From the NCBI GenBank assembly GCA_963457665.1, contig OY735209.1, positions 62,986,616 through 63,050,615 on the forward strand: a stretch of DNA of 64,000 nt. Direction: 5' to 3'. Source of the stretch: Thysanoteuthis rhombus. Lineage: Eukaryota; Mollusca; Cephalopoda; Oegopsida; Thysanoteuthidae. Positions within the stretch are counted from its first letter, which is position 1, and each line of letters begins with the position of its first letter. The notes under the pieces were generated by a model. The model did not search any database. It was given only the letters and a program-made list of their open reading frames with translations, and was not told where the DNA came from. The translations under genes were made by a program, and so were the position numbers. Below are positions 1 through 64,000 of this stretch, piece by piece.

Positions 1-385
1 AAGACTTGCCTTTCCACGGTGATTCTCAGCTTGAATTCTTGTGGGTTTCATTGAGTTTCGTTGCCCTAGGTAGATGTAGTGGTCAACTTTCCCCAGTTTT
101 GCATCTTCAGTCTTGACAGTTGTGTTCTTATTCTCGATCTGATTGTTGCACATGACTTTTGTTTTACTGAAGTTCATGTGTGGGCCGACTAATTAGCTTT
201 TTTCGTTTAGTTCATATAGCATTAATTGGAGGTCGTGTAGGTTCTCTGCGAAAAGGAAGATGTTGTCTGCAAATCGGAGGTTGCTCAGATATTCACCGTC
301 TATTTTGATTCCTCTATTTTCTCAGTCCAGGTTACGGAAGATCATGTCGAGGTATGCTGTGAAAAGTTTGGGTGAGCTGGTCCAA
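1..385 (-). mobile_element. RTE-type LINE fragment (palm of reverse transcriptase), minus strand
   Basis: Read on the minus strand, this stretch encodes the middle of an RTE-clade non-LTR reverse transcriptase. Segments such as PKLFTAYLDMIF, IKIDGEYLSNLRFAD and SKTKVMCNNQIENKN follow one another in the order seen in other copies in this window (14.3 kb, 56.7 kb). The FAD segment corresponds to the usual FADD catalytic box, here reading FADN. A stop falls after SKTKVM upstream regions, so the copy is dead. The window begins inside it, so the 3' end lies to the left. At about 385 the homology switches strand (see next entry). Confidence 0.85.
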
Positions 386-430
386 CTCCCAGAAAGAGTA
401 AGACAAGGTGATACCAGCTCAACTCTCCTA
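384..430 (+). mobile_element. Inverted 5' end of the same RTE copy
   Basis: Reading on the plus strand gives RVRQGDTSSTLL, the RTE segment that should sit immediately upstream of PKLFTAYLDM in the neighbouring minus-strand copy. The two strands meet at a short inverted duplication of ACCAGCTCA. This is the structure expected from 5' inversion by twin priming during LINE insertion. The inverted part is only ~45 bp. Confidence 0.65.
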
Positions 431-480
431 CTAATGAACCAATCATGTAATTGTGTGGCTGCAAAATGTTTGGAAAAAGT

Positions 481-1440
481 TATTAAAATCTGAAACTGAC
501 CATAATTGACCTCAGGGGTCATTCTGCGAGAAACAATGGCCGGAATATACTATCCGTACAATTCGACTATTCGTGCAGTCAAAATATTTTTGTACTCAAT
601 AGTGCACTTAGTGTCATGCCATAAATTGCTTGAATAGGCTTGAAATTTCCAGAAAATTTTTTTTTGTGATCTCCACTATCAACTTTGTATTGTCTATAAC
701 TTGTCCAAGCTCTGCATTCTGGGTGCAAAATTGTGACCAACAACTTAGAAAAGTCGCTAAGAGACGACCAGAAAGGACATGTAGTGACCTCCAATGACTT
801 TCGATGTAAAAATCACATTTCTAAATAATTTGGTCGCAGAAGAATTTACCTTTAAGCCAAATGTCAGATTGCTAACAACTTAGAAAACTGGCTAGAAATC
901 ATCTCTAGTAATTTCAAATGACTTCCGGTGCCTATCGCGCATTGCTCATGAACATCACCAAGAAAAGATTCATCCCTTTTCAAAATCTCACTTTTATAGG
1001 TACACAGTTGCAGCCAATTCCTTGGAAATTCGGGTAAAAAGGATATCAGCTGACTTCACATTGCATATAACCGTCTCCATTGAGAGAATTACTCATATGA
1101 CTAATTTCAGTTTCATAGATGTAAAACTGTTGCCCAAAACTGAAATTATTTTTAAAAAAGAAATGATCTCTGGTGACCTTGAATGATCCAAGAAGTTGGA
1201 TTCGTAATCTTTGCTTTGAGATGCAATCTTCGTTGTCAACATATGGTTATATTTCAACATCTTTTGTTAACGATTCAGAAAATTGACTAAAAATGACTGA
1301 GGAATGACCTTTGGTGACCTGCAATGACGTCCTTGATCAACTTCCTATATACCTATCTGTTAACAGTTGACGTCTTTTCACACTACAGCAGAATACTGGG
1401 TCCATAGGCCTTGTAGTTTCAGCAACGTGTACGAACAAAC
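481..1440 (+). repeat. Degenerate ~135 bp tandem repeat
   Basis: A motif of the form 'aacttagaaaattgactagaaatgat ... ggtgacctcaaatgactt' recurs near 735, 870, 1008, 1130 and 1267, a spacing of ~122-138 bp. A first, more diverged unit lies near 490-600. Divergence between units is high, so the array is old. No open frame of interest spans it. The end of the array (1420-1470) is rich in AAAC repeats. Confidence 0.6.
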
Positions 1441-1516
1441 AAACTAATGAACTAAGAAACAAACAAAAGGCTCAAATTTTAGTATATCAGTACATTAGCT
1501 AAATACCCGTCCCATG

Positions 1517-1961
<445 letters not shown>

Positions 1962-2463
1962 GGTAGATAAATTCTGCAATGAGGGTTGAATAGACTGAAA
2001 CAAAATGAAAAAAAAGGAAAGCCAAACTTTTCAGTTATGGTTTCAAGGCATATTAATTTCTAATAAGCCTTACTGGTTTCGTAAATGTCTTCAAAAGGCT
2101 TACGTAATTCTGTTCTTGGTCATCACTTTCCACTGTCCAGTGGAGGGGATGAAATTCAGATCATTTGGATATCAATCTTGATTTGGATTAAATTTCCATG
2201 AGTGTCATAAAATATCAATTGTTGGTGATTATTTAGTGAAGGAAGAAGTTATGCTGGAATTCCTTTTTAGGAAAGAGATAAACGGGGTGAAGTATCAACG
2301 TAAGTGCGTGCGTGCGTTCACAGAATGGTTGAATTGTTGTTTGTGTCGTAGTTGGTAATATGAATGTGTATAAGAGAGTGTGTGTGGCAAGATATTTTTA
2401 GGTATATATGTTAGTACATGTGTGAGGGCTTGGAAGTGTTTATGGATGTAGTGAGAAGGAGAG

Positions 2464-2511
2464 GTTTCTAAAGGGATCCATGAGATTTTTTTCCGGGAGT
2501 GGGGGGTCAAC

Positions 2512-2602
<91 letters not shown>

Positions 2603-2760
2603 AGCTGAAGTTCGAACTCCAAATTTGAAAAAAAATTGTTGAAAGTTTTGAAGTATTGATGGACTTTGTTCCCCTTCTTCTTGTCGGTTTTCATTTTGTA
2701 GAAAAGGAATATTGGAAATCTTGGTTCTCGTGGAGAATATTGAAAAATGCGTGAACCAAC
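2464..2760 (-). repeat. Left inverted arm of the Penelope-like element
   Basis: This arm is the reverse complement of 4828-5098. Blocks match in order: AAATCAGAGCTGA, TTTTGAAGTATTGA, GTTCATTTTGTAGAAAA (left: TTTTCATTTTGTAGAAAA) and TGGAGAATATT. A (GA)n expansion at 2515-2597 replaces ~45 bp present in the right arm. The right arm contains the end of the GIY-YIG coding region, so this arm is an inverted duplicate of the element's own 3' end, as in the pseudo-LTRs of Penelope-like elements. Confidence 0.75.
2515..2597. repeat. (GA)n microsatellite
   Basis: Pure GA dinucleotide run of ~80 bp. It sits inside the left inverted arm of the Penelope-like element at the point where the right arm has a purine-rich 'aaaaagaaaggaa' stretch, which may have seeded it. 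Confidence 0.97.
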
Positions 2761-2789
2761 TTTATGGCCTAGTCGAAGAATTTCTCATT

Positions 2790-4970
2790 TATCTTCCTGG
2801 AAACTTTCCTCAGCCGAAATAAGAATTTTAGAAAGAGGATTGAAATTCACAAACAAAAACAAAAACGAAAAGCCAATGAAGAAATTAAACAAGACCTCCT
2901 AGAATTTACAAGAAAAATAAGACTGGCAGAATTTTTTTTTTTACGATAAAGACAAAGAAGACGACACATTGGTGAAGAACCAAAGCCTCTTCACCCCACC
3001 TACAGACAGAAACATCTCTTTAGACCATTTCGCTAAAAATGTAGAATCTCTTCCACTTGATACCATAGCAACATCACACATCAGCGTAAACGATAGGAAG
3101 ACTATTTCAACTTTATCTGCAGATGACTCAGCTATAATAGAAAACAAAACAAAAAGCAGATAAAGGAGGCGCAGTCATTATAGTGGACAAAGACCAATAC
3201 AAGTCAATCTCGGAAAAGTCTCTTAGATACCAACTACAACCAGCAATTTGACATCGATCATGGCAAAAGAAATCAGAATCTGTATAAAAGCCATAAGAAG
3301 AACGCAAGAAAAGTCTAAGAAACAAAGATTATAAATACGTTAAAAAAAATTAAAGTAAAAGAAAACCAATTTTATGGCCTTCCAAAAGTACTCAAGAGCA
3401 AAGCAATCACAGAAGCCTGTGAAAAAATATCGATACAAGATGTAAGTATACCGAATGTCAAAGATCTGAAACTACGTCCAATAATGGCAGGACGATGATA
3501 TTCAACCAGCAGACTGAGCAATCTACTGGACAGCATACTACTCCCATTAAATAATCGCCTCCAAATCTCTCTAAAAGACACGAAGAAACTTCCCCAAACG
3601 ACTAAAAACAGTAACTTCTTAGCTTCCTTTGATATTGAGTCCCTAGGCTCGAACATCAGCCACGCACTAGGACTAGGGGCATTGGAATTCTGGCTGAATA
3701 AGTACCCAAATGAAATGCTGAACAGATTTCATAAAAATTTCGTATTTGAAACCATGCGATTCATTCTAGAAAACAACACTTTCCAATTCAATGATAACTT
3801 TTTCAAACAAATTAGGGGAACAGCAATGGGGACCAAAATCGCACGCACGTATGCAACATTAAGAATTTGTCAACGACAAGAACGATTGTATGCCAGAATA
3901 TACGAAAGATTTAGAACTGAATTTCCAGAGGTTTTCAAAAAATCGTGGACTCGCCTTTTAGACGATTGTTTCTTAGCATGGAACAAATCGAAAGGAGAAC
4001 TTCAACATTTGTATCACGTATCGAATATTCCACATGAACACATTGATTTCACAATGAAATTCAAAAAACTCAAAATTTCACTTTCGGAGTGTAAAATCAT
4101 AAATAAACGGAAGAAAAAATTCTATCCAATATAAGTTACAAGCCCGCTGACAGTAGACCTTATTTGCTATTTTTCTGCATGTCACCCTAAACGCACAAAG
4201 GACCGTATACCATCTTCCCAAGCCAGGCGCTTGAAAACAATAATACCCGAATAGAGTACTCTTAATCTTAGACACTAGGAACTAAAAAAATACCTACTTA
4301 AACAGAACTATCCCCTGTCCCTGATTAATGCTGGAATCGAAGAACCCTTAAAGTAGACAGGCAACTATATCTAGCAGTAAACATTAAATAAAACAAGCAC
4401 CATTCCATTCATCAACACCCACAACCCTTTAAACCGTAAATAGAAAAAAAAGACATCCTAAAAAATACTCCTGCATGAACAACATCGTTATAAGTTCCTC
4501 AATAATAGAAAGTAACGCCAACCTCCAAATTAAAAAAAAGCTTCCGACAATAGTCATGTACTCTGAGAAAATAGAAGCAGAGAAAAGATAATAGAATGAA
4601 ATTGACCAAATTGTGGTTTATGCATAGATTTATATGAAAGGAAAGGAATATACTTTTAAATGTAGTAAAACCTTTAGCATTACATCCCATGTAACGTTAA
4701 AAATATCATCTTTGTCATTGTTTGTCGAGGTTGCAACAAGGAATACACAGGGTAATCCTTCCACTTTACAAATAGGATAACTGTGCACAGGTAACAAATA
4801 AGAGATCCCTCGACTGGGATGCCCAGAGTCAGTTCTCACATTTATGAATATTCTCCATGAGAACCAAAATTTTCAGTTTTTCTTTTCTACAAAATGAACA
4901 CTGACAATGTTGTACTATGAAGGAGAATGAATTCAGTCAATACTTCAAAACCTGCATTAGATTCCAACAA
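2790..4970 (+). pseudogene. Penelope-like element: reverse transcriptase plus partial GIY-YIG, frameshifted
   Basis: Conceptual translation across frames gives the order expected for a Penelope-like element (PLE). An N-terminal region includes LLEFTRKIRLAEFF (~2895) and FTPPTDRNISLDHF (~2990). ADKGGAVIIVDKDQY (~3160) follows after a frameshift. Then come QFYGLPKVLKSKA (~3370), LKLRPIMAG and TSRLSNLLDS (~3460-3530), and ASFDIESL (~3625). The longest open piece, 3682-4134, carries FKQIRGTAMGTKIA and RLLDDCF, the RT catalytic box (usual form ..DD.F). After a stop come ARRLKTII-like, LRHWELKKYLL-like and SLINAGIE segments (4170-4340). NIIFVIVCRGCNKEYTG (~4695-4755) is the start of the GIY-YIG nuclease, and FYKMNTDNVVLRR (~4885) lies near the C terminus. 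Many stops and frameshifts make it inactive. Flanking inverted arms at 2464-2760 and 4828-5098 support an element boundary. Confidence 0.85.
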
Positions 4971-5098
4971 TTAAAAAAAAAAGTTTTGAGTTGCAGCCTC
5001 AGCTCTGATTAACTTGGAAAACATAGATTGCGTTCCTTTCTTTTTAAAAATCCCAAAGTTGACCTCTCCCCCAAAATCCCATAGACCCCTTAACAAAC
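4828..5098 (+). repeat. Right inverted arm of the Penelope-like element
   Basis: Partner of 2464-2760 in inverted orientation. It contains the C-terminal end of the GIY-YIG coding region followed by a non-coding tail. It lacks the GA expansion of the left arm. A 10 bp palindrome (5100-5125) starts just beyond its outer edge. Confidence 0.75.
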
Positions 5099-5125
5099 CA
5101 AATGTTTGTCAAATCACAAACATTT

Positions 5126-6024
5126 ATTCGTTGTTATTGTTTCACCTCATGTAAAATATTCATTTGACAATGATAATGACGATGCCACCGTGCGGCAGCA
5201 GTATTAAGCCATGCAAGTCGTGGCTGATTTAATGACAACGGTATACGAAAATGTAATTATCCAGTTTGGGCCAGACAACAGTGGAGCTATTATTCAAAAC
5301 ATTAGAGAAATATTAAAATAGCCACCGACCAAGTCAAATAATAGACAGAAAATACGAGTAAATGAAAGTAAAAAGTATTGCGATGGCAAAAATATAAGCA
5401 AATAAAAGTATAAAGTATGGTTCGGGCTACATCCTTGTAATAGAAATATTTGAGGCTATGTAAAAGTTTTGCTGTTTTGATGGAAAAGTAGCAAGCTGGA
5501 TTATTTTTAAAATTGTAGCCACCATCGCATTAAAGTCACTCAGTTGAATAACATTTATTTATCATTATTAATCAATTCAGAAAAACACTGTTTGGATGAA
5601 AAATTTATTTAAAATTTCAATAAAGCCATCGTTATTTCTCCCTCACCTCAAAATTGGGCTCTTAGAGAAAAGAAAACGTGTACATAATTCAACAGGCAAA
5701 TATTCATTATTGTAGATGAAAAAAACCTTTTTCGCAGAGTGTTATTTTGAAAGTTTCAATTCTTTTCCTTCCACTCGCGTAAAATTTTTCCCTCTATTCT
5801 ATTTCGACATCATTGGTGATGCTATTCACGTCATATTTACGTCATTCGTAGATCGTCACAAAATGTGCTTATTCCAGTATGGGTTCTTAACTCGACTAAG
5901 AATGCTTTGAATGAGAAGACAAAGGTGAAAGAGACAACGTTAGATTGATAATCTTTATTGCTAAAAAGGGAGAAAATACAAAAGATTGATAGACGTCCTT
6001 CCTCTAAAAAGTTTAGAAATGTTT
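5126..6024. other. Unassigned AT-rich sequence
   Basis: No recognisable coding region, repeat family or RNA gene. A 64-codon frame at 5716 and a 69-codon antisense frame at 5837-6046 show no family resemblance and are probably chance. Confidence 0.5.
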
Positions 6025-6400
6025 TTAGGAAAGAATCATCTTCCATTTTGACCCCTTAAAGGAGAGAAAAGTCTCTCGTTTTCTTTCTGACACTTTGAAA
6101 CGGGAAGTAACCCAGATTTACTTTTGTCAATTTAAAAGAGAAAAGTCTACTGTCAGTTTCAATCCATTGTACATTCGCAAAGTATTCTTCCAATTTGACG
6201 CTTCAAAGGTCGAGTAAAGTTCCCCTTCTTTTTCGACCGCTCAAAGGTGGGTGCCTGTCTTCATTGTTGACGCTTCAAGACGGGGAAAAATTTCCCTTCA
6301 ATTTTGACACCTTAAAAGTAGAAAAAAAGTATTTATAGATCAAAAAAACATCCATTCACTTTTGATCTATTGAAAGGTCGGTTTTCTTTCATTTCATACT
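6025..6400 (-). repeat. ~45-50 bp minisatellite (family M2), one orientation
   Basis: Units of the form 'ttgac(a/g)c(c)ttaaaag..gggaaaag(t/a)t(t/c)ccct' recur about every 45-60 bp (for example near 6045, 6095, 6200, 6270, 6310, 6365). The complement of this unit forms the array at 9130-9860, so the two arrays are the same family in opposite orientation. Confidence 0.6.
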
Positions 6401-6640
6401 CATTTAACAATTATATACAAACATACAAAATAAGGAGATATTTAAAAGGGCGTAGATTCCACTTCAGCAGTATAATTACATTGTAAACGGGATACCCTCC
6501 AAACACTTCCCCAATTTCCTCAAGATTTTTGCTATAAAAACCCATCCCAAGTCCATGAACGAGGCATTCTAAATTGGTTGTGCTCAATGTTTAGATACTT
6601 TTTATAGCGTGACAGATAAACACACAAAGAGATACCAATC

Positions 6641-6643
<3 letters not shown>

Positions 6644-6719
<76 letters not shown>
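6644..6719. repeat. (TA)n array
   Basis: Uninterrupted TA dinucleotides, ~76 bp. The flanks carry no recognised element end. Confidence 0.97.
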
Positions 6720-6721
<2 letters not shown>

Positions 6722-9129
6722 AGTATCTTTTAATTAGTTTATAGCAATAAATCTTCGTTCATTGCCTAAGCAAAATGAATGGAAAATATTTTTATGTGAA
6801 AAAGGTCTAGAACTGGAAGTTTTTGTCTCTAAAGGTTGTAAACAATTTTGAATTACAAAAAACAGACCTATTTTATTTATTAGATGTGTGCTTTATAAGA
6901 AAATATCATTGAATCATTTCGAAGTCAACCAACTCCTCTTTATCTAATTCAATGAATTCTATATGGAACATGTGCATACTATGGATATTAATAATTTTGC
7001 TATGATAATAAGTCCCTCCGTTGAATTCGATGAATTCTATCCAAAACTTCCGTCGAAGATTATTAAAAATTAAAAAAAAGACTGCAATAAAACTGATATA
7101 TTTTTGTTTGGAAGGGTTTGTGGTTGCTTTTTCAATTGAAAGAAATGCTGTAGACTTTAAGGTCGCTCCAAAAGTTATTTGCTCAAAAAAATAATTTTCA
7201 GAGATTATTTTTAACAAAAATTTATGGATGAATGTTTTGTAACATTTTTTGATTCTCCAATCTCTGTGATTACTTCTAAAATGCAGTTATTGGATAGAAC
7301 TGTGTTTTAATAATCGGCAACTGAAAAGAATAATAAAAGATAATCTTCCGAACATTTTTGATGTTATGTTGGAAAGCAGAAGCATTTGGTTTCTTTCAGT
7401 ACGGTTGTATGACACTGAAGGTGTCAGTATTGGTGTCACAGATTTCATAAGTGAAATTTACGTTGGCATCCTAAATAATCCACAACAGAAACTAATCTTT
7501 CAGAGTCTAAATCACCAATAAAATAATTCTGAGTTGTATTTCAAAGTTATAATGCCAAACCTGCCTCTTTTGTCATATCAACAGAAAATGTTATCAATGA
7601 ATAGAGTTTATGGTAACCTGTCAATCAAGGGCGCTCGATGACTCTAGGCGTCACTCACCAGGTTTTGCTATTTGGCTAAGGGTCACATCAGCAAAAAACA
7701 TAAAACTTGACTCTTTTGTCTGTCATTCAAAACAATGACCGCAGACAAAATTGGCAATCCTGCACATTTCCTCAATTTAGTTAAATTTTCAATGATGGAG
7801 AGAACAAAATCAATAAGGCTGATTTGGCGAGTTTTCATTGGCCAATTGAAAACAGATTGGGCCATATGCTCTGTTCCCTCGTGTGGGCCGATGATCAATT
7901 ACATTTTGATTAGTGGCATAGCTGCCAAATTTCTCCATGTGTAGGTGGTCATCATATACCTTTCAAATTCCATAGAGCACGGCAGAGGTCGTAGCTTCAT
8001 GCAGTATTCTGCTGGAATGCAATTGAAAATCAGCATTTCGCCCCAAACACGAGCTTAACCCCAGGAATTAACGGCGATACACCGCTTGTTGGGGTCAGAT
8101 CCAGACAGGAGTACCATAGGCCGCGAACTTGGACCAGACCTCTGCCGATATCAAGCATTCCCAACAACCAAATTATAAGAACTGGATAGTGTCTGCATTG
8201 TGAAAAAAACTGGATATTAGAGTTCGTTTTCTTCAAAACGTTAAATACTTTGTTAAACGTTTCAACCAAGTACCCTCTTCCTCTTAAGCTTGCCAATAAC
8301 ATTAGTGACTTTGTTTTTGTATGGACCAGCTCAGCTTAAAAACTTTTCAACCAACTTCGACATCATCCTTTCTGCAGATCATAGAACACAGCGTGGCCGT
8401 AGAAAGTACACATGATCTCTTCCTTTTGGTCGTCATATATGAATCCACTTCTCAATTTCAATATTTTGATATGTTATGCCAGCTGTACTATGAACAGCAA
8501 CAGAGGCAGATAGTGCCTATATGTTTTTATCATGATTATCGAAGGCAAAACCAGTTGCCAATTCACTATTAGGCACAATCACATCATCCTGTTATTGTCG
8601 TGGTTAGCCCTGTTTCCAGTTCATCAATCTCGTGATTGCTTATTGAATGACCTAATCTATTCAGAATAGTCATCAACTGCCTACTTCCTGTCATACTGCT
8701 GACAGGAATACCCAAAAAGCATTCCTTTGGAGGTTCGATTTATCCACTAGTAACTGTATAGGTATCTGAAACAGAACTTTTTAGACCTTGTATTTTGTTA
8801 TTTGGTGTAGGATTTGAATTTAAAACCAAATCTACCAAACAACCAAACAATAATATCAGGAACACGAATTTCCCCTCGGGCAACATTATCAGCATTTAGA
8901 AGAAGAGCCAATTTCAACAAGTTTTTATATCTAAGACACACAAAGAAAGAAAGCACATCCTTCAACCAAAAAGCATAAGGCCAGAAGGACCCGCAGGCTT
9001 CGCAACTGCGGGGGGTTATCAGAACTCTGGAGGCGGAATATATCTGAAGAACCCAGAATAATTTAAAAAGAAATAATCTTGCGGTGTGCGCGGGCATTCG
9101 GACCACACGCAACCACTGATAAGTCTATT
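6720..9129. other. Unassigned sequence
   Basis: About 2.4 kb without a gene I can name. Open frames up to 104 codons occur on both strands (6906-7217 minus, 8030-8302 minus, 8321-8572 plus, 8798-9112 minus) but none resembles a known family. A short direct duplication of 'ttgaattc(g/a)atgaattctat' lies near 6945 and 7021. A weak hammerhead-like string near 8240-8300 on the minus strand was considered and rejected. Confidence 0.45.
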
Positions 9130-9860
9130 GGATTCTGATTCTTATTTCAAGAAGATTTTTAGGGGTCAAAATTGAAAGAGGACTTTTACAATTTTAGGGG
9201 TTTGATAGATGATAATCTCATGGGATTTCACTTTCGGGGTAGATATTGAGGGGTGGGATTTTTTTCTTTTTTTTTGAGCCAAATCATTTATAGGGTAAAA
9301 ATTGAAATAGATTTTTCTCTTGTAGGGGTCAATATTTTTTCACCTTAAAGGATGAAAGTTAAGGGGGAAATTTTCAACCTATTTTCAGGTGTTGAAATAT
9401 ATTACACTTTTAGGGGACAGAATTGAAGAGAGAGATTTTTCTTCAATTTCACGTGTCAAATTCTTAGAGAGGTGGATCTTTTTTTTCACTTTTTCACAAT
9501 CTAGTGGGATTTTTTTTCTAAATTTCAAGGGCCAGAGATGAGGGTAAACTTTTAATTTTCACTTTTAGAAATAGAAATCGAAGGGACGCTTTTTCACATC
9601 TAGGAATCGAAATTAAATCGGAACTTTTTTTCTCCACTTTTGAGGTCTAGGGGCTTTTTTTCACTTTTAGTTGTCCAAATACGGGGTGAAGCTTTTTGTC
9701 ACTTTTACAGTGTCTAGATAGGGGGGTGTGGAGCCTTTTTTTGTGGATCGATTTTGATGGTGAACTTTTTCATTTCAAGAACAAAAAGCAAGGGGGAACT
9801 TTTTCTCCTTTTCTGGAGTCAGAAGCGAAGGAGGAATTTTTTTCCATTCCTTTCTTTGTG
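9130..9860 (+). repeat. ~45 bp minisatellite (family M2), opposite orientation
   Basis: About 15 degenerate units built around 'cacttttaggggtc(a/g)aaattgaagggggaactttttt'. Poly-T and GGGG blocks alternate at ~40-50 bp spacing. Reverse-complementing gives the 6025-6400 unit. It is highly strand-asymmetric, T/G-rich on the plus strand. Confidence 0.7.
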
Positions 9861-11129
9861 TACTGACAAGGGAAAACATTGTTATACATGCTGTTATTTT
9901 CAACACAGGCAACGCCAGGCATCGTTTCTATTATCTCATACCTCTTCATTCAACATACACTCAGGGATATATTTTTCAGTCTTTATTGTTTTCGTGAACT
10001 TTTGACTTCGACAGACCTATTTAAACACAGGACGAGTATAATGAGTTGGTGAATTAATCAGTCAAATTATTTGCCATTATTCCAATACATAACTTATTGT
10101 TCTATAGTAAATTTTGGGTATGATATAATCATTAATATTTACCCAATCTAACTATCTTGTTTGTATGATCTTATATACATCTAACATATTTGATAGAACG
10201 TTACTATTTCCTCACAAAATTTTATGACTTACATATTTTGATTCCTCTGGCTCAGACCTCTAATGTGCTTCTGCACTTTGGAAGGAGTATCACTGTGCTC
10301 TGCATGCAAATTTATGTTATCTCTGGATGGTAGACCACCGGCTTTTATCACAGGATCAAGCAATGCGCCTTCATTATTTCCAAATGACCATAATTGTCAC
10401 GTTCCTTTGTGTGACAAACACGATGAACAGTGAAATTCCCCTCGAGCAAATTCATTTTCAAGCCAGCTATGTTGAAGTGTAAATTGCTCTTACGGTTTCA
10501 CCATTGAAAATTGAATTATCTGCGTCTAGATCAGTATTTCTTAATCTGCGGTATATCTACCCCGGGGGGAAATCTATTCGTTTTAAGGGGAAATTTCGGC
10601 ATGGAAAAAGTAGCAAGAGCGCATTTTGATAATTCAATTTCTATGTCTCTCAATTCGAATAATTAAATTGAATCTAGACTCAGTTTAAAGAGTTATCTGG
10701 CGATAGTGTGCTTCAAACACTTCCATTCAAACGTTTGATTATCATTATTTCACTTATTTTTCATATCATAGCTAAAGATTTTCTTTGAAATAGAGTTTGC
10801 CACAGACATTTCAACAATAGTAATACCTGTCCGTTAAAACGCCTAAAGCTTGTAAAAAGTTGTCTTTATCATAACAACCTTTGTGTCATTAGTGGGAATA
10901 AATCGTATTTTCATTTGATAGCTATCATACTGGGGGGCTTTTTTTATTTCATCAATTATCAAAAATGTATTGATAATGCATTGATAAAGCTTTTCGTTGA
11001 TTGTTTCTTTGTTCAACCCTTAACTCTTGATTTTACGGTAAGGGTAAATCTGTATGACTGAGTTTGTCGAGACGGTGAATTTCAAGCAGATGATTCAAAA
11101 CTCGTCTTGATATTCTCCAACGGGAAGGT
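9861..11129. other. Unassigned AT-rich sequence
   Basis: No coding region, RNA or clear repeat recognised. An 83-codon frame (9754-10005) starts inside the minisatellite and is unlikely to be a gene. Confidence 0.45.
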
Positions 11130-11375
11130 GCGTAGTGGCTGGTTGGTTAACAGCTCAGAGATTTGGATCAGCAAGCCGAGTTAAAACCTTGAAATATCCT
11201 CGGGAAAGGCATTTATCCATCACTTGCCCTCGACCAACGTATTATAACTTTTTAGCCTCCACCTCTTATTTACACTTATTGGGGACAGGTCTATGTTTAA
11301 CTTCAGACCTTGAAGGGCTTATATGGAAAAATCACCTCTACTTGGGAGCTTCTCCGTAACGCACTGGTAAGCGAG
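11130..11375 (+). mobile_element. tRNA-derived SINE (decayed)
   Basis: The head 'tagtggctggttggttaac' resembles an RNA polymerase III A box. 'ccgagttaaaacctt' ~45 bp downstream resembles a degenerate B box (GGTTCGANNCC). A body with 'cctcgggaaaggcattta' and 'cctcgaccaac' follows, a pattern typical of tRNA-headed SINEs in invertebrates. A second block near 11330-11375 ('acttgggagcttctccgta') may be the SINE 3' body. Confidence 0.5.
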
Positions 11376-12827
11376 TTAGTCGCACCACATACTATTGTAT
11401 GTTTGATATTCACTACGTGCCCAACTTCACAGATTACCCAAAATCTGTTGACATATGATAGACTGAACTTAGAAATACCTAAAAAGCACTTTTCTCTATG
11501 TAATGTTTAGCATACTAGTTTTGTAGACAGAAAAAATATTGATATTTATTGAGAACCTTTGGAAATATCTTATTGACGGAAAGTAGTCCAAGAATTGTGG
11601 GATAAATACTATGGTCAACTTTAAGATACTAAAAAAATCGAGATTTGATGATTACAATGCATACCATGGAATTTGATATCGTGACTGCAGCAACCAAGCT
11701 TAAGCAATAAATTTCGGAAAATAACAACTCAAATTAAAGTTCATCGCAGTTCAAATCAAAGTACATTGTATTCAGACCGACAATATTGGAGTTGTTTTCG
11801 CAGAATACGATTGGTTTGCTTATAGGAAAAATATTGTTTTTTTTAATGTATTATAATAAATGATTTGATCACATCTTACGTATCAATTGTATCTATCAAC
11901 TCTAACTGACTCTGTTGCGTTGGAGAGTAAGGTTACTCCTTTCTTCGTTCATAAAAGTGCAGGAAATATTATTACTTGTAAGTCGAGAATAGCAAGAAGA
12001 AGAAAAAGAGGGAGGCTGAGGAGGAGGGGGGGGGAGAGAGCTGCCATTTCAATCAATGCGATCAGTTAGTTACACTTCCATTCAACATCAATGCCAGGCT
12101 AACTGACGTATTCAAAGCCAGGGCATTTGGAGAAATTATGTCAGTATCTGGAAACTAACCGAGAATGTCAATATTCATCAGAGGAAATCACTTTTCTCTA
12201 CATTGTCTTTCTTTCAGGAGAAGAGGAATATGGTTTTCAACCTCTTGAAAAAAAACAAAAAACAAAAAAACAAACGAGAAAAACCAGTCATATATTAATT
12301 GGAAAGCAAAGGAAAGAATTCGTAATTAGTTTTTGTGATGCTAGTCACAAACTTCTCCGTAGAAAATGGAAATCAGATCAATCTCGTAATGACAAATCTT
12401 CCATTATTGGAATGGCTGCCTCTATCATTCGAGATGATATCAGAATCAAAGTTGAAAACTGTTCAGAGTGCCCAAATATTATCGATCTCAGTGACTGGAA
12501 TGCAATGGTTCCACGATTGTTACTGAGTCTATTTCAAGGTGTTATCAAAGGATCAACTGATTCCCCCCCCCGCCCAGCACTGATTAGAGAATATCAGTAT
12601 ACCGACCAAGATCATTCATTTCTCCAAATTTACTCTATCCTCATATATATCCATAGGGAGTATGCATCTCGTAGGCCTACTGGTATACTTTGTATTTTTC
12701 CATTTTCTGACAGTCATTAGTAAAAAAAAAGACTAGACAATTCTTTTTGGGATGGATCAGAAACATCTTAAGAGCTATGCAGTTTTACACAGTAAATCAT
12801 TGATGATGCTGATTTGAATATGGTAAC

Positions 12828-13395
12828 AGTCATCATCATCATCATTCATCATCAGTCTTTTAGCGTCCGTCGTTGGACATAGACCTTCCCCAGGATTTGC
12901 CACACTTCCCTATCATGGGCGTCACGGAGCCAGTACTTCCTGAACTTGTCTAGCTCGTCTCTCTATCTAACATTTTGCCGGCCTCGGTTGCGCATGTGGT
13001 CTCGAGGAATCCATGTTGTGAGTCGTGATGTCCATCGATTGTCTGCCATTCTTGCAACATGGCCAGCCCACCGCCATTTGAGATTTTTTATGGATTCTAT
13101 GATGTCTCTAACTCTTGCTTTTTCCCGGATGTACTGTGCTGTTTTGTGGTCTCTCCATGTGAGGCCCAGCATTATTCTTTCATGTGCACATTGCATGGTT
13201 CTCAGCTTACGGGTCTGTCTCTTGGTTGAGTTCCATGTTTCAGCTCCATAAGTGACTATTGGGAGGATGCATTGGTTATACACCCTTCTCTTTAGGATTA
13301 ATGGGATCTTATTATTTTTGAAGGTTGAGCTAGCTCTGCCAAAAGCTTGCTATCCTAGAGTGATTCTTCGCTTGATTTCTTCTTCTTTTGAGGGT
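12828..13395 (-). mobile_element. RTE-type LINE, 3' end with (ATC)n tail
   Basis: A minus-strand frame (12963-13283) encodes the RTE C-terminal region: MYNQCILPIVTYGAETWN, TMQCAHERIM, WRDHKTAQYIR, WAGHVARMADNRW and RGRQNVR. The 3' end, read on the minus strand, is '..cgctaaaagactgatgatga' followed by (GAT)n at 12828-12850. The copy is 5' truncated near 13395. It interrupts the repetitive gene described at 12127-16640. Confidence 0.92.
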
Positions 13396-13625
13396 CTCAT
13401 GGAGTAACAGTAACTGGTCACTACAGATTACACACTATGGTTAGTGTAACCTGTGTTACGTCAGGATCAGCTCTTTAAAAGCTTAATGAACGTTCATCAG
13501 ATCTAAAATATCTAGAATTCACAAGATCAAACAGACATATTCCTATTGAGTATCATAAGAAACCCGAAACAGGATTAGAATTAAAACGGTAATTATTGGT
13601 CTTCTCGAGTCACCCAACCCTCATA

Positions 13626-15232
13626 TGATAATCATCATCAGTCTTTTATCGTCCGTCGTTTGATATAAATTGTCCTCAGGATTCGCCGCATTTCTTTATC
13701 GTGGGTGTCACGGAGCCAATATTCCCTGAACCTGTCATGTTCGTCTCAATATCTCATATTCTGCCGGCCTCAGTATTTGAGTTTCCAGATGGTTTCTATG
13801 ATGTCTCGACTCCAGTTTTCCCAAAATATGCTGTGCTGTCTTGTGATCTTTCCATGTTAAGTTGAGTATGATTTTCTCAAGTGCACATAGCATGGTTTTC
13901 AGTTTGCAGGTCAGTTTCTTTGTAAGGATCCATGTTCCAGCTCCACTGATGACTATCTGGAGGATGCATTAGTTGTATACATTTCCTTTTAGGACAAATG
14001 AGATTTTCTTGTTGCTTGCTCTACAGAAGGCTTGCAACCTCACAGTGATTCTTTGCTTGATTTCTCCTTTTGAGGATATCATGGAGATCTGTTGTCCTCG
14101 GTTGATGTATTTTACTTCGTCCAGCTTTGCAATTCTGATCGTTGTGTGTTTATTTCCGACATGTTTGTTATACATGATCTTTGTTTTGTAAACGTTCACG
14201 TGAAGGCCAACTTTCTCGCCATCTTTGTTCGGTTCATATCGCATTAGTTGGAGGTCATAGAGGTTCTCTACAAAAAAGACGAAGTCAACTGCAAATCTGC
14301 GGTGTATCAGGTATTGTCGTCCATTATGATTCCTTTATTTTCCCAGTCTAGGTTCTTGAACATCATCTCGAGGCAGGCTGTAAAAGGTTTGGGTGAACTG
14401 CTATCACCTTGTCTGACCCTCTTTTGGTGCTGAAAGGGCTCTAAGTCTCTATTTAAGCGGATAAAAGAGCAACTGTGATAGTATATGTGATGCAGTACGA
14501 TGATGTATACTGGGTATACACCTTGTCAGATGATAGCATCAACAACATTGGAAATTTCTACTGAGTCGATGGCCTTCTTGAAGTCTCTAAATACTACAGC
14601 TAGTGGCATTCTATATTTTGGTACTTTCTTTTTTAGTTGGTTTATTGAACGTAGATGGTCGAGAATGATCTCTGTCATGTATCTCCTTTTGTCTTCTCTT
14701 CGTTTCTTTTAGATGGTTTCATTTACTGTGGTTGTTTCAATTCTCTCTCTTGTCGGCATCTTGAGCGTCCTGCGTTTTTCTATGAGACTCTTGGTTTCAT
14801 CTGATATTTTACTAATGGTTTGTGTGCTTTTTGGTTTAAACATAATGGCGACTTCGATTAGAGAGGCTTTTTCTTTGTTGTTAAAATCGTTGATGTTGTT
14901 GTCGATCTCGTTCTCGTCTGGTTTGGTAAAGAGTTCATATCTGTGTTTCAGTTCAAGCTTCAAGGATCGAGTGAACTTTTTGGTACGTTTAGTGGTTACG
15001 GCTTTGTGTGGAACATTTTCCAGCCTTCTTTGTCGGTTTGATTTGAATTCTGCATCTTATCATTTTTTGGTCGTTTCCTATATTGAATTGATTTAGGACC
15101 TGGATATCTTTGACGGTTTTGTTTTTCTCTGCAAGGATGTAGTCTATTTTGTTCTTGATTTCAAGTCCTTTTTCACTGTTCTTTTTCCTTGAAGAAAGAG
15201 TTCATAGTTTTGAACTCCTCCAAGATTAAAAA
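13626..15232 (-). mobile_element. RTE-type LINE, longer copy with internal deletion
   Basis: From 3' to 5' on the minus strand: a short (GAT)n tail at 13626; the C-terminal region (decayed) to ~13970; LDEVKYINRGQQISMIS and RYEPNKDGEKVGLHVNVYKTK (13969-14244); VRQGDSSSPKPFTACLEMMF (~14350-14420); VPKYRMPLAVVFRDFKKAIDSVE (written here in parts: YRMPLAVVFRDFKKA) near 14550-14620; the linker LKHRYELFTKPDENE and ETKSLIEKRRTLK (14709-14963); and at ~15100-15230 the endonuclease end resembling NKIDYILAEK. The RT finger region between the linker and YRMPLA is missing. Numerous stops. Confidence 0.88.
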
Positions 15233-17288
15233 GCTTCTTTTTTTTGGTTACGATATTGTCACCAACAACATATTTATTAGATTCAAGATGTTTAAAATTA
15301 AGTAAATTCAAAATTCAGTACCACCTTGTCGAGGAATGAAGTTCACAACACCCCCAAACACCAGCCCCTAGAAGCAACCTTAAATGCTGTTGTGGATGGA
15401 TAAAACCTGGTGCCGAGGCAATACCATTAAATGGCTGGACATTTCGAAGACTCAACAAAAAGAAAAATGATCAAACTACCAATATTGAAACTAGCTTCAA
15501 ACCTAATATAGCCATTCTAAAAATGGTGGAGTCTCCTGATTTGGTTAACCACTATCACCGTTTGCAACGACATTGAGGAAAACCCATCCTGGAGTGTTTT
15601 TTCGCAGAAAGCTTTTAAGAAAGCAGGATAGTTATCTTTGCTTTTATTACAACTGTTCTATCAAATTTCAGCACAATTTACTCTGCACTATCTTTCCTAC
15701 GATCGCTTTCTGAGAGGCATTATCTTGAATACTGCCCTGTCACTTTTGACCCGCCACTATATGTAAAAGCTACAGAGATAGTTGAGTCTTCATCTAATCT
15801 CTGTAAGGTATTTGCAAGATTTGGTGCTTTTCAAATGATAATGTCGTATACAGGAACCATTGGATATGTCATGTCAGGGAGTGGGTTTGAGAAATTATGG
15901 GAAACTGTGTATGCACCGAATTCAGTAGTCCTGACTGGGCAAGCCTGTGCACAAGGATTGTGAACATATATTCTATCTTTTGCTGCCATCGTATCAGATG
16001 CCTGGAGGGTATAGGTGTACTAGAACTCCACCCCCACCCCCATGAATCCCTCTTGAATGGAAAGTGTCAAAGCAATTCTCAAATTTGATTGAAGACCCTT
16101 TACAGAAAGTTTCTAATGAAAGCAATAAAGACAGGAAAACGGTGGCTGGATTATATTAAGTTTATATGTATTATCAAATTGTTTATTTATGCAGATGCAT
16201 TTACTGCTACGAGAAGTTCTCATTCTAATGTTGAATTGGCAGGAGATAGATAATCATATCAAATAAAATACCCTTGGGTTAAACTGTCAGAATGAGCACA
16301 TTGTTTCCTTACGTACAACGAACAAATCAAGAATACATGTATTTATTTTGGATTCATACCGGAATCATTGCCCGAAAAAAGCCTGTTTCAAGATAGCACT
16401 CTCGCCGAGTTTGCCTCATATTCCAGCAGTGGTTAGGAAGAGACTTCAGCCACTCGGACAGGACTGGATTTGCAATGTCAGAATATTGGTGCCCGTTCAA
16501 ATCGACCAAGCAGTTTATCCTGACAGTGTTTTGAATTTGATTGCTTGTGGTTGCAAAACAGATAGTCTGAAATCTTTATGAAAAACTGGTTTACATTGAT
16601 TCCCGATGTCTAGTCCTTGTAATGGTATGGAGTGTCAAAATATTTGCCCAATTGTTACGGATAAAGACGATGAGAATTAATGGCTTTTCTCGAGGTTTTT
16701 TCATCGGGATATTTCTCGAATCCTAATCTAATGCATTTTATAAAATTGCTAATCATCATGTAATCTATTCTGATTGGAATTCTAAAAAATATGCTCACTC
16801 CTGGTGTTCAGTTTTGGAGCTGTTTTCCGTTCTGGAAGCTAACCACAGATATGACCCCAATATAATTGGTTAAAATCGATTTCCCGACCATTGAATCATA
16901 GGAATTTACTCTGAAATCGACTTTCTGGTTAAAAAGTCATGGCTTTCTCCGCTATCTTGCCCAAACACGTCAGTCATGTTGAATTTGTGATTGTATCCTC
17001 AAGAGATATCACATTAACGTAGGTTATGTCAACTTTTCAACCTCCAAGACATAGAAATAGACTCAGAAACCATTGTCATATCAGGTCTAGTTGTTATTTT
17101 ATGACTTTATGAATATACGACATATTGGATTTCTTGGGAAGCTCCACTGGGATTCAAGGGAAAATTTAGTATAGTGTTTCTGGTGTCATGCTGCAACTAT
17201 CCTATAAAATATCAGCTTGTTAGAATTGATTTTAATGTTGGACTTTATGCTACTTGATTTATGAGTGAATTGTATGGACCCCACCCTC

Positions 17289-17357
17289 CGAAAAATCCAT
17301 GAATCTGAGAAAAATCTATGAATCTGAGAAAAATCTATGAATCTGGGAAAAATCCAT
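17289..17357 (+). repeat. 19 bp tandem repeat, ~3.5 copies
   Basis: 'ATGAATCTGAGAAAAATCT' repeats three and a half times with one or two changes. It is short and well conserved, so recent. It sits just upstream of copies of the ~135 bp tandem family. Confidence 0.9.
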
Positions 17358-17359
17358 GG

Positions 17360-17760
17360 GTCCGCTTTCAAATTTCACCAATTCCTTTTTAGGCTATGAC
17401 CTACCCGTCCAAAAGGTTCCATAGAAATTCATTGAGGATTTTCGGAGACGTTGAGAGGTGTGAATTTATAGCAACAGTGCAGGGAAAGTAACTGTTTGAG
17501 ATAATTAATCTTACATCTATTTTAATTACTTCTTTCATCGCCTACTGCCACCATTCCAAAGAATTTCATTGAAATTGATTGAAAACCTACTGGACATATA
17601 ATTACGAGACATTGATCCGCTACAAATTTTAATCATTTCTTCCGTAGCACTTTGCTCACCATCCAACAGAATTTCATTGAAATTCATTGAAAACTTCCGT
17701 ATGAACAAGATGACAGACAAACGTACGGACAAAAATCAATATACCAACGAAGTCGCAAGA
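17360..17760 (+). repeat. Copies of the ~135 bp 'cctggatccgcc' tandem family
   Basis: Contains 'aatttcattgaaattcattg' and 'aaaactt' motifs at 17420, 17565 and 17665, spacing ~100-145 bp, with 'gatccgct' preceding one copy. It ends in 'gacagacaaacgtacggac'. The same unit forms the large array at 46080-47430 and, inverted, the copies at 53690-53950 and 54310-54640. Confidence 0.65.
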
Positions 17761-18040
17761 GGTAAATTACAAAAAAACAACACACATTTTAAAAAAAACA
17801 AATTAGATGAAAGAAAAACTTGAAATGTCGTGAAATCTCTCTCAGTGAAAAAACGTCCTTTACTTAATCAAAAAGGCGCTATTTGAACTATGCAATAGTT
17901 CAGGCTTATCATGAAATTTTGACTAATATTAGATTGTCCAACATGAAATGATCGTTTTTTCATCTTTCGTCTTTATGACTGTGATTTCGACATATTATGA
18001 AGCAAAGAATGTAGTTATAGATACTCGGCTGACTATACAT

Positions 18041-18668
18041 TTATCACCGTCATCATCAGCCTTTTAGAGTCGGTAAATATAGACCCTCCCCTAGATTCGT
18101 CAGGCCTCTCTATCGTGGGCGTCATAGAGCCAGTACTTTCTGAACTTATGAAGTTCGTCACGCCATATCATATTTTGTCAGTCCCAGTTTCACATTTGAT
18201 CTCTGAGGATCCTTGTTGTTAGTCGTAATGTCGAGCAGTTGTCTGCCATCCTCGCGACATGACCAGCCCATTGCCATTTCATTTTACTTCTGGATTCAAT
18301 GATATCTCGGGCTCCTATTTTTCCTCTAATGCACTGTGCTGTCTTGCGATCTCTCCATGTTATGTTGAGTATAATTCTCTCTTGTGCACATTGCACGGTT
18401 TTCAGTTTGTGGGTCAGTCTTTTGGTTAGGTTCCATGTTTCAACTCTATAGATGACTATCAGGAGGATACAGTGGTTGTATATCCTACTTTTCCAACACC
18501 AGCAGAATCGTCTTTCAGCTTGCCCTGCCAAAAGCTTGCCAATGTATTGTGATTCTTTGCTTGATTTCTCCTTCTTTTGAGGATTTCATGGAGACTCGTT
18601 ATTCTAGATAGATGTGATCTACTTTCTCTAGTTCTGAGACTTTAATTTTGATTGTTGCATCTTTGTCT
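18041..18668 (-). mobile_element. RTE-type LINE, 3' end
   Basis: The minus-strand frame 18190-18531 encodes IYNHCILLIVIYRVETWN, QCAQERIILNITWRDRKTAQ and WAGHVARMADNCSTLRL. The 3' end reads '..actctaaaaggctgatgatga' at 18041-18075. The 5' end is truncated near 18668 (VSELEKVDHIYL). A change of W to R occurs in the usual TYGAETW motif region. Confidence 0.9.
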
Positions 18669-18731
18669 TGAACTTATTCGACTTATGATTCCTCATATCA
18701 GTTTTAATGAGATAATCTCTCACTTTTGTAG

Positions 18732-18932
18732 ATGCTATCATCAAATACTGTTCAACCTCCCAAGAACATAAGTTCTGTATTTGGAACGAGAACTTGCACA
18801 AAAAGTACGGTGTTACATTGGTTCTACAAACTTCGTTACGGAGAGATGAGCCTGGATAATGACCCTGGAAGGCATCTACAATCAGTTATTGATGCTGATA
18901 ATTCAAGGGATGTAGTAAGAAACTAATAAAAA
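18732..18932 (+). pseudogene. mariner-type transposase, N-terminal fragment
   Basis: An open frame of 64 codons contains NISSVFGTRTCTKSTVLHWF, YGEMSLDNDPGRHLQS and VIDAD. These match the second helix-turn-helix region of mariner transposases (form: INxVFGxxTVSxRTxxRWFxxFRxGDxSLEDxPRxGRP). The catalytic domain is absent here. Fragment only; the usual protein is ~345 residues. Confidence 0.75.
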
Positions 18933-20044
18933 GACGACTATTCGAGCTCCTACCAAATTTGATTCTGATCTGCCGAGTCGTTTCTGAGATATCAATTTTT
19001 AAGACAAATGGCTACGATGCAAAGTGGGATATAACTTTGCGTGGGACATCGCAAAATTTATATTTGAAATAATGACTATGATACAGAGGCAGTTGCTGCG
19101 CACAAAATGGACAAAAACAATCATAATCGAAATCCCCACACGGTACCAGTTATCAATGCTAATTTTGGTTTTAATCGGCCAAGAAGTTAACGAAATGAAG
19201 GGAAATCTGATTTTTTTAAGCTTATGTCATTCTCTAGGTTCATGTTACATATATACGATGAGATTCTTCTAATTTGAGTCTGTGGTATAGGCGTATATTG
19301 GCTTTTGACAAAAGTCAACTTTATATATCCAATATCATACCTTCGTTTAAATGAATGAATAAAGCTCCTTTTTTTCGTCTTCAAATGATAGCCATCTTTT
19401 TATTTACAGAATGAATTCATATTGAAAATATTTGCAATATGATTTTCTTCAATAACATAATCTATTTAGCTAGAATGAACGTAGGAACACAATATGAAAA
19501 CAAAAAACCCTCAAGGCAAATAAAAGTGAAAAAAACGATCTTAATCTCACAAATATCCACTCACGTTATTTTTTTTTGTCCTTTTTTATGAGAAAAAGGT
19601 TTTGAAATAAAGAAAAAATGAACCCAAAACAAACATACAGAAATGTAGATATTACGTTAATCTTACAAATATTCGCAACTAATACAATCGATTTTTCTTT
19701 CTTTTTTTCGTTTAGGAAAAAAATTTTCAAAACAGATTTGTGATGGCAGGAGTCAGTTTAATAGGAGAACTGAGAAACATTTTTCTGAAAAAAGAAGTGT
19801 AAGAATCACTCGAAAGCAAAATCTATGCGTACGTCTCGTAGTTTAGCAAGAACGAGAATTTTAAGAATCATTTTTTTTTGGGGGGGGGGCTATTTTCAAA
19901 ATTGAGTTCAGAGTTGATAGTTTAATTTTAGGGAGACTGTATTAAATCTTTTGTATGGTCGACAAGACTTAGACAGAGTTATTTAAATGGGAAAAAATAT
20001 AAACATATTCAACATTTTACCTGAATTACGACTAATCCCAGCAT
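18933..20044. other. Unassigned AT-rich sequence
   Basis: No coding region or repeat unit recognised. Poly-T and poly-G runs (for example 19870-19890) and short chance frames only. Confidence 0.45.
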
Positions 20045-20386
20045 TTGCATGAGAGAATCATGCTCAATCTCATATGGAGAGATCACAAGACAGTACAATA
20101 TGTCAGGAAGAAAACGGGAGTCCGAGGCATAGAATCTATTAGAAAACTCAAATGGCGATGGGCTGGTCATGTTGCAAGAATGACAGACAACCGACATCAC
20201 GACTCACAACATAGATCCCCAGATATCACATGCGACACCGAGGCCGACAAAATACAAGATGGAGAGATGAACTAGACAAATTCATAAAAAACTGGCTCCA
20301 CGACGCCCATGATAGAAAAGATAGGTAGATCCTGGGGAAGTATATGTCCAACGATGAACGTTAAAAGACTGATGATGATGACGACA
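20045..20386 (+). mobile_element. RTE-type LINE, short 3' end
   Basis: Encodes HERIMLNLIWRDHKTVQY and WAGHVARMTDNR, then a frameshifted RDEL..KNW region, and ends '..gttaaaagactgatgatgatga' at 20361-20386. 5' truncated. Confidence 0.9.
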
Positions 20387-21061
20387 AATCCTGAACTTCA
20401 CTTCTTTTTGGAAAGAATGTGAATTTTATCTTCGAGCTATGTCCGAAAAGTATCCTGTCATTAGATATTAACCCAGCCAACCTAGACCAACGCTGCTTTG
20501 AGAAATGACAGAAGTCACGGGAAGCTAATTTTGGATTATAGGGGAGACTGACAAGTCTGGGTGATGTGTAATTTTTTAAAAAAGCTCTGGAGACGTGGAG
20601 AATGACTCGTTCGGTTAGGATGAATATGACGGTCACACAGTACACATGTCCATTCAATGGGTCTCCTATGATTGTTTGCCAATTCAAAACAAGGCTGAGC
20701 AACCATTTCATGAGACATTAAAAAAAAAGTTGGCTAATCTCAGGATAGATCCGTATTAAACTGAATCGAAACTCATATTTGCTAATAAAAATTTTGAAAA
20801 GAATTGCATCACATTCATTGATTATTTGCAATCAGTTTTCTTGTCTTTTTCCCGTTCCGGCCACCGACATTTCTGCCTTTCTCTCAGTTTGAATACCGGA
20901 GACGATGCATTTTTTCCCCATTATGAATAGATTTTCTTCGAAATCTGTTTTTCTGAAGAAAATTGGTAACATTCCATGAAATGTAAAGAGTCTGCCTTTT
21001 GAGAGATAACTACAAATGGAATATAAAGCCTCAATGAGCTGCTAGGTGCACACTGAACATT

Positions 21062-21145
21062 ATGCTATCCATATTGGGAATTGTAACCGGGACAGTTCAC
21101 AAGTGAGGCAGACGTGCTAATCAGTGCAGTATCCTAGCGGAGAAT
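21062..21145 (-). mobile_element. tRNA-Val-like SINE head
   Basis: On the minus strand, an A-box-like 'gcactgattagcacg' is followed by an anticodon-arm-like region with loop CTCACTT (anticodon position CAC, as in tRNA-Val) and a B-box-like 'ccggttacaattccc'. Acceptor and T stems do not close well, so this is a SINE head or tRNA relic, not a functional tRNA. Confidence 0.5.
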
Positions 21146-21224
21146 ATTCGGACAGAATTCTATATTTGATCGACGGGGTCACAATGTTCTCATTCTGAAA
21201 TCACTCATTCTTAGAACGCATAGG

Positions 21225-21340
21225 CACCAATTCTTCCTGCCAATATGCGTCTCGACTTTGTCAGTGTGTACTTTTTCACTACCTGTCATAAGAATTGAAC
21301 TCACGACTTCAGTATCCACTTAACCACGCTTCAACTCAAA
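21225..21340 (-). mobile_element. tRNA-derived SINE head lacking the anticodon arm
   Basis: On the minus strand, 'gcgtggttaagtggata' (A-box-like) is followed only ~12 nt later by 'gtgagttcaattctt' (B-box-like). The spacing is too short for a cloverleaf, so the anticodon arm is deleted. A similar compact head occurs at 25195-25256. Confidence 0.4.
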
Positions 21341-21854
21341 CGTTTCAAGACTCATTTACTAACGTGCTTAATGCCTGATTTTTTCGTATTTTGAGGAACC
21401 AAAACCATGATGGGATATATTTGTCCCATTAGACATTTATCTATTTTTACATAGCACAAAGGTATATTGCTATGAAAACAAATACCATATGCCACAATAA
21501 AATAGATCTACATAAGCAGAACGATAATTTTGCGTAAAATTGTTTAATTTAGACGGCAGAATGTAGGGTTTATCTGTCCTTAGGGTATATAACAGAAACT
21601 CAATTGGAACGATATTACTGCAATCAAAATGTCTCCTGGGACACAACTGTACTTGGTATTGAAATGAAAGAGAAAACTTTGAAAATTAAAGATTTTTTAA
21701 AAACTTTATACAATTTCACTTAAAAGCTTTGATATATAAAAGAAAGAGTTGTCCCTCTTACACAGTCATATAATGCAAACAAATTTCTGCATGTGTTTCA
21801 TACTATGATGACGTTAGTTCATATGATTTTGAAACCAGACAAATCTTATTAGAA

Positions 21855-22920
21855 TAGAACCGTCGACGTTCATCGCAGCTAAAATATCATTTTCTATCCA
21901 AAGGATTGTCGATTTGTGTCTCTCTTAAATCATTTGCCATTCATGCACCTGTCGACTTTTGCTATCCATATACCTGCTTTAAACTTAAAAAGATGATTTG
22001 TCATTCATAGAGCTTTCATCTTTCGTCGCATTTAAAAATCATTTGATATTCATAGACCCATCGACTTTGCTTGCAGTTAAAAAGGAATCATTTGCTATTC
22101 GAAAAACTGGCAGCCCTTGTAGTAGTCAAAATTCATTTGCCATTAATAGAACTCGAGTTTCATCACTGTTAAAAGATTATTTACCATACATATTTACTGT
22201 TGACTTTCGTCGCAGCTGAAAAAAATTGCCATCCATAGAAATAGCGACTTGCGTCGAAGTTAAATAGTCATTCAACATTTATAGAACCATCATCTTTCCT
22301 TGCAGTTAAAAGATTATTTACCATTCATATTAACTGTCGACTTTCGTTGCAGTTGAAAAAGTAATTGCACAGTTGAAGAAGTCATTCGTTAAATCGACTG
22401 TTGAATCATTGTCGATATCCATTTCATTTAAAAATGATTTGCCATTCAAAGAACTGTAAACTTTTGTCGTAGTTAAAAAGATCATTTGCCATTTTTTGTT
22501 GCAGCTAAATCATTTGCCATTAATAGAACTATCGACTTTCATCGCAATTGAAAAGCTTTTTCTATTCATATCAACTTTCATCGCAGTTAAAAGTTCATTG
22601 ACAAATCATAGAATTGTCAACTCTCATCACAGCTAAAAAATCATTTGCAATTGATAGAAATGTTGAAATACCTTTCAGTTGAGTAATCATTTGACATTCA
22701 TAGAACTGTCGACGTTCCTTGCATTTAGAAAATAATTTGCTATTCATAGGATTCTTGACTTTTGCTCAGCAGAAAATCATTTACCATTCATGGAACTGTC
22801 GACTTTCATCGCTCTTTCGAAGTTATTTGCTGTACATAAAACTGTCGACCTTCGTCGCAGTTGAAAGATATTCTACCATTCAAGTAACTGTTAACCTTCA
22901 TCATACTTGTAACGGAACGA
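21855..22920 (+). repeat. ~47 bp minisatellite, about 22 units
   Basis: The unit comprises 'tcatttgccattcatagaac', then 'tgtcgactttcgtcgcagtt' and an A-run. Variants recur over more than 1 kb with substitutions and small indels. The array ends near a (GACA/GACG)n tract at 22966-23002. No long open frame is conserved across units, so it is not a repeat protein. Confidence 0.85.
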
Positions 22921-23254
22921 CCTGCACGTGTGATACATACATTAGCTAGCCAGTCGGCCAAACAGACAGACAGACGGACAGACAGACAGACAGACGGACA
23001 AAAAACTGAAAATAACCCTTAAAAACTAAGGAATCCTATTTTGACAGTTTTAGCGAGGATTTTCGTTGGCAGTTTCTAACATTAATCTTTTTTCGTAGTC
23101 TCCCGTGTTCTCATATAATCTATTCTATAACGTGATTGCAAGGCAAGAGGAACTTTCTAAACTTCATTAAGTTGTCTATTGAGCGCTTTCGGTCATCACT
23201 GGTCATTTTCAAGATTAGATCTCCAAGTCCAACGATTGTAGCAATAGTCGTAGC

Positions 23255-23640
23255 AAATGCTATGATATAAGAAGGACTTAAAATTTATGCATGTAGAGCG
23301 TCATGTTGTTATATGGTGACTTCCGTTTAGAGGCACTTCAAAATGATTAGTCTCCGACGAACTTGCCTTTTATCTTAACCAAATTCCATCAACTAATACA
23401 TTGAACAACTACCCCTCCTTCAATATCCGTAAGATACTCGTCTACAACACAAATTACAGCACAATTCCAACAATAAAGAAAGACAACGAAATCTAAAAGC
23501 TATTCATTGAAACCATACATCATTTATAACGTCTCTTACGAAGTGGGAGCAAGTATTTTGAAGTGCCTTCAGGCGGAAACTTTTCATATATGAATTATAA
23601 ATCCTCTATAATACTATGACATTGGCTACTGCTATTATAA
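23255..23640. repeat. Imperfect inverted repeat, arms ~90 bp, loop ~200 bp
   Basis: The left arm core TTCCGTTTAGAGGCACTTCA (23321-23340) matches the reverse complement of the right arm TGAAGTGCCTTCAGGCGGAA (23559-23578). Weaker similarity extends outward to 23255 and 23640. It could be a decayed foldback element. Confidence 0.5.
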
Positions 23641-24576
23641 CTATATACTCAGACCCAGAACAAATTATTGATAAAAATTGAACATTATCTTATCATTACG
23701 CTTACGAAATTTTATATGGCCCTCGTAGATTGTTATCGGCTTGATTGGAAAGATTCAGCCAGATCTAGACGAAAATGATTAATTGGGCAACCCTGGACCG
23801 AAAGAACCTTGTACCGTCTTCGGTACACATCTCGTTAATTGATATTAGACTCCTAAGCTAAAGAGTTCTGTAAATAGTGTTGTCCAGTGATGGGAATGGG
23901 ATTGTACACTGGGGTAGGGCAGGAACCTTCTTAATTTCCACGTGTTTTGTATAGTCAATGTTTTCTAATAGAGACATTATCGTATGCCTTGTTCCCCGAA
24001 CCCCACTTCACTGTTTACCTCGTTCACTGATGTTTCCGTTGAAACGTCATCCAGGATTGGTTAAGACTGAATCCTGTCCACCTCCCTTTTAATTGAATTG
24101 TTGCCTCTAATCATCCAGTGTTAAAAAGTAACCGAACATTATTTCTATCTTTTTTTTTTCGCCTGTTCTTTTGACGACTGTTTGCCATTTTGAAATAAAA
24201 CCCTCATAAAATTCTCTGCATCATTCGATATGGCACAAAATGTGCAAAAATTGCGTTCGTCATTCGTAAAAGATTGACCAGTCCACGTGGTTGTGATCGG
24301 AGAATGAAATTATTTTTCCTGATAAATGCTCATAGTCAAACGGAAATGTTTGGCTACTGAAGCTGCATCTTGTTACTCACGAAGCGAGAGACATTAATTC
24401 TCTCTGAGTCATGGATATGACAGGACTCTAGTGGATATGACAGGCGTTATAACACACCGTGGTTGATTTATTCATAGCATCTCAAATGGCATCGCAATAG
24501 CTAGAGACATCAAAGCTGCAGCACTTACATTTCCAAAGTGGTTTAATGGGCATCTTACGAAAAATTTCAGAATCTA

Positions 24577-24578
<2 letters not shown>
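23641..24578. other. Unassigned sequence
   Basis: Nothing recognised. No open frame above 60 codons. Confidence 0.5.

Positions 24579-24579
<1 letters not shown>

Positions 24580-24647
<68 letters not shown>
24580..24647. repeat. (TA)n array
   Basis: Near-pure TA run ending in 'tgtatataatg'. Confidence 0.97.
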
Positions 24648-24648
<1 letters not shown>

Positions 24649-25059
24649 ATGAATAGTGTGATCTCTTTCTGTTCCACTCTACGGAACAATGGATACTTCC
24701 ACTTGAAGATAACAACTTTGACAATCTCCTACCAACTATTTGAAATAACAGATTCCTTTGAGATGCGTTTGGTAGTTTCTTTTCTAATGATATTTATCTC
24801 ATGAAAATTTAAATATATTCTTGAATATTCCAACGCTGATAATAAGCATATAAGAATTTTCAGCGCATTCAAAATGAACTATTTAAATTTCTTTGGTTAT
24901 GAGTAATATTTTTCGGCAGCAAGATCAGAAATGCTTGAATTAACAACAAGGATTCTGATTGAGTTAATATGCATAGGTAATGTGTCCTTACGCCGTCTCC
25001 GGGTTCAGTCATATCTGCTCAGGTTTCATGTAACACATTACTTCTTACTTAGCCCTTGT

Positions 25060-25256
25060 TTATTATATGTGAAGTACACTCAGAGGTGAGAAACGACCGA
25101 CGTAGCGTCACTCACTTCACCCTGCGTTATTTTACGTATAGCTGGAGGGTGGGTAGAAAGATGCCTCCCAAAGGTATTGGTGCAAAGTGAACATACACGA
25201 ACGAGCCGGAGTTTGAACTCTCATATCCGCTCGACCACGTGACCTATTGGCTTAGC
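25060..25256 (-). mobile_element. Possible tRNA-derived SINE
   Basis: On the minus strand, 'acgtggtcgagcggatatg' (A-box-like) is followed by 'agagttcaaactccggc' (B-box-like), with the anticodon arm missing. A ~140 bp body with 'caccaatacctttgggagg' follows. Same compact head design as 21225-21340. Confidence 0.4.
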
Positions 25257-25393
25257 TTGTGGTTAAGATAGTTGCACAAAGGGTCAGTGTTTAAGCCAAG
25301 GTAAAAAGCTCGGATTCTTGATGGTAATTTGCAAAGCAGACAGTACCTTCACAAATGGTAGTCATATAGTAATCAACCACAAGTTATAAAAAG

Positions 25394-25666
25394 TTGGAAC
25401 CGACTCGATGGAAAAGATTGTTTCTCATCAGTGAAGTCCATGCGTCAGAGAATACAGGAGAGCACAAAAGCCCGGGGAGGAGCAACAAAGTACTCACGTG
25501 TGTGCATTTTACACGTGCAACGGCGAAAAGGCCGTTGTGTTCAGTTCCAGTCGCTGGGAATCATGATAAGGAATACGTGAAAAGGAAATCGCTGCATCAA
25601 TGGAGAGATTTAACCGGTTCCATATTAAGAACGAAGAGTATAATTATGAAAATAATCCATGTTTAA
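25394..25666 (+). other. 90-codon open frame, unrecognised
   Basis: The frame has higher GC than its surroundings and no long low-complexity run, but I recognise no domain. No splice or polyadenylation context supports a gene. It could be the relic of a transposon. Confidence 0.2.
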
Positions 25667-26020
25667 TTTTGTCATGTCTCTCCCTTGATGATGTGAACTG
25701 ATGATAAATAGCGCTGAAAGATTCTTGCATCTGAAATACTAAATTTCAATATAGGATCTCACACACACACACGAAATAATATGCAAAATTCGGTTAAAGT
25801 TGACTCATTTTCTGAGAGACTCAAACACTCCTGCTGTCTCTAAGAGGCCAGATGCTAACTGCTATCCTTCCAAACTTGCTATTCTAACATCTGTCCCTAT
25901 TTCTGTCTAAATGCAAAATGCGTACAATTCCTCTCTCGTTCTCTCTCTCTTTCTCTAAATTCGTGAGTTGATCCACATACACACATGCTTCTGCATATAT
26001 CTGTGTGTCACTTATAACAA

Positions 26021-26021
26021 A

Positions 26022-26064
<43 letters not shown>
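26021..26064. repeat. (CA)n microsatellite
   Basis: ACACAC run of ~44 bp with one interruption. Confidence 0.95.
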
Positions 26065-26067
<3 letters not shown>

Positions 26068-26124
26068 CACACATGTTCCCAAACTTTCTCTGGTATCTTG
26101 ACACCCCTAAAAAAAATCAGACTA

Positions 26125-26812
26125 CACATGAACTTCAGTGAAACAAAAAAACATGTGAAACAATCATGTTGAGAATAAAAACATACCTATCAAGATAGAA
26201 GATGCAAAATTTGGCAAGATAGACCACTACATCTACCTAGGACAACTAATCTCCATGAGACTCTCAAAAAGGAGGAAATCAAGCAAAGAATCACTCTGGG
26301 ATGGCAAGCCTTCGGCAGAGCAAGCTCAATTTTCAAAAGCCAGACAATTCCAATAATCGTAAAAAGAAGAGTATACAACCAATGCATTCTCCCGATAGTC
26401 ACTTATGGAGCTGAAACAAGAGAACCTAACCCAGAGACAGACCTAAAAACTGAGAAGCATGCAGCATGCTCATGAGAGAATCATGCTCAACCTCACATGG
26501 AGAGATCATAAGACAGCACAATATATCAGGAAGAAAACAGGAGTCCAAGACATCGTAGAAACTATTAAAAAACTCAAATGGCAATGGGCAGGCCATGTTG
26601 CAAGAATGACAGACAACTGATGGACATCACGACTCACAACATGGATCCCCAGAGATCACATGAGAATCTGAGGCTGGCAAAACACAAGATGGAGAGATGA
26701 ACTAGACAGATTCAAGAAATACTGGCTCTGCGAAGCCCATGATAGAGAATTATGGCGAATCCTGTGGAGAGTCTTTGTTCACAACGGACGTTAAAAGACT
26801 GATGATGATGGT
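26125..26812 (+). mobile_element. RTE-type LINE, 3' part
   Basis: Begins with NFSETKKHVKQS (the segment before the 'DAKxxxVDHxIYLGQ' motif). It continues with KEEIKQRITLGWQAFGRASS, RRVYNQCILPIVTYGAET and, after frameshifts, the HAQP/WRDH region. It ends '..gttaaaagactgatgatgatg' at 26789-26812. It directly precedes the hAT pseudogene by ~280 bp. Confidence 0.9.
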
Positions 26813-27094
26813 CAGCTATCTTGGGAAAAAGGACAGCTGCTCCTAACCCCGGCTCCTTTCATCTTCTCATGATTAAGGGATGGGAACAGACAGACAGACA
26901 CACACATACACAGAGAAGCGCGCATACAAACGTTTCCAACGTATAATAAGTTCCTCTCTCCTAAGAGAGGTGTGAAAAGGTTTCTTGTTGTCTCGACTGG
27001 AATGGTTCCGTTACTATCACCGTGACACGTGTTGCCTATGATGTATCCCATCATTCTGAACATCAACCTTCATAGCTGTCTCATAGGAAGTTAA

Positions 27095-28420
27095 ATGTCT
27101 GGCACCACTTCAAGAAAAGGCAAAGACGAAGCTGAATGTTTAATTTGTCATAAAATTTTCAAAAGAGCTGATAGATTTACGTCAGGCTTGAAGACGCGTG
27201 CAAGTAAAGTTCGTGCTATCGATTTTGAAAGTGAAACCAGAGCCTTTTTTGCAAGAGACAACGAAGTATGGTATAGTTCATTCCTAAAAAATCTTTTGAT
27301 GAATCTATTGCAAGGATAGCACGTGAGGATTGTTTCAGTTTTAGACAAATTGCCACAAGAGAATTTATCCAAAGCAATTCGACTAAAGATGTGTATGATA
27401 AAAGACCGCCAGCTTTTGTATATGGAATGGAAAAATTGTTCTGCATTATTCTGAAAAAAATCAGACCAAATACATTTCCATTCAAATCAAAACTGGACTT
27501 CGTTACTCGATTCCACTTGACGAATATACATCCTCCAGAAATCGCCGATTCGCAAAAAATATTTGTCTTTAGGTTTAGCGAGCCTTCAAGGATCATTAGA
27601 TAGAGAATCACAGAAATCGTAGAGAAGCGATTAAATGAATTTAGATTAAATTTGAATCGTGATTTTGACGGTGTTATATCAGGTGGCGCTTCTGTTATGG
27701 TCAAATTTGGTGTAGAAAATCGATTTATCCCTTAATTGTGTCTTGCCCATGATATCTGTCTGACTATGTGCAATATAATGTACAGAAACATTAACTTGAA
27801 AGGGAAACTGAAGACAAACTGTTTACAGTAGAGAAAGAAGAGTATATTCAACATGATTATGATATGATCATATCTGTGTTCCAGGTATGCATTGGAGTTT
27901 TGGCATTATGATTTCAAGAATCAGGAGGAATTGCAAAATCTTCAGAAAGTTCCCATTGAAAAATAATTACCGGAAATGAATTATTAAGGCTGATTGGGAA
28001 GAAAAATAATTGAAATTTGTGCAAGAAACCTTATCAAGGAGGAACAGCATGATTTTAATAATTTCGAGATTCACAGACCTGGGAAATCCCTTCGAAATAG
28101 CTATCAAAGGATTTTCCTCGGATGATACTTCGTTGCTGAAAGGAGAAAAATTCTATGAAATTCATTTTAAAAGAATTAGAGAATCATAATTCTGTCTCAG
28201 CCATAAAATTAGAGAAATGATCGAAAAATACTCTTCACGAAGGAAGAAAGACATTGGACTAATAGATAGTCTCAAAGATCTTGGATTTTGAACAGGGATG
28301 ATTTTAAAGAACCTTTATTATTGCCAAATAACAGAGCAATAAGGAGACCAGCGGAAACAACATTGAACAGGCTATGTCCATCAGATGAGGAGCCAGAAGT
28401 ACCAGGAGCTTAGCTTGGGC
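27095..28420 (+). pseudogene. hAT-superfamily transposase, broken
   Basis: The start is chosen at the ATG of 27095. A degenerate BED-like finger (ECLICHKIFKRADRF, second Cys pair intact but His ligands not seen) is followed, after a frameshift near 27285, by SFDESIARIAREDCFSFRQI (~27290-27350). LDEYTSSRNRRF (~27515-27552) matches the RNase H-like first catalytic region of hAT transposases. DGVISGGASVMVKFG (~27666-27712) and LCLAHDICLTMCN (~27736-27774) match the DGAS-VM-K and CxxH segments. The rest, to about 28420, keeps scattered similarity (KMIEKRISERRN-like) among stops. At least four frame changes make it inactive. Terminal inverted repeats were not located. Confidence 0.75.
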
Positions 28421-28504
28421 TGGTAAAATGCCACAAATATAGGGCACTGGGGGTGGTACTAACGACAGTAATAATGAACTTACTAACCATTACTCTGTGG
28501 TTTG

Positions 28505-28662
28505 ACTACCAAGCAAGTGGATCCCAGAAGATCACATGCAAAAACATGGCCGATGGACGATAAGATGACGTGACGAACTAGACATGTTCAGAGGTCTAGC
28601 GAATTCCAGGTAAGATCTATGTCCAACGGCGGGCGCTAAATTTCTGCTTTTATTGATGATTT
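28505..28662 (+). mobile_element. RTE-type LINE, very short 3' end
   Basis: Contains the coding sequence for VDPRRSHAKTWP and the terminal '..gtccaacggcgggcgctaaa' motif shared with the other RTE copies. The (GAT)n tail is degraded ('ttgatgatttta'). Confidence 0.7.
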
Positions 28663-30928
28663 TATTCTTATACATATGTAATTAGGAAATGATCCGCGTG
28701 TAATCGTTGCATGCAGTTGGTTACAAGGCAGAATTGTCAAGGTTCATTCTGAAACTGTTGAATGGGAACGATATTAAAGCTTTCACCAGCTCCGAAGGAA
28801 TAATTCTAAATAATTCCTCCTTTCGTAATTACTGAGAAGTTTGTAGAGTGTACACAAACGTCATTCATCAACCGGTTGGCTTGCAACCAATCATTAAATC
28901 TTGGTTTATACCAAAGCCAAGTCATAGTCTTCCGTTAATCTCTGGTTTCTGAATGATCGAACATTTATACTCTAGACACAGCAAATAGTTTTAGAAGTGG
29001 CCTCAATACCAATTGAACTTCAAATAATTCTTCTGGCTTGGAAAAATCCATCTATAAAATTCAGTAACCAAAATAAAGTCCAACAAAGAACACTTTCTGA
29101 AATTCGATTATAATCATGATCTTTTTATGTTTCATATGACCAAGTTCCAACCTATACCAAATGATTTTACTGCTTGGACGATCTTTATTATTCCGTAGGT
29201 TATTATGATTAGAATTCTCATTATGGCCGTTCCCATCAAATATGAGATCTACTAGGAAACAAAGAACCATAAGGTCAATGATACATCCACCATCCTTATG
29301 TCGATATCTGTAGATATGGTCGCCTCAGTTATAAGTAACTTACAATTAGTGACGAATCTTTTTAGCAAGGGACTTCTTAGCGACCCCCAATAATTAGCAG
29401 CTATAACAATAAGTGACTTTTGTCACTGTATATGAGAATATAAACAAAGAATAAGACTAAAAGTAATCAAGAAGTTGACCAGCATGAAAAGCGTCCCCAT
29501 TCTTTTGTACTTGTATCAAAGAATCATAACCTGCGTGTCAGTATTTAAAAAAAGGAACCCGAAGGATTGACAATGGAAGAAATTCTGGTGAAATTACACT
29601 GTTTAAAATGGTTGAAATATTTGATGCCTTTTTCAATTACTACGATGTAAAGAAAAATTGAAGTTCTCAGAATTGGGCTTCTAAATTATCAACTCCAGTA
29701 CACCCTTGACCGTCGACTTTCCTCATTGAACGGATTGGATGAGATGAAGAATAGTACATCTGATTGACCCAAAGGTCTAACCAATATTTCAAACCAATTT
29801 GAATTGAATCAATCTGAAAAATGGCAAATCTTCCCTCACTCTAGGAGAAAACAAAGAGGAGGAAGAGAGGCTTGCTTTCAAAGAGAAGGAATTCAAGAAG
29901 GTGATGAGCCGTGCGTGATTGAGTTTCCCAATAAAAGATAATTTTCAATTTCAAAGAGATTCTAAACGAATTAGTAGTAGTAGCAGCAGCAGCATTAATC
30001 TTCAAGGTTTTAGTAACGAGAGGAAGAAGAGCAAGAGTAAGACAAAGATAAGGATGGTTCATCTAAAAGCCTGGACCAATCTTAACATCAATCTAACTTA
30101 ATACAGGAAAGAAAATTGATTTTAAACGGCGGCTTAAAAGTGCCTCATGGAGATACATGGACTCTATACATCTAACAAAAAAATCCCCCAAAAAACAAAA
30201 AACGACCACAAAGCAATTTGTTAGCAGTATTCTATTTCAGGGATAGAAACTGCGTTCCTCTGATCTGTAGTTAAATGTTTTAACCTTTACTCACTCATCA
30301 AATGGTGTGTGAGGAAATTACTGTCAGATTTTGTTGTCATACTTCGATTTCTACGATCGTAATTGGAAATTCTCCTTTCCTCACGAAATCCAATCTTTTA
30401 TCATTCTGGTGTCTTTATTAGTTTGGATTGAAAGATCTTTTGTCAAGAATGGATTCATTAAAAATCGTAACGCATCTTTTCAGTGGCAAATACATTCGGC
30501 TTTCCTGAACGGATGATGAAAAGCCAATTAACTTTGACGTCTGCGAACGCAACTTGTGAAGGGATTCCTGGTGAGTATTGGAAATAAGATAGAATAAAGA
30601 AAAATTGATACAAAGAGAGACTTTGAAAGTAGGACGGGTTTTAAGAAGAACCACTATAGAATACAATTAGCAGATTAAATGCTTCATCAAAATCCTTCTT
30701 CTTGTGGCAAAAAAAAAAAAGTTTGGGATACTGGTTCCGACTAGAAATAACTCCAAGGATGCATAAGTGTGCCAACATCATACAAATAGAATTCATTCTG
30801 TCAAATCTATTCTTCGATGGAATTTTTTTTTCACATGACTTCAAATTTTGACGCTACGATTGTTCAATCATTGACTATGATGACGTGTTCTCTTCACAAT
30901 TAAACGATCATCATAATCTTCTCCATTT

Positions 30929-30929
<1 letters not shown>
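28663..30929. other. Unassigned sequence
   Basis: About 2.3 kb with only short frames (up to 82 codons) on both strands and no recognised motif. A (AGC/AGT)n stretch at 29970-29997 is the only simple repeat of note. Confidence 0.45.

Positions 30930-30930
<1 letters not shown>

Positions 30931-30991
<61 letters not shown>
30931..30991. repeat. (TA)n array
   Basis: Pure TA run. Confidence 0.97.
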
Positions 30992-30994
<3 letters not shown>

Positions 30995-31542
30995 GGCGCT
31001 ACAAAACAGGCATTTTATATGAAAGTGGTGGTCAAATTCACTCTAATTGAAACAACCCCCACCAAAAAAAACACTGGATTTTATAGCCTCAGAGTTCTGA
31101 ATGACAGAAATTTACAAAAATTGAATGAAAGGGGAATTCAAAATGGCCGCCATCCGCTTAAATAAAAATGCTCTGTGCACTTTATTGGAATTTAATGGGT
31201 GTATTGTCCGGAATCAAAGGAAGTGCATCCTCGAGTTTTATCTATTTTAGGTCAATTTTTGACATAGTCAAGTACAAAAAAAACCCAAAATAAACAAAAA
31301 ACTAAAAAAACAAGAAAAAAAAACAAAAAATAAATAATAGTCTCTAATAAGAGTGCAAGGTCTTTTTGAGTAATATTCCTATCACATTTCACTTACATAT
31401 ATCACTGTGCTGATTGCAAATATGCTGAGAAACATTCCGTATTTTTGTCATTAGCATAGGACAGTCCATTTTAGCCACGCTGAAGAATGAGCCACAGACT
31501 CTGGACAACAGTTGTAGAAAAATCTCTATTGAAATTATCTGT

Positions 31543-31545
<3 letters not shown>

Positions 31546-31617
<72 letters not shown>
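31546..31617. repeat. (TA)n array
   Basis: Pure TA run. Antisense frames reading YIYIYI here are artefacts of the array. Confidence 0.97.
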
Positions 31618-31619
<2 letters not shown>

Positions 31620-33339
31620 ATGTAACGCATTCATTTTCATGAGTAAGTTTTCGCTGTGAGTACACAATGAATTGAAATTTTTACAAATACCTAATATTCA
31701 AATTTCAATAGTATATCCAAGAATTTTCGGTATTTATTTGATACATTCATGCATGTCTATAAGACACTTTGTTGGTGTCCAGTCAGCTAATATAGTTTGA
31801 ATTAAGATAATGCAATAGAGACGTAATGAGAGAACATTGGAAAATTGGACAAGAAATTACGTCATCAGCTGTTAAAAGCATGGGATTATAGATTAAATTT
31901 GTTTTTTAAAAAATGTAATTTACGTGATTTTATAGTTCCCTTCCTAGGAGTTACCCTTATCGGCAAAATTCTGTTTCAGTGGTTCTTCCTTATCCATGGG
32001 TTACCTTTCAGAGGCCTCCCATTATCCACTGTCCCCTTTTCAAGGGTCTCTTTCCTATCGGCGATTTCTCTTCCAGCAATAAGTGGGGACATCATTAGAA
32101 TCCCGTTCTTGTTCATTAAGAAAAACATTTTTGATTAATTCTCAGTACCTTCCTACATAGGCGATTTTGTGATGCAGATATTAGAAACCAACCAAACAAA
32201 ACTGTCAGTATAGGTATCTTCAGCTTTTAGTCATTCTGGCTGTCTACATACGTATGTATTACGTGTATACATCGCGCTGATGAAGCTAGAGGGCTGAAAA
32301 ATAAAACAATAATTCTGTATTATGTTAAAAAATAGCTTTTTTTAAATTTTTTTTTTCACAATTCCTCCCTTAATAAATTTAGGGGAAGGGGTCAATTCGC
32401 AATGTAAGTTAATGTTAAATTAATCCTTTAATTAATGACCAGTAGCATTCAAGCTTGCCTTTTAAAAATTCATACTTTTTCCACTATTCCAAAAAAGGCG
32501 AGAGAAGTAACTTTTTCATTAATCTCACCTTTTCCCAAGTGTTCCATTGATCATACCCAACACAGTATGCTGCCAAAAGACGTTGGTCACATGATGATTT
32601 CTACTGAGTGACTAACCAGGCTTGTTGAACATATTCGAATAAATCACGCTACTAGGTTTCTGAAAGGTTATTCCACGAAGACCAGTAATACCGTGAGTCT
32701 GCAGAACCCTGAGTGGTAAGCATTGTATATAATAATATATATAAGAAAATCATATGACTAACAAGTTTTGCGTGTGTACACTGGTCAGTTTTTAGATTTA
32801 TCCAAATGTGCAACAGATGCAAAAATCCGAGATACACTGTTGGAAATCTAGGGAATATTTCTTTACAAATAAATGTAAGTTTATATTAGACAGGATGTGA
32901 TAATTATAAAGGCGTTAGAGTAGGAACTATATTTCATCAGGCACCGGTTTGAATTCCATACGACGCTCACTTTATTTGTTCGTTTATACAATCTAGAGCT
33001 ATTTGATTTGCTACTTGGTTAAGACTGGTGCCAGACGAAATATAGTTCTTTCATGAATGTCTTTAAAATCATCACGTATGTGTATATAACACCATCAAGG
33101 ATCGAATACACAATTCATAGACTGTAGATTTGCTTTCAGTCATAACTTTAAAATTTTTGTCTTGCTATTATGTGTTCGTATATATCTGTACACCAATCCA
33201 TCTATCTGAAGGTTCCGTAAAAACATCTAATATTGAATGAAAAAAAAAGTAAACACCGTTGTTTTTTTTTGAAAAATAGAAGTTGGATTTGCAACTACCA
33301 TTAGGACTGAAAGGCCTCGAACTATAAAAAAAAGTAAAT
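31618..33339. other. Unassigned sequence
   Basis: No gene recognised. A 97-codon frame at 31845-32138 is hydrophobic but resembles no family I know. Confidence 0.4.
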
Positions 33340-34146
33340 AAAAAGAACATTGTGCTTATTTTCGGCCTGAAATCAGCATCGCATTTTGGAATGTCTGAAA
33401 GTGGCCAGATTATTAACGTCGTCGAAATAACTAAAGAGAACCATCCAAAAGAAACGAAGAAAAGACAAAAGGAGATACACGACAACAGCCATCGAAATGA
33501 TTCTTAAAAAACAGGCTCAAAGCAATTGACAACACAGGATAGAAAGAGATAACTTGTGTATTCGAAGAAAATGGAAACCAAACAAAAGACAGGAACTGGA
33601 TTGTCGAACGTGTCCGAAAATTCTACGAAAAAACTTTACTTCTCCAAACAAGGAACACAAAACAATGGGCAAAATGATCAAGTACAAAACTTACCGGAAG
33701 TTACACCATGGGAAGTGAAACAAGCCATAAAAAATAAATAAATTCAAGTCCCGGAAGATTGGAACACTGCAACCATAATGCTGTTACATAAAAGAAAGAA
33801 ACGTGTAAAACTTCAACAACTAGAGACCAATAAGTCTACTCAACTGCATCTACACCTTTTTCAACAGGTTATCACCAACTGAATCACAAAAACGCTTGAC
33901 GCAAACCAACCGCAGGACTTTAGAAGAAGTTACTCAACCATACATTATCTCCATTCGATAAACCAACCAAAAGAGAACGCAACAGAATATAAAACGTCAT
34001 TCGCAGTAGCATTTATAGACTTCAAGAAGACCTGTAACTCAATAGAAATTCCCAATTTCATTGATGCTATCTCCCAACAAGGTGTGGACTCCATATACGT
34101 TAGAGTATTGCATCAGGTATACCATCATAGCAGTTCGTTTATCAAG
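33340..34146 (+). mobile_element. RTE-type LINE, 5'/middle part lacking the 3' end
   Basis: A linker region in mixed frames is followed by NWIVERVRKFYEK, QNLPEVTPWEVKQAIKNK (33555-33741) and VPEDWNTATIMLLHKRK (~33750). Next come SYSTIHYLHSINQPKENA and YKTSFAVAFIDFKKTCNSIE (~33920-34040), then DSIYVRVLHQVYHHS, stopping at ~34146. The 3' third, including the WAGHVARM region, is absent. That is unusual for LINEs and implies a deletion or break. About 60 bp is also missing between KQAIKNK and VPEDW. A TTAGGG-like tract begins at the breakpoint. Confidence 0.85.
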
Positions 34147-34225
34147 GTTAGGGGCAGAGGGTTAGGCTTAGAAGGTTAGGGTTAGTTGATAGGGGACAGT
34201 GGGTAGGGTTGGTGTTTGTAGGTTA
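34145..34225 (+). repeat. Degenerate TTAGGG-like tract
   Basis: About 80 bp containing GGTTAGGGG, GGGTTAGG, GGTTAGGGTTAG, ATAGGGG and GTAGGGTTGG. The G-strand runs on the plus strand. Resembles an interstitial telomeric repeat, but period and sequence are irregular. Confidence 0.5.
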
Positions 34226-36188
34226 ATGATCATAGGTAGACTTATACTAAGGGTTAATGTGACCCTTATATTATTTTATTGGTCACACTTTGAATGAAAA
34301 AATAATGTCTATACAAAGGAAATCAAATATCTACACTGTTACGTAGATATTAAATTTACCCATTTTGTATAAAAATGTAGACACTTTTATTGATTTGAAA
34401 ATTGCCTATTTCAACATAGCGATACCTGATGCAGCAGTGCAAGGCTAGCCATTTAACTTCACCTAATAATATTGTAATTATTATTGACTGTATAAATAAT
34501 AACAAGCCATATATGTCGCATCATGGCCGTTTTGATAACGGGACCAGAATGAACATCTATTGGACTATTATGTGTACATGGATTAGGTTTGATCAAAAGG
34601 GCTCGTTATGATTCGGGCGGATCGCAGAGAACAGAGAGCAAGTGTACAAGAATATCCGAGACTGGTTGAATTGGAAAACCAAAGAACGAAAAGTCTAAAC
34701 AAGACGGGATGAGAGACAGAAGAAAAGACGAGAAGGTAAGAATCGCATAATCTTCTTAATATATTATTACTTAGTCCACTGCAATCGTCCTCCTCCCTTT
34801 CTTTTTCTGATAAGAAGGTAGAAATCGCATATCTAGTCTTCGCTGCATAACTGTTCTTCAAGATCTGTTTCGTCCAATTGATTAAATGGGATTCTTGCAT
34901 GTATCTGCACTATTAAATAAATTCAATAAATCTAAGTCATCGTTTTCGTAGATGAAGAACTCTGCTTATTTGCTGATATTCATAATCGTTGTCTACTTTA
35001 TTTATTACTTAATCTACAGCGATTGTTCTTTCCCCTTTCTTTCTCTTTCGTTTAACTACCAATCATTCGATCGTGGTTTGTGTGAGAGGCAAAGTCGGTA
35101 AGTGACTAAACGACCAGGTATTTCGAATTCCTTTTCCCAACCGTTTTCTAGAATCTTCCAAACTGGCCTGGTAAATTCACAATTTTTTGCTTGCCCATCA
35201 AATCATGTGATTGAAACTTTTCACTTCAAACATTCTATATTTGATGTCAAACTGCACCAATAGTGAAAAAGTTCCATTCCAACCAATGAAAAGTAAAACC
35301 CCCAAAAATAATTACATAAATACCAAAAAACAAATAAATAGACGAATAATTTTTTAAAAAACTTTAAATATAAAATATTCATATAAAATATTTAAGGAGG
35401 TCTTGCTGATTAGATAACAAAAGGCGTGAGCAAAATTCCCCAAATGCTGGCAAAGCAAAATCTGAGTATCAAAAAAATTTTTAGAAAATGACGATAGAAT
35501 TGCTTTCTACAAAAAGTGTCCATAATTTCGAAACACAGCCCATAAGCGTCAATAGTTCATTCCTATCGACGGAGAAATGTTTGTAACTTGTTTTTTTTTT
35601 TTGCTTTTTTTTGTTGCAGCATCCATTTTTAGAAAAAAAAATCGTAAATCTGTGGCTACAATTTGCCGTATAACTTCCTAATTTTTTGTTTTTTTTTTCT
35701 CGTAACTTTCATTTCTGGAAAAAAGATTCATAATTTTGTTGCTTGGATATTTTGAGATTTTCTCATCTTTTGTGTCTTCTGTGTAGTTTTTCTTCGTCGT
35801 TATTAAAAGGAAAGGTTTTTCTTGTAACGACATTTTTTGTTTTTTTTTAACTGAAAAGAAAGAATATTTTGTTTAGGGAATTTTATCTGTTATTTATGTG
35901 TTGTGTTCCTCATTCACCTTGTACGACTGTAACCTCTACATTTTTAAAAAAACTATTTTAGATCATTTTTTAGATTTTAAGGGTTCCTCAGATACATAGC
36001 ATCCCCGAAGATTCGACATCTCAGCTCCGTTTTAGCAGGGTCTATTGCTCCCACACAACATATCTGATAATGTACAATTATACTCCTGTTTTATTAATCT
36101 CTATCTTGATGGTCCACCCAATCAATAATGACTTTGATGATCCAAAATTATAAAATGTAAACAAAATAATAGAATTTGAACATCTTAA

Positions 36189-36189
<1 letters not shown>
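34226..36189. other. Unassigned AT-rich sequence with poly-T/poly-A blocks
   Basis: A diverged direct duplication of 'ttattacttagtccactgcaatcgt' type sequence lies near 34762 and 35006 (~245 bp apart), both followed by a CCTTTCTTTxTCT block. From 35570 to 35880 blocks like 'cgtaact(t)tcattt(c/t)tggaaaaaa' recur about every 60-100 bp, suggesting another decayed minisatellite. Confidence 0.4.

Positions 36190-36266
<77 letters not shown>
36190..36266. repeat. (TA)n array
   Basis: TA run with two G interruptions, upstream of the hammerhead-like motif. Confidence 0.95.
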
Positions 36267-36267
<1 letters not shown>

Positions 36268-36385
36268 GTATATGCGGTACATATCAGGTAAGAAGTATAA
36301 CATGATATAATGATATATGAATAATATAAAGCCACTTCTGAAATAGAATGGATTTATTTCATAGAGTGCTCGATACATACAACTT

Positions 36386-36441
36386 TTTTGCCTGATGAGG
36401 CCCGAAGAGGGCAGAAACATGAGCTAGTTTGTGTAGCGAAT
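36386..36441 (+). ncRNA. Candidate hammerhead ribozyme (family A, copy 1)
   Basis: Core CTGATGA at 36392-36398 and GAAA at 36414-36417. Stem II is GCCC/GGGC (36400-36403 with 36409-36412), loop GAAGA, with a non-canonical G-A closing pair. Stem III is ACATG (36417-36421) with TGTGT (36430-36434), including two G-U pairs, loop 8 nt. A36435 is the H17 position. Stem I is TTTGC (36387-36391) with GCGAA (36436-36440), one G-U pair. Predicted cleavage is after 36435. The flipped closing pair of stem II may weaken it. A (TA)n array starts 13 nt downstream. Confidence 0.55.
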
Positions 36442-36451
36442 CCATGTTCTA

Positions 36452-36453
<2 letters not shown>

Positions 36454-36512
<59 letters not shown>
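36454..36512. repeat. (TA)n array downstream of the hammerhead-like motif
   Basis: Pure TA run. It is followed by 'cagcttgatttta', similar to 'cagcttgactctc' downstream of the 49752 copy. The TA array thus seems to be an expansion inside a shared element. Confidence 0.95.
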
Positions 36513-36515
<3 letters not shown>

Positions 36516-36789
36516 AAACAATTTTTCAGCTTGATTTTACAATATTTGTTTTGCAATATTTCCAAGAGGCACATTCAATCAATTTTTTATAGTCATTATA
36601 ATTGACACTATATACTAAATAAACAGTCTTTCAGGTCGAAATTTCATTATTAACCCAGAACGCCTTTTTATCTGATAAAGAAACTAATACACTATGTTAG
36701 TGAAACTGCTGAAAAAAAAAAGCCGATACGAAAATATTTACAGAGGATTGTAACACTTGGCTCTTGGAAGTGCCATCAGTGACGAAGGG

Positions 36790-36995
36790 GTGCACATCAA
36801 GAAAAGAAGCGTCGTCTGATCAATTGCAAAAGGTGTGGTATTCCACGATGAGAATCAACAGCCTCACACCGCATAGATCACAACTGAAAAGATAAAAGAT
36901 CTCAACAGAAAATTTCCACACCATTGTTATTTTACAGATCCTATCCCATTTGACTATTACCACTTTTCTTGTCTGAGCTACACCATTTTGAAATT
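36790..36995 (+). pseudogene. mariner-type transposase, C-terminal catalytic fragment
   Basis: Translation gives KGVVFHDENQQPHTA, ITTEKIKDLNRKF and PIPFDYYHFSCL. These correspond to the mariner motifs HHDNARPH (second catalytic Asp) and PDLxPxDYHLF (third Asp; here PFDYYHF). An in-frame stop after HTA makes it inactive. Terminal repeats not seen. It is probably unrelated to the N-terminal fragment at 18732. Confidence 0.75.
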
Positions 36996-37749
36996 ACAGC
37001 TCTCTAGGTCAGGGTTTCGTGTTTTTAGAGCAACAAACAACACGAACCGAAGTTAAATTCATGTGATAAAAGATAACGATTAGCGGTTATCTTCAATCTT
37101 CCGTTTAATCAGTTTAAGCTGTTTACCATTTTAGCGTTATTGTTAGCTGAGCCCATTAGTGGCGATACTGATGGAACCTATGATGATTAATGAATTAAAC
37201 ATGAATTTTCAGAGATATTATCTCAGTCTAAATTCATAAATTACTAAATACGGACACAGAAGAAGGAATCTGGACACCCATTGCTCGGGCGAAACACAAG
37301 ATTTTTCAAGTGTATCACAAAAAGATTTTATTCAAAAAAAAAAAAAAACCTACAAATAAATTAACTAACCTTGAAAACAGAAATAATTATCATACCAATT
37401 TTCAAATTGAGTTCTGGGCAAGATCAATTGTCAGTTATGGTCAAGGCAAGGAAAAACTAAAAAAAAGAGAGACGTTAATAATGACGATTCGTCAGTGGGT
37501 GTGTGTGTGTGTGTAACTAAAGGAGAAACAAATAAAGATAAATCATGATTACAAAAAAAAAACTTGGTAGGGTTTCATAACTGATCTAAAAGAGAAGACA
37601 CATTTCAACAAGGTGTTCAATATGATGTCAGAAGTGCAAATACAATGCCAAGTCCAACAATTTGTGAGGATAATGACAAGAATCATTTATATTTGTTTGG
37701 GTTATGTCCAGTTCTGCGTAGACCAGACATTTCAATCTTTCATCACAAT

Positions 37750-37839
37750 CTCACACTCTCTTTCATATCTCTCTATCCGTCTATCTTTGTTCTTATCAAT
37801 TTATCTATCTTAACATGTTTCTATTTATCTATCATTGTT

Positions 37840-37884
<45 letters not shown>

Positions 37885-38112
37885 GTTTCTATTTATCTGT
37901 CTATCTATCTATCGTAGTCTGTTTTTATCTCAATCTATCTATCTTAGTCTATATGTATCAATCCATCTATCTGAATATTTACCTATCTCTTTGTCTTCCT
38001 ATTGATCAGTGTTGGTATCTATCTAGTTATTTATTCATCTATGTACTTTTCTCCATTTTAGTCTGTTTGTATTTATCTATCTATTTTCTACCAATTCATC
38101 TTAGTTTCTTTG

Positions 38113-38146
<34 letters not shown>

Positions 38147-38328
38147 AGTTTGTTCGTGTCCACCGATCCATCAATTTATATATGCGTATATCCAAGTTAG
38201 TATGTTTGTATGTTTATCTATATATATTGGACCGTTCGTATCCAACTATCTACATGGTTGTATCTGTAAATATCTATTTATGTATTATCATTTGTTTATC
38301 CCGATTTGAATCTATTTGTGTCTTAAAC
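37750..38328. repeat. Compound (TCTA)n tetranucleotide field, left part
   Basis: Imperfect TCTA/TATC repeats with pure runs at 37839-37883 and 38116-38147, diverging toward 38328. Open frames reading YLSIYLS are products of the repeat and not genes. Confidence 0.95.
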
Positions 38329-39293
38329 AGAGTAGATCCCCGAAAGACAGGAATACGGCACATACAGACTTTTCACAAAATCATCACCCACCGGATCACT
38401 AAAACACTTGGGGAAAACCGACCACGGGAACAAGCTAGATTTAGAAGTTACTCGACCATGGACTATCTCCAGTCAATAAATCAGCTGACAGAGAAACCAG
38501 CAGAATACAAAATGCCACTCGCTATAACGTTTATAGACTTTCTATTACAAGGGTTCCGTCTCTGTGGAAATTCCCATGGTCATGAAGGCTATCACTCTAC
38601 AAGGTATAGATCCTGTATACGCCATAATACTGAAGCATATATACTGTCACAGCAACTCCTTTATCAGGCTACATGAAGACTCTGCAGAACCGGAGAAAGT
38701 AGACCACTGCATCTACCTAAGACAACGAATTTCTATGAAACCCACATTTAAGAACAAGAAATCAAGTGAAAACCACTCTTGGATGGCAAGCCTTCAGCAG
38801 AGCAAGCTCAACTTTCAAAAACAAGAAGATCCCATTAACCCTAAAAAGAGTATACAACCAATGCAGTCTCTCGATCGTCACTTACGGAGCTGAAACATGG
38901 AGCCTAACCAAGAGACAGACCTGTAAACTCAGAACCATGTTACGTGCACACAAAAGTATCATGGTCGATCTCACATGGAGATATCACAAGATAGCCCAGT
39001 GTATAAGGAAGAAAACAGGAGTCAGGTACATCATAGAATCTATTTAAAAAACTTAAATGGCAATTGGCAGGCCATGGTGCAAAAATGACAGACAACCAAT
39101 GGATATCACGACTCACAAAATGGATCCCCAGAAATCACATGCGAAACCGAGGCCGACAGAATACAAGATGGAGAGATGAACGAGACAAATTTAGAAAATA
39201 CTGGCTCTGCCACGTCTACGAGAGAGAGATATGGCGAATCCTTAGGAAGGTCTGTGTCCAACGACAGAGGATAAAAGACTGATGATGATAATG
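38329..39293 (+). mobile_element. RTE-type LINE inserted in the tetranucleotide field
   Basis: Starts with RKTGIRHIQTFHKIITHRIT and FRSYSTMDYLQSINQL (38340-38480). It continues with YKMPLAITFIDF, then a jump to KVDHCIYLRQRISM (~38697), SIVTYGAETWSLTKRQT (~38870-38920), WRYHKIAQCIRKK, AGHGAKMTDNQWISRLT and the terminal 'taaaagactgatgatgataatga' at 39271-39293. The FADD region is deleted. Flanking sequence on both sides is (TCTA)n-like, so it inserted into the microsatellite. Confidence 0.92.
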
Positions 39294-39717
39294 ATTTATT
39301 AATCTATCTAAATCTTCTGTATATATCTAAATCTTCTGTATATATCTCTCTATTTATCTTAGTCTATTCGATTCTATATATCCATCTATTAAAGTCTTTG
39401 TACATCTATCTATGTTTGTAATCGATCTGCTTATCTATCTTGACGTATCTGTCTATCTATTTATCTATTTATATATCTATCTCTATATCTTTGTTTATCA
39501 ATATACCTGTTATTATGTTTGTATCTATCTATCTATCAATCCCTGTATACATGTATATATATATATATTTGACTATATTATTCTTTTTATATCAATATAT
39601 CAATCTATTTGTTTATCAATCCATCTTTTTATTTTAATCTATTTGTATCTATCGATCTGTACATCTATCTTACTTTGTTTTTGTCTATGTATGTATGTAT
39701 GTATGTATGTATGTATG

Positions 39718-39748
<31 letters not shown>

Positions 39749-39875
39749 GTAACTATCTATCTATCTATCTATCTATTGATCTATCTATCTATCTATCCAT
39801 CTATGTGTCTAACTGTCTAAATATCTATCCAAGTTTGTTTCCATCGATCTCACTATCAATCAATCATGGAGTATT

Positions 39876-39914
<39 letters not shown>

Positions 39915-40236
39915 CTATGTACATATGAATATGTATGTATATATCTGACTATCTATCTTCCTTACTCTGTATCGCTATATGTATACATCTATCTAGGTAT
40001 CTCTCTATATTTCAATTATGTATGTATGTATCTATGGATATATATCAGCTTGTATCAATCCATCTATTTATTTTTTGTTTGTATCTATCTAAGACTGTTC
40101 GTCATCTAGTCACATATTCATTTATATATCGATCTATATATTTATCTTTGTCTGTATCCTTCCATCTATTTCTTTATTTGTCTATCTTTGTATCTGTCGA
40201 TATTTGTATCTATCTATTTATCTGTCTATTAATCTA

Positions 40237-40277
<41 letters not shown>

Positions 40278-40582
40278 CTATCTATCCATCAATCTATCTA
40301 TCTGTCAATCAATACAACTATCTAATTTAGTATCTATCTCTATATATTCTTATCTATTTATTCTTTTTCAACCATTTATCAATCTACGTCTGTTTGTATT
40401 TATGTATGTATGTATGTATGTATGTATGTATGTATGTATGTATGTATGTATGTACGTATCTATCTATTTATCTCTTCGTCTATCTTTTTATCTTTGTTTT
40501 TTCAATTTCTATCCATCTATCTATCTATTTATCAATCTTTCCACCTATCCATACATCAATCTATCTATGTATTTTTTTGTGT

Positions 40583-40645
<63 letters not shown>

Positions 40646-40731
40646 TGTATCCATCTATCCGTCTCTCTATCTATCTCTCAAACTATCTTAATCTTTGTAT
40701 GTATGTATGTATGTATTTATCTATCAATCTA

Positions 40732-40826
<95 letters not shown>

Positions 40827-41060
40827 CCGTCCATGTATCTATCTATCCATCTATCTATGTATATATCGATTCATCTTACACTGTACTTATCTCTCTTTTT
40901 ATTTAAGTCTCTTCGTACCTATCTATTAATCCATCTATCTTAGTCTGTTTGTAATTCTCTATCTATTAATCTACATATCAATCTCAGTCCTTTTGAATAA
41001 ATCCATTTATTTATCTATCTATCTATCTATCTATATATCTAGACATATTTGTCTTGTATT
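39294..41060. repeat. Compound tetranucleotide field, right part: (TCTA)n, (TATG)n, (TC)n, (TA)n
   Basis: Pure sub-arrays: (TATG)n at 39688-39747, 40400-40453 and 40697-40718; (TCTA)n at 39753-39800, 40259-40286 and 41011-41032; (TC)n at 40234-40258 and 40736-40777; (TA)n at 40587-40642 and 40778-40822. All frames through it, up to 241 codons, are artefacts. Confidence 0.95.
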
Positions 41061-41097
41061 CATCTATCTTAGTTCGTTTGTATTATTCTACATTTAA

Positions 41098-41520
41098 TCG
41101 TTTATTCGATTTACGCTGTCTCAATTGAATGATATATTAACCGTGTAACGACGGGAAATCATTTCAGATAAGTTCGTATGTAATATAGCTCAATTTATAA
41201 TTCACTCTGTTTTCCATTTCCTAAATACATACTGTAGCGTTGGAAGAGATAAATAGTTCAAAAATAGACGAGATGAGAATTCGTTTTGAAAGCAGTTATT
41301 CGCCCTTAGCCTCAATGGCGGGCTGTTTAATGGTAAGTACATCTGTACGTTAAATCGGCTACCTATCGGTAGCAGGTTCGTTTCCTGCAGCAGCCTTATT
41401 TTCTTTAATCGTTTATTCTTTCTACGTGGTCTAAATTAAATGATATATTAACTGTGTAACAACGGGAAATTCTCCCAGATAAGTTCCTATATAATATAAC
41501 GCAATATAGATAGATAGATA
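41098..41520 (+). repeat. ~308 bp tandem unit with tRNA-like segment, 1.4 copies
   Basis: 'cgtttattcgatttacg' at 41098 recurs as 'cgtttattctttctacg' at 41406, 308 bp later, followed by matching 'aaatgatatattaac(c/t)gtg' and 'acgggaaat' blocks. Between them, 41309-41400 includes 'ttagcctcaatggcggg' and 'gcaggttcgtttcctgc', the latter a near-perfect T-arm/B box. A related unit lies at 44430-44770. Confidence 0.65.
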
Positions 41521-41904
41521 GTTGGCCGAAGGTCTTAATCCATTGACAAATATTTATCTTCATTCGTGATTTACAAGAAATGCTCAAGTCGAAACACTTG
41601 ACTGTACAATCAAAACAGGATCTTTGAACATTCCTTAAGGTTCCAGCTCTGATGTTATTCTAGGCAGGTATGATTTCCTCCTTGAGTGTAAGGATCGTCC
41701 TCGGGCGATTTCGATGATTCCACATGAATCCACAACACAATCGAGTGGCGTCAGGTTTGGAGAGCTTTGCGATCATTCAACGGACATTAACTTCTCTATC
41801 CACCTGATTGTAAAAGTTTGATTCTACAACTTCCCTCAAAAGTATCCAAATATTAACTTATCAACCCAGACTATATGTGCATTTGATATATATATATATA
41901 TACA

Positions 41905-42085
41905 CTCGATTCAGCACGCACACACATATTTATTATTGTGTCATCCACAGGCAGCTGTTTCGATGTATTACATCTCTTCAGTGTGGCTATAGACTTTTCA
42001 TACCGTCCAGTACTGCGAGGCAGAATTGAAACCCTCAAATCGGACCCGGAGGCCGATATCCTACCTCTGGACTACGGGTGGTCAG
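41905..42085 (-). mobile_element. tRNA-headed SINE carrying a hammerhead-like core (copy 1)
   Basis: On the minus strand the head (42078 down to ~42012) shows 'tagtccagaggtagg' (A box), an anticodon arm with stem ATCGG/CCGAT, and 'gagggtttcaattctgcctc' (T-arm/B box). A ~30 nt body ('gtactggacggtatg') leads into the hammerhead-like motif at 41986-41945. The tail is AT-rich, then (TG)n and (TA)n. A second copy lies at 53950-54118 on the other strand, proving a mobile unit. Confidence 0.7.
41945..41986 (-). ncRNA. Candidate hammerhead ribozyme inside SINE (family B, copy 1)
   Basis: Minus strand, 5' to 3': stem I CCACA (41986-41982) pairs with TGTGG (41949-41945). Core CTGAAGA spans 41981-41975. 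Stem II GATGT/ACATC is perfect, with a 3 nt AAT loop (41974-41962), and includes the preferred G-C closing pair. GAAA spans 41961-41958. A palindromic stem III, ACAGCTGC (41958-41951), has one changed base at position 16.1. H17 is C (41950). All core positions other than 16.1 fit. The near-absent stem III loop suggests a minimal, dimer-active type I form, as described for retroelement hammerheads. Confidence 0.6.
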
Positions 42086-42089
42086 TTAG

Positions 42090-43863
42090 ACTGAAATTAA
42101 GCGATATATTCATTTTCACACAGAAACATCTCATCCACCAGAGTACTCAATTCCTATGGAAGAGCATTGCATATATATAAGAGGATGCATCAATAAGCAT
42201 TAGCAAACAGTATGTTTATCTGAAATATATCTATCATATTTTTACCCCTTCTGCGACAATCACCATTGCACTAAGCTGGACCATGTTTGATTCGCAAACC
42301 TTTTCTTCTCATGTTTTCGTTTAATGGTCGTTATGGAGCTAGAGTTATAGAAATATACTTATTTTTCATTGGATTTCTCCAGAACCGCGGATTTGAACAT
42401 CTTTTAAGTCGACGCTGCTCTGCGTGGTGACAAATCTATCTTCGTGATATCTTTACTGAGTTCAGCTAGGTTATTTCTAGATGAGTCCTTACATCTCAAT
42501 GTGACACTTCTCTGTCGGTTGGTAGGGCAGTCGGTGCTAATCTACAGAGACTGATGTCAACGAAAGAACAACATATCCGATCAATTGTTTGACTAACTGA
42601 TATGAAGTCATTACAGAATGTACAAGGTCTGCAGTTTTGTATTTTAAAAAGCCCCAAATCGACCAAAAATATCAAAAATCGCAACTTGAGATTTTCATTG
42701 AAAAAAAAATCGTTGAATATTATTTCCATGTTGCACTATTTCACAAGTATGACATTCAATTGACTCGAAGAAATACTACTTAGTCTTCCCGCTTCCTGGT
42801 ACTGCTACCACGGATGGTGGACGTATCGTTGAACTTATGGTTCTTGTTTCTACTAGAATTGAGACTCTCAATGAAGTTGTGACATTAGCTAGCTCTACCA
42901 CGAACCAGCTCTACCCAAATACATATTTATGAAGCTTAGTCGAGACTACCCCAGGGCATCATCAGTAGAGTACCCCTCGATGAACAAGTCTACTATCCTC
43001 AAGATAGACTCACTAACAACTGCTCCACTCAAGTGGACGTTGTGTTTGCAATTGAAATTATTTAGTAGGTTTTTGTGAGTCTAACTCAAAGCCATAACAG
43101 TAAGAGACATTGTTAGGCACGACAAGCTCGCATACTATTACTAGACTCTAGACAGAGAGGTAACAAGCACTCACAGTGACGTCACTATCTCCATTCTTGG
43201 CTATTTTCCAATGAGGGAGGAAAGATAAATTCTTTCCTCTCCCAAGGGCATTACAAGTGTATACAAACTGTCTGAGTTTGAACATTAGGCTCTGGGCCAC
43301 CAGCACTGCCACATTTGATCAGTTAGTAAACATTTATTATGTCAGGAATTGGTATCAAAGGATTGAAGCCAAGCAGTGCCAACGGAAAGTGACACACTTG
43401 ACAGGAAGTTCGGGATTCAAAATTTCATCCGCACAAATTCGATAATGAATCATTTGGAACCGAGCCTAAAAATCACTCGTGTTGAGCAAGCCATGTATAG
43501 AGATATAGGAGGATGAATGAAGATCGGTCGATTGAACAGATTATGTTGAATATTAGCAGAACAATACAGAATTATAGATATAAACATATATATAGATAAG
43601 TTAGGATAGTCAGATAGATAGATACTAATAGACTGGAGTAAATATAAATTTCCACTGGAAAACATCTGGAATAAAACACATATAGAAACATCTGATGAAC
43701 ATTGAAAAACCTTTCAAAATAATAAAATAAGATAAATAAAATTCAGAGAGTATCCAGTCGAGAACTGATGCTTATTTTTAAGTTGACAAACCGGTATGGC
43801 CAGGAGCGAGCGCTGGAATACAAAAACACATGAACATATAAAAAGGCATAGAACCCTCAGCTA

Positions 43864-43866
<3 letters not shown>
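42090..43866. other. Unassigned sequence
   Basis: No gene recognised. Frames up to 80 codons on either strand show no family resemblance. A short (GATA)n run lies at 43610-43624. Confidence 0.4.

Positions 43867-43867
<1 letters not shown>

Positions 43868-43947
<80 letters not shown>
43868..43947. repeat. (TA)n array
   Basis: Pure TA run. Confidence 0.97.
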
Positions 43948-43951
<4 letters not shown>

Positions 43952-44145
43952 ATTATGAAATACGTATTATTCAATAAAAACTCTCATGTGAAAAAATCTC
44001 CCATCGTTACAGTTAATGTATCACTTAGCCTAGACAACCTAAGTAAAATAAACAATGAAAGAAAATGGGACTGCTGCAGGAATCAATTATATATGATATA
44101 ACTTATTTATAATTATTCTGTCGGATCGTATATATCTATTCCCTA

Positions 44146-44146
<1 letters not shown>

Positions 44147-44236
<90 letters not shown>

Positions 44237-44240
44237 GGAG

Positions 44241-44271
<31 letters not shown>
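44147..44271. repeat. (TA)n arrays with short spacer
   Basis: Two TA runs split by 'atggagtaaa', a string repeated just after the second run ('atggagtaaat'). Upstream, 44096-44146 resembles the 'cctgtcggacc..tatgtccattcc' part of the 308 bp unit, so the TA array expanded inside a copy of that repeat. Confidence 0.9.
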
Positions 44272-44429
44272 TCGATGGAGTAAATATGATAATCATATTT
44301 GAAGTTCTACTCTAAATCAACTTAATGTTTAAAGTTGGATGTATTGAGCACTTTTTGAGATAAACCCATCACACATCGGATGTTGTATTACATTATATTC
44401 TTGATTTGTGGGCAGACCCATTCTCTTTA

Positions 44430-44770
44430 ATTGCTTGTACTATTTATGTTGTTTAGGGTGAATGATATATCAACGGTTAAACGACGGGAGATTATCTCAG
44501 TAAGTTTCTTTATGATATAACGCAATTTATGATTGATCCTGTGGGACCAAATATGTCCATTCCTCAATACATAACCACCGCGTTGAAAGAGACGAATAGA
44601 CCGAGAATAAAGGGAGATGAGAATTTGCTGTTAAAGCAGTTCTTCGAGCCTTTGCATTACCAGCGACTATTTACCTCAATGATAGGAGCATCACTTCATT
44701 AAAGCAGTTACCCTATTGATGGCAGGTTCGATTCCTGCTTCTTTAATCGTTTATTCTATCCACGTTGTCT
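44430..44770 (+). repeat. 308 bp-family unit with tRNA-like segment
   Basis: Shares with 41098-41520 the blocks 'gaatgatatatcaac', 'aaacgacgggagattatctc', 'gttgaaagagacgaatag', 'gagatgagaatt' and 'ctttaatcgtttattc'. Contains 'ggcaggttcgattcctgc' (44720-44737), an exact B-box consensus GGTTCGATTCC. It may be a SINE-derived tandem satellite. Confidence 0.65.
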
Positions 44771-45685
44771 ACTAACTTCAGACTAAAACTGGAGATTTTT
44801 TTTGCCTAAAATGGTGTAAGAAGACTATTTCCCTTTGTATATAAACAGAGAGAGGAAGGCTTAAGAGTGTGTGAGTGATTGATAGCAATGGTAGTTATAC
44901 AGAGAGGATTGACTGGAGAATAGACAGTCTAGACATTGAAGATTGACATATACTGTTTGGCCTCTTTTAAAAAAAAACATTTATGCAAAGGATTACTGAT
45001 TACATCTGGCTATGTTTTGAAGTTTTAATTGAAATTGTCAAGTCTGAAATACCGAACATTCTTTTATCGTCTACGATGTCAATGATTCTTTCTCCATCTA
45101 CAATGTCAAGTAAATATTTGAAAATGTCTTCTTGGTTTCATTATGATCTTGCGAGCTACTAGTGTAGGTCTAAGTATTTTTTTTTATGAAGAACTCACTT
45201 AAAGGCTGATTTCCTCAGTCATTAAGCTCGATGTCAAGTCATTTTCTTATGTATAACCACGCTATTTTGGGGGCCAATCAGCATCATATCAGTAGGCTGT
45301 TCGATTACTTTCTTAATCGAAGACGAGGATAGGGACTAAGATGATGATGAAAGAGGGTATGAATGACAGTGGACGGGGAAGAGAGGCTGTAGTAGCTAGG
45401 AAGAAAATTTAGTCAGTTTGTTTTTAGTATTTTTCTCTATTCCACTAATGCACCAAGTCTTGTTCCGACACGTTGCCACCATTTCTGAAGAATAAAACCA
45501 TCATTTTCTTTCTAACTTCAAACGACGAATTTTATGATTCCTTTTGATGTCTCTCCCCTACCCCCCATGTTTTAGTTGTGGCATTTATTTCACCATAGAC
45601 CTACCCCGTGCCGACATCTCTGCGTCCCCTCGCTCCTTGGATCGATTTGGAACAGCAGCTGTAATCATGACCATTGCACACTGCA

Positions 45686-45706
45686 ATATATATATATATA
45701 TATGTA

Positions 45707-45779
<73 letters not shown>
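45686..45779. repeat. (TA)n followed by (GA)n
   Basis: TA run 45686-45704, then GA run 45711-45779. Frames reading RERERE are artefacts. Confidence 0.97.
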
Positions 45780-45781
<2 letters not shown>

Positions 45782-46079
45782 CTCTCAGTAGGAACAAAAT
45801 AAAGTAAAAATGATCTGAATGCTTATGCTGCTTAATTTGGCAGAATGGATTGAAAAAGAGGGTTCAGTTCTGCAGCATAATTACATCATTAATAGACATT
45901 TTGTAGAAATACGTGTGTTGGGACAATGATATCATAATGAAGTCAATATAACTGATTGCAATACTTTGAAGCTGTAGTTTCATATGATGCACGGAAAGAG
46001 AGGGTCCAATTTAACAGTAAACATTCATCGCTAATACAACTCATCACCAATAATACAATCTTAAAATTATTGTTTTAAA

Positions 46080-47430
46080 AGAAAGATTTCTTCGATGTTG
46101 TATATCCAAACCGAAATACTTGATTGGTGGTTATTAGAAATTCCTGGATCCACTCAAAATATTCCAAAGCACATCGCCCATCTTCTGCAAAATTTGATTG
46201 ATAACTTTTTGAGTTATTGTGCTTTGAACATATACCTATGATGCAGGGAAGGTGACTATGTAATATTCTTGGATCCAACACCAAATCTAAAGAGCCTTTC
46301 CTTTGCGCATATTCCGCGATATATCATTGTAAACATTCGAGGATATTGTGATTTGTACATAGAGCTACGATGCATGCAGGGTGACTATGAAGAATTCCTG
46401 GATCCGTCCCAATATGTGAACATATCTTCTTTAGACCATTTTCTGCCCTTCCACCATATTACGCAAAAGAAATTTCGGAGATATTGTGGTGTGTACACAT
46501 AGCTATAGTGCAGGGGAGATTACCTTTGAAAATTTCTGGATCTGCCTCAAAATGTAAACACTTCTTCCTTGGACGATTGCCGACTCTCGGAATTTCACTG
46601 AAATTCATGGGGAAATTTTGTTTACATATGGCTACGATTCAGGCTAAGTAATTATGGAATATGAATTCCTGGATCCGCCTCTAATCACTTAAAATTTTTC
46701 CTTTGCCCATTCCACATAGTCTAAATGAAATTAATTGAAACCTGTTGGAGATATTGTGCTGTGGACATCCTGGATCCACCCTGAATTGCAAACACATCTT
46801 TCCTAGCCCCTTGCCCAACCTTTAATAAAATTTCACTGAAATTCTTCGAGACCTTTCAGAGTTATTATGCTCTGTACCTATGGCCATGATTGGTGTAGAT
46901 TTCAGAAAATTCCATCCTTGATCCGTCCCAAAACGTGGACATTTATTCCTTAGAGCAGTGCCTATCCTTTACAAATCTTATTGATGACATTCGGTGATAT
47001 TGTGCAGGAAAGAAAACTGGGAATAAATCCTGGACCATCCCCAAAATATGAACACTTATCTCTTAAACCATCACCCAGATTTTATCATAAAATTTAATTG
47101 AAATAGATTGAGAACCGTTGGAGATTTTGTGCTTTGCACGTATCGCTACAATATAGGAAATGTGACAGTGAAAAATTCCTGGACTCCCCACAATTATAGT
47201 CAGTCTTTCTCTGGCCAATTGTCCGCCCTTCCTAAAGATTTCTGTGGAATTCATCGTTAAGTTTTTTTTAGATATTGTGCTATGTGTACATAGTTACGAT
47301 GTAGGGGAGCTGACGGTGGAAAATCCCTTGGTCCGCCCTAAAATGTAAACACTTCTTCCTCAGTCCATTGCTCTCCCTTCCACAGAATTTCACTGAAATT
47401 CATTTAGAAATTCGTGGGATATGTGATCTG
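46080..47430 (+). repeat. ~135 bp tandem satellite, about 10 units
   Basis: 'attcctggatccgccc' or variants occur near 46141, 46267, 46394, 46533, 46664, 46766, 46911, 47027, 47176 and 47320, a spacing of 102-149 bp. Each unit continues with 'aaaatgtaaacacttcttcc', 'aatttcactgaaattcat' and 'gagatattgtgctgtgtaca'. Units are ~70-85 percent alike by eye. Further copies at 17360-17760 (+), 53690-53950 (-) and 54310-54640 (-) show the family is dispersed. Confidence 0.85.
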
Positions 47431-48224
47431 AAAGTAAAATATAATGTAACGAGTGAAAACCACCCGGATGTGTTTTAATCTTTAAATTCGAGCGCTCTGA
47501 AGATGCGTGGCTAAAAAGATTCTCTGTGCAATCAAAGGATGGGCAAATGCTATTGTTTCATCACTGCACAATGGACGCCAATTCCTAATTTTATGGACAA
47601 CATCGATATTTTTATGGATATTCTCACACTAAACTGGAATACGACTTGTGTCAAAAACAAAATCTTAAAATGAGAATATACCTTCAAAAATAGTAAAAAA
47701 AAAAGACGATAAGCGAAATAGAGCTTTAAAAATATCTTACTCATATCTATAAGAATAGCGTTGGCAAGAAATATTAGAAAATGAGAGATTGATTCATTTT
47801 TTGTTGTTGTTGATAATTTGGTTGGAATTCACTGAAATCCACTGGATGACACTTCTTATAACTCCATCGGGCAAATAATCCTACATTTGCAGAATACACT
47901 CATCTTTATCTGACTTCATGGTAACACTAACAAAACCCAAGATATGAGTAAAAGGATCCACACCTGACTTTCCGATTTCGATGTTTTCCTTTATTCGAAC
48001 TCGTGTTGACTATATTTAGATGTTTTTTTACAAAATTCTGCCATATTTTGAAGTCCAGTTCCAATTGGAATTTTTCTTTTCAATTTTATATATTTGAGAG
48101 TGACTCCAAGAATAGAAAAAAAAATGAAAACAGAACAAAACAAAACAAAAAACGCCTGAATTAGCCATCCTGAAACAATTTTCTTTTATTTCTACGGGTC
48201 CCCCTAATCTTCGACTTGTATCGA

Positions 48225-48765
48225 CTCTACAGGAACTCAACTTGAACCACAAATACAACTAAATTACGGAAGTCATCAACTCGAACTTCAAAAACTATAA
48301 ACATACAAACATCACCAACTTGAACTTGAAATACAACAGACATACGAAAATCATCTTGACGATCTTCAAATACAACAAAATACGAAAGTTATCAATTCAA
48401 CTTTCAACTTGAACAAACATGCAAAAATATCAACGGGAAATTTTAATGAGACCAACACACAGGATTTATCAACTGGAACCTCAAATACAACAAACACAAC
48501 GAAATATCAAATTGAATCTCCAATACAACAACGTACAGATATGATTAACACAAACTTTAAATAGAAAAACATACGACAATTACCAATCGGAACTTCAAAT
48601 ACAACTGCATACAACAATTATCAATCGAAACTTGAAATGCAAAAACAAATCATCACCTCGAACTATAAATTCAACAAACAAACAAAAATCATCTACTGCA
48701 ATTTCAAATACGACATACGAAAATTTTCACCTTGAACATCAATTATAACACTTGTAAATCGGTAT
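48225..48765 (+). repeat. ~39 bp minisatellite, about 14 units
   Basis: Unit of the form 'aacttcaaatacaacaaaca' + 'tacgaaaatcatcaactcg'. It is C/A-rich on the plus strand with no G runs, and degenerate across units. Flanked by unassigned sequence. Confidence 0.8.
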
Positions 48766-49596
48766 CAGTACTGCACTAGACGTCCTCTAAAAATCTATTT
48801 CTGACTTTTGAAAATGAAAGCATTTTTGACCCTTCGACGGCCTTGTTTTAAATAACATCTCCAGAATCTGGATATCAAACTATTTTTCTCATTCTATTTT
48901 AGATGTTTTGCTAGTGATTTATTCAGACAATATTTTTATTTGATGGAAATTTTACATGACTTCAAATTTTGACGCTACAGTTGTTTACTTTTTGACTGTG
49001 ATGGCTAGTTTATATAAGTTTCAGATTAAGTACTTCGTAGAAAGCATAAACAATATGAATGAAAAAATATGTCAATGATCAAAATTATCGATAAAATGAT
49101 GAAAATCTTGTAAAATAATGGTGGCCTTAAAAAATATAATTTAGCCAGGTTCAAAGCATAAATTATAAATAATGAAATAAATCTGAAAATTTGCCGAGAA
49201 GAAAAATATTTTAATTAATTTTCCTGTATTTTCAAATTGCAAAATGAAACTTCCGTTCAAGAAGTTACGGGACATCTTCAAAATTAGGTGAACATGATTA
49301 ATATCTCGAGGGGAATATCTGAACCATGTGCAAAAATCAGCAAAGGAAATAAAAATGAAATGAATAATCAGAGTAATAAAAGGTGTAGTTGGAATCATTG
49401 CTCTCTGAAATTTGGAATGGAAAATTATGTCTTTCGGATAGTCGTCCTTTAATGAATAAGTATAAAAAATAGTATTAAAATCGAATGATTTACTGATTTT
49501 TGCCAAATATTAGAAATTTCTCAGATGTCGGTTTCATGCTGAAATCTGTTAATTCCGTCCGACCAAATCCATCTTCTATCTATCCCAGTCAGTTCA

Positions 49597-49598
<2 letters not shown>

Positions 49599-49682
<84 letters not shown>
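49599..49682. repeat. (TA)n array upstream of hammerhead-like motif
   Basis: Pure TA run. Confidence 0.97.
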
Positions 49683-49684
<2 letters not shown>

Positions 49685-49751
49685 CATAATTGTGTGTGTT
49701 TTTAGATTCTAGTTCCTAGAATCTTGACTAAAACCTAAAACACGTACAACC

Positions 49752-49807
49752 ATTCGCCTGATGAGACCCAGAGAGGGCAGAAACATAAACACGTCTATGT
49801 AGCGAAT
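49752..49807 (+). ncRNA. Candidate hammerhead ribozyme (family A, copy 2; best copy)
   Basis: Stem I ATTCGC (49752-49757) pairs perfectly with GCGAAT (49802-49807). Core CTGATGA is at 49758-49764 and GAAA at 49780-49783. Stem II is CCC/GGG (49767-49769 with 49775-49777) plus two weak closing positions (G-A, A-C), loop AGAGA. Stem III ACATA (49783-49787) pairs perfectly with TATGT (49796-49800), loop 8 nt. A49801 is at the H17 cleavage position. All catalytic core nucleotides are present. Loop sizes and spacing are the same as in copy 1. The weak base of stem II is the main doubt about activity. Confidence 0.65.
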
Positions 49808-49938
49808 TTACATCCTATCATATACATCCAGCTTGACTCTCGAAGTATAGACTTGAATGTATCATGCACTTTATGTAATAAATACATCACATATTTGACA
49901 TTGATTTATATTATGCTTCATTGCTAACCTGATCTGTG

Positions 49939-49940
<2 letters not shown>

Positions 49941-50016
<76 letters not shown>

Positions 50017-50036
50017 GTGTGTATATATATATATAT
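49941..50036. repeat. (TA)n array downstream of hammerhead-like motif
   Basis: TA run with G interruptions near its end, 134 nt 3' of the family A copy 2 motif. Confidence 0.95.
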
Positions 50037-50139
50037 TCCAATTTTTTAAAGACTTTGTTGCAGTTTATATAAGTAGAATGCTCAATATCTCTGTGGATAG
50101 GGCCATTATAATAATAATAATTATGATTTAAATCAGATT

Positions 50140-51410
50140 TATTTCACGACTGTCAGTATCTCGTGGGCGACTAAAAGCGGTCTGCATTGGATAATGCATA
50201 AAGAAAAACAGTACAAACAATTTCGAAGTCGTGATGGGTTCCTAAAATGGCGCCGAGACATCAGAACTAGTATGAATCTATATACTAGATATACTAAAAG
50301 ACACAATAAAAGACGAAATAAGACTTTACAAAAACGTCTTATGATACTGAGAAATAAAAACAACCAACAAATAGACGGAATAAGAAGAGAAATGATCAAA
50401 AAGATTCAGAGACGCATGATTCAAAATGGAGATAGTAACACAACTCACTTCAGCGAACTATCCTGATCTAACACAAGATCTAGGAAAGGGCGCGTACAGA
50501 CAATATAGGAGAGGTGATAATCTACCAAGATATGTACACAATTTATCCAATTACCAATATTATAACAAAATAGATACCAAAAAGAATTAGCAGAAGACCC
50601 ACAGATAATTATTCAAATGAAGATATATTCAACGAAGTAAAAACAACAATACGAAAATGCATTGATAAACAGTGGATTTAAAGCAAAAGTAACATATGCC
50701 CAAAAAAGGAAATAATACAAACAGAGGGAAAAGAGAGAGACCAAAAAGAATAAAAGAGAAAATAGCAGGAGAAAGAAAGAAAGAAAAATAGAGAGAAACT
50801 GAAAAGGACAAAAAAGAAAAGAAAAGGAAAGAGAAAAAAAGAAAAAAGAGAAAAAGAAAAAAAGGTAAAAGAGGAAAAAAGGAAGGAAAAAAAGAGAGAT
50901 CAAATAGGATGAAAAAAGGGAAAAGCTTGAAAAAGAAAAGAAAGAAAAAAAAGAGAAAAAACGAAGAAACATATATCAATACAAATTGGATACCAATATA
51001 AAATAAATAAGATTTTAACGGCAATAACACAGATAATTTGTTAAATGATACATAAGAAATAAACAAAAACAAAAAAAAAAAGAAAAGAAAGGATTTAAAA
51101 ATACTAAGTAGAAAGAATTACACACAATCAAACAACTTAACATACACAAAAGAACGCACACAGACACAAACCATGGCAGCATATAAATAATATTCAAAAG
51201 ATCTGCGCAAATGACCTCATACCTAGACGACCATGACCGACTTCATTGTCTAGACTATAAACTTTCGAGCAAAAAACGAAAGAAAGAAGAAAAAAACAAA
51301 TTCGTTCTCAAACTGTCACAAGAGCTGTCACAAGAGCTATAGAATTGAAGTTCACCTGACGAAAGCAGACCGCCCTAAGCCGCTCGCAAGAAACTAATAG
51401 TCATTAAACA
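50140..51410 (+). mobile_element. Retroelement remnant, possibly GIY-YIG/Penelope type
   Basis: A basic frame (50194-50466) is followed, across frameshifts, by GDNLPRYVHNLSN (~50512), IPKRISRRPTDNYSNEDIFN (~50574-50635) and YENALINSGFKAKVTYAQKR (~50650-50710). I recall this segment order from widespread invertebrate retroelement proteins whose next part carries a GIY-type nuclease. From ~50715 the coding sequence dissolves into an A/G-rich tract. The ends carry related sequences in opposite orientation: 'gcagaccgc..' at 51358-51405 (+) and its counterpart at 50150-50190 (-). Confidence 0.4.
50700..50975. repeat. Polypurine (A/G) tract
   Basis: About 270 bp almost free of pyrimidines on the plus strand (aaagaaaag, gagaaaaaga and so on). 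The long antisense frames rich in F, S and L here come from this composition. Confidence 0.9.
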
Positions 51411-51429
51411 ATTCTAATGTTACTTATCC

Positions 51430-51431
51430 TG

Positions 51432-51490
<59 letters not shown>

Positions 51491-53010
51491 CAATACGGAA
51501 TGATACAGAATCAGGCAGGAGTGAAACTATATGGAGACTTTGTTTTATCAATTAATTAATATATGCTCTACATGTTTTGGGAGGGGCTCCCATCTTCGTT
51601 GTAGCTCTGTTGAAATAATTAAAAAAAATTACCGTCAGATGTTTTGTTTTGGAAGCAAAAATGTAAACAAAGGAAGAGGATAGTGCGTGGTACTTTATTC
51701 AGTCTGTGGTGAAGTCTGTGTTTGTCTTTTTCAAGATATAGCTGTAGCAGCAGTAGTAGGTCTTGGAGTCACCAAAAGCCGTCAAGGTTCCTGAAGAATT
51801 GTTCAGTAACGGCTTAGCATTAAACTGTGTGGGTGCTTGGTAGATTGAGGATAGTACAGATGGTGGGGTAATGGGGTCAAGGAACTTCATAACCAGTATC
51901 ATTAATGATCCTGGAAAGTCTGATAGCTTGCACAAATGAAATAACATACAAAGGTTTAAATGCAGGGGTTTGTACAACAGTGAGAAGTTCCCATATTGGA
52001 TAAACATGAAAGATGTTGAGGTGTGGATATGACGTTGTTATTAATTGGAGGATTATAACGTTAGAGATCGGTGTGATTAAGGTTGTTAAGTTTAGTGTTA
52101 AGTCCATTACGGGAGAGGGTTCTATGTTTGCTAATACATATATCTTCATGTCTTCCTAGAATTTTTTGTTGCGTCTATTGGAGCACTTTTTCTATTTTTT
52201 CAATGATTGTGAATCTAGCGTCTGTGGCAAAATTATGCCTAGAGGTGCAGAAGTGTAGCTCCCCTAGGAATAGATTAGGATGATTGAGTGGTTTGATTCG
52301 ATGCCTATAGTCATTAAGTCTAATGTTGAATTGCCACTCAGAATTGCCTATGCATTGTAATTTGCATCTGTTTCTACACTATGAGGTATATGATATTTCT
52401 CCTAGGACAGTCAGAGTTATGGTATATGTCGAAAGTCTTATTAGTGGTGGAGCTAGTGAAGGTGCTGGTGTACTAACTTTATTGTTTATTATAGTGTTAC
52501 TACTAATCACATCTTTAATGTTTTGCGGTCTACGGGTAGGCGATGACACATGATTCAACGAATATTTATATGAGTTCTGTTTTGAGTGTGAGTATATTCC
52601 ATCTCTCATTAATTATGGACGCAAAGGGTCGGAGTATGTTTTTGAATGTGCTTATAAGAGACATGCGTTTTGGTTTATTTTTGCTAGAGGGTGTAAGGGT
52701 TTCTTCTCTAGGTATTGTAGCGGCTTTTTTTTTTCGGTATCCTCGTTTAGTGAAATGTTGTGGTAGATTATAGTTATGTCTGTTGAGTTCACTATCCGTC
52801 AAGCAAATTCTCCAAGTTCTAAGTGCTTGTGAAAATGGTAGGTTTTTTCAAGAGTTTGGGTAGGGCCGACTTGGAGTGAAAGTAGTTGTGAGTGTATATG
52901 GATTTAATGTATAGGGTAGTTTGGAGGTTTCTATTATTTTCTATGTATATGCAGGTTTCTAGGAATACTATATAGTAAGTAGATATCACATAATCAAACT
53001 TAGATTGAAA
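51430..53010 (-). pseudogene. Penelope-like element, C-terminal RT region plus GIY-YIG nuclease, minus strand
   Basis: On the minus strand from ~52985: VFLETCIYIENNRNLQTTLY and THNYFHSKSALPK; LTDSELNRHNYNLPQHFTKRG (52802 down) and SLISTFKNILRPFASIINER; RRPQNIKDVISSNT (~52545). Then comes a GIY-YIG domain from ~52370, with LQCIGNSEWQFNIRLNDYRH (GIY-YIG Arg-containing helix), FATDARFTIIEKIE and, after a stop, LSRNGLNTKLNNLN (~52075), typical of the PLE C terminus. Stops and frameshifts are present. Downstream 'gggagcccctccc' (51580-51592) may be a decayed hammerhead stem II. The element then runs into a (TA)n array at 51435-51486. 5' truncated at ~53010 beside a (CA)n tract. Confidence 0.8.
51435..51486. 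repeat. (TA)n array at the 3' side of the minus-strand Penelope-like element
   Basis: Pure TA run. Its position 3' of the element's end repeats the arrangement seen at the family A hammerhead-like motifs. Confidence 0.95.
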
Positions 53011-53079
53011 GATGTATATGTATACACAACACAACACACACACACACACACACTCACATATATATCTTTCAATCCAAGT
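52998..53079. repeat. Hairpin: 24 bp arms around a (CA)n loop
   Basis: Arm 52998-53021 is the reverse complement of 53056-53079 at 22 of 24 positions. The loop contains (CA)n. It lies at the truncated 5' edge of the minus-strand Penelope-like element. Confidence 0.8.
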
Positions 53080-53311
53080 CTGTTCATGTCCATTTATCCT
53101 TCTATGTATCTCAGTTCGACCATATCCTTTTATCTATATATTTATCCATCCCAGTTTGTTCATATCTATCTATTTTAATGAAGTTAAGCTTTGCGCTTGT
53201 CAAATTCAGTCTGCAGTTGTTGCAAAATTCCTGCTGGCAATTCTCTTTCCGACGTTAATACTCAGCTGTCATTTTCAGACACACTAAGTACACCCAGCAA
53301 AAATTGCGTTG

Positions 53312-53314
<3 letters not shown>

Positions 53315-53360
<46 letters not shown>
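53315..53360. repeat. (TA)n array
   Basis: Pure TA run. Confidence 0.96.
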
Positions 53361-53361
<1 letters not shown>

Positions 53362-53689
53362 TCATAGATATATGCGTAACTATATATGATATAAAATAAA
53401 TAATCAGATATATGCAACAAATATGCTTAAATGTACAGTTATATACACATCACTCCGTGTATGTGCGTGTGTATGAATGTACAGTGCATGCAAATATCTT
53501 TTCAACAAGCACATTTCAATAAAAACTCATTCTAACATCCCTATGATAATGATAGTTTTTCTGTATAAATGAATGTATGTTGCTGTAACCTAGCAAAAAA
53601 AAAAGCACATTGCACGGAAAATAATTTTTGATTTGTATCTTCATGGTGATCTAACAAAATAAATCCGTTACATTAAGTTTCAGTGAAAG

Positions 53690-53950
53690 TTTCAATCTAT
53701 TTCATAATTACATCGCAGATCTGGAACCTTACTTTCGGTCCACATATCATCTCTGGAATTTCTGAATGATTTCCAATGGAATTTTGTGGAAAGGTGAGCA
53801 ATAGACTTAAGAAGTGATCACAACGTAGAGCTGGTTCAGGAATTTCCCATGATTAAATTTTGTGAAAGGTTGGAGTAAGGGAGACGTGTTTATATTTTTG
53901 GGTGGATCCAGGGATTTTCCTCAGTCACTACCTGCATCGTAGCTATGATC
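53690..53950 (-). repeat. Inverted copies of the ~135 bp satellite
   Basis: Contains the reverse complement of the 46 kb unit: 'tgaatgatttccaatggaattttg', 'gtggatccagggattttcc' and 'cactacctgcatcgtagcta'. Two units. Confidence 0.7.
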
Positions 53951-54118
53951 CCCCAGTTTTGCGTAGGGGGCAAAATATCAGCCTCTGTGTCTGAAACGAA
54001 GGTTTCTATCTTACCTCGTGGTACTGGATAGAATAATGGATAGTTTATAGCCACACTGAACGGTTGTGATACTGCGAAACAGCTGTCCCTTGATGTCTCA
54101 ATTATTTAAATATTATTA
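53950..54118 (+). mobile_element. tRNA-headed SINE carrying a hammerhead-like core (copy 2)
   Basis: Aligns along its length with the minus-strand SINE at 42085-41905. The head has a decayed B box ('gaaggtttctatctt'), then 'gtggtactggatag', 'atagccacactgaa', 'gcgaaacagctgtc' and 'gatg'. More diverged than copy 1. The 3' end leads into (TATT)n, (TCTA)n and (TC)n. Confidence 0.65.
54051..54091 (+). ncRNA. Hammerhead-like motif inside SINE (family B, copy 2; mutated)
   Basis: CCACA (54051-54055), CTGAACG (54056-54062; core would be CTGAAGA), a stem II with one U-U mismatch, GAAA (54076-54079), and a perfect palindromic stem III ACAGCTGT (54079-54086) with C at H17 (54087). The 3' strand of stem I has mutated (CCTTG against TGTGG). 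It keeps the position-16.1 U that copy 1 has lost. The two copies damage different parts of the same fold. Confidence 0.5.
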
Positions 54119-54133
54119 TTATCTATCTATCTA

Positions 54134-54139
<6 letters not shown>

Positions 54140-54229
<90 letters not shown>

Positions 54230-54256
54230 AATGAATATATATATATATATAAATGA

Positions 54257-54300
<44 letters not shown>
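54140..54300. repeat. (TC)n and interrupted (TA)n arrays
   Basis: TC run 54140-54166, then TA arrays to 54300 with repeated 'aatgaa' interruptions at ~30-45 bp spacing. Confidence 0.95.
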
Positions 54301-54303
<3 letters not shown>

Positions 54304-54309
54304 TGAACA

Positions 54310-54640
54310 TTTCAATGAACATTTTTTTGAAGGGTAGTCAATAAATTCGGGGTTTAATGCAGGAATTTTTCTCAGTCACATCCCTCGCATTGTAGGTATA
54401 CCTACACAACACAGTATCTCCAAAAGTTCTCAATGAATTTTAGGGGAATTTAATGGAAGAGAGGGTGATGGGTTATGATACCGGTGTTTGATTTAGGGGA
54501 GGGCATCGAAGAATTTTCCACGGTTACCTCCCCTAAATAGTAGCTATATGTATTCAGCAAAATATCACCCCAATGAATTGCCTATGGGATGGGAGGACCA
54601 AGGATGTCTTTACGGTTATATTTCATGCATTTGGGTTAAA
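54310..54640 (-). repeat. Inverted copies of the ~135 bp satellite
   Basis: Contains 'caatgaattttaggggaattt', 'gcaggaatttttctcagtcac' and 'ggttacctcccctaaatagtagcta', the complement of the 46 kb unit. Two to three units. Confidence 0.65.
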
Positions 54641-54814
54641 GAGAACTACATTGAAGAAATTCTGTTTCTAAAACTGGTAACCTAGGAATAAAATGCGATA
54701 CGTTCTATTTATAATGTATATATACTGCCCAATTAGACCCTTTCTTTCTGTTTACCGTGCAAAACTATGGCTCCGATATATTTAGGGTCCTTATTTTGAC
54801 TTTATTTTGTTTTA

Positions 54815-54817
<3 letters not shown>

Positions 54818-54880
<63 letters not shown>
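54818..54880. repeat. (TA)n array
   Basis: Pure TA run. Confidence 0.97.
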
Positions 54881-54883
<3 letters not shown>

Positions 54884-55159
54884 ACAAATTAAAACCAATC
54901 AGACACATTTATCATAAGGGTCCCGTTATAGTGTGGTTTGTGTCCCCCTATATAGCACGGTTATACCAAAGAAAAGGCAGCCTTTAAGCAAATTCTCAAA
55001 AAATTCAAAAACTGACAGAATTTAAACCAACGATTCCATCGTAGACTTGCATCTTTAATACAGGATACTACTGGATTTATTGTATATTTTCATGAAATTC
55101 TTGAAATGTTTCTTTCTAAATGCCTATGATACATAAATGGTCGACCAGCAGCACTTATA

Positions 55160-55162
<3 letters not shown>

Positions 55163-55221
<59 letters not shown>
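55163..55221. repeat. (TA)n array 3' of the third family A motif
   Basis: Pure TA run starting ~10 nt beyond the minus-strand motif's GCGAAT. Confidence 0.97.
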
Positions 55222-55225
<4 letters not shown>

Positions 55226-55231
55226 ATAAGG

Positions 55232-55287
55232 ATTCGCTACACAAATACGTTTATGCTTCTGCCCTGTTTGGCTTCATTTGGTAAATG
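55232..55287 (-). ncRNA. Decayed hammerhead-like motif (family A, copy 3)
   Basis: On the minus strand it shares 'agggcagaagcataaac', 'gtgtagcgaatcc' and overall spacing with copies 1 and 2. The core CTGATGA has become CAAATGA and GAAA has become GAAG, so it cannot be active. Useful as evidence that the motif is part of a repeated element. Confidence 0.5.
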
Positions 55288-55947
55288 ATTCGGTTTATTT
55301 TAGATCAGCAGATCTAAATTCAATTTACGGTGTTTAGGCCGAGTTACTCATTCTCCGTGTAACAAAGGATGGTCATTTTGAATAGAGTTTCAAGTAATTC
55401 AACGTCATCGTAAATATTCTGTCGGATTATATATCCATTTTCCATATATATATATGTATGTGTAATTATGTGGGTTCGTGATTTCCAAGATTTTTGTTCA
55501 GCTTGAAGTGTTATGCAGTGGATTTCAACATTTATCGCATGACGGCAGACTGTGAAATATATCATACTATAATCATATATACTAACTCTTAACTGCCTTA
55601 AAATAAGAATATACATTGGTATATATTAGGCAATAAATATCTCTAAATAACTGTGTAATGGTCTTGCTAATTGTTGAATGGACATTAATAAAGAAAGTAC
55701 AGTTCTCTACCCTGAATTGTATGTCAAGTAAATGTCAATGCACAATCCAAACAAGCAGAGTTGGTTTTCTTATTCATAACTCATAGACGTTGTTGGAAGA
55801 TTCAAAACATTCTCAGACCGTGTAGCCAGCGTCACTGTGAAGGTCTCAAAGAGGCACAGACTGAACACCATTCAAGTTTTTGCTTCCACTTCATAGTCAA
55901 CCGACCAAGAGATGGATAACTTTTGTGATAACTCAAATTCCATACTA

Positions 55948-55950
<3 letters not shown>

Positions 55951-56035
<85 letters not shown>

Positions 56036-56056
56036 GTGTATATATATATATATATG
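55951..56056. repeat. Interrupted (TA)n array with TATG/TG interruptions
   Basis: TA runs with 'catatatatgtgtgtata' type interruptions. It ends at (TATG)n, right before the RTE copies. Confidence 0.95.
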
Positions 56057-56063
56057 TATGCAT

Positions 56064-56131
56064 GTATGTATCAGCATCATTATAGGAGACCTTAACGCCC
56101 AATTAGGAAAAGCAAGCAACCAAACAGACAA
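56064..56131 (+). mobile_element. RTE-type LINE (older copy), endonuclease part
   Basis: Encodes [19 protein letters not shown], the APE endonuclease segment GDxNAxxGK with the catalytic-region Asp-Asn pair. The next expected segment, VGKYGYKMRIERGGD, is found only at 57556, on the far side of another RTE copy. Confidence 0.8.
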
Positions 56132-57512
56132 AAAAAGGAAACGCCCCTGGACCAGATAATATCCCCATCGATCAACTCAAAAAAGCTGGCAAGAGCGCCA
56201 ACAGAAAACTAGCTATTCTATTCAACTGTCTAAAAAAAGTCCCGATCGACTGGAACACTGCTATCATAATGCTTCTACATAAAAAAAGAAACCCAAAAGA
56301 CCTCAATAACTACAAACCTATAAGCCTACTCAAATGCATATACAAACTCTTCACAAAAATCATCTACAACCGGATTACAAGAACATTAGACGAAAATTAA
56401 CCACGAGAACAGGCTGGATTTATAAGAAATTACTCAACCATCTTCATTCAATAAATCAGCAGAAAGAAAAGGCAGCAGAATACAAAATGCCACTCGCGTC
56501 AGCATTTATAGACTTCAAGAAGGCCTTCGACTCTGTAGAAATTCCCATAGTCGAGAAAACCACACCCTACAAGGTGTAGACACTGTATACGTCCAAGTAC
56601 TGCAACATATATACAATCACAGCTTCTTCATTAGGTTACATAAAAAAGGAGTGAGACAAGGTGGTACCAGCTCAACCAAACTCTTTACAGCCTACCTTGA
56701 GATGATCTTCTGAAACATGGACAGGGAAAATAGGGGAATAAAAATAGACGGCGAATATTCGAGCAACCTTAGATTTGCAAACGACTTTGTTCTACACGAC
56801 CCCCAACTAATGCTAAATGAACTAAACGAAGAAAGCAAAAAAGTCGGCCTACACATAAACATCAGTAAAACGAAAATTATGTGCAACAATCATGTTGCAT
56901 AACATAACTGTCATGATCGAAGATGCAAAGGTAGACCAATGCATCTACTTGGGAAAACGAATCTCCATCAGATCTTCAAAAGAGGAGGAAATCAAGTGAA
57001 GAATCACCCAAGGATGGTAAGCCTTCGGCAGAGCAAGTTCAACTTTCAAAAACCAGACGATCCCAATAATCCTAAAAAGAAGAGTATACAACCAATGCAC
57101 CCTCCCAAAAGTCACTTATGGAGCTGAAACATGGAACCTAACCAAGAGACGGACCAACAAACTGAGAGGTATGCAACGTGCGCATGAGAGAATCATGCTC
57201 AACCTTACATGGAGTGATCAAAAGACAGCACAGTAAATAAGGAAGAAAATGGGAATCCGAGAAATCATAGAAACTATTAAAAAACTAAAATAGCAATGGG
57301 TAGGCCATGTTGCAAGAATGAAAGGCAACTGATGGACATCACGACTCACAACACGGATCCCCAGAGATCACATGAGAAACCGAGGCCGACAGAATACAAG
57401 ATGGAGAGACGAACTTTACAAATTCAGAAAATACTGGCTCAGCAACGCCTATGATAGAGAATTGTGGCGAATCCTAGGGAAGGTCTATGTCCAACGACAG
57501 ACGTTAAAAGAC

Positions 57513-57546
<34 letters not shown>
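56132..57546 (+). mobile_element. RTE-type LINE, RT to 3' end, apparently nested
   Basis: Starts with [20 protein letters not shown] and goes on through WNTAIIMLLHKK, YKPISLLKCIYKLFTKII, PLASAFIDFKKAFDSVE (56495-56545), VRQGGTSSTKLFTAYLEMI, IKIDGEYSSNLRFANDFVL (usual FADD reads FAND), VGLHINISKTKIMCNNH, YNQCTLPKVTYGAETWN and WVGHVARMKGNWTS-like region, to '..gacgttaaaagactgatgat' and (GAT)n at 57511-57546. Nearly collinear with few gaps, but several stops. Confidence 0.9.
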
Positions 57547-57547
57547 T

Positions 57548-59152
57548 GAATAGTGTGTCGGCAAGTACGGGTACAAAATGCGGATTGAGAGAGGTGGAGA
57601 TATTATCAATTTTGCAAGAACAGGTGGTTTAAAAATCATGAACACCATTTCAAAAAGAAAGCAAATAGGAAATGGACCAAGGGGAGCTCCAATCACAAAA
57701 ACAAAAACGAAATAGACTACACACTAGCAGACAAAAACAACGCTGTCAAATTCATTCAGGTCCTAAATCAAGTAAATGTAAGAATTGACCACAGAATGTA
57801 AAATTCAAAATAACACCAAGAATGAACGCTGAAAAATGTTCTGCAGCAAACTGTAACCACTTAGCATACAAAAAGAGCTCACTCAATCCTACAAGCTCGA
57901 ACTGAAAAACCGATATGAACTCCTTATCGAACAAAAGGGACTACCAAGGGGCTCAGCAACAATCTAACGACCTCCTTAATTGAAGGTGTCAATATATTTA
58001 AGCCAACAATCTCATAAATCATAAGCAAATTCTCAGAAGAAACCAAAAATTTAACGAAAAAACGCAGAAACCTCCAAAAACAACCACAGAAACGATCGAA
58101 GCAATAGAACTGAAGAAAAAAGAAACCAGGAGAAATAGAAGGATGTATCCAGCAGTTATTGATAGCATTCTTGAAAAAAGTAGGGCTTCAAGACTATTGG
58201 AAAATTTCTCGGCACAAGGAGAAAGCAAATACAAAGTGTGCTCGAAGCAAATAGACGACTGAAAACGGATAGGGACTGAATTGTCGAACTTATCCAAGAA
58301 TTTCGTAAAAACTTCTATTCCATCAAACAAAGGACACCGGAAAATGAACTGGAAACACAAAATAAGATTAATCAATTCATGGATTTCCAAAAAGTTACTC
58401 TACAGGAAGTGAAGCACCCGATCAAACAAAGGGATGGAAGACCCCTGGACCCGGTAACATCACCATCGACCTACTCAAATGAGTTGGAAAATTCATCACT
58501 AAGAAAAACTAGCCATTCTTTCCAACTTATGCATCAAACAACGTAAAGTCTCGGAAGAGTGGAAGACTGCAATTATATTGCTGTTATATAAAAAAAAGAA
58601 AACCCGAAAGATCTCAACAACTAAAGGCCAAAAGCCTACTCAACTGAATCTACAAACTCTTTACCAACCGAATCACAAAATCTCTAGATGAAAAACAACC
58701 ATGGAAACAAGCAGTCGAGGACAAAGATACAACGATCCGAATAAAAAACATAAAGCTAAAGAAAGTAAACCATTACATCCATATAAGACAACGAATCTCC
58801 ACTTGATCCTTAAAAGAAGAAGAAATCAAGGGAAGAATCACACAAGGTTGGCAAGCCTCCGATAGAACAAGCTCGACTTTTAAGAAAAAGAAAATCTCTT
58901 GAGTCTTAAAAAAAGGGAGTATGACCAATGCAACCCCAATAATCATCTATAGAGCAGTGATATGGAACCTAACCAAAAGATTGATCCTCAAACTGATAAC
59001 AATGCAACGTACACATAGATAACAATGAAACGTACACATTAGATAGCACAGTATATAGAGAAAAGCAGTACTTGTTCCGCGACGACCGTAGAGGTCTGGG
59101 GGTTTCTTTAGAAAGGTCTATGTCCAACAACAGACGCAAAAGATGATGATGA
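57548..59152 (+). mobile_element. RTE-type LINE (older copy), continuation to the 3' end
   Basis: Resumes with VGKYGYKMRIERGGDIINFA and GLKIMNTHFKKKANRKW, NEIDYTLADKNNAV and VNVRIDHRM (57556-57800). Then come LELKNRYELL (~57895), a decayed linker, VSEEWKTAIILLLYKK (~58545-58590), LKEEEIKGRITQGWQAS (~58810) and the decayed C terminus. It ends '..gtccaacaacagacgcaaaa' and 'gatgatgatgac' (59133-59152). The RT palm (FADD region) is deleted. Confidence 0.85.
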
Positions 59153-59548
59153 CAATGTTAGATAATGTATTTGCAGAAACATGTATGACTGAAAAAATTT
59201 AAGAAAAGTTATCAGTTCGGTTATATAAGAGAAAATATTACAGCTTCTCACTATACAATACAGAAAGTTAACCTGTGATCTGTAACACATTACAAAATGA
59301 AACACTGTATAGTAGAAATTGGCACATGTAATCATCGTAAGACATGCAAACAGAGTAAACTTATGCTATAAAGAATTCTAAGAAAAACAAAGGTCACAGT
59401 TACAAATACCAAATACATCACCATCCTGGTTTTAGAGACAGAGTTATGACATCAATATCCCTTTTATACAGGAACTCCTTATCAAAAGAAACTCTACTTC
59501 TATTATCATGTTCAAAAACAACCCATCACAAGAAATTATCTTACCACA

Positions 59549-59623
<75 letters not shown>

Positions 59624-59824
59624 ATATTTCAAATACTCATACCTTAAATGCTAACCCCCATTATATCTGTTCGATGTATCGTCAGTTGATAATCACTATG
59701 ATAACTGTATGAGAACTTCATGTAATTAGATTGAAAATGGTACAGACGCCAAAGTATTTCTGTAGGAAATTGAAGTAAAGAATATACGTATTGGCGCTCG
59801 TGGTAATTTGGTTAATTAGTACGA
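59153..59824. other. Unassigned sequence with a (TA)n/(TG)n array
   Basis: Contains (TA)n at 59551-59587 directly joined to (TG)n at 59588-59618. The rest is unrecognised; the 88-codon frame at 59446-59712 runs through the array and is an artefact. Confidence 0.6.
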
Positions 59825-62060
59825 AATTTTCTTTCTAGCTGGGAGACATGCGATTTTTGTGTATACCGATCACCAAGTATCTCATCAGAAGAAAACTACA
59901 ATGTATACAAATGGATGGAAGGGTAAGAGTCAAGTGCTCATTAAAGAAGATTTTAACCATCCAAAAATTGATTGCATAAAATGAGACGCCTCAATCTGGC
60001 TCTAATCATAAGGTATCGTTATTTTTGGAAGAGGTAATGAGAGACTTTGCTTGTTCAACGTGTCAAAAGATCTATCCATTTTAGAGGTGATCAGACGCTA
60101 AATCTGATCGACTTGATCTTGTCTAATAAAGAATAAAATGGTACATAACCTTGTACATGACTCACTGCTAGGTAAGAGTCACCATCAGCTTCTTAGATTT
60201 GAGTTTAGAGGGTACGGTGCAGATATAAAACAAGGGACAGAGCCTCGATTTGAATACTAGATATGAGTCACGATAAAATGAAGGCGTTGATAGCAAAATA
60301 ATTTCTAATGACTCAGATATGGACATGGACCTCTGAGATGTATGAAATTGCCTTTGGCAGACACTTCAAGAGTAAATGGAAAATGTATCCTAGAATAAAG
60401 GGAGGATTTGTAAACAAAAAAGCCAGTAAGAAGAATAAGCCTTTGTAGAGGAATGAAAAAGCAAAAATGAAGTTTGAGAAAAAGACAGAATCCTACACGA
60501 AGTATCTAGAGACGAGAGAGGGTAAGGATTATTTAAGTGTACAAAAGATAGGAATCAGACTAGAGAATAAATGCCGGAAGACTATTCGTGACTTTGATAA
60601 ATCAGTTTCTAGTGAAACCAAGCAAAACTCCTAGACACTTCACGCCTCTGCTGACAGTAAATTAAAGACGAAGGTGGGAGAGATGAGGAAAGAGTCTCAG
60701 TAACAGCTGACAGAGATAAGGCAAAAGTCCTCAATAGATTTTTCGGTAGTGTATTCACACATGAAAACGTGAGGGGCATGCTAACATTCCAAATGAGATG
60801 CTGTTCATCAGATCTGGGAACAGTCAGTGTTTCAATGTATAAAACCTAAAGAGATATTATAGTCAATGAGAGAAAGGAAACAACCGAATACGTATAAGAA
60901 AGACGAAGTTAGAGCCGGAAGATCACAGATCAGTCAGCCTGACGAGCAAGGTGTATAAGATCATGAATCCCATCATCAAGGACATTGTGATGGATCACCT
61001 GCAGGAGAACAGTCTCTTAGTACCTTGTCAACAAGGATTCTGTCAAAGAGATCATGAATCACAGACCTGCAGAAATCTATTGATGCTTAGACTAAACACG
61101 TGGATGGAAAGAAGTCAGCGGCCGTTATTTACCTTGAATTTTCCAAGGCGTTTGACTCTGTTCCCCATCAAAACCTGATAAACAACATTTAATCTAATGG
61201 CATCGCCTCGGATGTGATGCAGCAAGTGAATGGTAGTTTTCCTGATGGACGCCTGTCACCAGCAGAATCTCCCAAAGGAGTGTGTCGGGTCCTGTTCTAT
61301 TTGTCATCAATAACGGCATGCTCACTCCGACAAAACATACAGAAATGACACAAACTGTGGATTCAGTCTGCAAAAGGGACCGACTGAAGAAATATCTTGA
61401 CAACCTGGTCACAGACAGTTGGCAGCTACATTTTAACACCGATAAGTGAAAAAGTACTTGGAAGCGGAAATCCAATTACGGCACGTGACTTCACGACGGA
61501 AGTGATTGGTCCACGTACCCTCCCAGAATTATCTCACTCAGAAAAGACTTCGGTGTGTATGTTGATAATAAAATAAAACTTAAACACACAGAAAAACTAG
61601 CGCCAAGAATACATGGCTACTCTTCTGAATAGAGGCGTGCAAGACCAAAGACACTAAGCATACAATACAGGATGGTCAGGGAGACGTGATAGAGATACAT
61701 ATGTGCACCAACGGATTATATAACTAGCCAGTCCTTTTGTTATGGAAGTAAAAACATTATCTGAGGTTATGTATCCAAAGTAAAATAATCAGATCTATTA
61801 CGTTATAGATAGAACTTCTTTGTGTGATAAAGTAATGGAACACTCTCCTGGCTTCAGTGGTAGAGGCCAGCACAATCCGAGTATTCAGGAGAAAAAAAAC
61901 TTCTGCCAGATTTATTTATTTACCAAAATCATCTGTGCCCACAAAGTATATTAAAAGTAATTGACGAAGACATGGTCAAACCGTCAGATCAAAGACCTTT
62001 GACCTGATCTAATCTTACACTGTATTGTAATGTACTGAATTATATTTCATTGTATTTTAA
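59825..62060 (+). pseudogene. CR1/jockey-type LINE, endonuclease and RT, frameshifted
   Basis: Endonuclease pieces: CVYRSPSISSEENYNVY (~59855), a DFNHPKID segment (~59952; usual GDFNHPxIDW), and NLIDLILSNKE (~60093-60130) followed by SHHQLLRFEFRGYGADI (~60180). RT pieces: VYKIMNPIIKDIVMDHLQEN (60947-61010), SLLVPCQQGF, VIYLEFSKAFDSVPHQNLI-like (~61120-61175), then ITARDFTTEVIGP-like, KDFGVYVDNKIKLKHTEK (~61545) and the C-terminal ASVVEASTIRVFRRK (~61855-61900). The order and the -ASTIRVFRRKLD-type ending are typical of CR1-group elements. Many frame changes; inactive. Confidence 0.8.
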
Positions 62061-62739
62061 TCATATGAGCGTCAATATGGATTAAGTGCGTAATATTTCT
62101 TAAAATCCGGAGATTGCTGCACTCATTGAAATAACCGAAATGAGTGAAAGGAAAAGCGTTATCTTGTCCCTATAATTGTTGCTTGAAAAGTAGATATAGT
62201 GGTGTTTGGTATATTTTAATATTTTAAAGTACACTGTTGAATTGTATTATCTAAAATTCAATCAGGGTTTTGTAATTTTCGGTCTGAATTTAACTAGGAG
62301 TAAACGACACAATGCTCCTCCAAGAGGATTCATGCAAACCTTAAAATATAAGCACGTACCAAAACAGAGTTGAAATTTAATGGTCGAGATATATGCACAG
62401 AGCGAAAAATATCATGTACTATACATATTTGTTTCGAACAGATACTAAAAGAGTCTTTATAATGGAACATCATAAAATTTTTATTACAATGTTCATGTGA
62501 AAGATGATGATATTCTTTTGTACCGCTGGAATAACGGAAAAGCTTTGTACTTTTTTTTAGAAGTTTAATGAAAGAGGCGATTAATTAGAAGAATATGTTA
62601 TTCATTCAATTAAAGAAGAAAACATTTTAATGTTCTTTTTTTAAGCATGATATTTTTGTGAGTGTATTTTGGAAAGCACAATTCTCTTCCTGAACGTGCA
62701 ATCATTACGATTCTTTTATCATTGGAAATATTCTCAGTA

Positions 62740-63615
62740 TTAGATATGTGATGTATGATACTAATATTATCTTGATTCTTATCCACCATTGTAGGTTTTA
62801 ATCTGTCCAATGAGAACTTTTTTTCTTTGTTTCAAATAACCAAAATGAAATATTTGTTCGGTTTTCACACAACTTTTGCACAACTTTGAAAAGATCTCTC
62901 TGTATGCTGGTTGTAAATGTTTTGGCGACCAAGTCTCTTATTACCAACCAAGCACAATCTTTCAGAACGCACAGAATATGTGTGCACTGAAAAAATATTT
63001 ACCGGACTAACGAGTAAATATACCGTGAGACAAACAGATAAATTTACGTGTTACAAATTATAATAAATTGGTTTACATAGCATTTTTTTTTTTAGCTTTC
63101 TCATAGCTCTTAGGTGGAGTAGATGCTAATTTCGACATTTTTAGACGTAATCTATTGACGAGAGAAGTCAGGTCGGAGTTTTTGGTGGGTTTTCTAACCA
63201 CTAGCAGTCTTGGTAGTCGTAAGGTGGTTTTATACACTATATCAGCAGATGGACGGTTGAAATTTGGTTCCAAAACGGCTTTTAAGCCTAAAAAAAACAA
63301 CAGCAGTTAGTTAAGCCAATGAATGTGATTCAGATGAATATGTGATGCAACCTTCAGTGAACAATGTAGGTATTTTACGAAACCGTTTGTAGACCCAGTT
63401 GATAAAAAGTAGTTATAATTCTGGAGGAACCAATAATGTTCGTTGAGGAGTGAGATGATTTATCTTCAAATTGTGCATTCCTGTGTAAATTCCATAACAT
63501 GATATCCATCCTGTAAAGAAATTGCATGCTACTGTATCGGCATGTATGTCAGTTATAGACATTGACTCCGGCCATTTTTGTGTACTTATCCATACAAGTA
63601 AGGATATACAAATGA
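62740..63615 (-). pseudogene. Ty3/gypsy LTR retrotransposon, integrase remnant, minus strand
   Basis: On the minus strand from ~63610: HLYILTCMDKYTKMAGV (integrase core, usual Y-LLT-DRFTRW-E), after a frameshift ADTVACNFFTGWI (~63525), then an indel-rich gap. The open frame 63300-63073 contains FLGLKAVLEPNFN, SADIVYKTTLRLP and SLVNRLRLKMSKLASTPP, the usual region between the catalytic core and the C-terminal domain. The GPY/F-like end follows, with SFQSCAKVVRKPNKYF and SLDRLKPTM (62800). No LTRs found. A decayed fragment. Confidence 0.75.
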
Positions 63616-63645
63616 CTGTTTCATTGTAGCAAAGGATCTGTGATG

Positions 63646-63760
63646 TCCATCATCTTCATCATCATCAGCAGCAGCAGCCTTTAGCGTCTGTTATTGGACA
63701 TAGACTTTCCCCAAGATTCGCCATATCTCTCTACAGTGAACAACCTGGAGCCAGTTCGAT
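63646..63760 (-). mobile_element. RTE-type LINE, extreme 3' end
   Basis: Plus strand 'catcatcatcagcagcagcag' is followed by the reverse complement of the RTE 3' motif ('tttagcgtctgttattggac') and the terminal coding region ('gattcgccatatctctct'). About 110 bp long; 5' truncated. Confidence 0.8.
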
Positions 63761-64000
63761 ATTTAGTCGATTAGCACGTAAATGTAGTTTGAGACAAACT
63801 AATAGATTTAGATGAAACAAATTACAGTATCTACTTTTTTGTTGGTCAACGTAATATTTTTTAAAGTGTTGTTACAAGTATGGTTGCCGATTGTAAAATG
63901 CCCTTCGACGTCGGTTGGTTTCTGTGACGGTTAGCAGCTGTTGTCAGATATCGATTGACGAGTGAATGGTACGTTTATTCACTGCTTGTAATGTGAGTTT
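63761..64000. other. Unassigned sequence to window end
   Basis: Nothing recognised. Confidence 0.5.

Follow-up and report, generated by a model that had tools for sequence, protein, structure and literature searches.

A repeat on the minus strand of the 64,000-nt stretch of Thysanoteuthis rhombus DNA analysed here (the window) is quite probably a 5′-truncated copy of a non-autonomous, animal-type non-LTR retrozyme that carries A and B boxes, in other words a hybrid of retrozyme and SINE with a unit of about 306 bp. The hammerhead motif is real and conserved and lies in a high-copy mobile unit, best filed as a variant of the animal non-LTR retrozymes with tRNA-like boxes. An initial annotation of this DNA had placed the unit at 41905..42085 and gave no strand; that interval is part of the copy only, which aligns over 42173-41928, and both the hammerhead and the boxes belong to the minus strand. 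The features on which the argument draws are as follows.

41928..42173, minus strand: whole window copy of the repeat (L001), from BLASTN of the 306-nt unit consensus, with the letters checked

41945..41986, minus strand: type I hammerhead layout, from the window sequence and an alignment of 39 fetched copies with the window copy; CC replaces the consensus TC

41949..41950, minus strand: predicted cleavage site between C17 (41950) and U1.1 (41949), from hammerhead numbering and the family consensus

42023..42033, minus strand: B-box-like GGTTTCAATTC, with two mismatches to GGTTCRANNCC one base further on

42064..42074, minus strand: A-box-like TAGTCCAGAGG, with no mismatches to TRGYNNARNGG

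53975..54113, plus strand: second, older and diverged copy of the repeat, about 73-75% identical, from BLASTN within the window and alignment

3682-4134, plus strand: reverse transcriptase fragment, from its appearance and its relatives in the genome

Results

The hammerhead motif and its copies

Read on the minus strand, positions 41986-41945 give CCACA CTGAAGA GATGTAATACATC GAAA CAGCTGCC TGTGG. Stem I (CCACA/TGTGG) has 5 bp, the core consists of CTGANGA and GAAA, stem II (GATGT/ACATC) is a perfect 5 bp with the loop AAT, and GAAA is followed by CAGCTG and CC. The order of these parts is that of a type I hammerhead, and hammerhead numbering is applied accordingly. CTGAAGA, the perfect stem II, GAAA and the 5-bp stem I are thus all present as the initial annotation had claimed; of its palindrome, CAGCTG is there, and the T it had bracketed is absent from the window copy, which has C at position 16.1 (41951) and reads ACAGCTGCC, where the family consensus has T and reads ACAGCTGTC. 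Since C replaces U at 16.1, the window copy is probably inactive as a ribozyme.

Chance likeness to a hammerhead is ruled out by shuffled controls and by copy number in the genome. Our own descriptor, comprising three stems and the core, matched the family consensus and nothing in 40 Markov-shuffled 64-kb sequences searched on both strands; on the real window it returned one unrelated match, at 20369 (+), and missed the window's own copy because position 16.1 is changed. Covariance models, which the initial annotation had put forward as a check, reported no hammerhead at any of three scopes: the Rfam gathering scan of the whole window gave no match of any family; a scan of 601 bases, at E up to 10, gave no hammerhead and no tRNA; and six near-consensus loci, again at E up to 10, gave 57 matches, none of them hammerhead or tRNA and chiefly microRNA models lying on AT repeats. 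ARAGORN found no tRNA in the window or in 26 loci. With Rfam and ARAGORN negative, the case for the hammerhead therefore rests on consensus, copy number and covariation. In the predicted minimum-energy fold of the motif (−11.3 kcal/mol), stems I and II form and the core CUG pairs with CAG; the hammerhead fold of the monomer, with a 2-bp stem III, is predicted at −6.2 kcal/mol, and this preference for a competing pairing counts against the hammerhead.

The genome searched comprises 2.73 Gb in 514 contigs. With up to three mismatches allowed, a count that takes in the main and the compensated forms of stem II together, the 42-nt motif lies at 15,530 places (7,710 forward and 7,820 reverse), and the same motif reversed lies at none. 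A search with the 181-nt query, which returned the copies nearest to that query, yielded 3,976 first-look candidates, of which 40 were scored and gave 42 matches. The gathering of genomic copies that the initial annotation had recommended brings out an interspersed, high-copy repeat with many thousands of copies.

When the 39 fetched copies were aligned with the window copy, the consensus retained the hammerhead core (CTGANGA, GAAA, T16.1 and C17) and the stems, and the 3′ part of the repeat read CCACACTGAAGAGATGTAATACATCGAAACAGCTGTCTGTGGATGACACAATAAT, followed by (AT)n. A further set of 60 loci was taken in genome order by exact match to the motif; loci picked in this way are uninformative on motif conservation, which was therefore checked in 30 loci drawn with a motif-free query. 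In those, 53 aligned stretches span the motif, their consensus is the perfect motif, and 8 of the 53 are exact. Mean divergence in the same 53-stretch sample was 0.056 for the motif, 0.165 for the tRNA-like part and 0.049 for unit positions 30-177, the last value being lowered by the choice of query. The core is kept in both consensuses and the hammerhead lies inside the repeat unit, the two points on which the initial annotation had let its proposal stand or fall.

A second hammerhead-like family is found in the window at 49758 (+), with the parts ATTCGC / CTGATGA / GCCC-GGGC with G.A at 10.1-11.1 / GAAA / ACATA..TATGT / GCGAAT. Another copy of it, at 36392 (+), is weaker in stem I and passes into (AT)n; the family is seen also in L172 and L173, and has 42 matches and 538 first-look candidates genome-wide.

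The repeat unit and its tandem dimers

The consensus of the unit, opened where cleavage is predicted, has a length of 306 nt, with the A-box starting at position 183, the B-box at 224 and the hammerhead at 270. The 181-nt unit of the initial annotation, headed by the tRNA-like region, was rejected, the unit consensus being about 306 bp and copies extending upstream of the A-box. The unit has no LTR and is non-coding: its GC content is 44.8%, its longest sense stop-free frame is 40 codons, and the longest antisense frame is 94 in the tripled unit. The window copy is 5′-truncated: it opens at unit position 80 and extends to position 18 of the following unit, its tail reaching 18 nt beyond the predicted cleavage site. 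On the 3′ side it is adjoined by microsatellite-like TGTGTG/(TA)n. In the older copy at 53975..54113 (+) the core is damaged (CTGAACG) and stem I is partly lost. Elsewhere in the window, 37766-41041 holds long TATC/TATA-rich tracts of up to about 1.4 kb.

Tandem dimers, a search for which had been suggested at the outset, do occur. In L048-L051 successive hammerheads are spaced about 307-308 bp apart. Dimers were present in 4 of 26 first-search loci (3-kb flanks, window included). Of 30 loci retrieved by a query that straddled the start of the unit, 21 showed an upstream unit ending at the junction, a rate which that query biases towards dimers. Head-to-tail partial dimers were found in 11 of the 59 unmasked loci of the 60-locus set (10 by script and L126 by eye), the masked L106 having been left out of the count. 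In 18 distinct tandem pairs the two cleavage motifs are separated by 275-307 bp, with no (AT)8 run intervening; these 18 leave out L097, in which an AT run does intervene, the old copy L140, which lacks the standard junction, and three rows that duplicate copies already counted. Arrays of three units were not seen in the loci examined.

Some 30-45 bp from the 3′ end of a full copy, L003/L010 (C38) and L034 (C46) hold a piece of the hammerhead region turned the opposite way, and twin priming or a second insertion might leave such pieces. A PDB sequence search gave no matches, and a 32-mer had no exact match in viral contigs.

Ends of the copies and the form of the template

The 3′ end of the repeat is nearly constant: of 60 loci, 57 can be followed along the consensus as far as unit positions 13-23, and in 43 of the 60 a run of (AT)5 or longer comes directly after the repeat. 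The 5′ ends were read in the 48 monomers of the same set, L126 having been moved to the dimers. Twelve begin at unit positions 14-21, which is the 3′-end point one unit upstream (binomial 3e-9 for that 8-nt window, uncorrected for the choice of window), and some copies of this cluster have flanks other than AT repeats (L103, L120). A second cluster, at positions 79-97, accounts for 17 of the 48. No monomer begins between positions 114 and 188, and none within 3 nt of the cleavage site. Three of the 26 first-search loci (L061, L064 and L062) start at unit positions 1, 1 and 3, respectively; the impression given by L061 and L064, that copies begin at the cleavage site, was not upheld in the monomers.

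The first cluster lies just upstream of AATGCTCCTCT, the second just upstream of the related AATGCTCTTCC, and both precede AATGCTCYTC; a sequence- or hairpin-dependent stop could therefore make both. We considered another account, in which the 79-97 cluster would be the same point in a shorter unit without positions 19-83. The fetched loci yielded no junction of such a short unit; the sole match to one, in L080, proved to be a full unit with a point change.

The 14-21 cluster matches the outcome expected of a single complete passage round a circular template, and the 79-97 cluster is not predicted by a circle. Given the size of the latter cluster, the AATGCTCYTC that follows both, and the lack of starts at the cleavage site, a circular RNA template for the insertions is therefore favoured rather than shown. 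There is an appreciable chance, well short of even, that the hammerhead is active and that the DNA is copied from a linear multimer, or that dimers arise as the reverse transcriptase jumps between linear RNAs, with no circle involved. The second cluster counts in favour of copying from linear RNA, as does the report that unprocessed RNA is the main in vitro substrate of a Penelope-like element (PMC11167929); the 12 monomers whose 5′ ends fall at the 3′-end point, one unit away, count against it, and full copies that run from there through a unit with a mid-placed putative promoter need a circle or a multimer.

Covariation in stem II

In older copies stem II is GTTGT/ACAAC as against GATGT/ACATC, one pair having changed on both sides. 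Counted as exact 37-mers genome-wide, the compensated GTTGT/ACAAC form occurs 1,777 times (888 + 889), the half-changed GATGT/ACAAC form 45 times (19 + 26) and the half-changed GTTGT/ACATC form 33 times (20 + 13); the reversed control for each of the three counts gave 0. The smaller set of fetched loci has the pair as A-T 100 times, as T-A twice, and as T-T and G-A once each. The pattern shows selection to have kept stem II paired, subfamily by subfamily, an argument from sequence that bears on the stem and does not thereby demonstrate ribozyme activity. Stem I offered no variation of a kind that tests its pairing. We regard the genome-wide compensation counts as strong evolutionary evidence for a kept stem, of a sort usually lacking when minimal hammerheads are called from sequence alone.

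On contig C29 (G000), two motifs 269 bp apart on the same strand, at 9008249-9008285 (+) and 9008518-9008554 (+), carry opposite half-changes of the stem II pair. This resembles the outcome of an exchange in which a dimer of one subfamily took up a stretch, one unit long, from the other.

We think it unlikely that the conserved part is a 3′ stem-loop recognised by a reverse transcriptase, as in many SINE and LINE tails, with the likeness to a hammerhead incidental and no self-cutting. The consensus places CTGANGA, GAAA, T16.1, C17 and a 5-bp stem I at the exact hammerhead positions, the descriptor of that arrangement was silent in all 40 shuffled windows, and tandem units without a tail between them fit units made by a ribozyme; these points argue for a hammerhead, even though the covariation, seen in stem II alone, is equally expected of a plain hairpin. 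The lack of a pairing test in stem I, the position of the motif beside the 3′ end of the copies and the absence of an Rfam hammerhead match likewise suit a simple stem-loop.

A candidate mobiliser

The reverse transcriptase fragment at 3682-4134 (+) is presumably Penelope-like. Pfam recognised no family in it; two of four proteins homologous to it match RVT_1 with E < 1e-6 (the one scoring above the cut-off, the other slightly under it), and among the matches listed 150 places in the genome are related to it, most of them with stops. The (AT) side of the target, the fixed start inside ACACAATAAT and the partial tandems of the repeat, taken by analogy, resemble what one report describes for a Penelope-like element, in which reverse transcription starts inside an AC-rich stem-loop and targets are AT-rich (PMC11167929). 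The same report describes hammerhead cutting as dispensable for Penelope-like insertion in vitro, which speaks against a necessary ribozyme role (PMC11167929).

It also seems unlikely that the unit itself descends from a Penelope-like element, as a fragment or by deletion, and owes its minimal hammerhead to that element's pseudo-LTR. Remnants that we take for Penelope-like reverse transcriptase, the window fragment and its relatives, are at hand in this genome, yet no reverse transcriptase was recognised beside the repeat and the unit's longest sense frame spans only 40 codons. Searches made with other aims brought to light no sequence common to the repeat and a Penelope-like element. The likeness on which such a derivation would draw is that Penelope-like elements carry minimal type I hammerheads, form partial tandems and prefer AT-rich targets (PMC7229834, PMC11167929).

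The tRNA-like boxes and the question of a promoter

The A- and B-box-like sequences lie 42 nt apart, the best pair having 0 + 2 mismatches, a score equalled by 15 of 2,000 shuffles; older copies read GGTTTCGATCC at the B-box. The initial annotation had seen in them a tRNA-like 5′ head. Its boxes do lie inside the unit, and they are not at the 5′ head, full copies starting up to about 165 nt upstream of the A-box. The 5′ end that a polymerase III start just upstream of the A-box would leave does not appear among the 48 monomers, and no cluster of their ends marks such a start. TTTT is absent from the unit, which weakly favours read-through by polymerase III. On these grounds a polymerase III promoter in the unit seems weakly supported, and transcription of the repeat by polymerase III may be called possible, not established.

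If transcription does start mid-unit, only tandem or circular RNA can regenerate a full copy. We entertain, as a tentative reading with the balance of probability against it, that the repeat is a retrozyme with its own internal polymerase III promoter, that is, a SINE copied from ribozyme-made circular RNA. An ordinary tRNA-derived SINE that looks like a hammerhead by chance would account for the boxes and their spacing; it is highly improbable because of the subfamily-level compensation counts in stem II, and the 15,530 copies of the motif and the full copies extending far upstream of the A-box also tell against it.

Discussion

In the cycle that we infer for this retrozyme-like repeat, transcription of a tandem copy, whether by polymerase III at the copy's own boxes or as read-through, would be followed by cleavage of the transcript by the hammerheads, presumably acting as dimers. 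A host ligase would then close the products to circles; in a 306-nt circle the C17-U1.1 junction would join ...CAGCUGUC to UGUGGAUGACAC. At an AT-rich target a reverse transcriptase, possibly that of a Penelope-like element or a LINE, would start in ACACAATAAT, the stretch directly after the ligated cleavage site. One or more rounds of the circle would leave copies of one unit, of less than one unit, or a partial dimer. The tail of the repeat is TGTGGATGACACAATAAT.

The nearest relatives by design are the animal non-LTR retrozymes, whose tandem units, of about 170-400 nt, bear type I hammerheads and whose RNA is known as circles from a coral, a mussel and the axolotl (Cervera and de la Pena 2020; PMC7229834). 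The repeat described here is like them in its type I hammerhead, its tandem dimers, its lack of LTRs and a 306-nt unit within that size range; their GC content is given as under 45%, beside 44.8% here, and some of their members, which act as dimers, share the weak stem III of the repeat (PMC7229834). Unlike them, as far as that account describes, it has a tRNA-like region with A and B boxes inside the unit. It is seen as dispersed partial dimers beside (AT)n, with no longer arrays in the loci examined. The suggestion that this design has no mollusc counterpart fails, since retrozymes with type I hammerheads had already been described in the mussel, with about 5,000 motifs and units of 350-390 bp (PMC7229834); a giant squid genome is reported to have 235 hammerhead 1 matches (PMC6962438).

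Three other groups of repeats invite comparison. Sm-alpha of schistosomes is SINE-like and has a type I hammerhead (PMC2770079, PMC8490949), and by description our repeat is like Sm-alpha and Sj-alpha in being tRNA-related, high-copy and SINE-like with such a hammerhead (PMC2770079). Unlike Sm-alpha, which is tied to tRNA-Gln (PMC2770079), it contains no tRNA that ARAGORN or Rfam sees in the window. With the hammerheads of Penelope-like elements it shares a minimal stem III, AT-rich targets, partial tandems and a start of reverse transcription in an AC-rich stretch downstream of the cleavage site (PMC11167929). Those hammerheads, however, are described in pseudo-LTRs of elements that encode a reverse transcriptase, whereas the repeat is a non-coding 306 bp; its 3′ end, 18 nt past the cleavage site, also differs from what is described for them (PMC11167929). 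The Ceph-SINEs of squids are comparable by description, as tRNA-derived cephalopod repeats (PMC7708342). In the open-licence literature, a scope outside which most subscription papers fall, we found no description of a hammerhead repeat of this family together with cephalopod, SINE, octopus or squid.

What is new in relation to the retrozymes described in these sources is that the hammerhead shares its repeat with tRNA-like promoter boxes; the hammerhead repeat as a kind is known from other animals. Published accounts of animal retrozymes recognise no promoter in them and give their way back into DNA as unknown (PMC7761336, PMC7229834). The thousands of copies in this one genome, with their ends, dimers and boxes, make two questions testable: whether circles serve as the template, and whether polymerase III is the maker of the RNA. 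If the reading with an internal promoter is true, its genomic trace would be the copies whose two ends fall at one point of a circle.
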